Shown here piece after piece: positions 1 to 45,100 of a stretch of DNA of 45,100 nucleotides. The notes beneath the pieces are model-generated. The model was not told the origin of the DNA and ran no database searches. It saw only the letters and a program-made list of their open reading frames with translations. Position 1 is the stretch's first letter; each line of letters opens with the position of its first letter. The stretch is from NCBI GenBank assembly GCA_031283105.1, contig JAITCL010000053.1:1-45100 (forward strand), read 5' to 3'. Source of the DNA: Treponema sp. (GTDB taxonomy: Bacteria; Spirochaetota; Spirochaetia; Treponematales; Breznakiellaceae). The position numbers and the translations under genes were made by a program.

Positions 1-407
1 CTGAATGTCTGAAAATCGGTAAGGATGACAATCGGCGTTTTTCCGTGGGAAGAAAATGCGTAGCGTTTGGCCTGGAAAACCGGGATGTTTCCTTTTAAGT
101 CTACATGGGGAGCTTTGGCTTCCACGAAGAATTTTTCGTGGTATTTAGCGCCTTCCTTGACTCGGAAAGCGTAGTCGGGCTTTTTAGTCGCAGAGTTGTC
201 CCGCTGCTTGAATTCCCTGTGGACATCAAGGAATTTTGTGGCTATACCAGTCTGGTTAAGCTCCCATCCCAACGCAGTAAAGAAGGGGTCAATAAACCGG
301 TTGAGAGTTTCTGTTTCCTGAAAACTTTTTGACATATATTCACGTTCATTTTTTTCAAAGTCTTCAATGAGTTTTTGAACAGTTTCTTTCCCAGTTTGTT
401 TTGTCAT
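1..407 (-). CDS. Type IIG restriction-modification enzyme, N-terminal part (runs off left edge)
   Basis: Only the first 135 residues are present. They match the nuclease N-terminus of fused restriction-methylase (type IIG, Eco57I-like) or HsdR_N-type proteins: a helical stretch with RFIDPFFTALGWEL, then a PD-(D/E)XK nuclease core with PDYAF near residue 77 and the FVEAK triad strand near residue 95. Family knowledge predicts an N6-adenine methylase core and a TaqI-like C-terminal specificity domain beyond the window, so one polypeptide would cut and methylate DNA. It lies 81 bp downstream of the DUF1016 nuclease on the same strand. The ATG at 405-407 has no Shine-Dalgarno, but a strong promoter lies just upstream. 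The local A+T richness suggests transfer. The specificity domains at 41372-43022 belong to the same enzyme class. Confidence 0.75.
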   Translation of the reverse strand, partial: MTKQTGKETVQKLIEDFEKNEREYMSKSFQETETLNRFIDPFFTALGWELNQTGIATKFLDVHREFKQRDNSATKKPDYAFRVKEGAKYHEKFFVEAKAPHVDLKGNIPVFQAKRYAFSSHGKTPIVILTDFQTF

Positions 408-418
408 ATTATGGAAGT

Positions 419-446
419 AGTATAAAAGAGATTGGCTTTTTGTCAA
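419..446 (-). promoter_or_regulatory. Promoter of the type IIG gene, near-leaderless
   Basis: On the minus strand, -35 TTGACA (441-446) and -10 TATACT (419-424) are separated by 16 bp. Only 11 nt separate the -10 from the ATG at 407, and no Shine-Dalgarno lies between, so the mRNA leader would be about 3-6 nt. The gene therefore seems to have its own start point separate from the DUF1016 gene upstream. Confidence 0.55.
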
Positions 447-488
447 TGAATATACAGGATATTGCACTCATAGTTGCTTTTCTTCCAT

Positions 489-1589
489 TCAATCATCTTT
501 TGAATCGTAAAAATAATCAAGTTGTTTCAGAACTTTGCTTTTTGGAAGTGATTTTCTACGCTCAAGACGCTCCTGTGCTTCGATTAATATCTCTTTAATT
601 TTTTTCTCAAATTCAGCTTTTGGAGGCAAATTAGTCCAGTATTCAGCGACAGCAATGCCGGATTTATCCAATTCCAACAATTCTATCTGATTTCGGCTTG
701 CTTTTGTACAAAGAATTATTCCTATTGGTTCATTTTCGTCATCCTGCCGTTCATATTTATTGAGCCATTTTAGATAAAATTCCATCTGCCCTTTATACTG
801 AGGCACGAATTTTCCAATTTTCAATTCTATGGCTACAAGCCTTTTTAATATGCGGTGATAAAACAACAGATCAAGTGTAAAATCATCATCGTCCATTGTC
901 ATGCGTTTTTGCCTCTCGATGAATGTAAAACCATGACCAAATTCCAAAATGAAAGCTTCAAGTTCTGTTAATATTGCTTTTTCGAGATCGGCTTCAAGAA
1001 AATTCTCTTTTAATCCCAGAGTATCAAGAATATACGGGTCTTTAAATATATTGAATGGCACTTTTGAAGTTTCCCTTAATTGTGAATTGGCGATTTTCCG
1101 CCGTTCATAGGCTTTTCGGGAAATTTGATTACGTAATTCTCGAACGCCCAAATGCCTTGCTGTAGCGTCTTTTGCGTAATACATTCTTGCTTTTTCTGTT
1201 TCTATTCTGATAAGCTCGCAAAAATGTGACCATGTCAATTGTGCCGCAAGTTGCGACACAATCTTTATTTCAGAGAATACTTTAGCAAATTGACACATTC
1301 TATATAAGTTTTCAGTTTCAAAACTCTTACCGTATTTTTCAGCCAATTTTCTCGACAGTGTCGAGAAAATTCGCTTCCCATAAGCGGCGCGTTCACCGCC
1401 AAGTAAGACTGAGCTGATATAACGTCCTACTTCCCAAAACATCAATGCGGCTTCTTGATTAGCCTTTGAATATGCTCGATACTTCCGCTTTTCAATTATT
1501 TTGGAAACATGGGTAAAAAGCGAGTTTTCATTAATTTGCGTGTTATTCAGTGCGGAAACTTTCTTTTTTTTACTCATTTTTGCCGCCAT
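489..1589 (-). CDS. DUF1016 (YhcG-type) PDDEXK nuclease family protein
   Basis: A 366-residue protein with the two-part DUF1016 architecture: an N-terminal helical DUF1016_N region (residues about 25-185, with ALMFWEVGRYI and the SWSHF-like LTWSHFCELI) and a C-terminal YhcG nuclease-like region (about 190-340). A PD-(D/E)XK core is visible as DFTLDLLFYHR followed by LVAIELKIGKF, where D and the ELK strand would bind metal. Members often sit beside restriction systems or toxin loci; the exact substrate is not established. Here it is directly upstream of the type IIG gene on the same strand, which fits a defence pair. The ATG at 1589 has an AGGGAGAT ribosome site. Family assignment is solid; function is inferred. 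Confidence 0.85.
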   Translation of the reverse strand: MAAKMSKKKKVSALNNTQINENSLFTHVSKIIEKRKYRAYSKANQEAALMFWEVGRYISSVLLGGERAAYGKRIFSTLSRKLAEKYGKSFETENLYRMCQFAKVFSEIKIVSQLAAQLTWSHFCELIRIETEKARMYYAKDATARHLGVRELRNQISRKAYERRKIANSQLRETSKVPFNIFKDPYILDTLGLKENFLEADLEKAILTELEAFILEFGHGFTFIERQKRMTMDDDDFTLDLLFYHRILKRLVAIELKIGKFVPQYKGQMEFYLKWLNKYERQDDENEPIGIILCTKASRNQIELLELDKSGIAVAEYWTNLPPKAEFEKKIKEILIEAQERLERRKSLPKSKVLKQLDYFYDSKDD

Positions 1590-1612
1590 TTATCTCCCTG
1601 CGGTACTTTTAT

Positions 1613-2878
1613 TCATCCCCGCACCTGCCCAGAGCCACTGATTAAATACTTAATCGTGGTAAGAGCCTCCAGCCCCATCGGGCCGCGGGCATGAAATTTT
1701 TGGGTGCTGATTCCCAGTTCCGCGCCAAAGCCGAATTCGCCGCCGTCGGTAAAACGGGTGGAGGCGTTAACGTAAACACAGGCGGCGTCAACCCCCGCGC
1801 GAAACTGTTCCGCCGATTGCAAATCATGGGTAAGGATCGCCTCCGAATGTTTGGTGCCGTAGCGGTTAATATGGGCGATAGCCTCGCCGCAGGAATCAAC
1901 GGTTTTGACGGCGAGAATAAAGTCAAGGAATTCGGTTGCCCAATCTTCATCGATTGCGTCTTTGAGCGTTATCCCGCAGTCCGCCGCCGCCCCAACAGCC
2001 GCCTTTGATTCAGCGTCGCAGCGGAGTTCCGCTTTATCGGCAAGACGGACTGCCAGCGGGGGCATTAAGGCGGCAAGAGCGTCCCGATGCACCAGCAGGG
2101 TTTCCACGGCGTTACAGGCTCCGGGCTTTTGCAGCTTGGCGTTGGCTATTATTTCCACGGCGTTGCCTATGTCGGCGCTGGGTTCCACATAAATGTGGCA
2201 GTTGCCTTCGCCGGTTTCGATGACCGGAATACGGGCATTGTGCACCACCCGCTGAATAAGGTCTTTGCCGCCGCGGGGCAAAACTACGTCAATCCAGCCC
2301 CGCGCCTGCAGAATAACATCGACTTCATCGCGGCTGCCGGATACGGCCAACTCCACCGCACCGGCAATACCGCCGCCGGTTTCCAGCCCCGACTTAATGG
2401 CAGCGACCAGGGCTTTATTCGATTCCAGCGCCGAAGAAGACCCCCGCAGCAGTATGGAACAGCCGGCTTTATACGCCAGGGCGGCGCAATCCGCGGTAAC
2501 ATTGGGGCGTGATTCGTAAATAATCGCCGCCACGCCCAAAGGTACGGAAATTTGTTCTACCAACAGGCCGTTGGGCAGAGTCCAACCCGCCCGCAGTTTA
2601 CCAATAGGGTCTTCCTGCCGGATTACCGTCTCGATTCCTTCAATAATGCCGTCTATTCGCTGGTTATTAAGCAATAAACGGTCAATAAGGCTCTCTTTCA
2701 TGCCGCCGGAACGGGCTTTTTCCACATCACGGGCATTGGCGGCGAGTATGGCAGCCCGATCCCGGTCAATGGCGGCGGCGGCGGCGGCCAAGGCCTTGTT
2801 TTTTGCCGCGGCGTTTTCCATGGCCAGCCGGGCTTGCGCCTGTTTCAATGAAACAAAAAGGTCTGATAATGTATCCAT
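1613..2878 (-). CDS. proA: Gamma-glutamyl phosphate reductase (proline biosynthesis)
   Basis: A 421-residue protein of the usual ProA length. It reduces gamma-glutamyl phosphate to glutamate-5-semialdehyde with NADPH, the second step of proline synthesis in the cytoplasm. Recognisable blocks are PLGVAAIIYESRPNVT near residue 113, LPRGGKDLI near 200, the catalytic cysteine context KPGACNAVETLL near 250, and the C-terminal FTDGGEFGFGAELGIST and ARGPMGLEALTT. No proB is next to it. The ATG at 2878 sits 7 nt downstream of a -10-like TATACT with no Shine-Dalgarno, so it may be translated from a leaderless mRNA. The acquired restriction block starts 23 bp past its stop. Confidence 0.95.
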   Translation of the reverse strand: MDTLSDLFVSLKQAQARLAMENAAAKNKALAAAAAAIDRDRAAILAANARDVEKARSGGMKESLIDRLLLNNQRIDGIIEGIETVIRQEDPIGKLRAGWTLPNGLLVEQISVPLGVAAIIYESRPNVTADCAALAYKAGCSILLRGSSSALESNKALVAAIKSGLETGGGIAGAVELAVSGSRDEVDVILQARGWIDVVLPRGGKDLIQRVVHNARIPVIETGEGNCHIYVEPSADIGNAVEIIANAKLQKPGACNAVETLLVHRDALAALMPPLAVRLADKAELRCDAESKAAVGAAADCGITLKDAIDEDWATEFLDFILAVKTVDSCGEAIAHINRYGTKHSEAILTHDLQSAEQFRAGVDAACVYVNASTRFTDGGEFGFGAELGISTQKFHARGPMGLEALTTIKYLISGSGQVRG

Positions 2879-2885
2879 AAAAAAA

Positions 2886-2937
2886 AGTATACCAGAAGGG
2901 GAAACCCCTTTACAATATTTTGATTTTGTGCTATACT
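2886..2937. promoter_or_regulatory. Back-to-back promoters for proA (minus) and chvE (plus)
   Basis: For chvE, plus-strand TTTACA (2909-2914) and TATACT (2932-2937) are 17 bp apart. For proA, minus-strand TATACT (2886-2891) lies 17 bp from the same hexamer read the other way (TGTAAA, weak), so the two promoters appear to share their -35 segment. A perfect AAGGGG-AAA-CCCCTT hairpin (2897-2911) lies inside the proA spacer and could bind a regulator. The chvE promoter is the stronger match. Confidence 0.5.
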
Positions 2938-2967
2938 AGTGAAAATTCTATCTCACGGAGGAAAATC

Positions 2968-4104
2968 GTGAAAAAACTTACAGTAGTTCTTTTGGCACTG
3001 CTCGTGGCCGGTTCCGCTTTTGCAGGGCCTAAGGCTGATGGTGGCAGTGGCGGCGGCGGTGGTAAAACCTTAATTGGTATTGCCATGCCCGAAACCCACG
3101 TACAACGCTGGGTAAAAGACGGCGCTTCCCTCAAAGCGGAAGCCATTAAACGCGGCTATGATGCGGCAGACCAGTATGGCAACGCCGATCAGGCTCAGCA
3201 GAATCAGCAGATTCAGAGCTTCCTGACTCAGGGAGCCAAAGCGCTGGTAGTCGGCTGTATCAATGACGGTGTTGGTTCGGTAATTGCCGAAGCCAACAAG
3301 GACAAGGTAGTGGTTGTAGCCTATGACCGGATTATTCCTAATTCGGCGGATTATGATTACTTCATTACCTTCAACAATTACAAGGTCGGCGTACTCCAGG
3401 CGACCAGCATTGTTGACGGGCTGAATCTGAATGCGGCCACCACTGCGGCGCCCAAACAAATCACCCTGTTTGCCGGTTCCCCGACAGACGGCAACGCCTT
3501 CTTCTTCTTTGACGGCGCCATGAGCGTTCTTAACCCCTTCATTGACAAGGGCGTACTGAAAGTCGTGGGCCCCTATCCCAAGACTTCCGCTGACAGGGCT
3601 AACTTCCAGAGAATTGCCACCGAAAACTGGCAGGCTCCCATTGCGAAAACCCGCATGGAAAACCTGTTGAACGCCGATGCCCGCAATGTTACTTTGGATG
3701 CGATACTGGCCCCCAATGACACACTGGCGCGCGCCATTCTCGAAGCCTGCAAAGCCGATGCCAAATACCGGACCAAACTGCCGGTAATTTCCGGTCAGGA
3801 TGCGGAATTCGATTCCGCCATGTCCATAAAGAACGGCGAACAGTACAGCACCATATTTAAGGACACCGCAAAATTGGCGGAAGCCGCTATTCTTCTGCTT
3901 GATCAGGTTCTCAAGGGTCAGACCGTTAATATCCCCGGCGCGGTTCTCGCTTCCGGCGATCTTGCCAAGATTGGCGATACCGGTAAAAAAACAGTGAAAA
4001 CCTACCTGCTGGATCCCATTCTGGTTACCAAAGCTAACCTCAATGTTCCGGTTGATGCCGGTTTCTATGATGATCCTGCTCAAGTTGCCCAGTTGAAGCA
4101 GTAG
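2968..4104 (+). CDS. chvE: Periplasmic sugar-binding protein of a ChvE/GguAB-type ABC transporter
   Basis: A 378-residue exported solute receptor. A Lys-Lys start and hydrophobic h-region end in a GSAFAG cleavage site, followed by a Gly/Ser-rich linker that may reflect tethering. The mature part follows ChvE closely: IGIAMPETHVQRW, VVVAYDRII, YFITFNNYKVGVLQATSI, FFFDGAMSVL, VISGQDAEF and GEQYSTIFKDT. ChvE-type receptors bind several aldose monosaccharides and deliver them to a GguA/GguB permease, and both genes follow directly. I chose the GTG at 2968 over an upstream ATG because GGAGGA (2957-2962) is spaced correctly and the signal peptide then begins properly. The exact sugar cannot be read from sequence. 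Confidence 0.9.
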   Translation: MKKLTVVLLALLVAGSAFAGPKADGGSGGGGGKTLIGIAMPETHVQRWVKDGASLKAEAIKRGYDAADQYGNADQAQQNQQIQSFLTQGAKALVVGCINDGVGSVIAEANKDKVVVVAYDRIIPNSADYDYFITFNNYKVGVLQATSIVDGLNLNAATTAAPKQITLFAGSPTDGNAFFFFDGAMSVLNPFIDKGVLKVVGPYPKTSADRANFQRIATENWQAPIAKTRMENLLNADARNVTLDAILAPNDTLARAILEACKADAKYRTKLPVISGQDAEFDSAMSIKNGEQYSTIFKDTAKLAEAAILLLDQVLKGQTVNIPGAVLASGDLAKIGDTGKKTVKTYLLDPILVTKANLNVPVDAGFYDDPAQVAQLKQ

Positions 4105-4127
4105 AGGGGGAAAAGGGACGAGGGGCT

Positions 4128-4163
4128 GGGGTTGTTGTTGGTTAGCTAACGAACAATAACCCC
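4128..4163 (+). promoter_or_regulatory. 36-bp intercistronic palindrome between chvE and gguA
   Basis: An almost perfect palindrome centred on GTTAGCTAAC (4141-4150), with two mismatched pairs in 18. RNA from it would form a strong hairpin just after the chvE stop and before gguA. Such hairpins in binding-protein operons commonly stabilise the upstream message or lower readthrough, giving more receptor than ATPase. No T-run follows, so it is not a classic terminator. gguA has no clear Shine-Dalgarno after it. Confidence 0.6.
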
Positions 4164-4184
4164 ACTCCCCACTCCCTAATCTTA

Positions 4185-5708
4185 ATGAGTGAATACATTC
4201 TTGAAATTGAAAATCTAACCAAAGAGTTCCCTGGAGTCAGGGCGCTTGAAAATGTCAGTGTAAAAATAAAGAAAGGGGAAATCCATTCCATCTGCGGGGA
4301 AAACGGCGCGGGAAAATCCACGCTGATGAGTTGCATTTCAGGCGTTTACCCCAAAGGCGATTACGAAGGCAAAGTTTTTTTCAAAGGGCGCGAAACCCAT
4401 TACCATAGCGTTAAAGACAGTGAAAAAGAGGGGCTTGCCATAATTCATCAGGAATTGGCCCTTAGTCCTTATCTGTCAATTTATGAAAATATTTTTCTGG
4501 GACACATGGAAACCAGTTTTGGCGTAATTAACTGGGATAAATATATAAAAGAATCAAAAAAATATCTGAATACCGTAGGGCTGCATGAGCCGCCCGAAAC
4601 CACGGTGAGCAAATTGGGAGTGGGAAAACAGCAACTGGTAGAAATTGCCCGCGCCCTTTCAAAAAAGACGGAGCTGTTAATACTTGACGAACCGACTTCA
4701 TCTTTGAATGACGATGAAAGCGAGAAGCTCCTCAACCTGATACTTGAATTTAAACGCCAGGGTATTACCTCGGTGATGATTTCCCATAAATTGAATGAAG
4801 TGCTTAAAGTTGCCGATACGGTGACAATTCTGCGGGACGGTAAATCCATCAGCACCTATGATGTAAAAGCGGACAACCTGACCGAAGAAAAAATCATCAA
4901 AGACATGGTAGGCCGCGATTTAACTCACCGTTTTCCTGAGCGAAGGTCATCGCCGGGTGAAACGGTCATGGAAGTTAAAAATTGGACGGTCTATCATCCT
5001 GATTATCATGATATAAAAGTGGTAGATGATGTTTCATTTTACCTGCGCAAAGGCGAGATTTTGGCGTTCTGCGGCCCGATGGGGGCCGGGCGTACCGAGC
5101 TGATGATGAGTATTTTCGGCAGGTCTTATGGCTTCCGCAGTGAAGGGGAATTGCGTATTAACGGAAAAACCAGCACGTTCAACAGCGCCCGCGCGGCAAT
5201 AAGTTCCGGGCTGGGTTATATTTCCGAAGACCGCAAAGGTCTGGGTTTGGTTCTAATTCAGGACGTTAAAACGAATATAGCCCACGCCAGTTTGGATAGG
5301 CTTTCCCGGTTTGGCATTATGAACAGCCAAAAGGAAATAAAAGAGGCGGAGCGCTACCGGAAAGAGCTTAATATCAGAATGCCCTCGGTGAACCAGATTG
5401 TGCGCAACCTGTCCGGCGGCAACCAGCAGAAGGTAGTGGTAAGCAAGAGCCTGTTGGCAGACCAGGATATTTTTATTGTTGACTAGCCGACGAGAGGTAT
5501 TGACGTTGGCGCTAAAACGGAACTTTATGGGATACTGAACAATATGATAGCCGCCGGAAAAAGTGTGATTATGGTCAGCTCCGAGCTTCCCGAAGCGCTG
5601 GGTATGGCGGATAGAATTTATGTTATGAATGAAGGTAAAATAAAAGGGGTGCTTAACAAGGAAGACGCAACCCAGGAAAAAATAATGCATCTGGCGCTGG
5701 TCGGATGA
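4185..5708 (+). pseudogene. gguA: Sugar ABC transporter ATPase GguA, interrupted by an amber codon at codon 434
   Basis: A double-NBD sugar-importer ATPase (RbsA/MglA/XylG class) that would be 507 residues. NBD1 is intact: Walker A GENGAGKST, signature LGVGKQQL, Walker B LLILDEPTS, switch ISH. NBD2 has GPMGAGRTE (Arg for Lys, usual in this class) and LSGGNQQKV. The Walker B strand then reads FIVD, followed by TAG at 5484-5486 where the catalytic Glu codon belongs. The frame resumes as [12 protein letters not shown] and runs to TGA at 5706-5708 with a normal C-terminus. One G-to-T change explains it. TAG is a real stop elsewhere in the window (chvE). The choices are a recent null mutation, a sequencing error or suppression. 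Confidence 0.85.
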
Positions 5709-5732
5709 GAAAAAAATAAATGGAGAAAATAT

Positions 5733-6935
5733 ATGGACAAAGCAATTATTCATACTTCTGACACTAAAACTCTGATAAAAAACAACATCAGAAACTACTC
5801 AATGTTTATCATGCTGGCGATAATCATGTTAATTTTCGCGCTGCCGTGGTTAACGAAAGGCACTAATTTTACACCTCGTAATTTTTACAATATTTTCTTT
5901 CAGAACAGTTATGTACTGATTTTGGCAATCGGTATGGTGCAGGTTATCATCGTGCAGGGAATTGACCTTTCGGTCGGCTCCGTCTGCGCTTTTGTCGGTG
6001 CGTTAAGCGCAATGATTTACAATACCGGCATCGGAATGCCGGTTACATTAATAGCTTCTCTGGCAATGGGAGCCGCTATTGGCGCTTTTCAGGGGTCTTG
6101 GGTGGCGTTCTTTAAGATACCCGCGTTTATTGTAACCCTTGCCGGAATGATGCTGTTCCGGGGTCTTACCTATATTGTCACCAAAGTTAATCCTATCAGC
6201 CTGAAAAATGAAGGCTATAAACTTTTATCTTACGGAACTTTGGACGAAATTTTGGGTACTAAAAAAATAGGTGCTTATTATCCAATGGCTATAGTCGCGG
6301 CTTTGCTGGTACTTGTTATTTTCTTTGTAGCCGAATTTCTTGGGCGCAAGAAAAAAATCGCCAATGAATTTGAAGTGTCTCCTTTATCGTTGTTTATAAC
6401 CAAACTGGTCATAATCGGCCTTCTGACTCTTGGTCTTGCAGACCGGTTTGCCCGTTACCGGGGTCTTCCCATTGTGGTTCTGGTACTTGGCGTTACTATT
6501 TTGACCTTTCATTTTATTTTGAATAATACCGTTCTGGGACGCTATATCTACGCGGTCGGCGGTAACCCCCGCTCGGCAAAACTTTCCGGTATCAATTCGG
6601 AGATGGTAATATTTATCGTCTTTTGTTTTATGGGCGGATTAACTGGTCTGGCCGCCGTGGTCTTTACCGGTTACATGAACAGCGCCCTTCCGCAGACAGG
6701 AAACCTTTTTGAACTGGACGCCATAGCCGCGTGTTACATCGGCGGCGTTTCCGCGGGCGGCGGTATTGGCTCGGTAATTGGGGTTGTTGTCGGCGGTCTG
6801 GTAATGTGTACGATAAACAACGGTATGATTTTGATGAACCTGGGCACCCACTACCAGTACGTGGTCAAGGCTTTAATCCTCCTGTTGGCGGTCTTCTACG
6901 ATGTCTACACCCGCAGAAAAGCCGGTTTGGGTTGA
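5733..6935 (+). CDS. gguB: Sugar ABC transporter permease (GguB type)
   Basis: A 400-residue polytopic inner-membrane protein of the BPD_transp_2 (RbsC/XylH/GguB) family. Features include the QNSYVLILAIGMVQVIIVQGIDLSVGS block near residue 60-85, the AFFKIPAFIVTLAGMM segment near 125, and the conserved YAVGGNPRSAKLSGI loop near residue 275 that contacts the ATPase. Ten or so hydrophobic helices are visible. It lies 24 bp after gguA with a weak TGGAG ribosome site and would form the channel for the ChvE ligand. It ends inside the start region of the radical SAM gene. If gguA is truly dead, this permease lacks its local ATPase. Confidence 0.9.
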   Translation: MDKAIIHTSDTKTLIKNNIRNYSMFIMLAIIMLIFALPWLTKGTNFTPRNFYNIFFQNSYVLILAIGMVQVIIVQGIDLSVGSVCAFVGALSAMIYNTGIGMPVTLIASLAMGAAIGAFQGSWVAFFKIPAFIVTLAGMMLFRGLTYIVTKVNPISLKNEGYKLLSYGTLDEILGTKKIGAYYPMAIVAALLVLVIFFVAEFLGRKKKIANEFEVSPLSLFITKLVIIGLLTLGLADRFARYRGLPIVVLVLGVTILTFHFILNNTVLGRYIYAVGGNPRSAKLSGINSEMVIFIVFCFMGGLTGLAAVVFTGYMNSALPQTGNLFELDAIAACYIGGVSAGGGIGSVIGVVVGGLVMCTINNGMILMNLGTHYQYVVKALILLLAVFYDVYTRRKAGLG

Positions 6936-8022
6936 TGTAAAAGCAATCTTGAAAATTTCACTTATTTCCTCAATAGGAGACCTTCCGCCCGAACTGGCGG
7001 CTTCGGTAAGCCTTGAAGAAAAAAACTACATTGCCGAAATACAGCGGCGCGGTTTGCTGCCTTTTGCCGTAACGCCGCATTTTGCGTCGCTGGCGCGTCC
7101 CGAACAAGACGACCCCATCAGGCGGCAATTTTTTCCCGACCCCCGCGAGGCTTTACCCGATCCTTGTGCGTTGAATGATCCGCTGGGCGAATACCGTTTT
7201 CGCGCCGCGCCCCGTCTGGTTCACCAGTACCGCGACCGGGCGCTGTTGCTTGCCGCGGGAACCTGCGCCGGATATTGCCGCCACTGTTTTCGGCGTGTGT
7301 GGCTTTCTTCGGTTTCCTCTAACGGTATGGAAGAACTACAGCCCGAACTGGCGTATTTGGCGGCGCACCCTGAAATCCGGGAAATTCTTCTTTCCGGGGG
7401 CGATCCCCTGACTTTGGATAATGCCGTTTTAAGCGATTTATTCCGCCGCTTGCGCGAAGCGCGGCCGGGCGTTTTGCTCCGTGTGTGTACCAGGGTTGCC
7501 ATAACGGAACCTTTGCGGCTGGACAGCGAAACTATTGCCCTGTTTGCCGCCTTTCGCCCTTTGCGGCTGGCGGTTCAGATTAACCACCCGCGGGAACTTT
7601 CCGCCCCAAGCCGCGCCGCCCTGGCCGCCTGTGTGAACGCCAGTATTCCCATACACGTACAAACCGTGCTGCTACGGGGCATTAACGATGATCCGGCGCT
7701 GCTTGCCCAACTGTTTCAGAATTGCCTTGACTTGGGATTATCGCCCTATTATTTGTTTCAGATGGATCTTGCGCCGGGAACCGCTCATTTCAGGGTTCCG
7801 CTCAAGCGGGGCATTGCCATTTACCGTGAATTGGGCGGCTTAATTTCCGGCCCGGGCCTGTCGGCTTATGCGGTAGACCTTCCCGGCGGCGGCGGCAAAA
7901 TTCGCCTGCACGAAAATGTTATTGCCGGGGAAAAAACCACCCCTGCCGGGAACGTGTATGTTCTGAAAGACAGTAACGGCGGAGAATGGTATTACCCTGC
8001 CGGAGACGAAATTTATTCTTGA
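6901..8022 (+). CDS. KamA-family radical SAM protein (lysine 2,3-aminomutase / EpmB-like)
   Basis: A 373-residue radical SAM enzyme. The cluster motif CAGYCRHC (C-x3-C-x2-C) followed by FRR at about residue 121 is diagnostic for the KamA/EpmB group. ILLSGGDPL near residue 161 is the GGDP-type SAM-contact motif. Near the C-terminus, VDLPGGGGKI and the lysine-rich tail resemble lysine 2,3-aminomutase PLP and substrate sites, while the length suits EpmB-type EF-P beta-lysylation enzymes. The reaction would convert L-lysine to beta-lysine, free or for EF-P modification; this cannot be settled here. The ATG at 6901 overlaps gguB by 35 bp and has no good Shine-Dalgarno, so the start may lie later. 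Confidence 0.85.
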   Translation: MSTPAEKPVWVDVKAILKISLISSIGDLPPELAASVSLEEKNYIAEIQRRGLLPFAVTPHFASLARPEQDDPIRRQFFPDPREALPDPCALNDPLGEYRFRAAPRLVHQYRDRALLLAAGTCAGYCRHCFRRVWLSSVSSNGMEELQPELAYLAAHPEIREILLSGGDPLTLDNAVLSDLFRRLREARPGVLLRVCTRVAITEPLRLDSETIALFAAFRPLRLAVQINHPRELSAPSRAALAACVNASIPIHVQTVLLRGINDDPALLAQLFQNCLDLGLSPYYLFQMDLAPGTAHFRVPLKRGIAIYRELGGLISGPGLSAYAVDLPGGGGKIRLHENVIAGEKTTPAGNVYVLKDSNGGEWYYPAGDEIYS

Positions 8023-8034
8023 AGAAATATGCCG

Positions 8035-8889
8035 TTATTGTTTCGGCACAAACCGGTAGCCTGTTCCGTCAGCCTCTACCGCGCCAACGGCGGGATAAAC
8101 AATGTGCATACCTGCTACCGGAACTTTGTTTTTTGCCGCATAGTCCATAATTTGCCGTCGTGAAGCGGCGGCGGCTTTTGGGTCAACATCGTACGTTGCG
8201 GAAATATCCGGCGCGGGAAACTGGACAAGCGCTACGTGCAAAAAGTCACCGGCAATAAGCAATTTTTCCTTGCCGTCTTCTATCAAATAAGCAGTATGGC
8301 CGGGAGTATGCCCATACGTGGCAATGGGGGTAATCCCCGCAAGAAGCTCTTTGAGTTTTGAGCCAAATGCGCCGGGTTCAAACGTTACCACCCGCGAACC
8401 ATAGGGAGCCAACGCCGCTACTGCCCCGGCGTTCACCTGGGTTTTGGTAAAAAAATCCCGCTCTTTGGAGGACAGGTAAATCTTCGCTTTGGAGAAAAGG
8501 GCCTTGCCGTCTTTCTGGAGGCCGCCGGTATGATCCCCATGCAAATGGGTAAGCAGTACCGCGTCAATTTTATCCGGTTCTACTCCCAGTTTTTTCATTT
8601 TTTCAAAAACCGCCCCGCCGAAACCGGTATCCACCAAAATAGTGTGTTTGGGCGTTTTAATCAGGAAAGTATTGGTCGAGTGCATAAAGCCGCTTTCGGG
8701 AATATACTTCTTCAAAAAGGCTTCGTCCACGCCAATAAGTATCCCGGTATTCCCCTCACGCTGGGTTTCAACCAGCATGAACACTTCAATTTTTCCCACT
8801 TTACAGGAAAAAATCCCGTCAGTTTCCGCGGCAAAACCTCCGGCGGCTATCATGCCGAAAAACAGGCCCAACATCATTTCTTTTTTCAT
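8035..8889 (-). CDS. Exported metallo-beta-lactamase-fold hydrolase
   Basis: A 284-residue protein with a signal peptide (MKKEMMLGLFFGMIAAGGFA-AE) and an MBL-fold domain. Metal ligands are in LLTHLHGDHTGG near residue 112, the histidine of TYGHTPGHT near 190, the aspartate of LIAGDFLH near 210, and a late histidine in VAGMHIVYP. The overall form resembles quorum-quenching or AidC-like secreted MBL hydrolases, but the substrate is unknown. I chose the ATG at 8889, preceded by AAGGAGAT, over upstream in-frame ATGs because it starts a proper signal peptide. It converges on the radical SAM gene with only 12 bp between the stops. Confidence 0.85.
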   Translation of the reverse strand: MKKEMMLGLFFGMIAAGGFAAETDGIFSCKVGKIEVFMLVETQREGNTGILIGVDEAFLKKYIPESGFMHSTNTFLIKTPKHTILVDTGFGGAVFEKMKKLGVEPDKIDAVLLTHLHGDHTGGLQKDGKALFSKAKIYLSSKERDFFTKTQVNAGAVAALAPYGSRVVTFEPGAFGSKLKELLAGITPIATYGHTPGHTAYLIEDGKEKLLIAGDFLHVALVQFPAPDISATYDVDPKAAAASRRQIMDYAAKNKVPVAGMHIVYPAVGAVEADGTGYRFVPKQ

Positions 8890-8917
8890 GGTTATCTCCT
8901 TCATTAAGATCATAAGT

Positions 8918-8945
8918 ATTATACACTCATATTTTAAACTTTCAA
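8918..8945 (-). promoter_or_regulatory. Promoter of the exported MBL hydrolase
   Basis: Minus-strand -35 TTGAAA (8940-8945) and consensus -10 TATAAT (8918-8923) with a 16-bp spacer. The predicted leader is about 22 nt and carries the AAGGAGAT ribosome site, so this is a conventional leadered promoter. Confidence 0.6.
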
Positions 8946-8947
8946 TT

Positions 8948-9400
8948 TCAATTTTTGAGCAGTTTTACCAGAATGCGATCCAGACTGTCGGCAAAGGCTT
9001 TACGCTCCTTCTTGCCGTAATTTGCCGTCCGTTCCACACCCAGGCCGTTTTCGGCAAGACCTACCGTAAAATTCCGCAGGGACAGCAGTTCGTTGATGCT
9101 GTCACGGGAAAAGACTTTCCCCCGGTCGTCAATGACGGCAACGTCTTTTTCCAGAAGCCGCTTTGCCAGAGCGATGTCGCGGCTAATGGCAAGGTCTCCC
9201 GGTTCGGCCAACTCTACGATGCGGTTGTCGGCGGAGTCGTCCCCGGGCGGGCAAATTTCCATAGTAATATTTTCCCCGCTGATTCCCGGTACGGGGCGGT
9301 TTGCGGCAAATACCGCCGGTATCCCCCGCCGCCGGGCGGTACGCAGGGTCAGTTCCCGCGCATCCCGCGGGCAGGAATCGGCATCGACAAAAATTTTCAT
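8948..9400 (-). CDS. yaiI: YaiI/YqxD family protein (UPF0178, DUF188)
   Basis: A 150-residue protein with the family hallmark start KIFVDADSCPRDARE, an internal DLAISRDIALAKRLLEKD block and a VIDDRGKVFS segment. The family has a PIN-like nuclease fold with conserved acidic residues (visible D6, D8 and others), but its physiological substrate is not established. Its ATG overlaps the manA TGA by 4 bp, so it is translationally coupled and is the last gene of the infC-to-yaiI run. Confidence 0.9.
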   Translation of the reverse strand: MKIFVDADSCPRDARELTLRTARRRGIPAVFAANRPVPGISGENITMEICPPGDDSADNRIVELAEPGDLAISRDIALAKRLLEKDVAVIDDRGKVFSRDSINELLSLRNFTVGLAENGLGVERTANYGKKERKAFADSLDRILVKLLKN

Positions 9401-10596
9401 TGCGGCACCGATGCAATATACAGGGTGAAATGTCCCTGTAATATCAGGGGGGGGGTATCGCCGGCGGCGGGGAAAAAAGCCGATTCTCCCTGTTTAAGAA
9501 CCGTGCCGGAAACAGAAACCTCCCCCTCGGTAACAATGCCTATTGAAGCGCTTTGGGCAAACGCTTCCGGCAATGATACCACGCCGCCGGTACCGCGCAT
9601 CACCGTAAGGGAAAATTCCTCGCAGGGGGCCGGGTAAGTGAAGCAGGAAAAATTTGTTTCCGGTTTATTAATCTGCGGTTTTAAGGGATTAAAGTCCAGC
9701 GCCTTCATCAATTCAGGAATATCAATATGTTTTGAAGTAAGCCCCCCTCTCAGCACATTGTCGGAATTTGCCATTAACTCTACGCCAAAACCCTGAATGT
9801 AGGCATGGAGAACCCCGGCTTTCAAAAAAAATGCCTCGCCCGGTTCAAGGCGGAAAACATTCAGGTAAAGGGGCGCTATCACCGCCGGATCGCCGGGGTA
9901 GAGCCGGGCAAAATTCCGCATAAGTTCCCATTCGCAATTTTTCGCGCCGTTAACCGAAAGTATAAATTCCGTCAGCGCATTTTTGACTGCCGGAGAAAAG
10001 TTAAAAAGAATTTCAAGAAAATTCCGCAGGGCAGTAATAGGATTCGGTGTTTCAAGCGACTGCAATAATGGGGCAAAACCTTCGCGTACCGGGGCGGACG
10101 CTGAATCGAGAAAAAGGGCAAAAAGCCGCCGTATTTCATCGGGACTGCGAAAGCCGCACATACCGGTAAAGGGCGTAAGAGCGCAGATTATTTCCGGCTT
10201 GTGGTTTGAATCCCGGTAATTGCGATGGGGGGCGTCGTGCGCCAGTGCGATCTTGTTCTCCCGTTCAAAGCCTTTACGGGCTTGAGTCAAATTCGGGTGA
10301 ACCTGAATCGACAGCGGCTTTTCCGCGGCGATCAGTTTGAGAAGAAAGGGAAGAACGCCGTACCGCTCCGCTGTTTTTTCCCCCAGATAACGGCGGGGAT
10401 CGCGGGCGATAAATTCCCCCAAACTCATTTCACCTGACGGCAGACTGACCAGTGAAGGAGAACCGGCATGGCTGCCCATCCACAGTTCCGCGCATGGTTC
10501 GCCATTGTTTGCGAATCCCATTAACCGGGGAATAAAATCCGGTGAACCCCAGTCATAATGTTTAATCTGATTGCGGAGTTTATAAAAATTAGCCAT
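9397..10596 (-). CDS. manA: Class I mannose-6-phosphate isomerase
   Basis: A 399-residue type I phosphomannose isomerase that interconverts mannose-6-P and fructose-6-P. It shows YDWGS near residue 14, CAELWMGSHAGSPS near 34, the zinc-ligand segment SIQVHPNLTQA near 92, and HKPEIICAL near 126. The C-terminal cupin contains a C9 tract (9447-9455 as plus-strand G9). The ATG at 10596 overlaps the zapA stop. This start gives the family N-terminus and avoids an upstream TTG extension. Its position after cell-division genes suggests operon growth rather than a functional link. Confidence 0.93.
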   Translation of the reverse strand: MANFYKLRNQIKHYDWGSPDFIPRLMGFANNGEPCAELWMGSHAGSPSLVSLPSGEMSLGEFIARDPRRYLGEKTAERYGVLPFLLKLIAAEKPLSIQVHPNLTQARKGFERENKIALAHDAPHRNYRDSNHKPEIICALTPFTGMCGFRSPDEIRRLFALFLDSASAPVREGFAPLLQSLETPNPITALRNFLEILFNFSPAVKNALTEFILSVNGAKNCEWELMRNFARLYPGDPAVIAPLYLNVFRLEPGEAFFLKAGVLHAYIQGFGVELMANSDNVLRGGLTSKHIDIPELMKALDFNPLKPQINKPETNFSCFTYPAPCEEFSLTVMRGTGGVVSLPEAFAQSASIGIVTEGEVSVSGTVLKQGESAFFPAAGDTPPLILQGHFTLYIASVPQ

Positions 10597-10981
10597 GAAA
10601 CATCTGGTCAATACGGGCCATAATATTCTGCACGATGCGGTTCAGTTCCTGTGCCTCGGCTGCCCGCTGTTGATCATCCTGCGCCTGTTTTTCTTCGACC
10701 TGTGTTTTTATTTTGTTAATTTCATCACAGAGCAAAAAGCCGGTAAGAATTGCCACTTTCAGCGGGTCTTTCATGCCGGAAATGCCCTGGGTATTTACAA
10801 CGGCAACCTGGTACTGCGCCAAAACCTCGTCCAGATAGGCAGGGTCTTCGCTGGCTGTAATGGAAAAATTTGCGCCAAGAACGTTAATCAGCAGATCATG
10901 CGGGCCGGTTTTTGGCTCCGCCTGAGCTTCGGGCGGGGAGATTTCAAACTCTGTTTCCGGCAGGGGCATATTCACCGCCAT
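10589..10981 (-). CDS. zapA: Cell division protein ZapA
   Basis: A 130-residue protein. The central part (about residues 28-95) matches ZapA: LLINVLGANFSITASEDPAYL, then KDPLKVAILTGFLLCDEINK, followed by a coiled coil rich in Gln and Glu. ZapA binds and bundles FtsZ filaments at the Z ring. A Pro/Glu-rich N-terminal extension of about 25 residues precedes the domain. It lies 9 bp after a longer coiled-coil gene, an arrangement that suggests the two proteins act together in septum assembly. Confidence 0.85.
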   Translation of the reverse strand: MAVNMPLPETEFEISPPEAQAEPKTGPHDLLINVLGANFSITASEDPAYLDEVLAQYQVAVVNTQGISGMKDPLKVAILTGFLLCDEINKIKTQVEEKQAQDDQQRAAEAQELNRIVQNIMARIDQMFHG

Positions 10982-10990
10982 TTTCCTTGC

Positions 10991-11488
10991 CTAAAATATA
11001 TCCAACTCCCCGCCTTCTGTCGCAGCGTCATCGGTTGCGTTTTCCAGGGGATCGGAAATATCGCCCCCGTCTTCCGGCGGGGAATTTGCGGAATCCGGCA
11101 AGGCCTCGGCGGAGGCTTCCGGTATTTCAAAACAGGTTTGCCCGTTACCGGAACCGTCGGCTTCTTCAACAGCCGCAGTCTGCGACGACTTCGCCGGTTC
11201 TTTGACGGCGGATTTTGTATCTCGCAGACTTTTTTCTATTGCTTTTTCAAACTTGCTCAGCCTGTCCAGCGCGGAAAGAATCCCTTCTTCTATCCGGTTT
11301 TGATCTTCCTTGAAACCCATGACCAGAACCTCAAGCTCATCAATCCGTTTTTGATAGGATTCCAGTCTTGTGTGCAATTCCGTTTCCTGCCGGTGCAGAA
11401 TGGTGTTTTCTTTAGCCAACCGCTCAACATAATCAACAGCCTTTGCGACTTTTGTTTCCAGCAGTTTGACTTGCTCAAGATTTATCAT
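10991..11488 (-). CDS. Coiled-coil protein, probable cell-division partner of ZapA
   Basis: A 165-residue protein starting with MINLEQVKLLETKVAKAVDYVERLAKEN. Residues 1-95 are a continuous heptad-repeat coiled coil, with a ZapB-like opening (VKLLE.KV..AVD...RL..EN.IL). The tail from about 100 on is acidic, low complexity and probably disordered, ending in GGELDIF. Such a short acidic C-terminal hydrophobic tip resembles protein-docking peptides. It sits between rplT and zapA on one strand. I infer a Z-ring accessory role from the coiled coil and neighbour only. Confidence 0.6.
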   Translation of the reverse strand: MINLEQVKLLETKVAKAVDYVERLAKENTILHRQETELHTRLESYQKRIDELEVLVMGFKEDQNRIEEGILSALDRLSKFEKAIEKSLRDTKSAVKEPAKSSQTAAVEEADGSGNGQTCFEIPEASAEALPDSANSPPEDGGDISDPLENATDDAATEGGELDIF

Positions 11489-11509
11489 GTGTCCCCTCCC
11501 TTTTACTTT

Positions 11510-11869
11510 TTACGCCCCCAGCGCGGTTTTTACTTTGGCAACAACCGCCTTGAAAGCCGGAACATCTTCTACCGCAAGATGCGCCAGAGCCTTCCGGTTG
11601 ATGATTATCCCCGCCTTGTCAAGCCCGGCGATAAACCGGGAATAGGAAAGCCCTTCCTCGCGGCAAGCGGCGTTAATCCTGATTATCCACAATTTGCGAA
11701 AATCGCCTTTCCGGTCCCGCCGGTCCCGGTACGCATAAAACAGGGCTTTGGTAACCGCGTCTTTGGCGGTCTTATAGTTTGAGTGCCTGCGCCCCCAGAA
11801 ACCCTTTGCCTGTTTGAGTATTTTTTTTCGGTGTTCCTTTCTTTTGGAACCGTCAACTGCTCTTGACAT
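11510..11869 (-). CDS. rplT: 50S ribosomal protein L20
   Basis: A 119-residue L20 of standard length: basic N-terminus with [20 protein letters not shown] near residue 9, then [18 protein letters not shown] near 46 and [11 protein letters not shown] near 75. It binds 23S rRNA early in 50S assembly and in many bacteria represses its own operon. A strong hairpin sits just upstream in the rpmI-rplT gap. AGAGGT precedes the ATG. Confidence 0.97.
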
Positions 11870-11885
11870 TGTTAACCTCTACTTT

Positions 11886-11905
11886 GCGCAGCCGCATGGC
11901 TGCGC
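11886..11905 (-). promoter_or_regulatory. GC-rich hairpin in the rpmI-rplT gap
   Basis: GCGCAGCC and GGCTGCGC (8 bp perfect) flank a 4-nt loop, about 17 nt before the rplT start. No U-run follows, so it is not a terminator. It could be an L20 regulatory structure or a processing site. Confidence 0.4.
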
Positions 11906-11930
11906 TCCTCAATTTGATTCTGAAGCCGCC

Positions 11931-12131
11931 TTAACCATAGGGCAGCATTTGTTTTCTGATTGCCGGTACATTGTCATCGGAGAGAATCCCCGCATGGCGC
12001 AGATTCCGTTTCCGCTTGGTAGACTTTTTGGTCAAAATATGGCGAAGGTTCTGCTTCTTGTATTTGACCTTGCCGGTACCGGTAAAACTAAAGCGCTTTG
12101 CCGCGCTTTTTTTGGTTTTCATCTTGGGCAT
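11931..12131 (-). CDS. rpmI: 50S ribosomal protein L35
   Basis: A 66-residue L35 with the family start [14 protein letters not shown] and the [16 protein letters not shown] block. I placed the start at MPKMKT (12131) rather than one codon earlier because that is the invariant family N-terminus. It lies between infC and rplT, the universal order. Confidence 0.96.
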
Positions 12132-12178
12132 CATGCCACCTCTGCAATAATAAAATTCTTATGCCGCATATCGGCATT

Positions 12179-12697
12179 TTACTTTTTGGACTTGGGACTC
12201 AATACCATAGACATAAACCGGCCTTCCATTGCCGGCGGTTTGTCCAGTATATATTCTCCCTCAATCCGCGCAAGAACATCTTTGAGGACATCAAGTCCCA
12301 GTTCGGTATGCGCAAGCTCACGTCCCCTGAACCGGACTGTAACCTTGACTTTGTTGCCTTCCGCAAGAAATTCCTTTATGTGCTTTGACTTGAAATCCAG
12401 ATCGTGATCATCAATCTTTGGCTGCATCCGAATTTCTTTAAGTTTAAGGAGCTTCTGCTTCTTCTTTGAATCCCGAACCTTTTTTTCGTTCTCGAATTTG
12501 AACTTACCGTAATCCAGGATTTTAACTACCGGCGGAACCGCCTGTGGGGCAACTTCCACCAGATCCAAACCCATTTCCCGTGCGATTTCAAGCGCATCCT
12601 GGGTCGTCATAATCCCCTGGCGCTCTCCGCCGTCCTGAATAAGACGGACTTCCCGCACCCGAATTTGTTCATTAATCCGTAAATCCTTATCCGACAA
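12179..12697 (-). CDS. infC: Translation initiation factor IF-3
   Basis: A 172-residue IF-3 with both domains: N-terminal [16 protein letters not shown] and [11 protein letters not shown], linker [20 protein letters not shown], and C-terminal [17 protein letters not shown] with [12 protein letters not shown]. It binds the 30S subunit and enforces start-codon choice. The start is TTG at 12697 preceded by GAGGAGGT, an unusual start codon. In other bacteria infC uses a rare start (AUU) to regulate itself because IF-3 discriminates against it; a similar feedback is plausible here. It heads the operon running to yaiI. Confidence 0.95.
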
Positions 12698-12779
12698 CTG
12701 ACCTCCTCATTGGTTTGTTGGGAAACCACCCGAAATTTAACAGCCGGTTCAACGGGGCAGAATCGGCTATTCAGGGTAT

Positions 12780-12807
12780 ATTCTAGCAAATTCACAGATT
12801 TTGTCTA
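12780..12807 (-). promoter_or_regulatory. Promoter of the infC operon
   Basis: Minus-strand -35 TAGACA (12802-12807) and -10 TAGAAT (12780-12785), spacer 16 bp. A leader of about 75 nt follows before infC, long enough for regulatory structure. The -35 lies close to the divergent DUF2314 gene start. Confidence 0.5.
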
Positions 12808-12852
12808 GTGGGTATATTGTTTTTCCCCTTGAACCTTGTTATTTTAATAACC

Positions 12853-13359
12853 ATGCCCCTTCTTTTGGCATGCGCTATCCTATTGTTTTCCTGCCAAAAA
12901 TCATCTGACCAGACTGCGCCTCAGGAGCCCGCCACAACGATAACCATGCAGGCAGAGCAAACCGATGAAAAAATTCTGCAGATAGCGGAAGATGCCCGGA
13001 ATACCCTGCCCGGATTTTTCCGGCAGTTAACCAGGGCGAACGCAAAAGAAGAACATTTTAGCATAAAGTACCCGTTTACGGCGGATGACGGCAGCGGCGT
13101 CAACATGGAACAGGTATGGCTTACCGGCATTCATTTCAAAAATGGCATATATTACGGCTTTCTTGCTAGCGCCCCCCGGCATTTAAGCGGCATGAAAAAA
13201 GGCGACAAGGTAATGTTTGATACGGATACCATTACCGACTGGATGTATGTCCGGGGCGGCAGAATTATTGGCGGCGATTCGATTAAATACCTTTTGGAAA
13301 AAATACCCGAAGACCAGCGCAGTGACGAAGAGCGGGAATTATTGCGTATGCTTCATTGA
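12853..13359 (+). CDS. DUF2314-domain lipoprotein
   Basis: A 168-residue protein from this ATG, 183 from a GTG at 12808. A hydrophobic N-terminus ends in LLFSC, a lipobox-like site, so it should be membrane anchored outside the cytoplasm. Residues 50-150 match DUF2314: FSIKYPF, EQVWLTGIHFKNGIYYGFL, KKGDKVMFDTDTITDWMYV, GGRIIGG. The family's biochemical role is unknown. It is divergent from infC. No Shine-Dalgarno is seen for either start; I prefer the ATG because the GTG would overlap the infC promoter. Confidence 0.75.
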   Translation: MPLLLACAILLFSCQKSSDQTAPQEPATTITMQAEQTDEKILQIAEDARNTLPGFFRQLTRANAKEEHFSIKYPFTADDGSGVNMEQVWLTGIHFKNGIYYGFLASAPRHLSGMKKGDKVMFDTDTITDWMYVRGGRIIGGDSIKYLLEKIPEDQRSDEERELLRMLH

Positions 13360-13522
13360 CGAACGGAGCGAGGTCGCGGCCGTGCTTGCACGGACATGAC
13401 CGAGCGAGTGAGGAACCGAAGGGTTCAATACCCTGCGGCTTGCCGCAGAAGGCGCCGTAGGCGCCGGGCTTGCCCTGTGGTATTGATACCCTTCATTGAC
13501 AAGCCCTGCGGTATTATACCCT
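13360..13522. repeat. Palindrome-rich spacer with two ~30-bp tandem units between convergent genes
   Basis: The gap holds a run of small perfect inverted repeats: CCGTGC-TT-GCACGG (13380-13393), CTGCGGC-TT-GCCGCAG (13433-13448) and GGCGCC-GTA-GGCGCC (13451-13465). Two imperfect direct units of about 30 bp follow (13470-13500 and 13501-13530), both ending CCCTTCATTGA. The same CTTCATTGA closes the DUF2314 gene (13351) and the thrC end (13521). It may act as a bidirectional terminator or be a dispersed repeat. Confidence 0.5.
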
Positions 13523-14836
13523 TCATTGAAAATGGCGGGCAATGATTCCTTCAAAAGCGTCAAGGTTGGGGGAAATAACGGCGGCAGGTTCGATTTTTTG
13601 TTGAAGGGACTGCATTTCCGCTACGGTTTCGCCGGTTACCTTGCGGATTAATTCCGCTTCCCGCGCATAGTGTCCGGTTGCGAGAACCACGGTATGCACA
13701 TTTCCTTTCCAGTCCAGACCGGCGGCTGTCTGTTCGGCGGCGGCAAAGGCAACGGCGGTATGTGAATCAATGTGCAGGTGGTATTTTTTCCAGACACGTT
13801 CCATAGTTTGCAGGGTAAGTTCATCGTCAATAGAAGCCGGGTGTACTATGTTGCGCATAACAGCCGGAGCCTCCCGGTAAAATGATTCAAGGCGGCTGAA
13901 GTTTAAGGGAATACTTACATCAAGCGCGGGAGAATTGGTTTTTATCAAAGGACGGGGGGTAAATGTTCCGCCTTTGATAAAATCCCCCAGGACATTGTTG
14001 GAATTCATGGCGGCGATAAAGCCGTTCACCGGCATACCAAATTTCCATGCGTACAGACCGGAGATAAAGTTGCCGAAGTTCCCGCAGGGAACGCTGAACG
14101 CAAGACCGCCTGAAATATGTTTTTTTATTTTGATAAACGCATACAGGTAATAAAAAGCCTGAGGCAAAAGCCGCCCCGGATTAATCGTATTGGCGCTGGT
14201 AATATTATAGCGGGCGGCAAATGCGCGGTCGTTGATTGCCTCATTTACGAGGCGCTGGCAATCGTCAAAGGTTCCCTGTACCTGAATGGGAATAATGTTG
14301 CCGCTGGCAAAATCGCCGTTGGGAACAATGGCCGTTAGCGGTTCTGCCGGATATATCAGCACAGCGCTTATTCCCTTTCTTCCGCTAAAAGCATGGGTCA
14401 TTGAAACCCCGGTATCGGCAAGGGCGGCGGCTAGGACAAGAGCGGGCGACCCTGCCGGCGGAGAATCTTTGTGCAATTCTTCCAGCACGGCGGCAAGAAA
14501 GGCGATGCCAAAATCTTTGTAATGCCCTGTGGGGCCTTTGCACAAATTCAATAATGAATAATCATCGTCCAGCCGGATAAGCTCCGGTTCAAAATTAAAG
14601 GCGCTTTCCGCAACACGGGACGCGGAAAGTGGATTAAGCCCGCCCTCCAGCAGACTGGGCGCCACCGCCGCCACCAGTTCAGAAAAACTGGTTTCTTCAT
14701 TCATGTACAAAAAAAGCTGCCGTATGTCCATCGCCCTGTCAGGGACATAAAGCCCCCCGTCCGGAGGCAGACAGTGAAGAACCACATCTCTGAATGAGAC
14801 TAAAGATGCGTCTGAATTGGTGGAACGAAACTGCAT
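13523..14836 (-). CDS. thrC: Threonine synthase
   Basis: A 437-residue PLP enzyme making threonine from O-phosphohomoserine. It shows LPPDGGLYVPD near residue 24, the PLP-lysine segment GPTGHYKDFG near 105-114, and the fold-type II block SVPCGNFGNFISG near 245. It ends within the repeat-rich spacer. The ATG lies 6 nt after a -10-like TATTAT with no Shine-Dalgarno, a likely leaderless gene. No other threonine genes are adjacent. Confidence 0.95.
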   Translation of the reverse strand: MQFRSTNSDASLVSFRDVVLHCLPPDGGLYVPDRAMDIRQLFLYMNEETSFSELVAAVAPSLLEGGLNPLSASRVAESAFNFEPELIRLDDDYSLLNLCKGPTGHYKDFGIAFLAAVLEELHKDSPPAGSPALVLAAALADTGVSMTHAFSGRKGISAVLIYPAEPLTAIVPNGDFASGNIIPIQVQGTFDDCQRLVNEAINDRAFAARYNITSANTINPGRLLPQAFYYLYAFIKIKKHISGGLAFSVPCGNFGNFISGLYAWKFGMPVNGFIAAMNSNNVLGDFIKGGTFTPRPLIKTNSPALDVSIPLNFSRLESFYREAPAVMRNIVHPASIDDELTLQTMERVWKKYHLHIDSHTAVAFAAAEQTAAGLDWKGNVHTVVLATGHYAREAELIRKVTGETVAEMQSLQQKIEPAAVISPNLDAFEGIIARHFQ

Positions 14837-14842
14837 GAATAA

Positions 14843-14871
14843 ATAATACCGGAAACAGTATTTTTTTTGAA
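14843..14871 (-). promoter_or_regulatory. Promoter of thrC, leaderless type
   Basis: Minus-strand -35 TTCAAA (14866-14871) and -10 TATTAT (14843-14848), spacer 17 bp. Six nucleotides separate the -10 from the thrC ATG, so transcription should begin at or next to the start codon. Confidence 0.5.
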
Positions 14872-14970
14872 GTCCGGTTCCGGCATTATATTTTGCTGAT
14901 AATACCTGTATAAAATATATGTACTATAGATATAAGGAGCGTGTGGACAAACGTCAATCATTATTCTACA

Positions 14971-15825
14971 ATGTTTTTAATGGAACAAGACCTGCCTGAT
15001 GAATCTCAGCATATCCCCTGGCATCCCGCTTTTGTAGAAGCACTGCAAATGGAACTACAGGACTACGAGGACGTGCTTGAATTTCATCCCGAATATCAGC
15101 TAACTTCCGAACCTTTACGGATAGACTGTGTGGTCATTAAAAAAGCAAAAGACGTTGTAATAAAGAAAAACATCGCCGTTATATTCCGTGAATGGAACCT
15201 GCTGGAATATAAAAGCCCCGATGATTATATATCGGTCGCCGATTTTTACAAGGTCTACGGCTACGCCTGCCTGTACGCTTCGTTTCAAAAGGTTCCCATA
15301 ACAAGTTTGACGGTATCCTTTATAGAAAGCCATTACCCCCAAAAACTGCTTGACCATTTAAAAAATGAGCGTAATTATACGGTTGCGGAAACCGGCGCCG
15401 GGATTTATAATATAAGCGGAGACATACTGCCGATACAGGTCATCGACAGCCGCAAACTGTCTGCTGATGAAAACCTGTGGCTAAAAAGCCTGAGTAACGA
15501 GCATGACCGTTTTACGATTGACTGGATAGACAAAGAAATAAACAAGAAGGGCAAAATAGTACGGTTACAGGCGTATTTATATGCAATAATATCGGCGAAT
15601 CCCGAAGCTGTGAAGGAGGCAATAAAAATGGGCAATAAGTTTGATGAAGTAATAGAAGAGACCGGATTGGCTGCCAAATGGGAAGCCAGAGGCAAGGCCG
15701 AAGGTGAAGAACGCAAAGCGTTTTCCATTGCTCAAAACATGGTCAAATTGGGCCTTCCTGTTGAAACTGTTATTTCCGCCACGCAGATTGACCCTGAAAA
15801 AGTAAGAACGCTGTATCAGCGGTAG
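14971..15825 (+). CDS. Rpn-family PD-(D/E)XK nuclease / transposase-like protein
   Basis: A 284-residue protein of the recombination-promoting nuclease (Rpn) type that is expanded in some treponemes. It shows PWHPAFVEALQMEL near the start, RIDCVVIKK near residue 43 and LEYKSPDDYISVADFYKVYGYA near 70-90, where D and E-x-K form the nuclease core. A helical C-terminus contains GKAEGEERKAFSIAQNMVKLGL, typical of the family tail. Rpn proteins cut DNA and promote RecA-independent recombination; the cellular role here is unknown. AAGGAG (14934-14939) lies too close to a GTG at 14941 and too far from this ATG, so the start is uncertain. Confidence 0.8.
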   Translation: MFLMEQDLPDESQHIPWHPAFVEALQMELQDYEDVLEFHPEYQLTSEPLRIDCVVIKKAKDVVIKKNIAVIFREWNLLEYKSPDDYISVADFYKVYGYACLYASFQKVPITSLTVSFIESHYPQKLLDHLKNERNYTVAETGAGIYNISGDILPIQVIDSRKLSADENLWLKSLSNEHDRFTIDWIDKEINKKGKIVRLQAYLYAIISANPEAVKEAIKMGNKFDEVIEETGLAAKWEARGKAEGEERKAFSIAQNMVKLGLPVETVISATQIDPEKVRTLYQR

Positions 15826-16354
15826 ATTAAAATACACAGCGGGTTGCCCTTTTTTATGGTGTCACCTTTTCCTTGCCTTTCCCCAAAAAATACATTATTA
15901 TTACAATTAAAGGCGGATAAGTATATGCCCACAGCGGGAAGAACCACACTGACAGTGAATTCTTATACAACTAATAGTGTGAGTTTTAGGGGCTTAAAAA
16001 CCCTGAATTCCACTGTTTATACCCTGCCCCCCCCCCCCCGATAAGTAATAGCACAGCTTTAAGCTGTAATGAATTTATTGGTGAGGAAACATGGCGTTAT
16101 TTATATTCATATATATCAAAAAATCATTTGTCAAATAATTTTTCTGAAACTGTTTCTAATTATATTTATTGGTTTAATGAATCAAATATCAGATTAGAAT
16201 ATATTTATGAGAATAATGTATTAACAGGGATAAGTTTATTGGATAAAAAAAATAAAAGAATAATTATTAACATTAATGAATAATAGCCCAACGGCATATA
16301 ACCGGATATAGGCGGCTCGCGGCTCCTGAAACGGATAAGAGAACATTTTTCTCG
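15826..16354. other. Intergenic remnant region with a C13 tract
   Basis: No complete gene is visible in these 529 bp. A perfect C13 homopolymer lies at 16027-16039. Upstream, one frame (from 15844) is open into the tract and stops just after it at TAA 16042-16044. The frame one base away is open from 15990 to TAA 16281-16283 and, after the tract, reads like a real A+T-rich protein end. Changing the tract to 14 or 11 C would join the two frames. Beyond 16283 I see only short spacer sequence. Confidence 0.5.
15990..16283 (+). pseudogene. C-terminal coding remnant downstream of the C13 tract
   Basis: An open frame with no start codon. It reads through the C tract into NSTALSCNEFIGEETWRYLY, then an Asn/Tyr/Ile-rich stretch ending in RIIININE. 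Composition resembles the small exported proteins at 28818-30635 and not the neighbouring core genes. Without a recognised family I treat it as a broken gene, or as the off-frame part of a length-variable gene. Confidence 0.35.
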
Positions 16355-18481
16355 TTATCCCTGCTGGGGTTTTTGCTGCCTTTGCTTTAACGAGTTTCTG
16401 AATATTTGGTCTGCGTCGACTTTTTCGTCAACGCCAAACATCGGTATATTTCCGTCGCCGCCGACACTGCGGAACAATATATCCTTGTTATTGTTATCAT
16501 AGGCCCAACTGGCTTCGCTGTTTAACAGGTTATCCAGAACTGTTGCGGTTGATAACGCAAAAAAAACGAGAACCGCATTGTTGCGTTTGCCGGGAGGCAG
16601 CAGGGCGTCCAAACGCCGGGATACCGGATTGGGCACCTCAAAATGGTACTGCGTCCAGGGGTTGTCAATGCCATTACAGGTAACTCTTGACTCAGCGCCG
16701 CCCCTGCGGTTTCCCTGCTCTATGCCGGCGGCAACCATGGTAAGGTATTTACGAAGGGTTCTTGTTTGGGTGTAAATGGCGACGGTTTCCTGATTTTTGA
16801 AAGGCGGCGGCCCCACGGCTGCGAATCTGTAATAGGGAAGAAAGGATAGCCGTTTTATCCATCGAAGCTCGTTCATGGTACGTTTGGCAAACATTGAATT
16901 TCTGGCATCCGGGGAATGTTCCAGCATACGGCAGTATTCCGTAAGACGGGGCAGGTACTCCTTAATAAAACTCTCATCAATGTACCGCTGCCAGTTGGCG
17001 ATTATATCCCCTGTCGCGTCGCCTACATGGATGGGATTCCCGTCAGGCCCAGTAACAAGCCCGAATGATACCGAACGGAGTCCAACGCAAATATTTTCCA
17101 TAATGTGCATCAGTATAGCGGTTTGCTGCACAGCGTCAGTCGGGGCAATTAGTTCGTAGCCGTTGCGCAGATCATAGGGTTTGACAAAATAGGGATACAG
17201 GTCGGGAAAATCCGCCAATTTATCCCAGCCGGCTTTGGGAAACAGCGTGTTCAATGCGCTCATACTGTGCCCCAGCGCTTTTTGTTCAGCCTCCGCCACA
17301 GCTTCACGCGCTTTTCGCTCAACAACTTTCGGATCGTTGGGGTCTTCCTCTTCCTGGGCAACTTCGCCGTTTGCTTCCGCTTCCTCCTCCTTTTTAATCT
17401 CTTCACGTAACGCTTCCAGATTCCCATCGTCTACCTGTTCGGGGCTGAGGGTCAGCGGCTGGATTTGTTCAGTTTCTGTGGCGCTGATGAATGTCATAAA
17501 ACGATGGTGACGCGCGGCGAACAATTTTTCGTAAGGGAACCAGCGGTCGGAAATAAATTTCATCAGGAGCGGATACAGGGCGTAATGGATTTCGCGGCGA
17601 ATATCGGCAAAAGAAACAAGAGCGGTACGAATAAGGTCTTGATTTTTCTCTTTTGGTTCCATTGGATTTTCAATAAGTATGAGTTTATACAGCAGTTTGT
17701 ATGCGCCTTTAATATGAATGTCTATATCAAGTTTTTCCAAAATGAACAGGGGCCGGTAAATAAACCGCAGAATGTCGGCAAGTTCCGCAATTCTTACCGA
17801 ACGGGGATGAGACTGTATTTTTGCCATGTCGCTGCCAATGCGTTCTATGTTCCAATGGCGCAGAGTATCCAGAATACTGAACACAAAGGGCGATGATTTT
17901 TTCAGCCGCTCGCTGCGGCGGGCATTGTTGCGGGGAAAAAGATTTCTGGTTGATGTAACCAGTTGTTCAATCTTATTGTAATAGTTATTCATCCGGCGGC
18001 TGACGAAGCGGGCGTTTACATAATCTACCGGCTCGCTGACAAACGAAAAAAACGAAGTAAACACCTGAAATGAATTTTTAATTTCAAATTCAAACTGGGC
18101 GGCATAACGATCCATTTTAACCCGTTCACGGTAGGATGTTTTAAGCTGGATTGAAGGATCATCGGCGGGATCGCTGTCCAATGATTTTAATGAAAACAAC
18201 GGGTTGTCGATGCTGTCATCATCCCCGCCGGCGACATCTATCGAACGCCCCGGCCGTCTTCCGTGACGTCCGGGAACCGCCATTTCTACGGTCTTGCGCT
18301 TGAGATGACCGGGACCTCTCGCCATCGGTTGATTTACCGGGTTCTTTTCCGTCCCGACTTCACCGCCCAAAATCTGGGCCATCCGCCTTGCTTCTGTCGG
18401 ATCGAACTTGCCCAGTTTGTCCCGTACCCGGGACAACTCCCCCGGTTCATAAATCGCGCTTGGTTTCTTGTCGTTGGCCAT
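16355..18481 (-). CDS. Large conserved-type cytoplasmic protein, function unknown
   Basis: A 708-residue protein I do not recognise beyond a likely spirochaete-restricted family. There is no signal peptide or clear membrane helix. The N-terminus is basic and disordered-looking with GRHGRRPGRS near residue 78. A long helical middle (about 115-360) is Arg/Tyr/Phe rich. A Glu/Ala-rich low-complexity segment (about 360-410) links to a helical C-terminal region (about 420-690). The ATG at 18481 follows the DUF2804 stop by 2 bp, so the two genes are coupled. A scaffold or structural role would fit the composition but is a guess. Confidence 0.7.
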   Translation of the reverse strand: MANDKKPSAIYEPGELSRVRDKLGKFDPTEARRMAQILGGEVGTEKNPVNQPMARGPGHLKRKTVEMAVPGRHGRRPGRSIDVAGGDDDSIDNPLFSLKSLDSDPADDPSIQLKTSYRERVKMDRYAAQFEFEIKNSFQVFTSFFSFVSEPVDYVNARFVSRRMNNYYNKIEQLVTSTRNLFPRNNARRSERLKKSSPFVFSILDTLRHWNIERIGSDMAKIQSHPRSVRIAELADILRFIYRPLFILEKLDIDIHIKGAYKLLYKLILIENPMEPKEKNQDLIRTALVSFADIRREIHYALYPLLMKFISDRWFPYEKLFAARHHRFMTFISATETEQIQPLTLSPEQVDDGNLEALREEIKKEEEAEANGEVAQEEEDPNDPKVVERKAREAVAEAEQKALGHSMSALNTLFPKAGWDKLADFPDLYPYFVKPYDLRNGYELIAPTDAVQQTAILMHIMENICVGLRSVSFGLVTGPDGNPIHVGDATGDIIANWQRYIDESFIKEYLPRLTEYCRMLEHSPDARNSMFAKRTMNELRWIKRLSFLPYYRFAAVGPPPFKNQETVAIYTQTRTLRKYLTMVAAGIEQGNRRGGAESRVTCNGIDNPWTQYHFEVPNPVSRRLDALLPPGKRNNAVLVFFALSTATVLDNLLNSEASWAYDNNNKDILFRSVGGDGNIPMFGVDEKVDADQIFRNSLKQRQQKPQQG

Positions 18482-18483
18482 AA

Positions 18484-19533
18484 TCACACCCGTACATAGA
18501 GTTTTTCACCTATTCCCCACTGGTTACGAACCTGTATTTGCCTGTTTTTACTGTCTACCAGCACTCCATTATAATAACCCATTTGGGTAAAAAAATCACC
18601 TTTTGTTATCAAAAAATTTGCTCCAAGCCGGTTGATTTCTTTGGGGGTAAATACCAGGTCAACCATACCGTCAAGGTCTTGTATAACCCAGTCCGATTCC
18701 GGGCCGTTGGGCATGGTAATCCGTACCGGAGGCAGGGGGGTAAGGCGTTTGTTTACCCACAGGGCATTTTCGTTGTTTTTCCGGGTCTCTCTCGCCTGAT
18801 TTTCCGCAATGTGGAATCCGTAGCGTCTGCCTTCTTCGTCAAAACCCATGCCGCCGCAATATACTCCCTTCATGGGATAGGGGAAAAACCCCTTATAATC
18901 ACAAAAAATCCCCGTACAACGCGCCGGATCCAGGCTGATGTGCCGCCCGCCCAGTACCAAATCCCCCCTTACCGGAGTGGCGGCCTTAAAGGTGTACATA
19001 CTGCGCTGCCCGGCAAAATTCAGGGATACCGCCAGCGGTGTAACATCACGGTCTCTCAGAGAATAGGCAAGGTGGGCGGTATACGCGGGCTGCCGTTTCG
19101 TTGCCGCAATATCAAGGTCAAGTTTAATCGTATCCGCGTTTAGCCACGTATGGATACGGAAAAAAAAACGGGAAGAATGACATTCAACCGACGCATTACT
19201 CAGATTTTTGGGTATTCGCCAGCTATTACCGGGCATTAATTTTCTAAAAACGAGGGTTTCTCCGGTTTCTTTGATGTGTAAAAAGGTCTGGACTATCTGA
19301 AACAGCTTAAAATTACCCAGAAGGGCTTCCAGAAAAAATTGTTCGTTCTGGGCGCTGAAACTCTCCCATTCTTTGATCCGGGAGTCTCTTAACCAGCGCG
19401 GAAGCGGCCAGGAGTAGGGTCTGTGAATGTCCAAAAGATTAACCTGGGCAAAGGCTTTATTCCAGGTTCCGGTAAGGGGAATTCCATTTTCAATAGGGGC
19501 GCCTCGTGGGGCCTGAATTTCCCTTGTATACAT
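18484..19533 (-). CDS. DUF2804 family protein
   Basis: A 349-residue protein matching DUF2804 (PF10974): N-terminal GAPIENGIPLTGTWNKAFAQVNLLD, a VYCGGMGFDEEGRRYGFHIAENQ block near residue 220, and a C-terminal MGYYNGVLVDSKNRQIQVRN. The fold is beta-rich and its biochemical function is not known; proteins of this family are related in form to lipocalin-like svf1/DUF2804 folds. It is followed directly by the 708-residue protein, suggesting joint function. A consensus promoter ends 11 nt before its ATG. Confidence 0.85.
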   Translation of the reverse strand: MYTREIQAPRGAPIENGIPLTGTWNKAFAQVNLLDIHRPYSWPLPRWLRDSRIKEWESFSAQNEQFFLEALLGNFKLFQIVQTFLHIKETGETLVFRKLMPGNSWRIPKNLSNASVECHSSRFFFRIHTWLNADTIKLDLDIAATKRQPAYTAHLAYSLRDRDVTPLAVSLNFAGQRSMYTFKAATPVRGDLVLGGRHISLDPARCTGIFCDYKGFFPYPMKGVYCGGMGFDEEGRRYGFHIAENQARETRKNNENALWVNKRLTPLPPVRITMPNGPESDWVIQDLDGMVDLVFTPKEINRLGANFLITKGDFFTQMGYYNGVLVDSKNRQIQVRNQWGIGEKLYVRV

Positions 19534-19544
19534 AAGAATTTGTC

Positions 19545-19573
19545 ATTATACACGAACCATGCATATTTTTCAA
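19545..19573 (-). promoter_or_regulatory. Promoter of the DUF2804 operon, near-leaderless
   Basis: Minus-strand -35 TTGAAA (19568-19573) and -10 TATAAT (19545-19550), spacer 17 bp, with 11 nt to the ATG at 19533 and no Shine-Dalgarno. This is one of the best promoter matches in the window. Confidence 0.6.
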
Positions 19574-19586
19574 TCTATGCGTATCA

Positions 19587-19615
19587 TTGACTTTCTGCCG
19601 CCGTCGTTTCATACT
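19587..19615 (+). promoter_or_regulatory. Promoter of the phosphatidyltransferase gene, leaderless type
   Basis: -35 TTGACT (19587-19592) and -10 CATACT (19610-19615), spacer 17 bp, with only 5 nt before the ATG at 19621. Transcription should start at the A of the ATG. It is divergent from the DUF2804 promoter with 13 bp between their -35 elements. Confidence 0.55.
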
Positions 19616-19620
19616 GAACC

Positions 19621-20202
19621 ATGAACTTTGCCAACAGGTTGACCTTTTTGCGGGTTATCCTCGCTCCGCTGTTTTTTGCCGTATACTTCCTTCCTGCGCA
19701 GTTTACGGGTAATATGGTTTGGACTGTACCGCTGCTGTGGTCAATTTTTTTCATTTCAGAAATTACCGATATGCTTGACGGTATGGCAGCCCGCCGCCTG
19801 AAACAGACCAGTGACTTTGGCAAGCTCTTTGATCCATTTGCCGATACTCTCATGCAAATAACCTGCTTTCTCTGTTTTGTCATTGACGGCATCATTCCGG
19901 CAGTGTTGTTTCTGGTGGTGCTGTACCGTGAATTTGGCATACTGTTTATCCGTAACCTTATGCTGAAAAAGGGTATCGCCCTGGGCGCCCGTATAAGCGG
20001 CAAAATAAAAACCGTTGCCTATATTGCCGCCGCCGCCGCCGCTCTGTTATGCGCCAGTCTGCACCGACTGGGCGTATTTGAGTCTTTACAACCGGCAGTG
20101 AGAATCGCCGCCATTGCCGTTTTTGGCGTATCCGTGTTATTTTCAGTTTTGTCGTTTCTTGATTATGTTTTTGTGTACCAGGCTTCCGGCAAGACCAAAT
20201 AA
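19621..20202 (+). CDS. pgsA: CDP-alcohol phosphatidyltransferase (PgsA-like)
   Basis: A 193-residue inner-membrane enzyme. The catalytic CDP-alcohol transferase motif D-G-x2-A-R-x8-G-x3-D-x3-D is seen as DMLDGMAARRLKQTSDFGK then LFDPFAD at residues about 50-75. It starts MNFANRLTFLRVILAPLF, typical of CDP-diacylglycerol-glycerol-3-phosphate phosphatidyltransferase, which makes phosphatidylglycerol phosphate. About five membrane helices are visible. A related phosphatidyl-alcohol product cannot be excluded. Confidence 0.85.
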   Translation: MNFANRLTFLRVILAPLFFAVYFLPAQFTGNMVWTVPLLWSIFFISEITDMLDGMAARRLKQTSDFGKLFDPFADTLMQITCFLCFVIDGIIPAVLFLVVLYREFGILFIRNLMLKKGIALGARISGKIKTVAYIAAAAAALLCASLHRLGVFESLQPAVRIAAIAVFGVSVLFSVLSFLDYVFVYQASGKTK

Positions 20203-20216
20203 TAATCCCGACAGCG

Positions 20217-21587
20217 TCACCGCTTCTTGTTTTTCTGATCGCAGAAAACTTCGTAATGGGGAGCGGTCATATCAATGCCCGCTTCACGAAAGCCGTTCTG
20301 TATATTTTCGTAAAGCTGCGCGTAAATTTTGGGAATTATATCAACATCTTTGGTATAACAGTTAATCTGGTAATGCGCATAAAAATCATCCAAATTGGTC
20401 TGTAATACAAAGGGTTTGGGGCTTTTTAATACATGGCCGGTCGCAAGAGCCGCGTTTATTAAAATTTCGTGAACGGTCTGCCAGGGTGTCGCATAACCAA
20501 AGGTAACCTCGGTATTGAGAATAAGCCCCTCGGCATCTTCATCAGACGAGGTATTGTAGTTGATTATGGCGGAATTCAGAATTATCAAATTGGGAAAGGT
20601 AACGTATTCGTTTTTGTGGGTTTTCAGCCGTACCACCATCATGGTTTTTTCCACCACAAAGCCGGTGCTGTCTTTTATTTGAACGCGGTCGCCGATTTTA
20701 AAGGGGCGCATGTAAGTAATCACCAGCCCTGCCACCAGATTTCCGATGGCGGTTGAAGACCCCAGGGTAAAAATAATACCCACAAAAACCGAAACCCCCT
20801 GGAATATTCTTGATTCCGATCCGGGAAGATAGGGATATACTATCGCTACGGTAAAGGCCCACAGCAGCACCTGGAGAATTCTATAGGTTGGCTCCGCCCA
20901 GTCGGCGTAAAAACCGGGTATTACCAGCTTGCCTTTGGTAATTTGAACGGAAAGATACTTCAGCGCTTTAATCACATAACGGGTAACAACAACGATGACA
21001 ATGATAGTAAATAAATTGGGAATGTATTTAATAAATCCGATGCCAATGTCCTTAACGGGATTAAGTATGTAGCCAAAAATGGTCATAGCAAGATGCCGGG
21101 TGGGAGGAAACAGGCTAAAAACAATCGGTACGGTCAGAAAAAGCTGAAAACAAATGACCATATATCTGAATATCTTTAAGCCAAACACAATAGCGTTAAC
21201 AATTTGTTTGGCGCTGAGGAGTTTGAATTTTCTGATGATCAGGGGCTTTATTTTGTCCCCGCCTGAATTAATCACCTTTTGGGAAAGAAACTTAAAAAGC
21301 AGCCAGATAAGCCAGGACAGCAGCACCTGACCGGCAACTATCCCCAGAGCAATGCCAAACCGGGCTGCAAAATGCATTTCATGCGTATCAGCGGCGGCAT
21401 CTTCGGCATAGACAGCCGGCGTGTCTTTAATAGCGGTATCTTCCGCAGTTACGGCAACCGTATCTTCAAGCGGGGCGCTTTCTGTCAGTTCCGGCTCCAC
21501 AGCCGCGTCATCGCCGGAAATATTTTCCTGCGCCGCCGCAAGCAGAGCGACAAAAAGAAGAATGATTATGGCAAATTTTTTTTTCAT
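20217..21587 (-). CDS. MscS-family mechanosensitive channel
   Basis: A 456-residue membrane protein. A signal peptide (ends LLAAAQ) is followed by an acidic, Thr/Ala-rich periplasmic stretch (about 20-70), then four to five helices. The MscS pore helix and beta domain follow: GSSTAIGNLVAGLVITYMRP and FKIGDRVQI near residue 285-310. The C-terminal MscS_3 region ends at KNKKR. Such channels open on membrane tension to release solutes after osmotic downshock. The extra exported N-terminus makes it longer than small MscS. It lies directly downstream of the TraB gene on the same strand. Confidence 0.88.
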   Translation of the reverse strand: MKKKFAIIILLFVALLAAAQENISGDDAAVEPELTESAPLEDTVAVTAEDTAIKDTPAVYAEDAAADTHEMHFAARFGIALGIVAGQVLLSWLIWLLFKFLSQKVINSGGDKIKPLIIRKFKLLSAKQIVNAIVFGLKIFRYMVICFQLFLTVPIVFSLFPPTRHLAMTIFGYILNPVKDIGIGFIKYIPNLFTIIVIVVVTRYVIKALKYLSVQITKGKLVIPGFYADWAEPTYRILQVLLWAFTVAIVYPYLPGSESRIFQGVSVFVGIIFTLGSSTAIGNLVAGLVITYMRPFKIGDRVQIKDSTGFVVEKTMMVVRLKTHKNEYVTFPNLIILNSAIINYNTSSDEDAEGLILNTEVTFGYATPWQTVHEILINAALATGHVLKSPKPFVLQTNLDDFYAHYQINCYTKDVDIIPKIYAQLYENIQNGFREAGIDMTAPHYEVFCDQKNKKR

Positions 21588-21589
21588 AA

Positions 21590-22804
21590 TTATTTTACCA
21601 ATAGGCCGGCAATAGCCGGTATTGAAACAAAAGTACCAATAGAGCTGCCCAGGCTCGATAAAAAGAATACCAGCAGAACTCTGCTTATCCGGTTGCGGTA
21701 AACGCCTTTCAGACTGCTGACATCTTCCGCAATATTTTCAGCGTCACAAACGCGGGGTTTATGGACAAGCGCCTGCGCCAGACCGGATAAAATCCCCACG
21801 CCAATAAACGGGTTAAGGGAAGTGATTGGAGCGCCCGCAAATGAAATTAAAATTGCCAGAGGATGCCCCAGAGCGAGAATGCAGCCCAGCGCGGCAAGTG
21901 ACCCGTTCCACAAAACCCAGTAACGCAGCATTTCAAGAAAAACGCTTAAGTCGGTGCGGAAAAACCCCGTGGTAATCAGGGCCAGAATAAGTACGGGAAT
22001 GATCCATTTGACGGCTTGGGAAAGCCGGCTGCGCGGGGGAATAGATTCAAGCTGGTCAAGAGAAGGGGGAGGGGCACCTGCGGCAAATCTTTCAAGCTGA
22101 TCCTGTATTCCCCGCAAATGCCCCGCGCCCACAACGGCGAGGATACTGTCGGTTTTGCCGCTATCGACCATGCTGATAGCCATGCTGTTAGCCGCATCCC
22201 ATATCTTTGCGGCAAGATACCGGTCGCGTTCATCAATAAGGGTTTCCTTGACGGCGGGCAAATAATGTGCCAACTCCGCCATCATATTGTCAAGTTCATT
22301 ACTGTTTTTCAGTTTTTCGATTTCATCGGCGCTCAGTTTTTCCGCGGCAAAAGCGCTGGAAAGCAATGTCGCCAGCAGTTTGCATTTGCTCCACAAACTG
22401 CAGCAAGCCCAGGCGCGCCGGAATGTTATCTGCACTTCGCGGTCGCACAGGCTGTAGGCAATGCCCATTTCCTGCGCGGTATTCAGCGCGGCAATCATTT
22501 CCTCGCCGGGCTTTACGCCAAGTTCGTCCCCCAGACGGCGCTGAAAACCGGAAAGCACAATATTGGCAATCAGCAGAAAACCCTTGCCTTCCCTTAAAAC
22601 TTTGGACACATTAAGCCGTTCCCAATTATCCTGCTGGGTAATGGCGGCATAGCGGCCCTGATCCAGTTCCACGCACACCATGCCGGGTTTTTCCTCACGG
22701 ATTGCCGCTTTCACCTCATCAATACTTTCCCTGGAAACATGGGCTGTCCCGATAAGGTGAATATTTTTTCCGTTCAACATTAAACGCACATTATTACTGT
22801 TCAT
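21590..22804 (-). CDS. TraB/PrgY-family membrane protein
   Basis: A 404-residue protein with the TraB domain (HLIGTAHVSRESIDEV near residue 15, VCVELDQGRY near 44, AVVGAGHLRGI near 225) and four hydrophobic segments in the last 140 residues. TraB/PrgY proteins of enterococcal plasmids reduce pheromone activity and share a Tiki/EreA-like metallo-protease fold, with Gx2H and E motifs visible here. In spirochaetes the substrate is unknown. ATG 22804 follows AAAGGAAAT inside the end of the TPR gene, so it is coupled to it. Confidence 0.85.
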   Translation of the reverse strand: MNSNNVRLMLNGKNIHLIGTAHVSRESIDEVKAAIREEKPGMVCVELDQGRYAAITQQDNWERLNVSKVLREGKGFLLIANIVLSGFQRRLGDELGVKPGEEMIAALNTAQEMGIAYSLCDREVQITFRRAWACCSLWSKCKLLATLLSSAFAAEKLSADEIEKLKNSNELDNMMAELAHYLPAVKETLIDERDRYLAAKIWDAANSMAISMVDSGKTDSILAVVGAGHLRGIQDQLERFAAGAPPPSLDQLESIPPRSRLSQAVKWIIPVLILALITTGFFRTDLSVFLEMLRYWVLWNGSLAALGCILALGHPLAILISFAGAPITSLNPFIGVGILSGLAQALVHKPRVCDAENIAEDVSSLKGVYRNRISRVLLVFFLSSLGSSIGTFVSIPAIAGLLVK

Positions 22805-22805
22805 G

Positions 22806-24176
22806 TTATTTCCTTTCTTCAATCATAAATTCGTTTATTTTCCATTCAACAGTCCCGATACGGTTCATGTCTTGTACTTGTATAAAAAATTTGTTGGCAA
22901 GGGTTTTATTCCCCCGAATATCATAATAATTGGCAATATAAAATAACATTGTTGATTTTGCGTCAAAGTTTTGTTCACGGGCAGCTTTGTCTACCGTGTC
23001 ACTGTCGCCGGAGAGGTCATGGTACAGCCTGAGAATGTACCAATCAGCCGAATCACGTGGAACGGTGCGAAGCACCTGGGCAAGAAACTGTTTGGGGTCG
23101 CTGGGCTTGCCCGCTTTCATCCAGTTTATTGCGGCAAGTAGCGCATAACGGTATTCCTTGGGCGCGTATCTATACGCGGCAAGAAAAGCGTCCCGCGCTT
23201 CGGTATATTGGTGATTCCTCATTTTGATAATGCCCAAACCTTCGGCGGCAAAATAATAATCGGGCTTTAATTTGGTCAGGACAAGATAGTCCTGCTCGGC
23301 GCCCTTATAATCGCCGGTTTCATCTTTAATGCCGGCGCGGTAAATGTACGCCAGAAAACTCTGCGGAGAAAGCGCCACCGCGTGATTCAACTCCTCCAAC
23401 GCTTCCGGTTTCCGGTTCAGTTCTATCAAAGTCCCGGCACGGTCTACGGAAATCCAATAACTGTCAGGGTCGAGTTTTTTCGCCTGATCCAAATCGTGCA
23501 GCGCATCCTGCAGATAGCCCGCCCCTTTGTATAAACGCGCCCGCTCGTTATACGGCATCGCCCACTGGGGGTTCAGTTGAATGGCCTTGTTAAACAACTG
23601 CTCGGATTTTTTGGGTTCATGGGCATAGTTGTACACAATCGCCCTGCCCACCAGCGCTTCACGGTAATTGCCGTCAATGGCCAGAGCATTGTCGAAGTGA
23701 CCTGCCGCAATCCGCAGCGACTGGTTACGCAGGGCTATATAGCCCAGATCGGAAAGGGCCTTGAGGTTTTTGGGGTCGAGTTTGATTACCCGCTCCAAAA
23801 AGGTTCGCTGTTCCCTGTCCTTTCCCTCAAAGGCGGCGGAAGCGGCAAGCACCAGCAGGGCGTCAATATTGTTGGGGGCGCGGGATGAAATGCCGGATGC
23901 GATAGCGCGGGCCTCGGCGGAACGTCCGGCGGAATTTAACACCGAAGCCCGCAGTAACTGTATTTCCGCGGTCTGCAATACCGGCTTGTCAATTTTATCA
24001 AACAGTTCCAATGCGGTAGAGTATTCCCTGCGGGCCATGAGTTGCGAAACTTCGGTAAGTATGGCCTGTGTGTCATTTTTGGCTGTCGCTTGACCGGCAG
24101 CCATACCTGGTGCGCCCAAAATCAGCGTAAGCGCCAACAGTAACAGGCAGCCATACCCTCTATATACCCTTTGCAT
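22806..24176 (-). CDS. Exported TPR-repeat protein
   Basis: A 456-residue protein. The start at 24176 (MQRVYRGYGCLLLLAL) gives a signal peptide ending around GMAAG. At least eight tetratricopeptide units run from about residue 40 to 330, for example YIALRNQSLRIAAGHFDNAL and ARLYKGAGYLQDALHDLDQA. The C-terminus is more helical-irregular. TPR arrays mediate protein-protein binding; location in the periplasm suggests an envelope assembly role. It heads the operon with the TraB and MscS genes. The -10 TATCAT (24182-24187) is 5 nt from the ATG, another leaderless candidate. Confidence 0.8.
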   Translation of the reverse strand: MQRVYRGYGCLLLLALTLILGAPGMAAGQATAKNDTQAILTEVSQLMARREYSTALELFDKIDKPVLQTAEIQLLRASVLNSAGRSAEARAIASGISSRAPNNIDALLVLAASAAFEGKDREQRTFLERVIKLDPKNLKALSDLGYIALRNQSLRIAAGHFDNALAIDGNYREALVGRAIVYNYAHEPKKSEQLFNKAIQLNPQWAMPYNERARLYKGAGYLQDALHDLDQAKKLDPDSYWISVDRAGTLIELNRKPEALEELNHAVALSPQSFLAYIYRAGIKDETGDYKGAEQDYLVLTKLKPDYYFAAEGLGIIKMRNHQYTEARDAFLAAYRYAPKEYRYALLAAINWMKAGKPSDPKQFLAQVLRTVPRDSADWYILRLYHDLSGDSDTVDKAAREQNFDAKSTMLFYIANYYDIRGNKTLANKFFIQVQDMNRIGTVEWKINEFMIEERK

Positions 24177-24254
24177 ACAATATGATACCATAATTACCGC
24201 AATAAAGGCAATTTGCATTAATACCGATGATTAAAGTAAGAAGGTTTGTGTTCG

Positions 24255-26156
24255 ATGAAAAAACGTGTTTTCCCCCGTATTGTGTGCTTTGTACTGCTTA
24301 ACGGTGTAACTTTTGTACTTCTGGTCATGATGCAGTTTACCCGCGGAGGAAATTTTTCCCAGAAAATCGGAGACATACTGATAAACGGGCGCTATTCTTC
24401 GGAAACCAATATGGCATCAGAACGGCAGCTTTTGGACGGAGGGGCAAACGTATCTTTTGGAGGGCTGGAATTCCGGCTTGCCTCGAAAAATAAAAACACG
24501 GCGGACATTGATTTTTGTCTGGTTGATTCACAGGGCGGGCGGCGGCAGATTTTTCCCGAATATATTACTTTCATGGAAGATGGAGCGGTTTTTATTCTGC
24601 CCGGTGGCGCGGAACTTTCTTTTACCAGCCACAATTACGGTGAAACAAGCGGCGAAAAACCGGACGGTATGCCCGAATTCAGGATAAGCGGAAAATTTTC
24701 AGATAATGTTTCCGCCATTGAAATCCCCTTTAGAACGCAACGATCTTCGGTTATTCGTGACAACGGCAATAATACGCTGACCATAGTATATAATGGCAGC
24801 CATTATCAATTTAACCGTTTTCTGCACGAGCTTGAATCGGGTCAGCTTGTCCTTTCGGCAGCGGCGTCAACTATCTCCTACCGGGCCGTAACCGGCAAGA
24901 AAGAATTTAACCCCGCCGACTTTATTGTTCCGCAGGCGGAAAGCGCCCAGGTGTTTTCCGAAACGGTTTCCCGGTGGGTTAGCCGTAATTTTGCGTTGTG
25001 GGGACAGATGGGATTCGAAACCGATGAAGACACGGTGCTTGCCTGGTGCAGCGAGGCGGTACGGCAGGGTGTGTATCGTTCAGCGGTTTCCGTCATACCG
25101 GTCAGTTTTAGTTCCAATCCCCGGCGTTCATGGGAATCCGCCGTATATCAATTTGACCGGAAAATCGGCGTTTGGGAAACGGCTGCAAGAGCCATGAACG
25201 CTTTTGAGCGTGAGAAAATTAACCGCATTTCACGTCTGCTGGCAGAAAAAGAAATCGGTCTTTTTACCGAAAATCATCTGATTGAATTTTTGGCAATTCG
25301 GGGACGTAGTCAATTAATTGATAATCTTATTTCCTTTGCGCAGGAAATAAACCCTTCTACAATCACCCTTGAAGCAGGCCCCGGAATTCTGGAAAGCTGT
25401 CTGGATACGGACGTATGGCGGCCTCATGCGGACAATCCTTTTGAGCCTCTTGCGGAGCAGATATGCCGGCTTGCCGCTGATGATATGCACAGAGTCGGGG
25501 ATAGGGTTTTTGTTTTCTCCGCCGACCATGCAGACACCGAATTTAATGTGCGCCTTGGAACGGCCATTCACAAATGGGGAGAAAAGTCCGGCAACAGCGG
25601 CTGGGCGGGGCTGGGACGCTCGCTGGTACTTTCGGTTTTCTCTCTGGGTGATAACAACGGGTTGCTTCCGGCATCGCTGACGATTGACAAAACCGGGGAG
25701 ATTATTTCGCCCGGGGCACGTATCAGCACGGCGAGAGTGTACCAGTTTTTGAATAACAGCGAATATTTTCCCCACGCAATGGCAACCGGAGCAAACGACA
25801 TTTGGGCATGGACAGCCGCTTCATCGGTAAGCATTGTCCAGGATGACCGGCAGATGGACATTGCAATACAATTCCCCGTTGGCGAAACTCATTATGTGAT
25901 GCTTAACAATGTTAAACCTTTTCCTCTGCTTCAGATTTACGAGATGAACTGGCGCAGGGCTTTTGATTTTGAAAGTTACTACAATTCTTCCGGCTGGTAC
26001 TATTTTGAACAGGAACAGATTCTTGTTTTAAAAATTAATCACCGTTCAAATGTTGAGCATGTGAAAATTTATTTTACTGTTCCACGGGCTCCCGAAACTT
26101 CAGAACAGCCGGTACAGGAACAGCCGGCCTCAACAGAATATAGGGAACAATATTAG
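24255..26156 (+). CDS. Large exported protein of unknown function
   Basis: A 633-residue protein I cannot place. It begins MKKRVFPRIVCFVLLNGVTF, a signal anchor or uncleaved signal. Residues about 55-210 look like a beta-rich domain with SFGGLEFRLASKN and LSFTSHNYGET. Residues about 230-480 look alpha-helical, with W-rich segments such as VSRWVSRNFALWGQMGF and HKWGEKSGNSGWAGLGRS. The C-terminus ends in a Pro/Gln/Glu tail. It is followed by a TPR lipoprotein 1 bp later, so both likely act in the envelope. ATG 24255 has an AAGG element upstream. Confidence 0.7.
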   Translation: MKKRVFPRIVCFVLLNGVTFVLLVMMQFTRGGNFSQKIGDILINGRYSSETNMASERQLLDGGANVSFGGLEFRLASKNKNTADIDFCLVDSQGGRRQIFPEYITFMEDGAVFILPGGAELSFTSHNYGETSGEKPDGMPEFRISGKFSDNVSAIEIPFRTQRSSVIRDNGNNTLTIVYNGSHYQFNRFLHELESGQLVLSAAASTISYRAVTGKKEFNPADFIVPQAESAQVFSETVSRWVSRNFALWGQMGFETDEDTVLAWCSEAVRQGVYRSAVSVIPVSFSSNPRRSWESAVYQFDRKIGVWETAARAMNAFEREKINRISRLLAEKEIGLFTENHLIEFLAIRGRSQLIDNLISFAQEINPSTITLEAGPGILESCLDTDVWRPHADNPFEPLAEQICRLAADDMHRVGDRVFVFSADHADTEFNVRLGTAIHKWGEKSGNSGWAGLGRSLVLSVFSLGDNNGLLPASLTIDKTGEIISPGARISTARVYQFLNNSEYFPHAMATGANDIWAWTAASSVSIVQDDRQMDIAIQFPVGETHYVMLNNVKPFPLLQIYEMNWRRAFDFESYYNSSGWYYFEQEQILVLKINHRSNVEHVKIYFTVPRAPETSEQPVQEQPASTEYREQY

Positions 26157-26157
26157 T

Positions 26158-27171
26158 ATGAGATTATTGTTATTATTGATAATAGCATTAACAGTTTTTG
26201 GATGCCGGGAAAAAATTGATCAGGAATCGCCGTTACAGACTGTTCCTTCACCTTCTGAAGAAACGATTTTATCAGGTACAGGTGAAGAAGCGGCGCTCTT
26301 AGCGGCGCAAAACGCTCAGGAGAAAAGTCCGGCAACAGACGGCGTTCCTGATACGCAAAAAATAGTAACCGGCGTTCAGGTATCGCGTTCCCTGAGCGAA
26401 CTCAGCGCCCTCATGCCAAAATTGGGGGTAAGTATTGCCGAGATTAATCCGGTTAATTATGAAAAAGCCGATCCCGCGATTCTGCGGGAAATGGGCATGG
26501 AACAGTATCTTATATCCTTTTTTACGGCGGAAAGATGGTACCGTGAAGGCAATTACCGGAACGCTCTTGCCGAATACAACCGCTCAATCGCCCTAAAACC
26601 CGATAATGCCGATGTGCTGGAAGGCCGGGGCAATGCCTGGCTGAAAACCGGCGACACAGGCCGCGCCATTGAAGATTATACCCGCGCCATCAACCTCAAA
26701 ACCAACAGGGCCGAACTGTATAATTACCGCGGTTTTGTTTACGCCGGACGCGGCGAGACGGAAAAAGCCATTGCGGACTTTACTCAGGCGTTGCGCCTTA
26801 AACCCGGTTACGCCGACGTTCTTGCAAACCGTTCCCGCGCGTATTATCAGTCAGGCGATTACGGTAAAGCCATAGACGACTGTACCCTGCTTATCGCCCT
26901 TGAACCGGAAAATTTTGCCGCATGGAACAGGCGGGGCAGCTCGTGGTATGCGCAACATGATGACAACCGCGCCATTGCGGATTTTTCCAAAGCAATTACC
27001 ATTAAGCCCGATTTTGCCCTCGCCCTGCATAACCGGGGAAACGCATGGCACAGCAAGGGCGACTTTGCACAGGCCCTTGCCGATCTGAACAAAGCCATTA
27101 CCGTTGACCCCGGCTTTACCGCCGCCTACGCCAGCCGTGACACTGTCCTGCGGCTGCTTGACAACGACTAA
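26158..27171 (+). CDS. TPR-repeat lipoprotein
   Basis: A 337-residue protein with lipobox LTVFGC at residue 13-18, a Ser/Pro/Glu-rich spacer, and about six TPR units from residue 115 on, including YRNALAEYNRSIALKPDNAD and GRAIEDYTRAINL. Lipid attachment at Cys18 would anchor it to a membrane facing the periplasm or surface. It starts 1 bp after the preceding gene, so co-expression is expected. The repeats would bind a partner protein, plausibly the upstream product. Confidence 0.85.
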   Translation: MRLLLLLIIALTVFGCREKIDQESPLQTVPSPSEETILSGTGEEAALLAAQNAQEKSPATDGVPDTQKIVTGVQVSRSLSELSALMPKLGVSIAEINPVNYEKADPAILREMGMEQYLISFFTAERWYREGNYRNALAEYNRSIALKPDNADVLEGRGNAWLKTGDTGRAIEDYTRAINLKTNRAELYNYRGFVYAGRGETEKAIADFTQALRLKPGYADVLANRSRAYYQSGDYGKAIDDCTLLIALEPENFAAWNRRGSSWYAQHDDNRAIADFSKAITIKPDFALALHNRGNAWHSKGDFAQALADLNKAITVDPGFTAAYASRDTVLRLLDND

Positions 27172-27184
27172 CGCATATAAAGCA

Positions 27185-27213
27185 TTGTCATTCCGGTACA
27201 TTTTATGTATTAT
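27185..27213 (+). promoter_or_regulatory. Promoter of the solute-binding lipoprotein gene, leaderless type
   Basis: -35 TTGTCA (27185-27190) and -10 TATTAT (27208-27213), spacer 17 bp, and 6 nt to the ATG at 27220. The surrounding CATTCCGGT and TGTATTATG recur upstream of the metallo-hydrolase at 39481. Confidence 0.55.
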
Positions 27214-27219
27214 GCACCC

Positions 27220-28743
27220 ATGCAACAAAACAAGACATTACAAACTTCGTTATTTTTTTTCGTACTGGTCATGCTGTTTCTCAGTTTATCTTGTTCCCGG
27301 CAGAAACCAAAGGCGCAATCATCAGGGACGGCAACTGAACTGCGTTACGGTTACACTACCGAACCGGCTACCCTTGACCCTTTGAGTTCTTCCAATACGG
27401 CGGACGGCAAAAGCATACTTTTTAATGTTTTTGAAGGTCTGGTAAAACCCGACACCGAAGGCAGACTTGCGCCCTGTCTTGCCGAATCGCAAACAGCGGA
27501 TGAGGCAGGGCGCGTGTACCGTTTCATGCTGCGGAAAAATGTGCGTTTCCATGACGGTTCCCCCCTCACTTCAGCCGATGTAAAGTTTTCCCTTGACACT
27601 GCGGCGGCGGCGGGTTTTATCGGTTTTAACGCCATTGAAAAAATTGAAACTGACGGGGACTACGGTATCAATGTGATTCTGAAATTCCCCGACCCGGAAT
27701 TTCTTCCGTACCTGACCGTTGGCATAGTCAAAGCCGGCAGTACGGATCGTGACAAAAGGGCCGTAGGCACGGGGCCGTATTTTATTGAAAGTTACGCCGT
27801 TCAACAGTCATTAGTGTTAAGAAAATTTGCGCAATATTGGCAGAACAATGTACCCCGTCTGGACAAAATAACGATAGTGTTTTTTGCCGATTCCGACGCC
27901 CTTATCCTCGGTCTGCACGGGGGCAGCATTGACGGGGCGGGGCTTACCGGCGCTTTGGTTCAGCAACTCAACCCCGGACATTTTGATATAGTGCCCGGCT
28001 ACTCCGCCATGGTTCAATTACTCGCCCTGAACAATGCGGCGCCGCCCCTCAATGACCTTCGCGTACGGCAGGCCATTAATTACAGCATTGACATTCAGGA
28101 AATTATCGACACGGCTTTTTACGGCGAGGGCAAGCCGTCGGGCAGTCCGCTGATACCGGGGCTTGCGGTGTATTATGAGCAATCGCTGGCCGATCCTTAC
28201 CCGGTTAATTATGAAAAAGCCCGCCTGTTGCTTTCCCAGGCGGGTTACGGCGAGGGCGGGCAAAAACTGTCTTTGGAAATCACCGTTCCTTCAAATTATA
28301 CCATGCACGTTGACACCGCCCAGGTGATTGCGGGTCAGCTTGCAAAAGCGGGTATCAATGCCGGCATACGGCTGGTTGACTGGCCTACATGGCTTTCCGA
28401 TGTATACCGGGGACGCAAGTATCAAGCGACAATTATTTCCGTGGACAGCCCCACCGTTTCGCCCAAAGGTTTCCTTTTCCGCTACTATTCGCAAGATAAC
28501 AGCAATTTTGTCAACTTTGCCAATGCCGGTTTTGACCGGATATACAATGCAATTCTTGCCGAAACCGATGAAGATAAACGCATTGTCCTGTATAAAGAAG
28601 CCCAGCGGGTAATTTCAGATAACGCCGCCAGCGTATATATTCAGGACATTTTGGGTTTTAAGGCGTTTCGCGCCGGCGCATACGGCGGAGTGCTGAACTA
28701 TCCGTTAGTTGTCAGTGACTTTGCTTCGATGTACGGTAAATAA
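27220..28743 (+). CDS. Peptide/nickel-type ABC solute-binding lipoprotein (SBP family 5)
   Basis: A 507-residue receptor with a lipobox LSLSC near residue 25. Family 5 hallmarks are YTTEPATLDPLSSSNTADG near residue 47, GLVKPDTEGRLAPCLAESQT, VRFHDGSPLTSADVKFS near 107, and VRQAINYSID near 280. Members capture oligopeptides, nickel or other solutes for Opp/Dpp-type importers. No permease or ATPase gene lies next to it, so it would work with a distant transporter. I preferred ATG 27220 to 27205 because the promoter geometry fits it. Confidence 0.88.
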   Translation: MQQNKTLQTSLFFFVLVMLFLSLSCSRQKPKAQSSGTATELRYGYTTEPATLDPLSSSNTADGKSILFNVFEGLVKPDTEGRLAPCLAESQTADEAGRVYRFMLRKNVRFHDGSPLTSADVKFSLDTAAAAGFIGFNAIEKIETDGDYGINVILKFPDPEFLPYLTVGIVKAGSTDRDKRAVGTGPYFIESYAVQQSLVLRKFAQYWQNNVPRLDKITIVFFADSDALILGLHGGSIDGAGLTGALVQQLNPGHFDIVPGYSAMVQLLALNNAAPPLNDLRVRQAINYSIDIQEIIDTAFYGEGKPSGSPLIPGLAVYYEQSLADPYPVNYEKARLLLSQAGYGEGGQKLSLEITVPSNYTMHVDTAQVIAGQLAKAGINAGIRLVDWPTWLSDVYRGRKYQATIISVDSPTVSPKGFLFRYYSQDNSNFVNFANAGFDRIYNAILAETDEDKRIVLYKEAQRVISDNAASVYIQDILGFKAFRAGAYGGVLNYPLVVSDFASMYGK

Positions 28744-28747
28744 AAAA

Positions 28748-28808
28748 GCGCCTGAAATAACGTTTGCGAAATTATAAATCCGGCAATCTGGGTTAGGCGC
28801 AAGTTTTT
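28748..28808. repeat. Hairpin and left copy of the 17-bp island motif
   Basis: GCGCCT (28748-28753) pairs with AGGCGC (28795-28800), enclosing inner AAC/GTT and TTGC/GCAA pairs, with an A-run before and a T-run after, so it can work as a bidirectional terminator for the two convergent genes. The right arm is part of GTTAGGCGCAAGTTTTT (28792-28808). Near-copies recur inverted at 29489-29505 and 30682-30698. GTTAGGC also fits the GTTRRRY core of integron attC sites, though the other arm does not fit cleanly. Confidence 0.5.
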
Positions 28809-28817
28809 GTTTACGAA

Positions 28818-29438
28818 TCATAATTGGTCTATTACAAAACAGATTTCATTATTTACTATTTCAACCATTCCACGAAAATGAGATACAATGCTCTGATTAT
28901 GTATAATATGAAAAAGATTATCAGACATAGGTATAAAATATACAACTATTTCTGTTTCATCATATCCAGTAATTTTTCCACGCATATATTCACTTTGTTC
29001 CATCGATAAACTCCCAAAAAGATAAATTTCTTTACCTGCATAATCATTTGAAAACATTTTTAAATACCAAATATCTATAAACCTATATTGTGATGCCTCA
29101 ATAATTATTAATTCCTGATTAATAATTATTTGCTCCAAAACCTGTATTCTATGGTTAAGTGTTTTCCTTAAAGAATTTAATACTAAACGCCTATAATTTT
29201 GACCGGATTGATTTCTACAATTATTTTTTTCTCTCATCCAAAAAATAATTTGCGCATTAAATATGTCCAAATTTGATTTATTATTAATAATATTCAGTAA
29301 ATTATTAGTTAAATCATTGATTTTGTTATTTAAACGCTTTATTTCAGGGTCATTTTCAATTAACTCCTGAATAATATCTTGAGAAAAAGCCAGGTTAATA
29401 GCTGTAAAAAACAACAAAATCAATATTAATTTTTTCAT
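28818..29438 (-). CDS. Small exported protein with LprI-like region
   Basis: A 206-residue A+T-rich product with a signal peptide ending AFSQ. A segment near residues 60-100 (IFWMREKNNCRNQSGQN, then a Leu-rich helix) resembles the DUF1311/LprI pattern (W-x-x-R-x-x-C followed by a helix), a family that includes lysozyme inhibitors. The C-terminal half is beta-rich and unplaced. It has its own promoter (TTGACG 29468-29473, TAATAT 29445-29450, spacer 17) 6 nt from the ATG. Base composition differs sharply from flanking core genes, indicating transfer. Confidence 0.65.
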   Translation of the reverse strand: MKKLILILLFFTAINLAFSQDIIQELIENDPEIKRLNNKINDLTNNLLNIINNKSNLDIFNAQIIFWMREKNNCRNQSGQNYRRLVLNSLRKTLNHRIQVLEQIIINQELIIIEASQYRFIDIWYLKMFSNDYAGKEIYLFGSLSMEQSEYMRGKITGYDETEIVVYFIPMSDNLFHIIHNQSIVSHFRGMVEIVNNEICFVIDQL

Positions 29439-29488
29439 AAAATTATATTATCATATAATTAATATATCGTCAATATATAAAAATCATC

Positions 29489-29505
29489 AAAAACTTGCAC
29501 ATAAC
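29489..29505 (-). repeat. Internal copy of the 17-bp island motif
   Basis: Minus-strand GTTATGTGCAAGTTTTT, identical to the copy at 30682-30698. It sits 2 bp after the end of the 178-residue ORF and just before the promoter of the LprI-like ORF. Confidence 0.6.
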
Positions 29506-29507
29506 GT

Positions 29508-30044
29508 TTATTTTTTCTGTTTATATAAACATAAATGGAAAACAATTTCGTAACTATTAAACCTGCTATTGTTTATATAAAAATTGTATCTGTAAAATAT
29601 TTTAAATAATGTTGACAAACCTATTCCTGCTTCGGGAGCAAGACCGATATTTATATTATTTTTATCAGCAGCAATAACCATTGAACCTCCCAATAGAATT
29701 CCATTGGTAATATGATAATAAAATCGATTATAAATTATATTATCTTTATAATTATATTCAAATAATAAACCAAAATCATCTCCAAAAGGATGATGTCCTC
29801 CATCACTGCCAAGCTTCCCAAAAAATATTCCCATTCCCGACCTGAACTTGTTAAATCCGCTAAATGAAAATACTAACCCCATTAATGGTTCGGAATCTTT
29901 ATAGCTTTTAGCCCGTCTTTCATCTTCATTATTTTCATTTTGATTTATTGTTTCAATGTTTTCGTTTTCTTCAATGTGTATATTCTCTTGTGCATTAATA
30001 AAATTAGTTAAACATAAGAAAACTATAACAAGATATTTTTTCAT
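29508..30044 (-). CDS. Small exported protein, possible outer-membrane beta structure
   Basis: A 178-residue A+T-rich product. A signal peptide ends around FINAQ and is followed by an Asn/Glu-rich linker. Residues about 50-178 show alternating aromatic beta-like strands (LMGLVFSFSGFNKFRSG, LLFEYNYKDNIIYNRFYYH) and end on the polar tail YKQKK. No family is recognised. It has both a promoter (TTGACA 30092-30097, TATAAT 30068-30073, spacer 18) and a GGAG ribosome site. Confidence 0.6.
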   Translation of the reverse strand: MKKYLVIVFLCLTNFINAQENIHIEENENIETINQNENNEDERRAKSYKDSEPLMGLVFSFSGFNKFRSGMGIFFGKLGSDGGHHPFGDDFGLLFEYNYKDNIIYNRFYYHITNGILLGGSMVIAADKNNINIGLAPEAGIGLSTLFKIFYRYNFYINNSRFNSYEIVFHLCLYKQKK

Positions 30045-30107
30045 TATATCTCCATGAGAGTAATATAATTATATAACAATATTTGAAAATTTGTCAAGTA
30101 TTTTTTG

Positions 30108-30635
30108 TTATTTTTGAATACCATCATAAACATGTATTTTTTTGTATCCATTTTCTTTATATAATTTTATTTTTTCATTTTCATCAAATTGATAGTCAGG
30201 AACAAAATCAATGAAAATATTGATACCATTTATTTTTGTATATAACCTCCCAAATTTTCTATATACCGGTATAAAAATGAATAAATTGTCCGGTTCAATA
30301 TTTTTATAATAAATTTCCATCATATCATCGAATACTAAATCGGTATCAAAAGGCAAATTTATTATTTCATCAGGCAAATAATTTATTAGTATATGATTAT
30401 CATTAGGCTTATTCTTTTTATGAGATGAAATAAATATATATAAATGATTCATGGATATACCCCAAATGCGAGTTTGTATGTATATTTTTTTATTTATTTC
30501 CCTGAAGTTAATATACGCAGAATGTTCTTCATCCATATTTGCTATTGTTACAATATACCAAAATGATCTACACGAGTACAAAGATATTATCCCAAAAACA
30601 ATAATAAGAAATAAAAATATTATAAATTTTTTCAT
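30108..30635 (-). CDS. Small membrane-anchored or lipoprotein-like protein, unknown
   Basis: A 175-residue A+T-rich product starting MKKFIIFLFLIIVFG with a possible lipobox (SLYSC near residue 21). The remainder (IWGISMNHLYIFISSHKK, LIFIPVYRKFGRLY-like segments) is not recognised. The upstream extension to 30737 is open but lacks a ribosome site and runs into the pbpC end. A promoter TTGACA (30665-30670)/TATAGT (30642-30647), spacer 17, lies 6 nt before ATG 30635, which fixes this start and suggests a leaderless mRNA. Confidence 0.6.
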   Translation of the reverse strand: MKKFIIFLFLIIVFGIISLYSCRSFWYIVTIANMDEEHSAYINFREINKKIYIQTRIWGISMNHLYIFISSHKKNKPNDNHILINYLPDEIINLPFDTDLVFDDMMEIYYKNIEPDNLFIFIPVYRKFGRLYTKINGINIFIDFVPDYQFDENEKIKLYKENGYKKIHVYDGIQK

Positions 30636-30681
30636 TATATTACTATATGTTATTTTGAATATTTTGTCAATTATTATTTTT

Positions 30682-30698
30682 AAAAACTTGCACATAAC
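30682..30698 (-). repeat. Right boundary copy of the 17-bp island motif
   Basis: Minus-strand GTTATGTGCAAGTTTTT, 17 bp after the pbpC stop. Together with the inverted copy at 28792-28808 (15/17 match) it brackets the A+T-rich island. Confidence 0.6.
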
Positions 30699-30714
30699 TT
30701 TATATATCCTCCCT

Positions 30715-33117
30715 TCACTCCGTCGCCATTTCCACACGTACGCGAATTCCCGAAGAGCGCCCTAAATTGTCTACCACAGAAATATCCCACAGCCCCGGTT
30801 CCGGCGACCAGACAAAACGTTCTCTGGGTTTTGCCCGTCCTAAAAAACTGGCGTTGGCAAACCAGAAAAGTTCACCTGCATCCTGATCCGCGGCAGCGAG
30901 AAGTACCATCTTGTTATAATTACTGTCCACAGGCAGTCCCGGACGGATAATGTAGGCGGTGTTTGCAAGGGGTGAAATTATTGACGGTGGAAAACCGCTT
31001 ACGGGAGCGCCGTTAGCTGAAGTGTCAGGCGGATAGGGCGGAGGTGAAAAACGCGGAAGACCCGCGGCTTCAAAAATTTCCAAAATGTCGGAAGGCCAGA
31101 ACTCACGGACTTCACTGCGGATATAGGGGCCTTCGCTTTCGTTTGTACGGTAGCCGGTGCGGGTGTCGATGTAAACTTTGCGGTGAATCCGGCAGCGGTT
31201 AATCGGGGAAACGCCGGGGATAAAAAGCGTTTCTATTAATTGAGGGCAGTCATCGGCGGGAATGTCACCGGAAATGGCGCATACCTGCACTGTTTTAACT
31301 TCCGGCGGCAGGGGCCGCTGCGCGAAAAGTTTATCGTAAGGAATCTCCGCAAGTATCGCGTCTATTATGCTAAAACTCAAAGGGGCGGCGCTGAGCCTGC
31401 CAATAAATGCGCTGTTTCCCTCTCCGGAGAAATTTCCCAGCCATACGCATAGCACATAACGGTCAAAAATAGCGATAGACCACGCATCCTTAAAACCGAT
31501 GGAAGTGCCGGTCTTGTAAGCCACAGACGCTGAACGTCCGGCATTTGCCCGCAAATCGTCAGGCGCGGGATTTCTTTCAAGCATCTTCACGGTAATCGCC
31601 GCCGCCGCAGGGGTTAAAATTCTTTCTCCCGGCGCGGTATTCCGCGCCACAGTACTCTGCGCCGCAGGATACTGCGCAAAATCCTGCGTATAAAAACGAA
31701 GTTCCTTTTTTACTCCGTTATTTGCAAGTGCGGCGTACAGCGAAGCCAATTCCAGCATTGTCAAATCCGCGCTGCCCAACACTACGGAAAGGCCGTAATG
31801 CCTTTTTTCTTTCAGACCGGAAATTCCTGCCAGTTTCAGAAAATCGTAAAGGTCGGGGTTGTGAATATCCTTTGCAAGTTGTACGGCGGGAATGTTCCGG
31901 CTGTCTACCAGAGCGTACCACGCGCTTAACGGCCCCTTAAAATCGCCGCGAAAATTATCCGGTGTGTACTCGCTAAAACCAACAGGCGTATCCTTCACCA
32001 TTTTTTCAGGATGAATCAATCCCTGCTCCAGTGCCAGCGCGTAGATAAAAGGTTTAAGGGTTGAACCCGGAGAACGTTTAGAAGCGAAGCCGTTCACCTG
32101 CCCCTGAATGTCATCGTCAAAATAATCCGCCGAGCCTACCGCCGCCAGCACTTCCATACTTGAATAATCAACAAGAAGTATACTGCCGTTTTTTATCCCC
32201 CATCCCCTGTTACGCACAAGAAAATATTCCAGTTCCCGTTCGCACATATTTTGCAGAGTTAAATCAATGGTAGTGCGATTACGGTTTGTTACAGACAGAT
32301 TTGCCTGAGGCAGCGCCTTCGGCAGAAGCTGCGTATTAAGGTACTCGGTTAGGTGAAGAAGCCGACGGGGAAACCGGTTTACCAGAAAGGGAGGCAGATC
32401 CATCTCTGTTTCCAAAAGAGCGTCTTCGGGGTGTTGTTCCAGCCATGCCTCGTACAGTATTCTGCGGGAATCTATCAATTCGGTTGAAGGCCGCCTGTTC
32501 AATGGTGCGCGTTTTGCGGGATTTTGGGGAATCACCGCAAGGCTTAAAATTTCAGATAACGAAAGTTCTTTCACGTCCTTGTCAAAGTAGTACCATGCCG
32601 CCGTTGCAAAGCCTTCGATGTTGCCGCCGCAAGGAACCATGTTAAGGTAGGCTTCCAGAATTTCCTGTTTCGAATAACATATCTCAAAAAAAATCGCCGT
32701 AAAACTTTGGGCGATTTTTCCCGGCAGGTTTCGGGTGTACAGGTTATAACGCAGACGTGCAAGCTGCATGGTAATAGTCGAAGCGCCCATGCGGCGGTTT
32801 CTTTTTACATAGGTTTCCCATCCCGCTTTTAACATGGACATCGGGTTAAGTCCGATATGCCCGTAAAAATAACGATCTTCCTGAAGCAGCGTTGCTTCAA
32901 TAAGCGCGGGCGGAAAATCCGCCAGATTTGCCCGAAGGCGGTACTTGTCGTCGGGTGTAAGAAAAATGTTAAGCAGTTTGCCGCTGCGGTCAAAGTAGGC
33001 GCGGGAAAAAGAAACGCCGTTTAATATATCCAAAAAAACGGCGTTAATAACAAGAAAAAGAACAAGGACAAGACAGAGACCGCAGGGTATCCATTTGAGT
33101 CCCGGCTTCAGTTTCAT
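30715..33117 (-). CDS. pbpC: Penicillin-binding protein 1C (bifunctional glycosyltransferase/transpeptidase)
   Basis: An 800-residue class A PBP. An N-terminal membrane helix (about 10-30) is followed by the GT51 domain with LLQEDRYFYGH near residue 78 (catalytic Glu) and GASTITMQLARL near 110. The transpeptidase shows SPGSTLKP (SxxK, near 350), SRN (near 405) and KTGTS (near 535). A C-terminal BiPBP_C region has the CAISGDIPADDCP cysteines near 640. It polymerises and crosslinks peptidoglycan. ATGA overlap with the alpha-2-macroglobulin gene reproduces the well-known pbpC-yfhM pairing, where the macroglobulin is thought to protect a cell during wall repair. Confidence 0.95.
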   Translation of the reverse strand: MKLKPGLKWIPCGLCLVLVLFLVINAVFLDILNGVSFSRAYFDRSGKLLNIFLTPDDKYRLRANLADFPPALIEATLLQEDRYFYGHIGLNPMSMLKAGWETYVKRNRRMGASTITMQLARLRYNLYTRNLPGKIAQSFTAIFFEICYSKQEILEAYLNMVPCGGNIEGFATAAWYYFDKDVKELSLSEILSLAVIPQNPAKRAPLNRRPSTELIDSRRILYEAWLEQHPEDALLETEMDLPPFLVNRFPRRLLHLTEYLNTQLLPKALPQANLSVTNRNRTTIDLTLQNMCERELEYFLVRNRGWGIKNGSILLVDYSSMEVLAAVGSADYFDDDIQGQVNGFASKRSPGSTLKPFIYALALEQGLIHPEKMVKDTPVGFSEYTPDNFRGDFKGPLSAWYALVDSRNIPAVQLAKDIHNPDLYDFLKLAGISGLKEKRHYGLSVVLGSADLTMLELASLYAALANNGVKKELRFYTQDFAQYPAAQSTVARNTAPGERILTPAAAAITVKMLERNPAPDDLRANAGRSASVAYKTGTSIGFKDAWSIAIFDRYVLCVWLGNFSGEGNSAFIGRLSAAPLSFSIIDAILAEIPYDKLFAQRPLPPEVKTVQVCAISGDIPADDCPQLIETLFIPGVSPINRCRIHRKVYIDTRTGYRTNESEGPYIRSEVREFWPSDILEIFEAAGLPRFSPPPYPPDTSANGAPVSGFPPSIISPLANTAYIIRPGLPVDSNYNKMVLLAAADQDAGELFWFANASFLGRAKPRERFVWSPEPGLWDISVVDNLGRSSGIRVRVEMATE

Positions 33118-36100
33118 TTAACAATCTTAATCGCAGCCTGCGGGCGCAGCGCCCATACCGATTTATCGTAAAGCGCTTCGGCAAATAGAGCCGGAGTTGT
33201 AAAGCTGCCCGCATTGATCGCCCTTGCGCGGTAACTGAAACTTGCCGCCCTTGTGCCAACAGTGCCGTAGATTACCAGCCTGTCCTCGCGGATATCAACA
33301 TAGTCGGGACTCCATTCGCCGTGGGAAACCGAACTTGCCTGTCTTACCGATTCAATTTCCGTCTCAAGACCGGCGGGGCATAAATCGACAATAGCCACAT
33401 CGCGGAGGTCGCTGTTGGAAAGACTGCGGAAGTTGAGTTTTACCGTTATCACATCGCCTACTTTGATGGAAGCTGCCGGCCTGCCCGCTCTGTCAAGAAA
33501 TTCCCGGTATACTTCGATGCCGTTTTTTGTTTCCTTTGACGGTATTTCCTTATCGAAACCAGCGGCTGTTATCTGATAAAACAGATTAAGGTTGTCTTTG
33601 TTCTCAAAACCGATTTTTGCCGCGCCGGCGGAGAAAGGAACGCTGAACAAAGTAGTTCCCACCGGCTTTAATTCGAGGCGCTGGTTTTCTTTTGAAATTT
33701 CCTGCACGGTAAAGCGGCCTGTTTCCGCGGTTGGAACCGCTTTAAGATAGGCGTTGATTGCCATAAGCGCGTAGTTGGCGGAAATTGTGGTATATGACTG
33801 CCTTTCCATCTGCTGTGCCATATCAACTAACAAAGACTCTGATATGTCGCGCAAACGTTGAGGAAAGTGCCGTGAAACAATATTGAGGTATACCGAATGA
33901 TACATAAGATCGTCAAAATAGCGGAAACTGTTTTCTTTCGCTATTGCCCGCTTGATTTTTCCCAGAATAGAAGAAGCATCGGACGTTTTTTGCAATAGCG
34001 CATAACTTCCGGCAAGATAAAGGGCGGGAAACCCCGTCTGTGCGTCTTCGGAACGTTCCATGTCTTTTTTAAGCCTTTCAATTAACGGGGTAGTGACAAT
34101 TTCGTTCAGGGTCAGAATGTAAATGGCGTAAGAGCGTGTAGCATAATTGTAGGAGCCTGTTCCCGAGCCGGAAGCAATGTTTCGGCAAGCCTGAAGTAAT
34201 TTTTCCATCATGGAACTTGGCACATAATAACCTGCGTTACGCGCTTCGGTAAGAAAATGGGCGGCATAGATGGTGATCATCGGCTCATCGTATGAACGGG
34301 AAGTCCACATACCGATAGCGCCATTTTCTTTCATTCTTGCCTGAAGTATGCCGATTACGCGGTTAATTCCCTCGTCCGCTTGCGCTTTTGTATATTTGAG
34401 TTCCTTGAAAAGCTGAGGATACAGAAATGGAAAAACGGCGCTGGTAATTTGTTCCGAGCAGCCGTAGGGGAAGTTGTTAAGATAGAAAGAAAGCCCCTTT
34501 GCCATTCCCATCGGAAGGTAAGAAAGCGAAACATCTCTGGTGTGAAATTCCTCATAAAGGTTATGGTCGATAGCAACTTCGGCGCTTTTGTTTTTTATCG
34601 CTCCCGAATAAAGTGATACGCGGTATGGAACTGCGGGACGGACGCTCATATAAGCGGAAAGTTCCGACGTTTCGCCGTTATTGGAAGCGACAAAATGTAT
34701 TTGCGCCGCCCCAAGCGGGCCCGCGGCTTTTACCGGAATGTTCAGGGTTTGATCCCTGCCTTCGGCAATATTCAAATTAAATTCGCTGTTACCCGCAATG
34801 GAAAGATGTTCCGAAGGAATCGCCTTGATACGAACCTTGCCATTTTCGCCTATGCCTTTTTGATTGTTGGTTACCGTAACCGAAACGTCAAACTCGTCGC
34901 CCGGAGCCGCCATCATCGGTGCGTTAGGTGAAATAATGAAAGTGCTGCGAACCAAAGCCCGGTCTTCGCCCGCGCCGATTGTGCTGTCGCTTACGGCAAC
35001 GGCCATTACCCTCAATGTTCCGTTAAAATAATCCGGCACACGGTAACGCAGTTCCTTAACTTCCGGCCCCGAGTCAACAATTCCCGACCAATAAGCAACC
35101 GGAACATTCTGCTTCCGTTTAAAGGGATTAAGGTTACGCGAAAGAAATTCGTCAAAGCCGCCGCCGCCGCCCATTGCCGCAAGGTTTTGAACAACGGAAT
35201 AACGGGGCAGCACCATGTCGAGTATTTGGGCAGTCTTTACTTCAAGCGCACGTTTTCTAAAAAAGAACGCTAACGGATCGGGCATCTGATAACCTGCCAG
35301 TTGAAGAATACCCTCGTCCACTGCGTAAACAATTATTTTTCCACGGCGGGCGGTGGAGTATTTTATCACAAAGTCTTCGCCCGGTTTTGCCTCGCCCGGA
35401 ACATTCAGAGTAATCCTGTTGGTACGGTTCTCACGGCTGATGGAAAAAGAAACCGCCCCATAACTAAAAGGAGACATAAAAATTTCCCGCGAATCCTGCG
35501 ATCTTAAATAGTGAACGTTCACATACGCATTCCCTTCAAGTTCAGCCGGAACAGTAATTGTCTGCATGGAAGTTTCCCCGCTGCTCCTGAACCAGTGGTA
35601 GGCGTAAATTTTTTCACGCTCAATAGTGATAAGCCCCGCTCCCGCGTACGGCGCTTTGATCATCAATTCAATATCCTCTCCGTTTCTGAAATCTTTTTTG
35701 TTCATGGTAATTTCAAGTTCCGCGGTACGGTTAAGACTCCGCTGAATGTTACCAGATCCGGCAACGCTGAAATTCAGCGAATTGTATTCCATGTCGCCCG
35801 GGCCGGTGATCGTAAGTTTATACTCGCCGGGGCTATTTGTGGGCAAGGGATACTCAAGACCCGTAACGGGTATGATAATCTGCCGCGAAGATACGGGATA
35901 GTCTTTTTGAATTGACTGGTATTTATAAACGCCGTTAGGCTGGCGGACAAGGGCGGATACATAGCGCAGTTCGGTTATGGTAAGGGTAAGATCGTTTACG
36001 TTTGTCTTTTCCGTTTTTGGGTTAATGGCGATAAAAGACAACATCCTGACCGCGTTACGCGCAATATAATTCAAACTGCCGTCCGCCTTGTAACCGACAA

Positions 36101-39100
36101 GGTAGGGCAGGGGGCTTACATAAACCGAAGTTTCGGCAGACACATTCCGTCCACTTCCTTTTTCAAAAGCCTCGGTGTAAAAAGCAAGGCGGTATGTCGC
36201 ATTTTCAAACTTTGCCAGATTTAAATTAAATTCGGCAGTCCCTTCCGCACCTGTGGTTTTTGTTCCAAGAAATTCCTCAAAGCTGTTTTTTGCGAGATAC
36301 GGATCCCTGAACTGATAATCGCGGTATTGGCGGAAATATTGATGCCCCGGCGACAAATTGATCTGCGCCTTTACCTCGTTACCCGAAGCGGCAGTGCCAA
36401 AAAGGTTGCGTACCGTTACGCGCCCTTTTAATTCACCGGGGGCGATCCAGCCTTCCTGCGGCACGGGATCGAAAGCAGCGGTAACATTCAAAGTGTCCGG
36501 CAAAAATTCTTCTACTTTCACCGTTTGAGAACCCAAAAATACATGACGTTCCCTTAATTCATCGCCCTGCTTGTATTCCTGAATTACATAAACCGAAGTT
36601 GTATAAGTACCCGTAGGCGACCAGTCATGGGTGCTAAAGCGAATGTCTTCTACCCCTTCCGGCGACAGTTTGATTCGCCTGTTGTAAATTTCAGCGCCAC
36701 GCGGATCTGTTACACGACATTCAAGCGGAGTGCCGCCCAAGTTTACAGCCCAGTCGCCGCTTTTAATCACAAACCCTATCCGCGCCTCATCTCCCGGGCG
36801 GTATATCCCGCGGTCGGAAAATAGAAACGCCCGCAGCGTTTTAGGATCGCTTGCCCCCTGAATACCCCCTACGTCAAAGGAAGAGTAGTCAAGATTGCGG
36901 CCATTGGCGTTATACGCCATAAAAGACAAATCTTCCCCGGAAAGAACCGTGTAAACCGTGGGGGCGCGGTCGTTTTTATAGGTATTGTCAAAAAAGGGAA
37001 TTCGCGCGTGGCCTCCCGAATCGGTAGAGGTGGAAAAAATCGGGTTGCCGTTAAGCCCAATCACACTAACAGCCGCCCCCGCGACAGGATTTCCTGTAGC
37101 GATTGATTGAACAAAAACATCCTTGCCGGAATCGGCGCTGGTTTTCACAAAGAAGCCCAAATCAGTTACCATGATAAGCCGCCTGTCGCTGTATCCCCCT
37201 CCTTTCATTTGGACGGTAAAAATGAAAAGACCATGCCGTAAATTTTTGTTGGGTATATTATCCAAATACCGTGAAAAATCAAAAGAGAAATAGCCGATGT
37301 CGCGGTCGTTGGCAACCGGAACAGACGCGCTTTCGGTGTACTGTTCGGTAATATTGTACTGATTAAAATTGTAACTTCTAAAGTTGATATTGCTGATGTC
37401 CCCCGAAGTCTGCGACACCAGATGATTGACATCGTCGGGCCTGATACGCCCAATGTTAAATTCTACCTCACTTATTCCCCGGCTCATCATGGAAAGCCGC
37501 TTGTCTCCGCTGAAAGAAAGAATAGAGCCTTCCGAAAGTATCGAAAGCTCTTTCGGAAGATTTTTTACCCGAAAAATTTGTTCGTAAGATTCGGCAAGAA
37601 CATAACCACCGTAGAACTTTGTACCTTCATTCAACTTGAAGTAAAGATACTGTCCGGGTTCGGCTTCGAATTTCCAACTGTTAGTTGAGCTGTATTTAAG
37701 CTCATTGGGGAGCGCTTCAAGATTGAGCTTTTTTGATAATGCCAAAACTTCGGGCACTATTTCACTCAGGCTGTCCCAGTCGTAATACTTCTGTCCCCTT
37801 AAGCCCGGCAGTTCGGGCAGATCCCTTGGCAGTATCCACGCGGCAACATTTTTTGCCAATTCAGCGGGGTCAACAGTCCCCTGAGTCTCCATCACCAAAA
37901 CCTGATCGTATATCTGCTGGTCGTTCTTCACCAGTACATAATTCATGTCATCTACACGCACATAACTGGTCATGCCGGGAATTTCTACATATGCGCTTTG
38001 GCTGTCCGCCGGACTTCCTTCATTGTTAAAATCCCTTACACCGGAGGAAATTGTCAGCCGCATTGAGATCGTTTTTGCCGGCATTCCCAGCGGTTCTGAT
38101 ACAATGTAAGCGCGGGTACGGTCCTGGTTATACGTCAACGAAAACAGGTATGGCCGTTTTTTTAACGAGCCTGAATCGGCGTTTATCTGCGGTGCAATGA
38201 TGATGTTCCTTTCCAGAGAAGCCATATCAAGCGGATAATTCGTCCTTACTGTAAACAGCGCCCGTTTTATCTCGCTGTCCTCGGGGTCTATGTAAAATTC
38301 ACTTTCGATAATCCGCATGGAAAAATCTTCAATATCAAAATGAAAACTGTTATCTACTTTTATATGTGAAGGAAAAAAGTCTTTGGCAAAAGTGACGGTG
38401 TACCGCTTTCCTGTCCGCCATGTTTGTTCAGTAGAAAAAATCAATGTATTATCTTCAAACCATTTCCAGATTCCTTCGATGGGCGGATTGATAGTTATCA
38501 TCCCCGCCGGAACTTCGTTATCCTTCATTTCCAGCGTTGCCGCTGAACCCCGGAAAGATACCGTAAGGTTGGGGCGATCTTCGGGATCACCGGTTGTGCC
38601 GGGAGGCTGTACGCGAAAACTGACATTAATGAGCTGCGGCAAGCGTGATTGATAGAATTTGTAAGCGGCATTGCCCGCGGGAATCAAACACAGAACGGCT
38701 AAAATTACGCAGAAACGGACGCGGTGATTCCGCCACTGACCCGCAAAAAACGCGCCGGTCTTTTTGAACGTTGCGGGAACAGGCCCACGGTTGAAAGTGT
38801 CCGCAATATATCCAAAAAATTCCGGCGGCGTGTAAGAACCTAGAAAATACCGCGCTATTTCTCTGGCGCTTTTTTTGTTTTTTACGAAAGATGCAAGAAA
38901 CAATATCCCGAGAATATCAAAAACAAAAAACAACTGTGATAATGTAAAGATTATTGCCAGTACAAGATTTAACTTTTTTTCTTTGCGCAATAATTTTATG
39001 TAAGCAATACTGTATACCGATGTTCCCAATAACACTGTATACAGCAATGTTAAGAAAATAATTTTCTCAATGCCCCAAAGTCTCATTACTTTGTAAAGAA

Positions 39101-39365
39101 TAAACGCCGCAATCCAGAAAATGATTGAGCCGAATTTAACAAGGCGGGCTGATTTTTTCAGTTTTTCTTCATCTTTCTGCTTTATCAACTTTGATGATTT
39201 AAAAATACTTATGATGGATATAACATCAAATGCCAACAGCAAAAGAGCAAGCAATATCCAAATGATATCTCTAATGTCGCGGAAAAGATAATTAATTATC
39301 ATTATTGTGTTCGCAATCATTGCGGCGCACATTACATTTAATAGTACCAGCTTAATTTTAGCCAT
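33114..39365 (-). CDS. Giant bacterial alpha-2-macroglobulin with N-terminal membrane domain
   Basis: A 2083-residue protein. From about residue 240 on it follows bacterial alpha-2-macroglobulins (YfhM type): repeated beta-sandwich macroglobulin domains, FSDRGIYRPGDEARIGFV near residue 830, the MG/bait region, and a thioester motif PYGCSEQ near residue 1633 with helical toroid repeats after it. It should trap proteases covalently. The oddity is the first ~235 residues: five or six hydrophobic helices (for example IIWILLALLLLAFDVISI) in place of the lipoprotein signal usual in this family. Start ATG 39365 has CGGAGG. It is coupled to pbpC. Confidence 0.92.
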   Translation of the reverse strand: MAKIKLVLLNVMCAAMIANTIMIINYLFRDIRDIIWILLALLLLAFDVISIISIFKSSKLIKQKDEEKLKKSARLVKFGSIIFWIAAFILYKVMRLWGIEKIIFLTLLYTVLLGTSVYSIAYIKLLRKEKKLNLVLAIIFTLSQLFFVFDILGILFLASFVKNKKSAREIARYFLGSYTPPEFFGYIADTFNRGPVPATFKKTGAFFAGQWRNHRVRFCVILAVLCLIPAGNAAYKFYQSRLPQLINVSFRVQPPGTTGDPEDRPNLTVSFRGSAATLEMKDNEVPAGMITINPPIEGIWKWFEDNTLIFSTEQTWRTGKRYTVTFAKDFFPSHIKVDNSFHFDIEDFSMRIIESEFYIDPEDSEIKRALFTVRTNYPLDMASLERNIIIAPQINADSGSLKKRPYLFSLTYNQDRTRAYIVSEPLGMPAKTISMRLTISSGVRDFNNEGSPADSQSAYVEIPGMTSYVRVDDMNYVLVKNDQQIYDQVLVMETQGTVDPAELAKNVAAWILPRDLPELPGLRGQKYYDWDSLSEIVPEVLALSKKLNLEALPNELKYSSTNSWKFEAEPGQYLYFKLNEGTKFYGGYVLAESYEQIFRVKNLPKELSILSEGSILSFSGDKRLSMMSRGISEVEFNIGRIRPDDVNHLVSQTSGDISNINFRSYNFNQYNITEQYTESASVPVANDRDIGYFSFDFSRYLDNIPNKNLRHGLFIFTVQMKGGGYSDRRLIMVTDLGFFVKTSADSGKDVFVQSIATGNPVAGAAVSVIGLNGNPIFSTSTDSGGHARIPFFDNTYKNDRAPTVYTVLSGEDLSFMAYNANGRNLDYSSFDVGGIQGASDPKTLRAFLFSDRGIYRPGDEARIGFVIKSGDWAVNLGGTPLECRVTDPRGAEIYNRRIKLSPEGVEDIRFSTHDWSPTGTYTTSVYVIQEYKQGDELRERHVFLGSQTVKVEEFLPDTLNVTAAFDPVPQEGWIAPGELKGRVTVRNLFGTAASGNEVKAQINLSPGHQYFRQYRDYQFRDPYLAKNSFEEFLGTKTTGAEGTAEFNLNLAKFENATYRLAFYTEAFEKGSGRNVSAETSVYVSPLPYLVGYKADGSLNYIARNAVRMLSFIAINPKTEKTNVNDLTLTITELRYVSALVRQPNGVYKYQSIQKDYPVSSRQIIIPVTGLEYPLPTNSPGEYKLTITGPGDMEYNSLNFSVAGSGNIQRSLNRTAELEITMNKKDFRNGEDIELMIKAPYAGAGLITIEREKIYAYHWFRSSGETSMQTITVPAELEGNAYVNVHYLRSQDSREIFMSPFSYGAVSFSISRENRTNRITLNVPGEAKPGEDFVIKYSTARRGKIIVYAVDEGILQLAGYQMPDPLAFFFRKRALEVKTAQILDMVLPRYSVVQNLAAMGGGGGFDEFLSRNLNPFKRKQNVPVAYWSGIVDSGPEVKELRYRVPDYFNGTLRVMAVAVSDSTIGAGEDRALVRSTFIISPNAPMMAAPGDEFDVSVTVTNNQKGIGENGKVRIKAIPSEHLSIAGNSEFNLNIAEGRDQTLNIPVKAAGPLGAAQIHFVASNNGETSELSAYMSVRPAVPYRVSLYSGAIKNKSAEVAIDHNLYEEFHTRDVSLSYLPMGMAKGLSFYLNNFPYGCSEQITSAVFPFLYPQLFKELKYTKAQADEGINRVIGILQARMKENGAIGMWTSRSYDEPMITIYAAHFLTEARNAGYYVPSSMMEKLLQACRNIASGSGTGSYNYATRSYAIYILTLNEIVTTPLIERLKKDMERSEDAQTGFPALYLAGSYALLQKTSDASSILGKIKRAIAKENSFRYFDDLMYHSVYLNIVSRHFPQRLRDISESLLVDMAQQMERQSYTTISANYALMAINAYLKAVPTAETGRFTVQEISKENQRLELKPVGTTLFSVPFSAGAAKIGFENKDNLNLFYQITAAGFDKEIPSKETKNGIEVYREFLDRAGRPAASIKVGDVITVKLNFRSLSNSDLRDVAIVDLCPAGLETEIESVRQASSVSHGEWSPDYVDIREDRLVIYGTVGTRAASFSYRARAINAGSFTTPALFAEALYDKSVWALRPQAAIKIVK

Positions 39366-39387
39366 TTTCAACCTCCGAGTCACAGAT

Positions 39388-39416
39388 ATTATAATCTATT
39401 CCCTTGTATTTGTAAA
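39388..39416 (-). promoter_or_regulatory. Promoter of the alpha-2-macroglobulin/pbpC operon
   Basis: Minus-strand -35 TTTACA (39411-39416) and consensus -10 TATAAT (39388-39393), spacer 17 bp. A leader of about 17-20 nt includes the CGGAGG ribosome site. Confidence 0.65.
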
Positions 39417-39480
39417 CGTATAACGCTACTTCTGTGCCGCAGGGTAGCCATTCCGGTCATTTCCCTGTATTATGAAATCA

Positions 39481-40353
39481 ATGAAAAGGTACATTAACTG
39501 CATCGCGCACAAAACAAGCGAAGGCAATCTTCTTGTCGGGGAAAATTATACCGCCCTGTTTGACTGTGGTATGGCTCATTGCGCGGACGGCACTATACAA
39601 AATGTTAAAAACGCCCTGCAAGGCAGACCGTTGGATTATCTCTTTATTACGCATACCCATTATGACCATATCGGCGCACTGCCTTTTTTAAGAAAAGAAT
39701 GGCCGTTACTGCGTCTGGTGACATCGCAGACAGGGGCGGCCATACTGTTAAAAGACACTCCGCGCAGGGTTATCCGCGATCTTTCAATTGTGGCGGCCAA
39801 TGAGTGTAATGCGCCATTTGATGCCGCGTACAGTGATGATGCGTTTCACGTAGACGTAATTGTTAAAGGCGGGGATAGTATTCCGCTTGGCGGGCTTTCG
39901 GTTGAGACGCTGGAAACGCCCGGGCACACCAGGGACACGCTCAGTTTTTTCATTCCCGAACTTGAAATACTGATCGCAAGTGAAACATCGGGAGCTTTAT
40001 TTCCTGACAATATTGTGTATCCCTCTTACCTGACAAGTTTTAATGACACAGTCAACTCTATAGAAAAATGCCGCAAGATGTCTTATAAATTTTTGTCTCT
40101 GCCGCACAGGGGAATTGCCGATGAAAAAGACGCAAACGGTTTTTTTGACAAAGCTCTGGAAGCCGCCACCACCTGCCGCGATTTTATTTTGAGCATGAAT
40201 GAAAAAAAACTTGATCAGGAAACGATGATAGATATGTTTTTTCAAAAATACGGAAGCGAAACGCTTTTCAGCTATCAACCACGGGATGCCTTTGCCGCAA
40301 ACGCCCGCGCCACCATCGCCTGTACCCTGCGTGAATTTGCGTCCAATGAATAA
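39481..40353 (+). CDS. Metallo-beta-lactamase-fold hydrolase
   Basis: A 290-residue cytoplasmic-type MBL protein: FITHTHYDHIGALPF near residue 57 supplies metal ligands HxHxDH, then ETPGHTRDTLSF near 147 and IASETSG near 165. The last 70 residues are helical and may bind substrate or nucleic acid. No signal peptide is present. Two ATGs are possible (39472, 39481). I chose the second because TATTAT (39468-39473) overlaps the first and would then give a leaderless start 7 nt downstream. It overlaps the DUF167 gene. Confidence 0.8.
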   Translation: MKRYINCIAHKTSEGNLLVGENYTALFDCGMAHCADGTIQNVKNALQGRPLDYLFITHTHYDHIGALPFLRKEWPLLRLVTSQTGAAILLKDTPRRVIRDLSIVAANECNAPFDAAYSDDAFHVDVIVKGGDSIPLGGLSVETLETPGHTRDTLSFFIPELEILIASETSGALFPDNIVYPSYLTSFNDTVNSIEKCRKMSYKFLSLPHRGIADEKDANGFFDKALEAATTCRDFILSMNEKKLDQETMIDMFFQKYGSETLFSYQPRDAFAANARATIACTLREFASNE

Positions 40354-40636
40354 TTATTTCCGCATAGACGGCGATAAAATTCGGCTGGAAATAAAGGCTT
40401 TACCCGGCGCTTCAAAAACGGAGTTAGCGGGAATTAAAGACGGACGTCTGCGGATACGGCTTGCCGCTGCTCCTGAAGACGGCAAGGCAAACGCCGAAAT
40501 GATTAATTTTTTGTCCAAGACGCTTGACTGCCCCAAACGGGATTTGCAGATTCTCTCGGGAGAGAAATCGCGGATTAAAACTGTAGCCATTCCGCTTGAG
40601 TGCAAGGCGCGGATGGAGGGGATTGTTGGGGGGTAG
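40346..40636 (+). CDS. DUF167 (YggU family) protein
   Basis: A 96-residue small protein with the family core LEIKALPGASKTELAG, LRIRLAAAPEDGKANAEMI and ILSGEKSRIKTV. Structures of this family show a compact alpha/beta fold; function is unknown. The ATG at 40346 overlaps the upstream hydrolase stop, so translation is coupled. An earlier in-frame ATG at 40286 lies inside the hydrolase and is not needed. It is the last core gene before the invertase locus. Confidence 0.9.
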   Translation: MNNYFRIDGDKIRLEIKALPGASKTELAGIKDGRLRIRLAAAPEDGKANAEMINFLSKTLDCPKRDLQILSGEKSRIKTVAIPLECKARMEGIVGG

Positions 40637-40666
40637 ATGGGGATTGGGGGTAAAGGGTGTTTATAA

Positions 40667-40701
40667 TGTGTCCGAAAAAGTTTATCAATCTTTCGGACAC
40701 A
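40667..40701. terminator. 35-bp inverted repeat between DUF167 and the left invertase
   Basis: TGTGTCCGAAA (40667-40677) and TTTCGGACACA (40691-40701) pair perfectly over 11 bp around a 13-nt loop. T9 lies 8 nt beyond on the plus strand, so it may terminate the DUF167 message. Its place at the edge of the recombinase block also makes it a candidate recombination or insertion boundary. Confidence 0.45.
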
Positions 40702-40706
40702 ACCCA

Positions 40707-41309
40707 TTACTTTTTTTTTGGCATTCGTTCCTTCATAAATTTAGCTACAGTCATACGATCAACCCCAAGAATTCGCCCTATAGCGCTTTTTGATGTATGT
40801 TTATCAAGGAGTTTTTGTATTTCCTTTTCATGCCCTGTTAATTTAACTTTTGATGGCTTTTTACCAAATGGACGTCCAAGCACAACCCCTTCAGAACGCT
40901 TGCGGGCAAGAGCTTCCTTTGTCCGTTGGGATATTAAATCCCTTTCAATTTCAGCGGATAAAGCAAAGGCAAAAGCAAGAACCTTTGACTGGATATTGTC
41001 GCCTAACCGGTAATTATCTTTGATAGTCCATACCCGTACACCAGTATTCATTAAATGATTCAAAATGGACATAATCATAAAAAGGCTTCTTCCAAGACGT
41101 GATAATTCAGAACATATTATCAAATCGTCTTTTTTGACTTCCGCAAGAAGCGGGCCTAAAAGCCGTTTTTCAGGTAATTTAGTACCGCTGATTGTTTCTT
41201 CAATCCATTGTTCAATTTTGAGATCGTTCTTTAAACAAAATCGCTCAATCTCAAACCGTTGGTGGTCAACCGTTTGTCTGTCCGTGCTGACCCTAATGTA
41301 ACCGTAAGT
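40707..41309 (-). CDS. Serine DNA invertase (Mpi/Hin-like), left copy, start codon missing
   Basis: Two hundred codons of a small serine recombinase of the Mpi/Hin/Gin class. The resolvase domain begins TYGYIRVSTDRQTVD, with the catalytic Ser in YIRVSTDRQ, then CSELSRLGRSLF and AEIERDLISQRTKEALARK. A C-terminal Hin-type HTH follows (SAIGRILGVDRMTVAKFM). Alignment with the right copy shows ACT TAC GGT shared, but the codon where the right copy has ATG is TTA here, preceded by a T11 run, and no usual start or Shine-Dalgarno exists. The first alternative is a TTG at 41123, which would drop the catalytic Ser. It is either silent or needs rearrangement. Confidence 0.8.
   Translation of the reverse strand, partial: TYGYIRVSTDRQTVDHQRFEIERFCLKNDLKIEQWIEETISGTKLPEKRLLGPLLAEVKKDDLIICSELSRLGRSLFMIMSILNHLMNTGVRVWTIKDNYRLGDNIQSKVLAFAFALSAEIERDLISQRTKEALARKRSEGVVLGRPFGKKPSKVKLTGHEKEIQKLLDKHTSKSAIGRILGVDRMTVAKFMKERMPKKK
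41296..41309. repeat. 14-bp inverted repeat at invertase starts, left arm
   Basis: Minus-strand ACTTACGGTTACAT, exactly matched in inverse orientation at 43090-43103. It covers codons 2-6 of both invertases and marks where their upstream sequences become unrelated. Confidence 0.6.
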
Positions 41310-41371
41310 TAAAACAAAAAAAAAAAGATTTAGTTAGTTATTTATCGTCATAGCAATAAATGCAGAATTAA

Positions 41372-42178
41372 ATGACCGGTTATATTAAGCAGCACAGTTC
41401 AACACTCGAATTCCTTTCCGGTAATTCATGGGTTATTCTTAATCCCATAGAAAAAAGGATAAAAGAAAAAATAGAGCGCGTTGGGACACCGCTTAAAGAT
41501 TGGGATATTTCAATCAATTATGGTATAAAAACAGGGTGTAATGAGGCGTTTATCATTGACAAAACCAAACGTGATGAGCTTATCGCAAAAAACAAAAAAT
41601 CTGCCGAAATTATACACCCGATTTTACGTGGCAGGGATATTAAGCGATATGGATATGAATTCGCAGAACAATACATTATCGCCACTTTTCCGAGTAGGAA
41701 ATATGATATTGATGATTATCCCGCTGTACGTGATTATTTACTTAAATATGGCAAACAGAAACTTGAACAATCGGGAAAACCAGGAGCAAGGAAAAAGACC
41801 TCGCACAAGTGGTTTGAAACCCAAGACCCGATAGCTTATTGGGACGATTTTTCCAAGCAGAAAATATTTTATCCAGATATAACTGAAAGATTGAGTTTTT
41901 GTATCAGCGATGAAGAGATTTATTGTAATAATACGGCTTATTTTTTAGTATCAAATACAGAAAACCTTGAATATATTTTAATGTATCTAAATTCCGATCT
42001 TATTAATTGGTATTATAAAACTCTATCAGTGCAACTGGGGGAAACTGCTGTTAGAATGTTTTCCATCTATGTATTAAATATTCCAATCCCTAAAAATGGA
42101 GATGAAGATATTTTTAGATCATATAAATTAACAAAAAATGAAATAGAGTTTATTCTATCTATATCTTATAATTCTTAA
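41372..42178 (+). CDS. Orphan TaqI-like specificity domain of a type IIG enzyme (left)
   Basis: A 268-residue free-standing domain. Residues about 15-95 are the conserved linker-to-TRD segment of type IIG restriction-methylases: SWVILNPIEKRIKEKIE, GTPLKDWDISINYGIKTGCN, EAFIIDK and PILRGRDIKRYGYEF. Residues 95-268 are the variable recognition part, including KKTSHKWFETQDPIAYWDDF near 140 and ending with the helix region NEIEFILSI. Nuclease and methylase domains are absent, so it cannot restrict alone; it should only supply DNA recognition. Start ATG 41372 has a TAA directly before it and no Shine-Dalgarno. It faces the right copy. Confidence 0.8.
   Translation: MTGYIKQHSSTLEFLSGNSWVILNPIEKRIKEKIERVGTPLKDWDISINYGIKTGCNEAFIIDKTKRDELIAKNKKSAEIIHPILRGRDIKRYGYEFAEQYIIATFPSRKYDIDDYPAVRDYLLKYGKQKLEQSGKPGARKKTSHKWFETQDPIAYWDDFSKQKIFYPDITERLSFCISDEEIYCNNTAYFLVSNTENLEYILMYLNSDLINWYYKTLSVQLGETAVRMFSIYVLNIPIPKNGDEDIFRSYKLTKNEIEFILSISYNS
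41595..41641. repeat. 47-bp inverted repeat inside the specificity ORFs, left arm
   Basis: 45 of 47 bases match 42750-42796 in inverse orientation, while coding sequence on both sides is much more diverged. It encodes KSAEIIxPILRGRDI in the same frame in both ORFs, at the border between the conserved and variable parts. Confidence 0.75.
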
Positions 42179-43022
42179 TAAAATCTTCATATTGCTGTAA
42201 TTCTAAAGTAAGAATTAATGCTTTTTCTATTCTTAAATCCGAATAATCTTTACCTTTTTGAATATCTTCTACAAGAAGATCAAAATCCTCAGAAATAAGG
42301 TTTTCAATTGGAGGGATTTTGACCTTTTCAAAAAAGACTTTAGACAATTCTCTTGTTCCTCCCTTCAATTCTGGGAAATTATCTCTATAACATATTTTAA
42401 AAACATTTGAGTTAAAAAAGGCAGTCAAATAAGTTAAATGATTTCCTGTAATAATAAAGCATTTTTGATTTACCATAAAGCCATTATTATCATACAAGAA
42501 AGGCAAAAATTTTGTCATGTTAGGATATACAATTTTCTGCTTGGAAAAATCGTCCATATAAGCACAGCTACGCAAATTATAAGGCGTATTACCTTGATCA
42601 TCTCTATCTCTAATTTTATCCCAATATTCATCAAGATGCTTTTTTATTGCAGGATATTTTTTAATATCAATAGGCGGAATATTTTTTGATGGTATTCCAT
42701 TGTGTGTATTTATCAAATATAAATCAGAAAAATTTGCCTGATAGCGGGCAATGTCCCTGCCACGTAAAATCGGGCGTATAATTTCGGCAGATTTTTCATC
42801 TTTTTTTACTAATTCATCTCGTTTTTGTTTATCAATAATAAAGGCTTCGTTGCAGCCGGTTAATATTCCCCGATAAATATTTATATCCCAATCTTTTAAC
42901 GGTTTGCCAATTTTCTCAATTTTTTCTTTAATTCTTTTCTCAATATCAGATAGTATTACCCAGCTTTGTCCATTAACAGGAAACGAAGTGGAATTTCCAT
43001 ACTGCTTAATATAATTTTTCAT
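42159..43022 (-). CDS. Orphan TaqI-like specificity domain of a type IIG enzyme (right)
   Basis: A 287-residue partner of the left domain. The N-terminal 95 residues are clearly related (SWVILSDIEKRIKEKIEK, GKPLKDWDINIYRGILTGCN, PILRGRDIARYQANF). The rest differs: NTHNGIPSKNIPPIDIKKYP near 105, YMDDFSKQKIVYPN near 160, and a Leu-rich C-terminal helix ending EDFIKNYKI. Different variable halves imply different recognition sequences. It overlaps the left ORF tail by 20 bp in a convergent layout. ATG 43022 is the first start in an open frame after an A-run; no Shine-Dalgarno is seen. Confidence 0.8.
   Translation of the reverse strand: MKNYIKQYGNSTSFPVNGQSWVILSDIEKRIKEKIEKIGKPLKDWDINIYRGILTGCNEAFIIDKQKRDELVKKDEKSAEIIRPILRGRDIARYQANFSDLYLINTHNGIPSKNIPPIDIKKYPAIKKHLDEYWDKIRDRDDQGNTPYNLRSCAYMDDFSKQKIVYPNMTKFLPFLYDNNGFMVNQKCFIITGNHLTYLTAFFNSNVFKICYRDNFPELKGGTRELSKVFFEKVKIPPIENLISEDFDLLVEDIQKGKDYSDLRIEKALILTLELQQYEDFIKNYKI
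42750..42796. repeat. 47-bp inverted repeat inside the specificity ORFs, right arm
   Basis: Inverse counterpart of 41595-41641. Recombination between the arms would invert 1108 bp and exchange the variable halves in frame. Confidence 0.75.
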
Positions 43023-43086
43023 TTTTTTAACACATAGCCGTAGAAAATTTGCAGAATAGAAGCATAAAACTTATTTGGAGGTTACT

Positions 43087-43692
43087 ATGACTTACGGTTA
43101 CATCAGAGTCAGTACAGACAGGCAGACAGTTGACAATCAACGCTTTGAAATCGAAAGGTTTTGCATCAAAAATAATATAAAAGTGGAGCAATGGATTGAA
43201 GAAACTATCAGTGGTATGAAATCACCCGAAAAGCGACTTTTAGGCTCTCTGCTAGCCGGAGTCAAGAATGATGATCTTATTATTTGTTCTGAGTTGTCTC
43301 GGCTCGGGCGTAGTTTATTTATGATTATGTCTATACTCAATTATTTAATGAATAATGGTGTTAGAGTATGGACAATTAAAGACAATTATCGGCTTGGTGA
43401 TAATATTCAATCAAAAGTATTAGCATTTGCTTTTGGTCTATCTGCCGAAATTGAAAGAGACTTAATATCTCAAAGAACTAAAGAAGCCCTAGCTCGTAAG
43501 CGGTCTGAAGGAATTATTTTAGGCAGACCAATCGGTCGAAAATCTTCTTGTGTTAAACTTTCTGGTCATGAAAAAGAGATACAGGAACTTTTGAACAAGA
43601 AAACTTCAAAAAGTGCTATAGGCCGTATCTTTGGCGTGAACAGAATGACAGTCGATTCTTTTTTAAAAGAAAGAATGTCAAAGAGCAGTTGA
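43087..43692 (+). CDS. Serine DNA invertase (Mpi/Hin-like), right copy
   Basis: A 201-residue intact serine recombinase: MTYGYIRVSTDRQTVDNQ with the catalytic Ser near residue 9, ICSELSRLGRSLF near 65, the AEIERDLISQRTKEAL long helix near 120-140, and a Hin-type HTH with SAIGRIFGVNRMTVDSFL at about 175-192. The length suits invertases and not large integrases. GGAGG (43076-43080) is 6 nt before ATG 43087, so it should be well translated. Mpi-type enzymes can invert many dispersed sites. It points outward from the right specificity domain, mirroring the left copy. Confidence 0.9.
   Translation: MTYGYIRVSTDRQTVDNQRFEIERFCIKNNIKVEQWIEETISGMKSPEKRLLGSLLAGVKNDDLIICSELSRLGRSLFMIMSILNYLMNNGVRVWTIKDNYRLGDNIQSKVLAFAFGLSAEIERDLISQRTKEALARKRSEGIILGRPIGRKSSCVKLSGHEKEIQELLNKKTSKSAIGRIFGVNRMTVDSFLKERMSKSS
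43090..43103. repeat. 14-bp inverted repeat at invertase starts, right arm
   Basis: Plus-strand ACTTACGGTTACAT, the inverse of 41296-41309, starting one base after the ATG of the right invertase. Confidence 0.6.
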
Positions 43693-43841
43693 ACAAGAAC
43701 AAAAGTAATCTGATTAATGTAAAAGTACCAGACAAAGCAGCACCGGTTGCCTGTCATCGTTTTGGTATAGTATACCCTGACAAGCCCTATGCTAAAGTTA
43801 ACGTAGGGCTTCACGGTTATACTTATGTTATTTTAACCTAA
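43689..43841 (+). CDS. Small 50-residue ORF coupled to the right invertase
   Basis: An open frame starting at TTG that overlaps the invertase stop as TTGA. It reads NVKVPDKAAPVACHRFGIVY then PDKPYAKVNVGLHGYTYVIL and stops 2 bp into the regulator's 3' end. The composition looks protein-like, but I recognise no family. It may be a coupled small protein or the tail of a gene broken by insertion of the cassette. The palindromes GGTATAGTATACC (43764-43776) and AAGCCCTA/TAGGGCTT (43782-43811) lie inside it. Confidence 0.35.
   Translation: MNKNKSNLINVKVPDKAAPVACHRFGIVYPDKPYAKVNVGLHGYTYVILT
43782..43811. terminator. Hairpin between the right invertase and the LuxR-type gene
   Basis: AAGCCCTA (43782-43789) pairs perfectly with TAGGGCTT (43804-43811) around a 14-nt loop, in the gap of two convergent genes. 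No clean T-run follows on either side, so termination is only likely, not shown. Confidence 0.35.
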
Positions 43842-44575
43842 CCCCTAAACCCCATAAGCTCCTCCACCGGCAATATCCCCTTCGACACCGCCAGTTTAAG
43901 AATCCCCACCATGTTATGAATTCCGAATTTCTGATAAATGTTGGATATATGGTTCTGCACCGTCCTACGGCTCAGCATTAAGACCGAGGCGGTTTCCCTC
44001 CCATTCTTCCCCTCTACGGCGCAGCGGACAATCTCAATCTCCCTGTGGGTCAAGTGCGGCTTAATTTCAGGAAGGCGGCCGTATTCATCAAGGCTGTCTT
44101 TTAAGTAAGAAGGAACAGCCTGCTGTTTCCCAAACACAGCCTCCACAGATTCCCTGATTTCCCTATCGTTGTCCCGCAGAGACAGGTAGCTGCCCATGCT
44201 CCAGCACAAATAGCGGGCCGCCACACCCAAGGGCAAAGTGGAAGCCGAAAACAGCGCCAGCCGCAGCTTCGGGTATTGCTTGCGGATATAATCCAGCATG
44301 CCAACCGTCCTTTCGCCAAAGAAAATATCCTCAACAAAAGCCATTACCGTGTCAGCCTTCCCGGCGTATTCGGAAAAATCCGATTCTCTTTCCACCAGGT
44401 AAAAAGCGTACCCCTTTTGCTCATAACGCTCCAGATAACGGTAAATCCAATCCTGTACGCTCCTGTTATCTGAAGCCACGATAACCATCTTCGCGCCCAA
44501 GCCCCTATATCCCTTTCGGATACAGGCGGAAACAAGATTGCCCGTCGTCGTCCTGGTATTATTTTCCACAATCAT
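43838..44575 (-). CDS. LuxR-type HTH regulator with receiver-like N-terminus
   Basis: A 245-residue protein. Residues 30-160 resemble a response-regulator-like alpha/beta domain (KMVIVASDNRSVQDWIY, TVMAFVEDIFFGERT, LRLALFSAST), but the usual DD...D...K phosphorylation set is not clear, so it may be phosphorylation independent. Residues 175-235 are a LuxR/GerE HTH: LTHREIEIVRCAVEGKNGRE and SRRTVQNHISNIYQKFGI. It is a DNA-binding transcription factor. Its ATG overlaps the stop of the small HTH gene (ATGA), so both are one unit. Confidence 0.85.
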   Translation of the reverse strand: MIVENNTRTTTGNLVSACIRKGYRGLGAKMVIVASDNRSVQDWIYRYLERYEQKGYAFYLVERESDFSEYAGKADTVMAFVEDIFFGERTVGMLDYIRKQYPKLRLALFSASTLPLGVAARYLCWSMGSYLSLRDNDREIRESVEAVFGKQQAVPSYLKDSLDEYGRLPEIKPHLTHREIEIVRCAVEGKNGRETASVLMLSRRTVQNHISNIYQKFGIHNMVGILKLAVSKGILPVEELMGFRG

Positions 44576-44799
44576 TCGCTGCCCCCTTCATGCCCTTGTG
44601 CCTGTGGCTTCACCGGCTCCTTGCTTTTGCCCTCTACCCAGCCCTGTATTTCCAACGCCGAAAAACGGACCGCCCTCCCGATTTTTTTGCAGGGGATGAA
44701 CCCTGTCAAAACCCACTTCCTGATTGTCGCGCTTGAAAGCCCCAGCATCTCCGCAACCTGCCCCACGTCAAGAAATGTCTCTACTCCCGTCATTTCCAA
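44572..44799 (-). CDS. Small MerR/excisionase-type helix-turn-helix protein
   Basis: A 75-residue protein. Residues 8-55 form an excisionase/AlpA-like winged HTH: FLDVGQVAEMLGLSSATIRK, then the IPCKKIGRAVRFSALEIQGW wing and helix. Such proteins act as recombination directionality factors or small regulators. The tail is Lys/Gln/Glu-rich. The TTG at 44799 is 7 nt from AGGAG, better than the ATG at 44793. Coupling to the LuxR-type gene suggests a regulatory pair, possibly for a mobile element. Confidence 0.8.
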   Translation of the reverse strand: MEMTGVETFLDVGQVAEMLGLSSATIRKWVLTGFIPCKKIGRAVRFSALEIQGWVEGKSKEPVKPQAQGHEGGSE

Positions 44800-44974
44800 A
44801 TTTCGCTCCTATATTGGTTTTCCCGCCGGACTAACAGTCCGATGCATCGCACACGGTATACCCGTATAGTAGCGCGCAATATTTTTTTGGGAATTGGACA
44901 AAATAAAAACGTGAAAAAACAAGGAGACATCTAGTGATATATAGATACATCTAAAGCAACAAAGAAGCCTTTTT
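44800..44974. promoter_or_regulatory. Palindrome-rich upstream region of the HTH/LuxR pair
   Basis: It holds CGGACT-AAC-AGTCCG (44827-44841), GATGCATC (44841-44848) and GGTATACC (44855-44862), closely spaced before the HTH gene. These look like operator or promoter elements for the pair. I cannot identify a convincing -35/-10 set. No credible gene is seen. Confidence 0.4.
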
Positions 44975-45100
44975 TCACCGGCGGTTTTGCCTGTTTTTGT
45001 CCACATTTTTTATAAAAATTGCGCTTATTTTTTCCAAAATTTTGTGGATTGTTTCTGGATCCTCATCATTTGATTCTAAGATAATAAGGTGTTTTATATA
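44975..45100 (-). CDS. C-terminal end of an unidentified gene (runs off right edge)
   Basis: The last 41 codons of a minus-strand gene, open to the window edge: IKHLIILESNDEDPETIHKI followed by a basic tail ending NRQNRR. The helical, charged end looks coding, but too little is present to assign a family. It would lie upstream of and co-oriented with the HTH/LuxR pair. Confidence 0.4.
   Translation of the reverse strand, partial: YIKHLIILESNDEDPETIHKILEKISAIFIKNVDKNRQNRR

Follow-up and report, generated by a model that had tools for sequence, protein, structure and literature searches.

A mirror-image cassette of recognition domains and serine invertases in Treponema sp., probably an orphaned remnant of an invertible type IIG locus

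Milman, Yelin, and Kishony (NAR 2023) reportedly predicted that type II systems undergo programmed inversions, in loci where the specificity end is said to be swapped with an inverted partial copy. A phase-variable type IIG enzyme is also on record which, in the available part of its description, switches in expression; it is said to do so through a repeat tract, with no exchange of recognition domains. In type I systems, inversion of hsdS exchanges the DNA-recognition parts of the modification enzyme, as described for Streptococcus pneumoniae in the available sections of PMC4948785. Recognition domains that shift position at conserved flanking repeats (DOMO) are described for Helicobacter pylori and two more species in the available sections of PMC3077401, where the authors leave the recombination machinery open. 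A full-text literature search of partial coverage returned no account of an invertase switching a type IIG locus.

The window, that is, the whole stretch of DNA analyzed here, is a complete contig of 45,100 nucleotides (C139; GenBank JAITCL010000053.1) from a Treponema sp. assembly (GCA_031283105.1), so both of its ends are contig ends. The assembly, a metagenome-assembled genome, comprises 2.79 Mb in 167 contigs and is 94.6% complete with 7.1% contamination. Domains were assigned by a Pfam scan of eight ORFs at and beside the cassette, which consists of an invertase on the minus strand, a TaqI_C ORF on the plus strand, a TaqI_C ORF on the minus strand, and an invertase on the plus strand, with the recognition ORFs placed tail to tail (Table 1). 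This order and these strands had been proposed in a first-pass annotation made from the sequence alone, and the ORF coordinates and Pfam matches bear them out; its further proposals, that both specificity ORFs begin at the linker between methylase and recognition domain and that neither has a catalytic part, agree with the comparison with relatives and with the Pfam results, respectively. We read the cassette, with moderate confidence, as what is left of an invertible type IIG locus, orphaned and probably locked.

Table 1. Features of the cassette, in positions of the window.
Feature	Position	Strand	Remark
Left serine invertase	40707..41309	-	Frame open throughout, no start codon; TTA at the ATG position
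Altered 5' region of left invertase	41310..41340	-	A11 run, no ATG, no Shine-Dalgarno sequence seen
Left crossover site (putative), cagaattaaatg-ac-cggttatattaa	41363..41388	+	Conserved GACCG centre retained
Orphan recognition ORF 1 (TaqI_C), 268 aa	41372..42178	+	PF12950 match
Conserved block encoding SAEIIxPILRGRDI	41595..41641	+	96% identical to inverted partner
Orphan recognition ORF 2 (TaqI_C), 287 aa	42159..43022	-	PF12950 match
Inverted partner of conserved block SAEIIxPILRGRDI	42750..42796	-	Sequence match
Right crossover site (putative), gttaaaaaaatg-aa-aaattatattaa	43006..43031	-	Centre not conserved
Shine-Dalgarno-like GGAGG of right invertase	43077..43081	+	Read from sequence
Right serine invertase	43087..43692	+	Intact, 201 aa from ATG

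PF12950 was matched by ORF 1 with an E value of 7.1e-20 (71.9 bits) and by ORF 2 with an E value of 6e-12 (46.3 bits), against a cut-off of 26.5 bits, and was the only Pfam domain found in either ORF at E 0.001. A type I HsdS shufflon was considered and set aside, since at this threshold both ORFs matched PF12950 alone and an HsdS-type specificity domain was absent. Identity between the two ORFs is 44%: their first part is nearly constant, and the remainder varies. A profile built from eight domains of this kind matches residues 333-576 of the 585 residues of the BseCI methylase (E 1.4e-14), and on this ground both ORFs look close to complete recognition domains without a catalytic part. The profile match, the open frames, and the presence of an ATG within the putative crossover site would also suit a reading in which the orphan domains are separate proteins acting in trans, as specificity subunits or inhibitors. 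That ATG, however, is part of the crossover site itself, and in two relatives (L065 and G013) the same codon lies within the longer gene and specifies a residue of the linker; moreover, no Shine-Dalgarno sequence was seen ahead of ORF 1 or ORF 2 and no partner enzyme was found in the assembly, and we consider this reading most improbable.

Loci carrying the same components were surveyed in relatives. The survey set consisted of 82 loci, of which 78 were genome loci (kept from 109 relatives) and four came from a viral scan; three (L190, L200, and L218) belong to genomes already in the comparison set. The methylase-plus-domain gene was recognized by script as a frame matching both methylase and domain, at any length. 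By this rule 37 of the 82 loci are canonical, with a methylase-plus-domain gene, an inverted spare domain, and an invertase nearby; in six of these 37 the longest methylase-plus-domain frame is shorter than 1000 aa, so some of the genes are broken or split. A methylase-plus-domain gene alone was found at ten loci with a contig end within 2.5 kb and at ten others, and with an invertase and no spare at one. Gene and spare occur interrupted by a contig end at four loci, without an invertase at two, and with a distant invertase at one. The remainder are spare pairs with one member truncated by a contig end (five loci), single spares (nine), spare pairs with an adjoining methylase frame whose map resembles broken full genes (two, L250 and L268), and one complete pair with a single invertase and no methylase within the stretch examined (L207). 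The mirror form with two invertases is absent from the maps of the 82 loci, in many of which a contig end hides one side, and L207 is the nearest thing to the arrangement of the window. Record titles among the loci include Streptococcus, Lactococcus, Prevotella, Chryseobacterium, Clostridia, Alphaproteobacteria, and Treponema. Among 146 genomes, 41 had invertase matches and 35 had TaqI_C matches (the genome of the window is counted in both). Among 390 genomes drawn from the order, 15 matched the domain profile at 1e-20, and eight carried two domain copies. In six of these eight a partner gene is present, full-length or broken; in one a contig end interrupts the locus; and in the genome of the window no partner was found.

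Several relatives bear directly on the window. L065, in genome G021 of the same genus, has an invertase that is 82.5% identical to the right invertase of the window, an inverted spare, and a facing type IIG gene that the assembly shows broken into frames; the start of its spare ORF and the linker of its long gene carry a perfect 24-bp inverted repeat. The canonical layout with an intact gene was found in G120 and G135 (one and two contigs). In G013 one contig starts with the site and an invertase and another with the site and a methylase (domains DUF7149, DUF7814, and Eco57I), the first 36 bp being common to both, and in G018 one contig begins at the crossover site. Many of the genomes compared are drafts, and several of these are interrupted at the sites or close to them.

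Comparison of related genomes for swapped recognition halves, a check proposed in the first-pass annotation, revealed modules in exchanged positions in Treponema species. The linker segments keep their positions between G120 (L063) and T. putidum (L064), being 97% identical in DNA from full gene to full gene and from spare to spare. The full gene of G120, by contrast, shares 98% identity in its first recognition module with the spare copy of T. putidum, and 100% in the conserved block ahead of that module, whereas their linker and end parts are 69-70% identical. In T. parvum (L236) the linker types occupy opposite positions (94% and 87% identity in protein; 89% and 81% in DNA). Protein modules were compared among 12 sequences, with the full genes of L117, L119, and L189 left out where the motif failed and the L189 orphan left out for having no segments. 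The linker of window ORF 2 is 82% identical to that of the L065 full gene versus 71% to that of the spare, and its first module is 84% identical to that of the L065 spare versus 69% to that of the full gene. The linker of ORF 1 is about equally close to both L065 types (77% and 78%), and its first module is 78% identical to that of the L065 full gene versus 70% to that of the spare. These exchanged positions are best explained by inversion at the linker together with exchange at an inner conserved block, and the SAEIIxPILRGRDI block is the probable inner exchange point in the relatives.

The putative crossover sites of the window have different centres, GACCG (TGACCG) on the left and GAAAA (TGAAAA) on the right. 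Hin-type enzymes require the same 2-bp core in both sites. The position of the core was deduced from palindromic repeats by the invertases of L070, L072, and L081, in which the centre AC is flanked by CG and CG, and the core would be 2 bp, AC or AG, common to both sites; with the core so assigned, the two inverted sites of the window do not share it. A loose site pattern was tried and set aside after missing 70 of 136 anchors, partly from a differing invertase-side half, and the analysis therefore turned to exact repeats shared by the paired sites of each locus. Of the 82 loci, 41 were eligible, and 29 of these have an exact inverted repeat of at least 15 bp at the linker site, compared with 15 of 400 cross-locus control pairs; the repeat frequently starts at AGCG or GAGCG. 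The window sites share 13 bp, all within one half-site, which is near the level of the 36 of 400 control pairs that share at least 12 bp. The other 12 of the 41 eligible relatives likewise have no exact 15-bp repeat, among them T. putidum (9 bp) and T. parvum (13 bp), and in T. putidum (L200) the genes look intact in spite of the short repeat; a mismatched site is therefore by itself no proof of locking. We infer that the invertase acts at these linker sites.

Both invertases match PF00239 (Resolvase catalytic domain), with E values of 5.6e-32 for the right copy and 5.5e-16 for the 138-aa ORF of the left copy. This ORF is all that the ORF caller gives for the left invertase; it starts from an internal TTG and does not include the N-terminal YIRVST stretch, the serine of which is the catalytic residue of serine invertases. 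YIRVST is translatable in the right copy, which has its GGAGG five bases ahead of the ATG, and is in frame in the left copy with no ATG, GTG, or TTG upstream. The 5' region of the left invertase was judged by eye against the upstream regions of L065 and L087. The two invertases are about 84.5% identical in protein (84-85%) and 72.7% identical in DNA over 600 nt, and this excess of protein over nucleotide identity suggests that selection acted on the protein during most of their divergence. All four frames of the cassette are still open, an observation that runs against a remnant. Taken together with selection on the invertase protein, the open frames imply that any decay would be recent.

The assembly was searched for a partner methylase. 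The Eco57I domain (PF07669) was not found in it, with 11 of 14 control genomes positive. The G013 methylase as query also gave no match there, with nine of the 20 genomes searched positive, four of them strongly (G013, G021, G045, and G059), and neither did the G120 methylase, in a search run without a positive control. A third TaqI_C domain beyond ORF 1 and ORF 2 was likewise not found in the assembly. The full type IIG gene with a recognition part matching either ORF, which the first-pass annotation had suggested looking for in the same genome, was thus not recovered by three methylase queries and a TaqI_C search. Neither window ORF joins an Eco57I-type methylase and a recognition domain in one chain, as type IIG enzymes do, and of an invertible type IIG locus the orphan domains and invertases are present while the full gene was not found. 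At the stated completeness and contamination of the assembly, the methylase could be unassembled. The cassette might then be a live store, with a type IIG methylase elsewhere in the unassembled part of the genome and the right invertase exchanging domains in trans. The open frames, the intact right invertase with its good ribosome site, and the intact left site would fit such a store, as would the incompleteness of the assembly and the G013 contigs, where methylase and invertase break apart exactly at the site. Against it, the site pattern with up to two mismatches occurs besides the left site once in the same genome, inside a 337-aa ORF on contig C161; no system genes were matched around that site, and a reversed control pattern likewise gave one match. 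With no methylase or third TaqI_C domain found, mismatched site centres, and one invertase lacking a start codon, we judge a working phase-variable store in this genome to be unlikely from the sequence as it stands. We regard the version with a methylase in the unassembled part as improbable. The proposal in the first-pass annotation that invertases give phase-variable specificity to a type IIG enzyme accordingly finds support in the relatives, from their layout, linker repeats, and exchanged modules, but not in the window; its description of the cassette as a free-standing store of recognition modules gives way to the remnant reading, in view of the partner that was not found and the two lesions.

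Flanking genes were compared in search of an empty site or one in the ancestral state. To the left of the cassette lies a metallo-hydrolase gene, which is matched in 17 of 39 genomes of the genus, that of the window included. In ten metallo-hydrolase regions from nine genomes, a YggU-like gene adjoins in three and the right neighbour was matched in none; these three regions differ in their downstream genes, and no clear empty site was identified by synteny among the ten. For the right neighbour, a LuxR-type gene, the 38 other genomes searched within the genus gave no match at E 1e-30. The unmatched right neighbour, the contamination of the assembly, and the fact that two contigs of G013 and one of G018 begin at the site would be expected if the assembler had fused sequences from two strains, or from a pair of loci that have this site in common, into a mirror arrangement absent from any single cell. 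The tail-to-tail middle nevertheless agrees with that of relatives. The halves are, by their sequence, an old inverted duplication, with a 593-nt and a 222-nt arm that are each 73% complementary; the longest exact match between them in inverted orientation measures 24 bp and lies within the recognition ORFs, and this length together with the differing site centres leaves little basis for joining them wrongly. A mis-joined contig is accordingly regarded as improbable.

The remnant reading can be put as a sequence of events. In the working form, a serine invertase would recombine a pair of inverted sites, located in the linker that joins methylase to recognition domain, such that the methylase is fused to one of the tail-to-tail domains while the other remains a silent ORF beside the invertase. 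In the lineage of the window, a second copy of the invertase would have replaced the methylase half beside the second domain, or the methylase would have been lost in its favour; replacement would be simplest if two such loci recombined at the site they share. Afterwards, the centre would have been lost from the right site and the start codon from the left invertase, and the mismatched sites would presumably no longer recombine. The second invertase does occupy the place held by the methylase half in relatives, and the likeness of the ORF 2 linker to the methylase-linked L065 type lends weak support to a replacement. A different possibility, which we think very unlikely, is that the mirror element, complete in itself and with no methylase of its own, acts as a carrier: by recombination at the linker site that the loci share, it would deliver recognition modules to type IIG genes at other loci or in other cells; if true, such mobility would be a new way of spreading restriction specificities. 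The remnant itself is minor. It led, however minor, to a clear view of a widespread arrangement of single-chain type IIG enzymes, in which the recognition end faces an inverted spare that lies beside a serine invertase, the linker sites are often matched, and the inner modules also reassort. With sites, modules, and genomes identified, direct tests of switching and methylome change are possible in cultured relatives.

The canonical form, with a methylase-plus-domain gene, an inverted spare, and an invertase, is not claimed as new. In the loci of Milman et al. (2023) a full gene reportedly faces a partial copy, whereas in the window both copies are partial and a second invertase occupies the position of the methylase half. 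Among the systems closest to the cassette are the canonical loci of T. putidum (L064/L200), T. parvum (L236), and Treponema sp. Co191P3bin32 (L065/L190), which have the same invertase family and domain, tail-to-tail domains, and the spare beside the invertase; they carry a methylase (broken in L065), and in the window none was found. HsdS is a separate subunit, whereas the domain in the window is the TaqI_C end (PF12950) of a single-chain enzyme. The expression-switching enzyme is of type IIG like the loci described here, but is not known to exchange recognition domains. DOMO is resembled in that the first module moves between L063 and L064, although in the available sections DOMO is described for separate specificity subunits.

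The left flank of the window locus was compared with L144 and L145, regions from genus relatives that carry the same metallo-hydrolase and YggU-like genes. Downstream of the YggU-like gene, CRISPR-like repeats lie beside this gene pair in genome G003, and large ORFs judged by eye to resemble a type I restriction system were found in genome G023. Because the pair adjoins such sequences in relatives, this position beyond the YggU-like gene may be one where defence genes are housed. In the window, a hairpin-like repeat (TGTGTCCGAAA..TTTCGGACACA) separates the YggU-like gene from the left invertase. To the right of the locus, the LuxR-type gene had no match at E 1e-30 in any of the 38 other genus genomes searched. 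Elsewhere, a low G+C stretch (0.255 and 0.300 per kb) differs from most of the contig.

Coordinates of features in the window and in compared loci
Sequence	Positions	Feature
Window	29001-31000	low G+C stretch
Window	40667-40701	hairpin-like repeat
Window	43838-44575	LuxR-type gene
L207	7369-9853	spare domain pair and invertase
L063	4778-4826, 8978-9026	NPPY-motif inverted repeats
L070	6339-7118	framed invertase
L072	5792-6550	framed invertase
L081	5266-5999	framed invertase

In a Clostridia MAG (L207), both members of a spare recognition-domain pair are complete and accompanied by a single invertase, and an exact repeat of 33 bp lies at the sites. No methylase was found within the examined stretch of this contig, and its place is taken by a regulator and an IS200-type transposase, both identified by eye.

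At L063 (genome G120) and three further type IIG loci of the order (L073, L075, and L080), an invertase is accompanied by long inverted repeats that lie at the NPPY motif. These repeats are a possible exchange point other than the linker site, at which part of the methylase would move along. In L070, L072, and L081, inverted palindromic repeats frame relatives of the invertase, and since the gene has its own repeats on both sides, it may itself be an invertible element.
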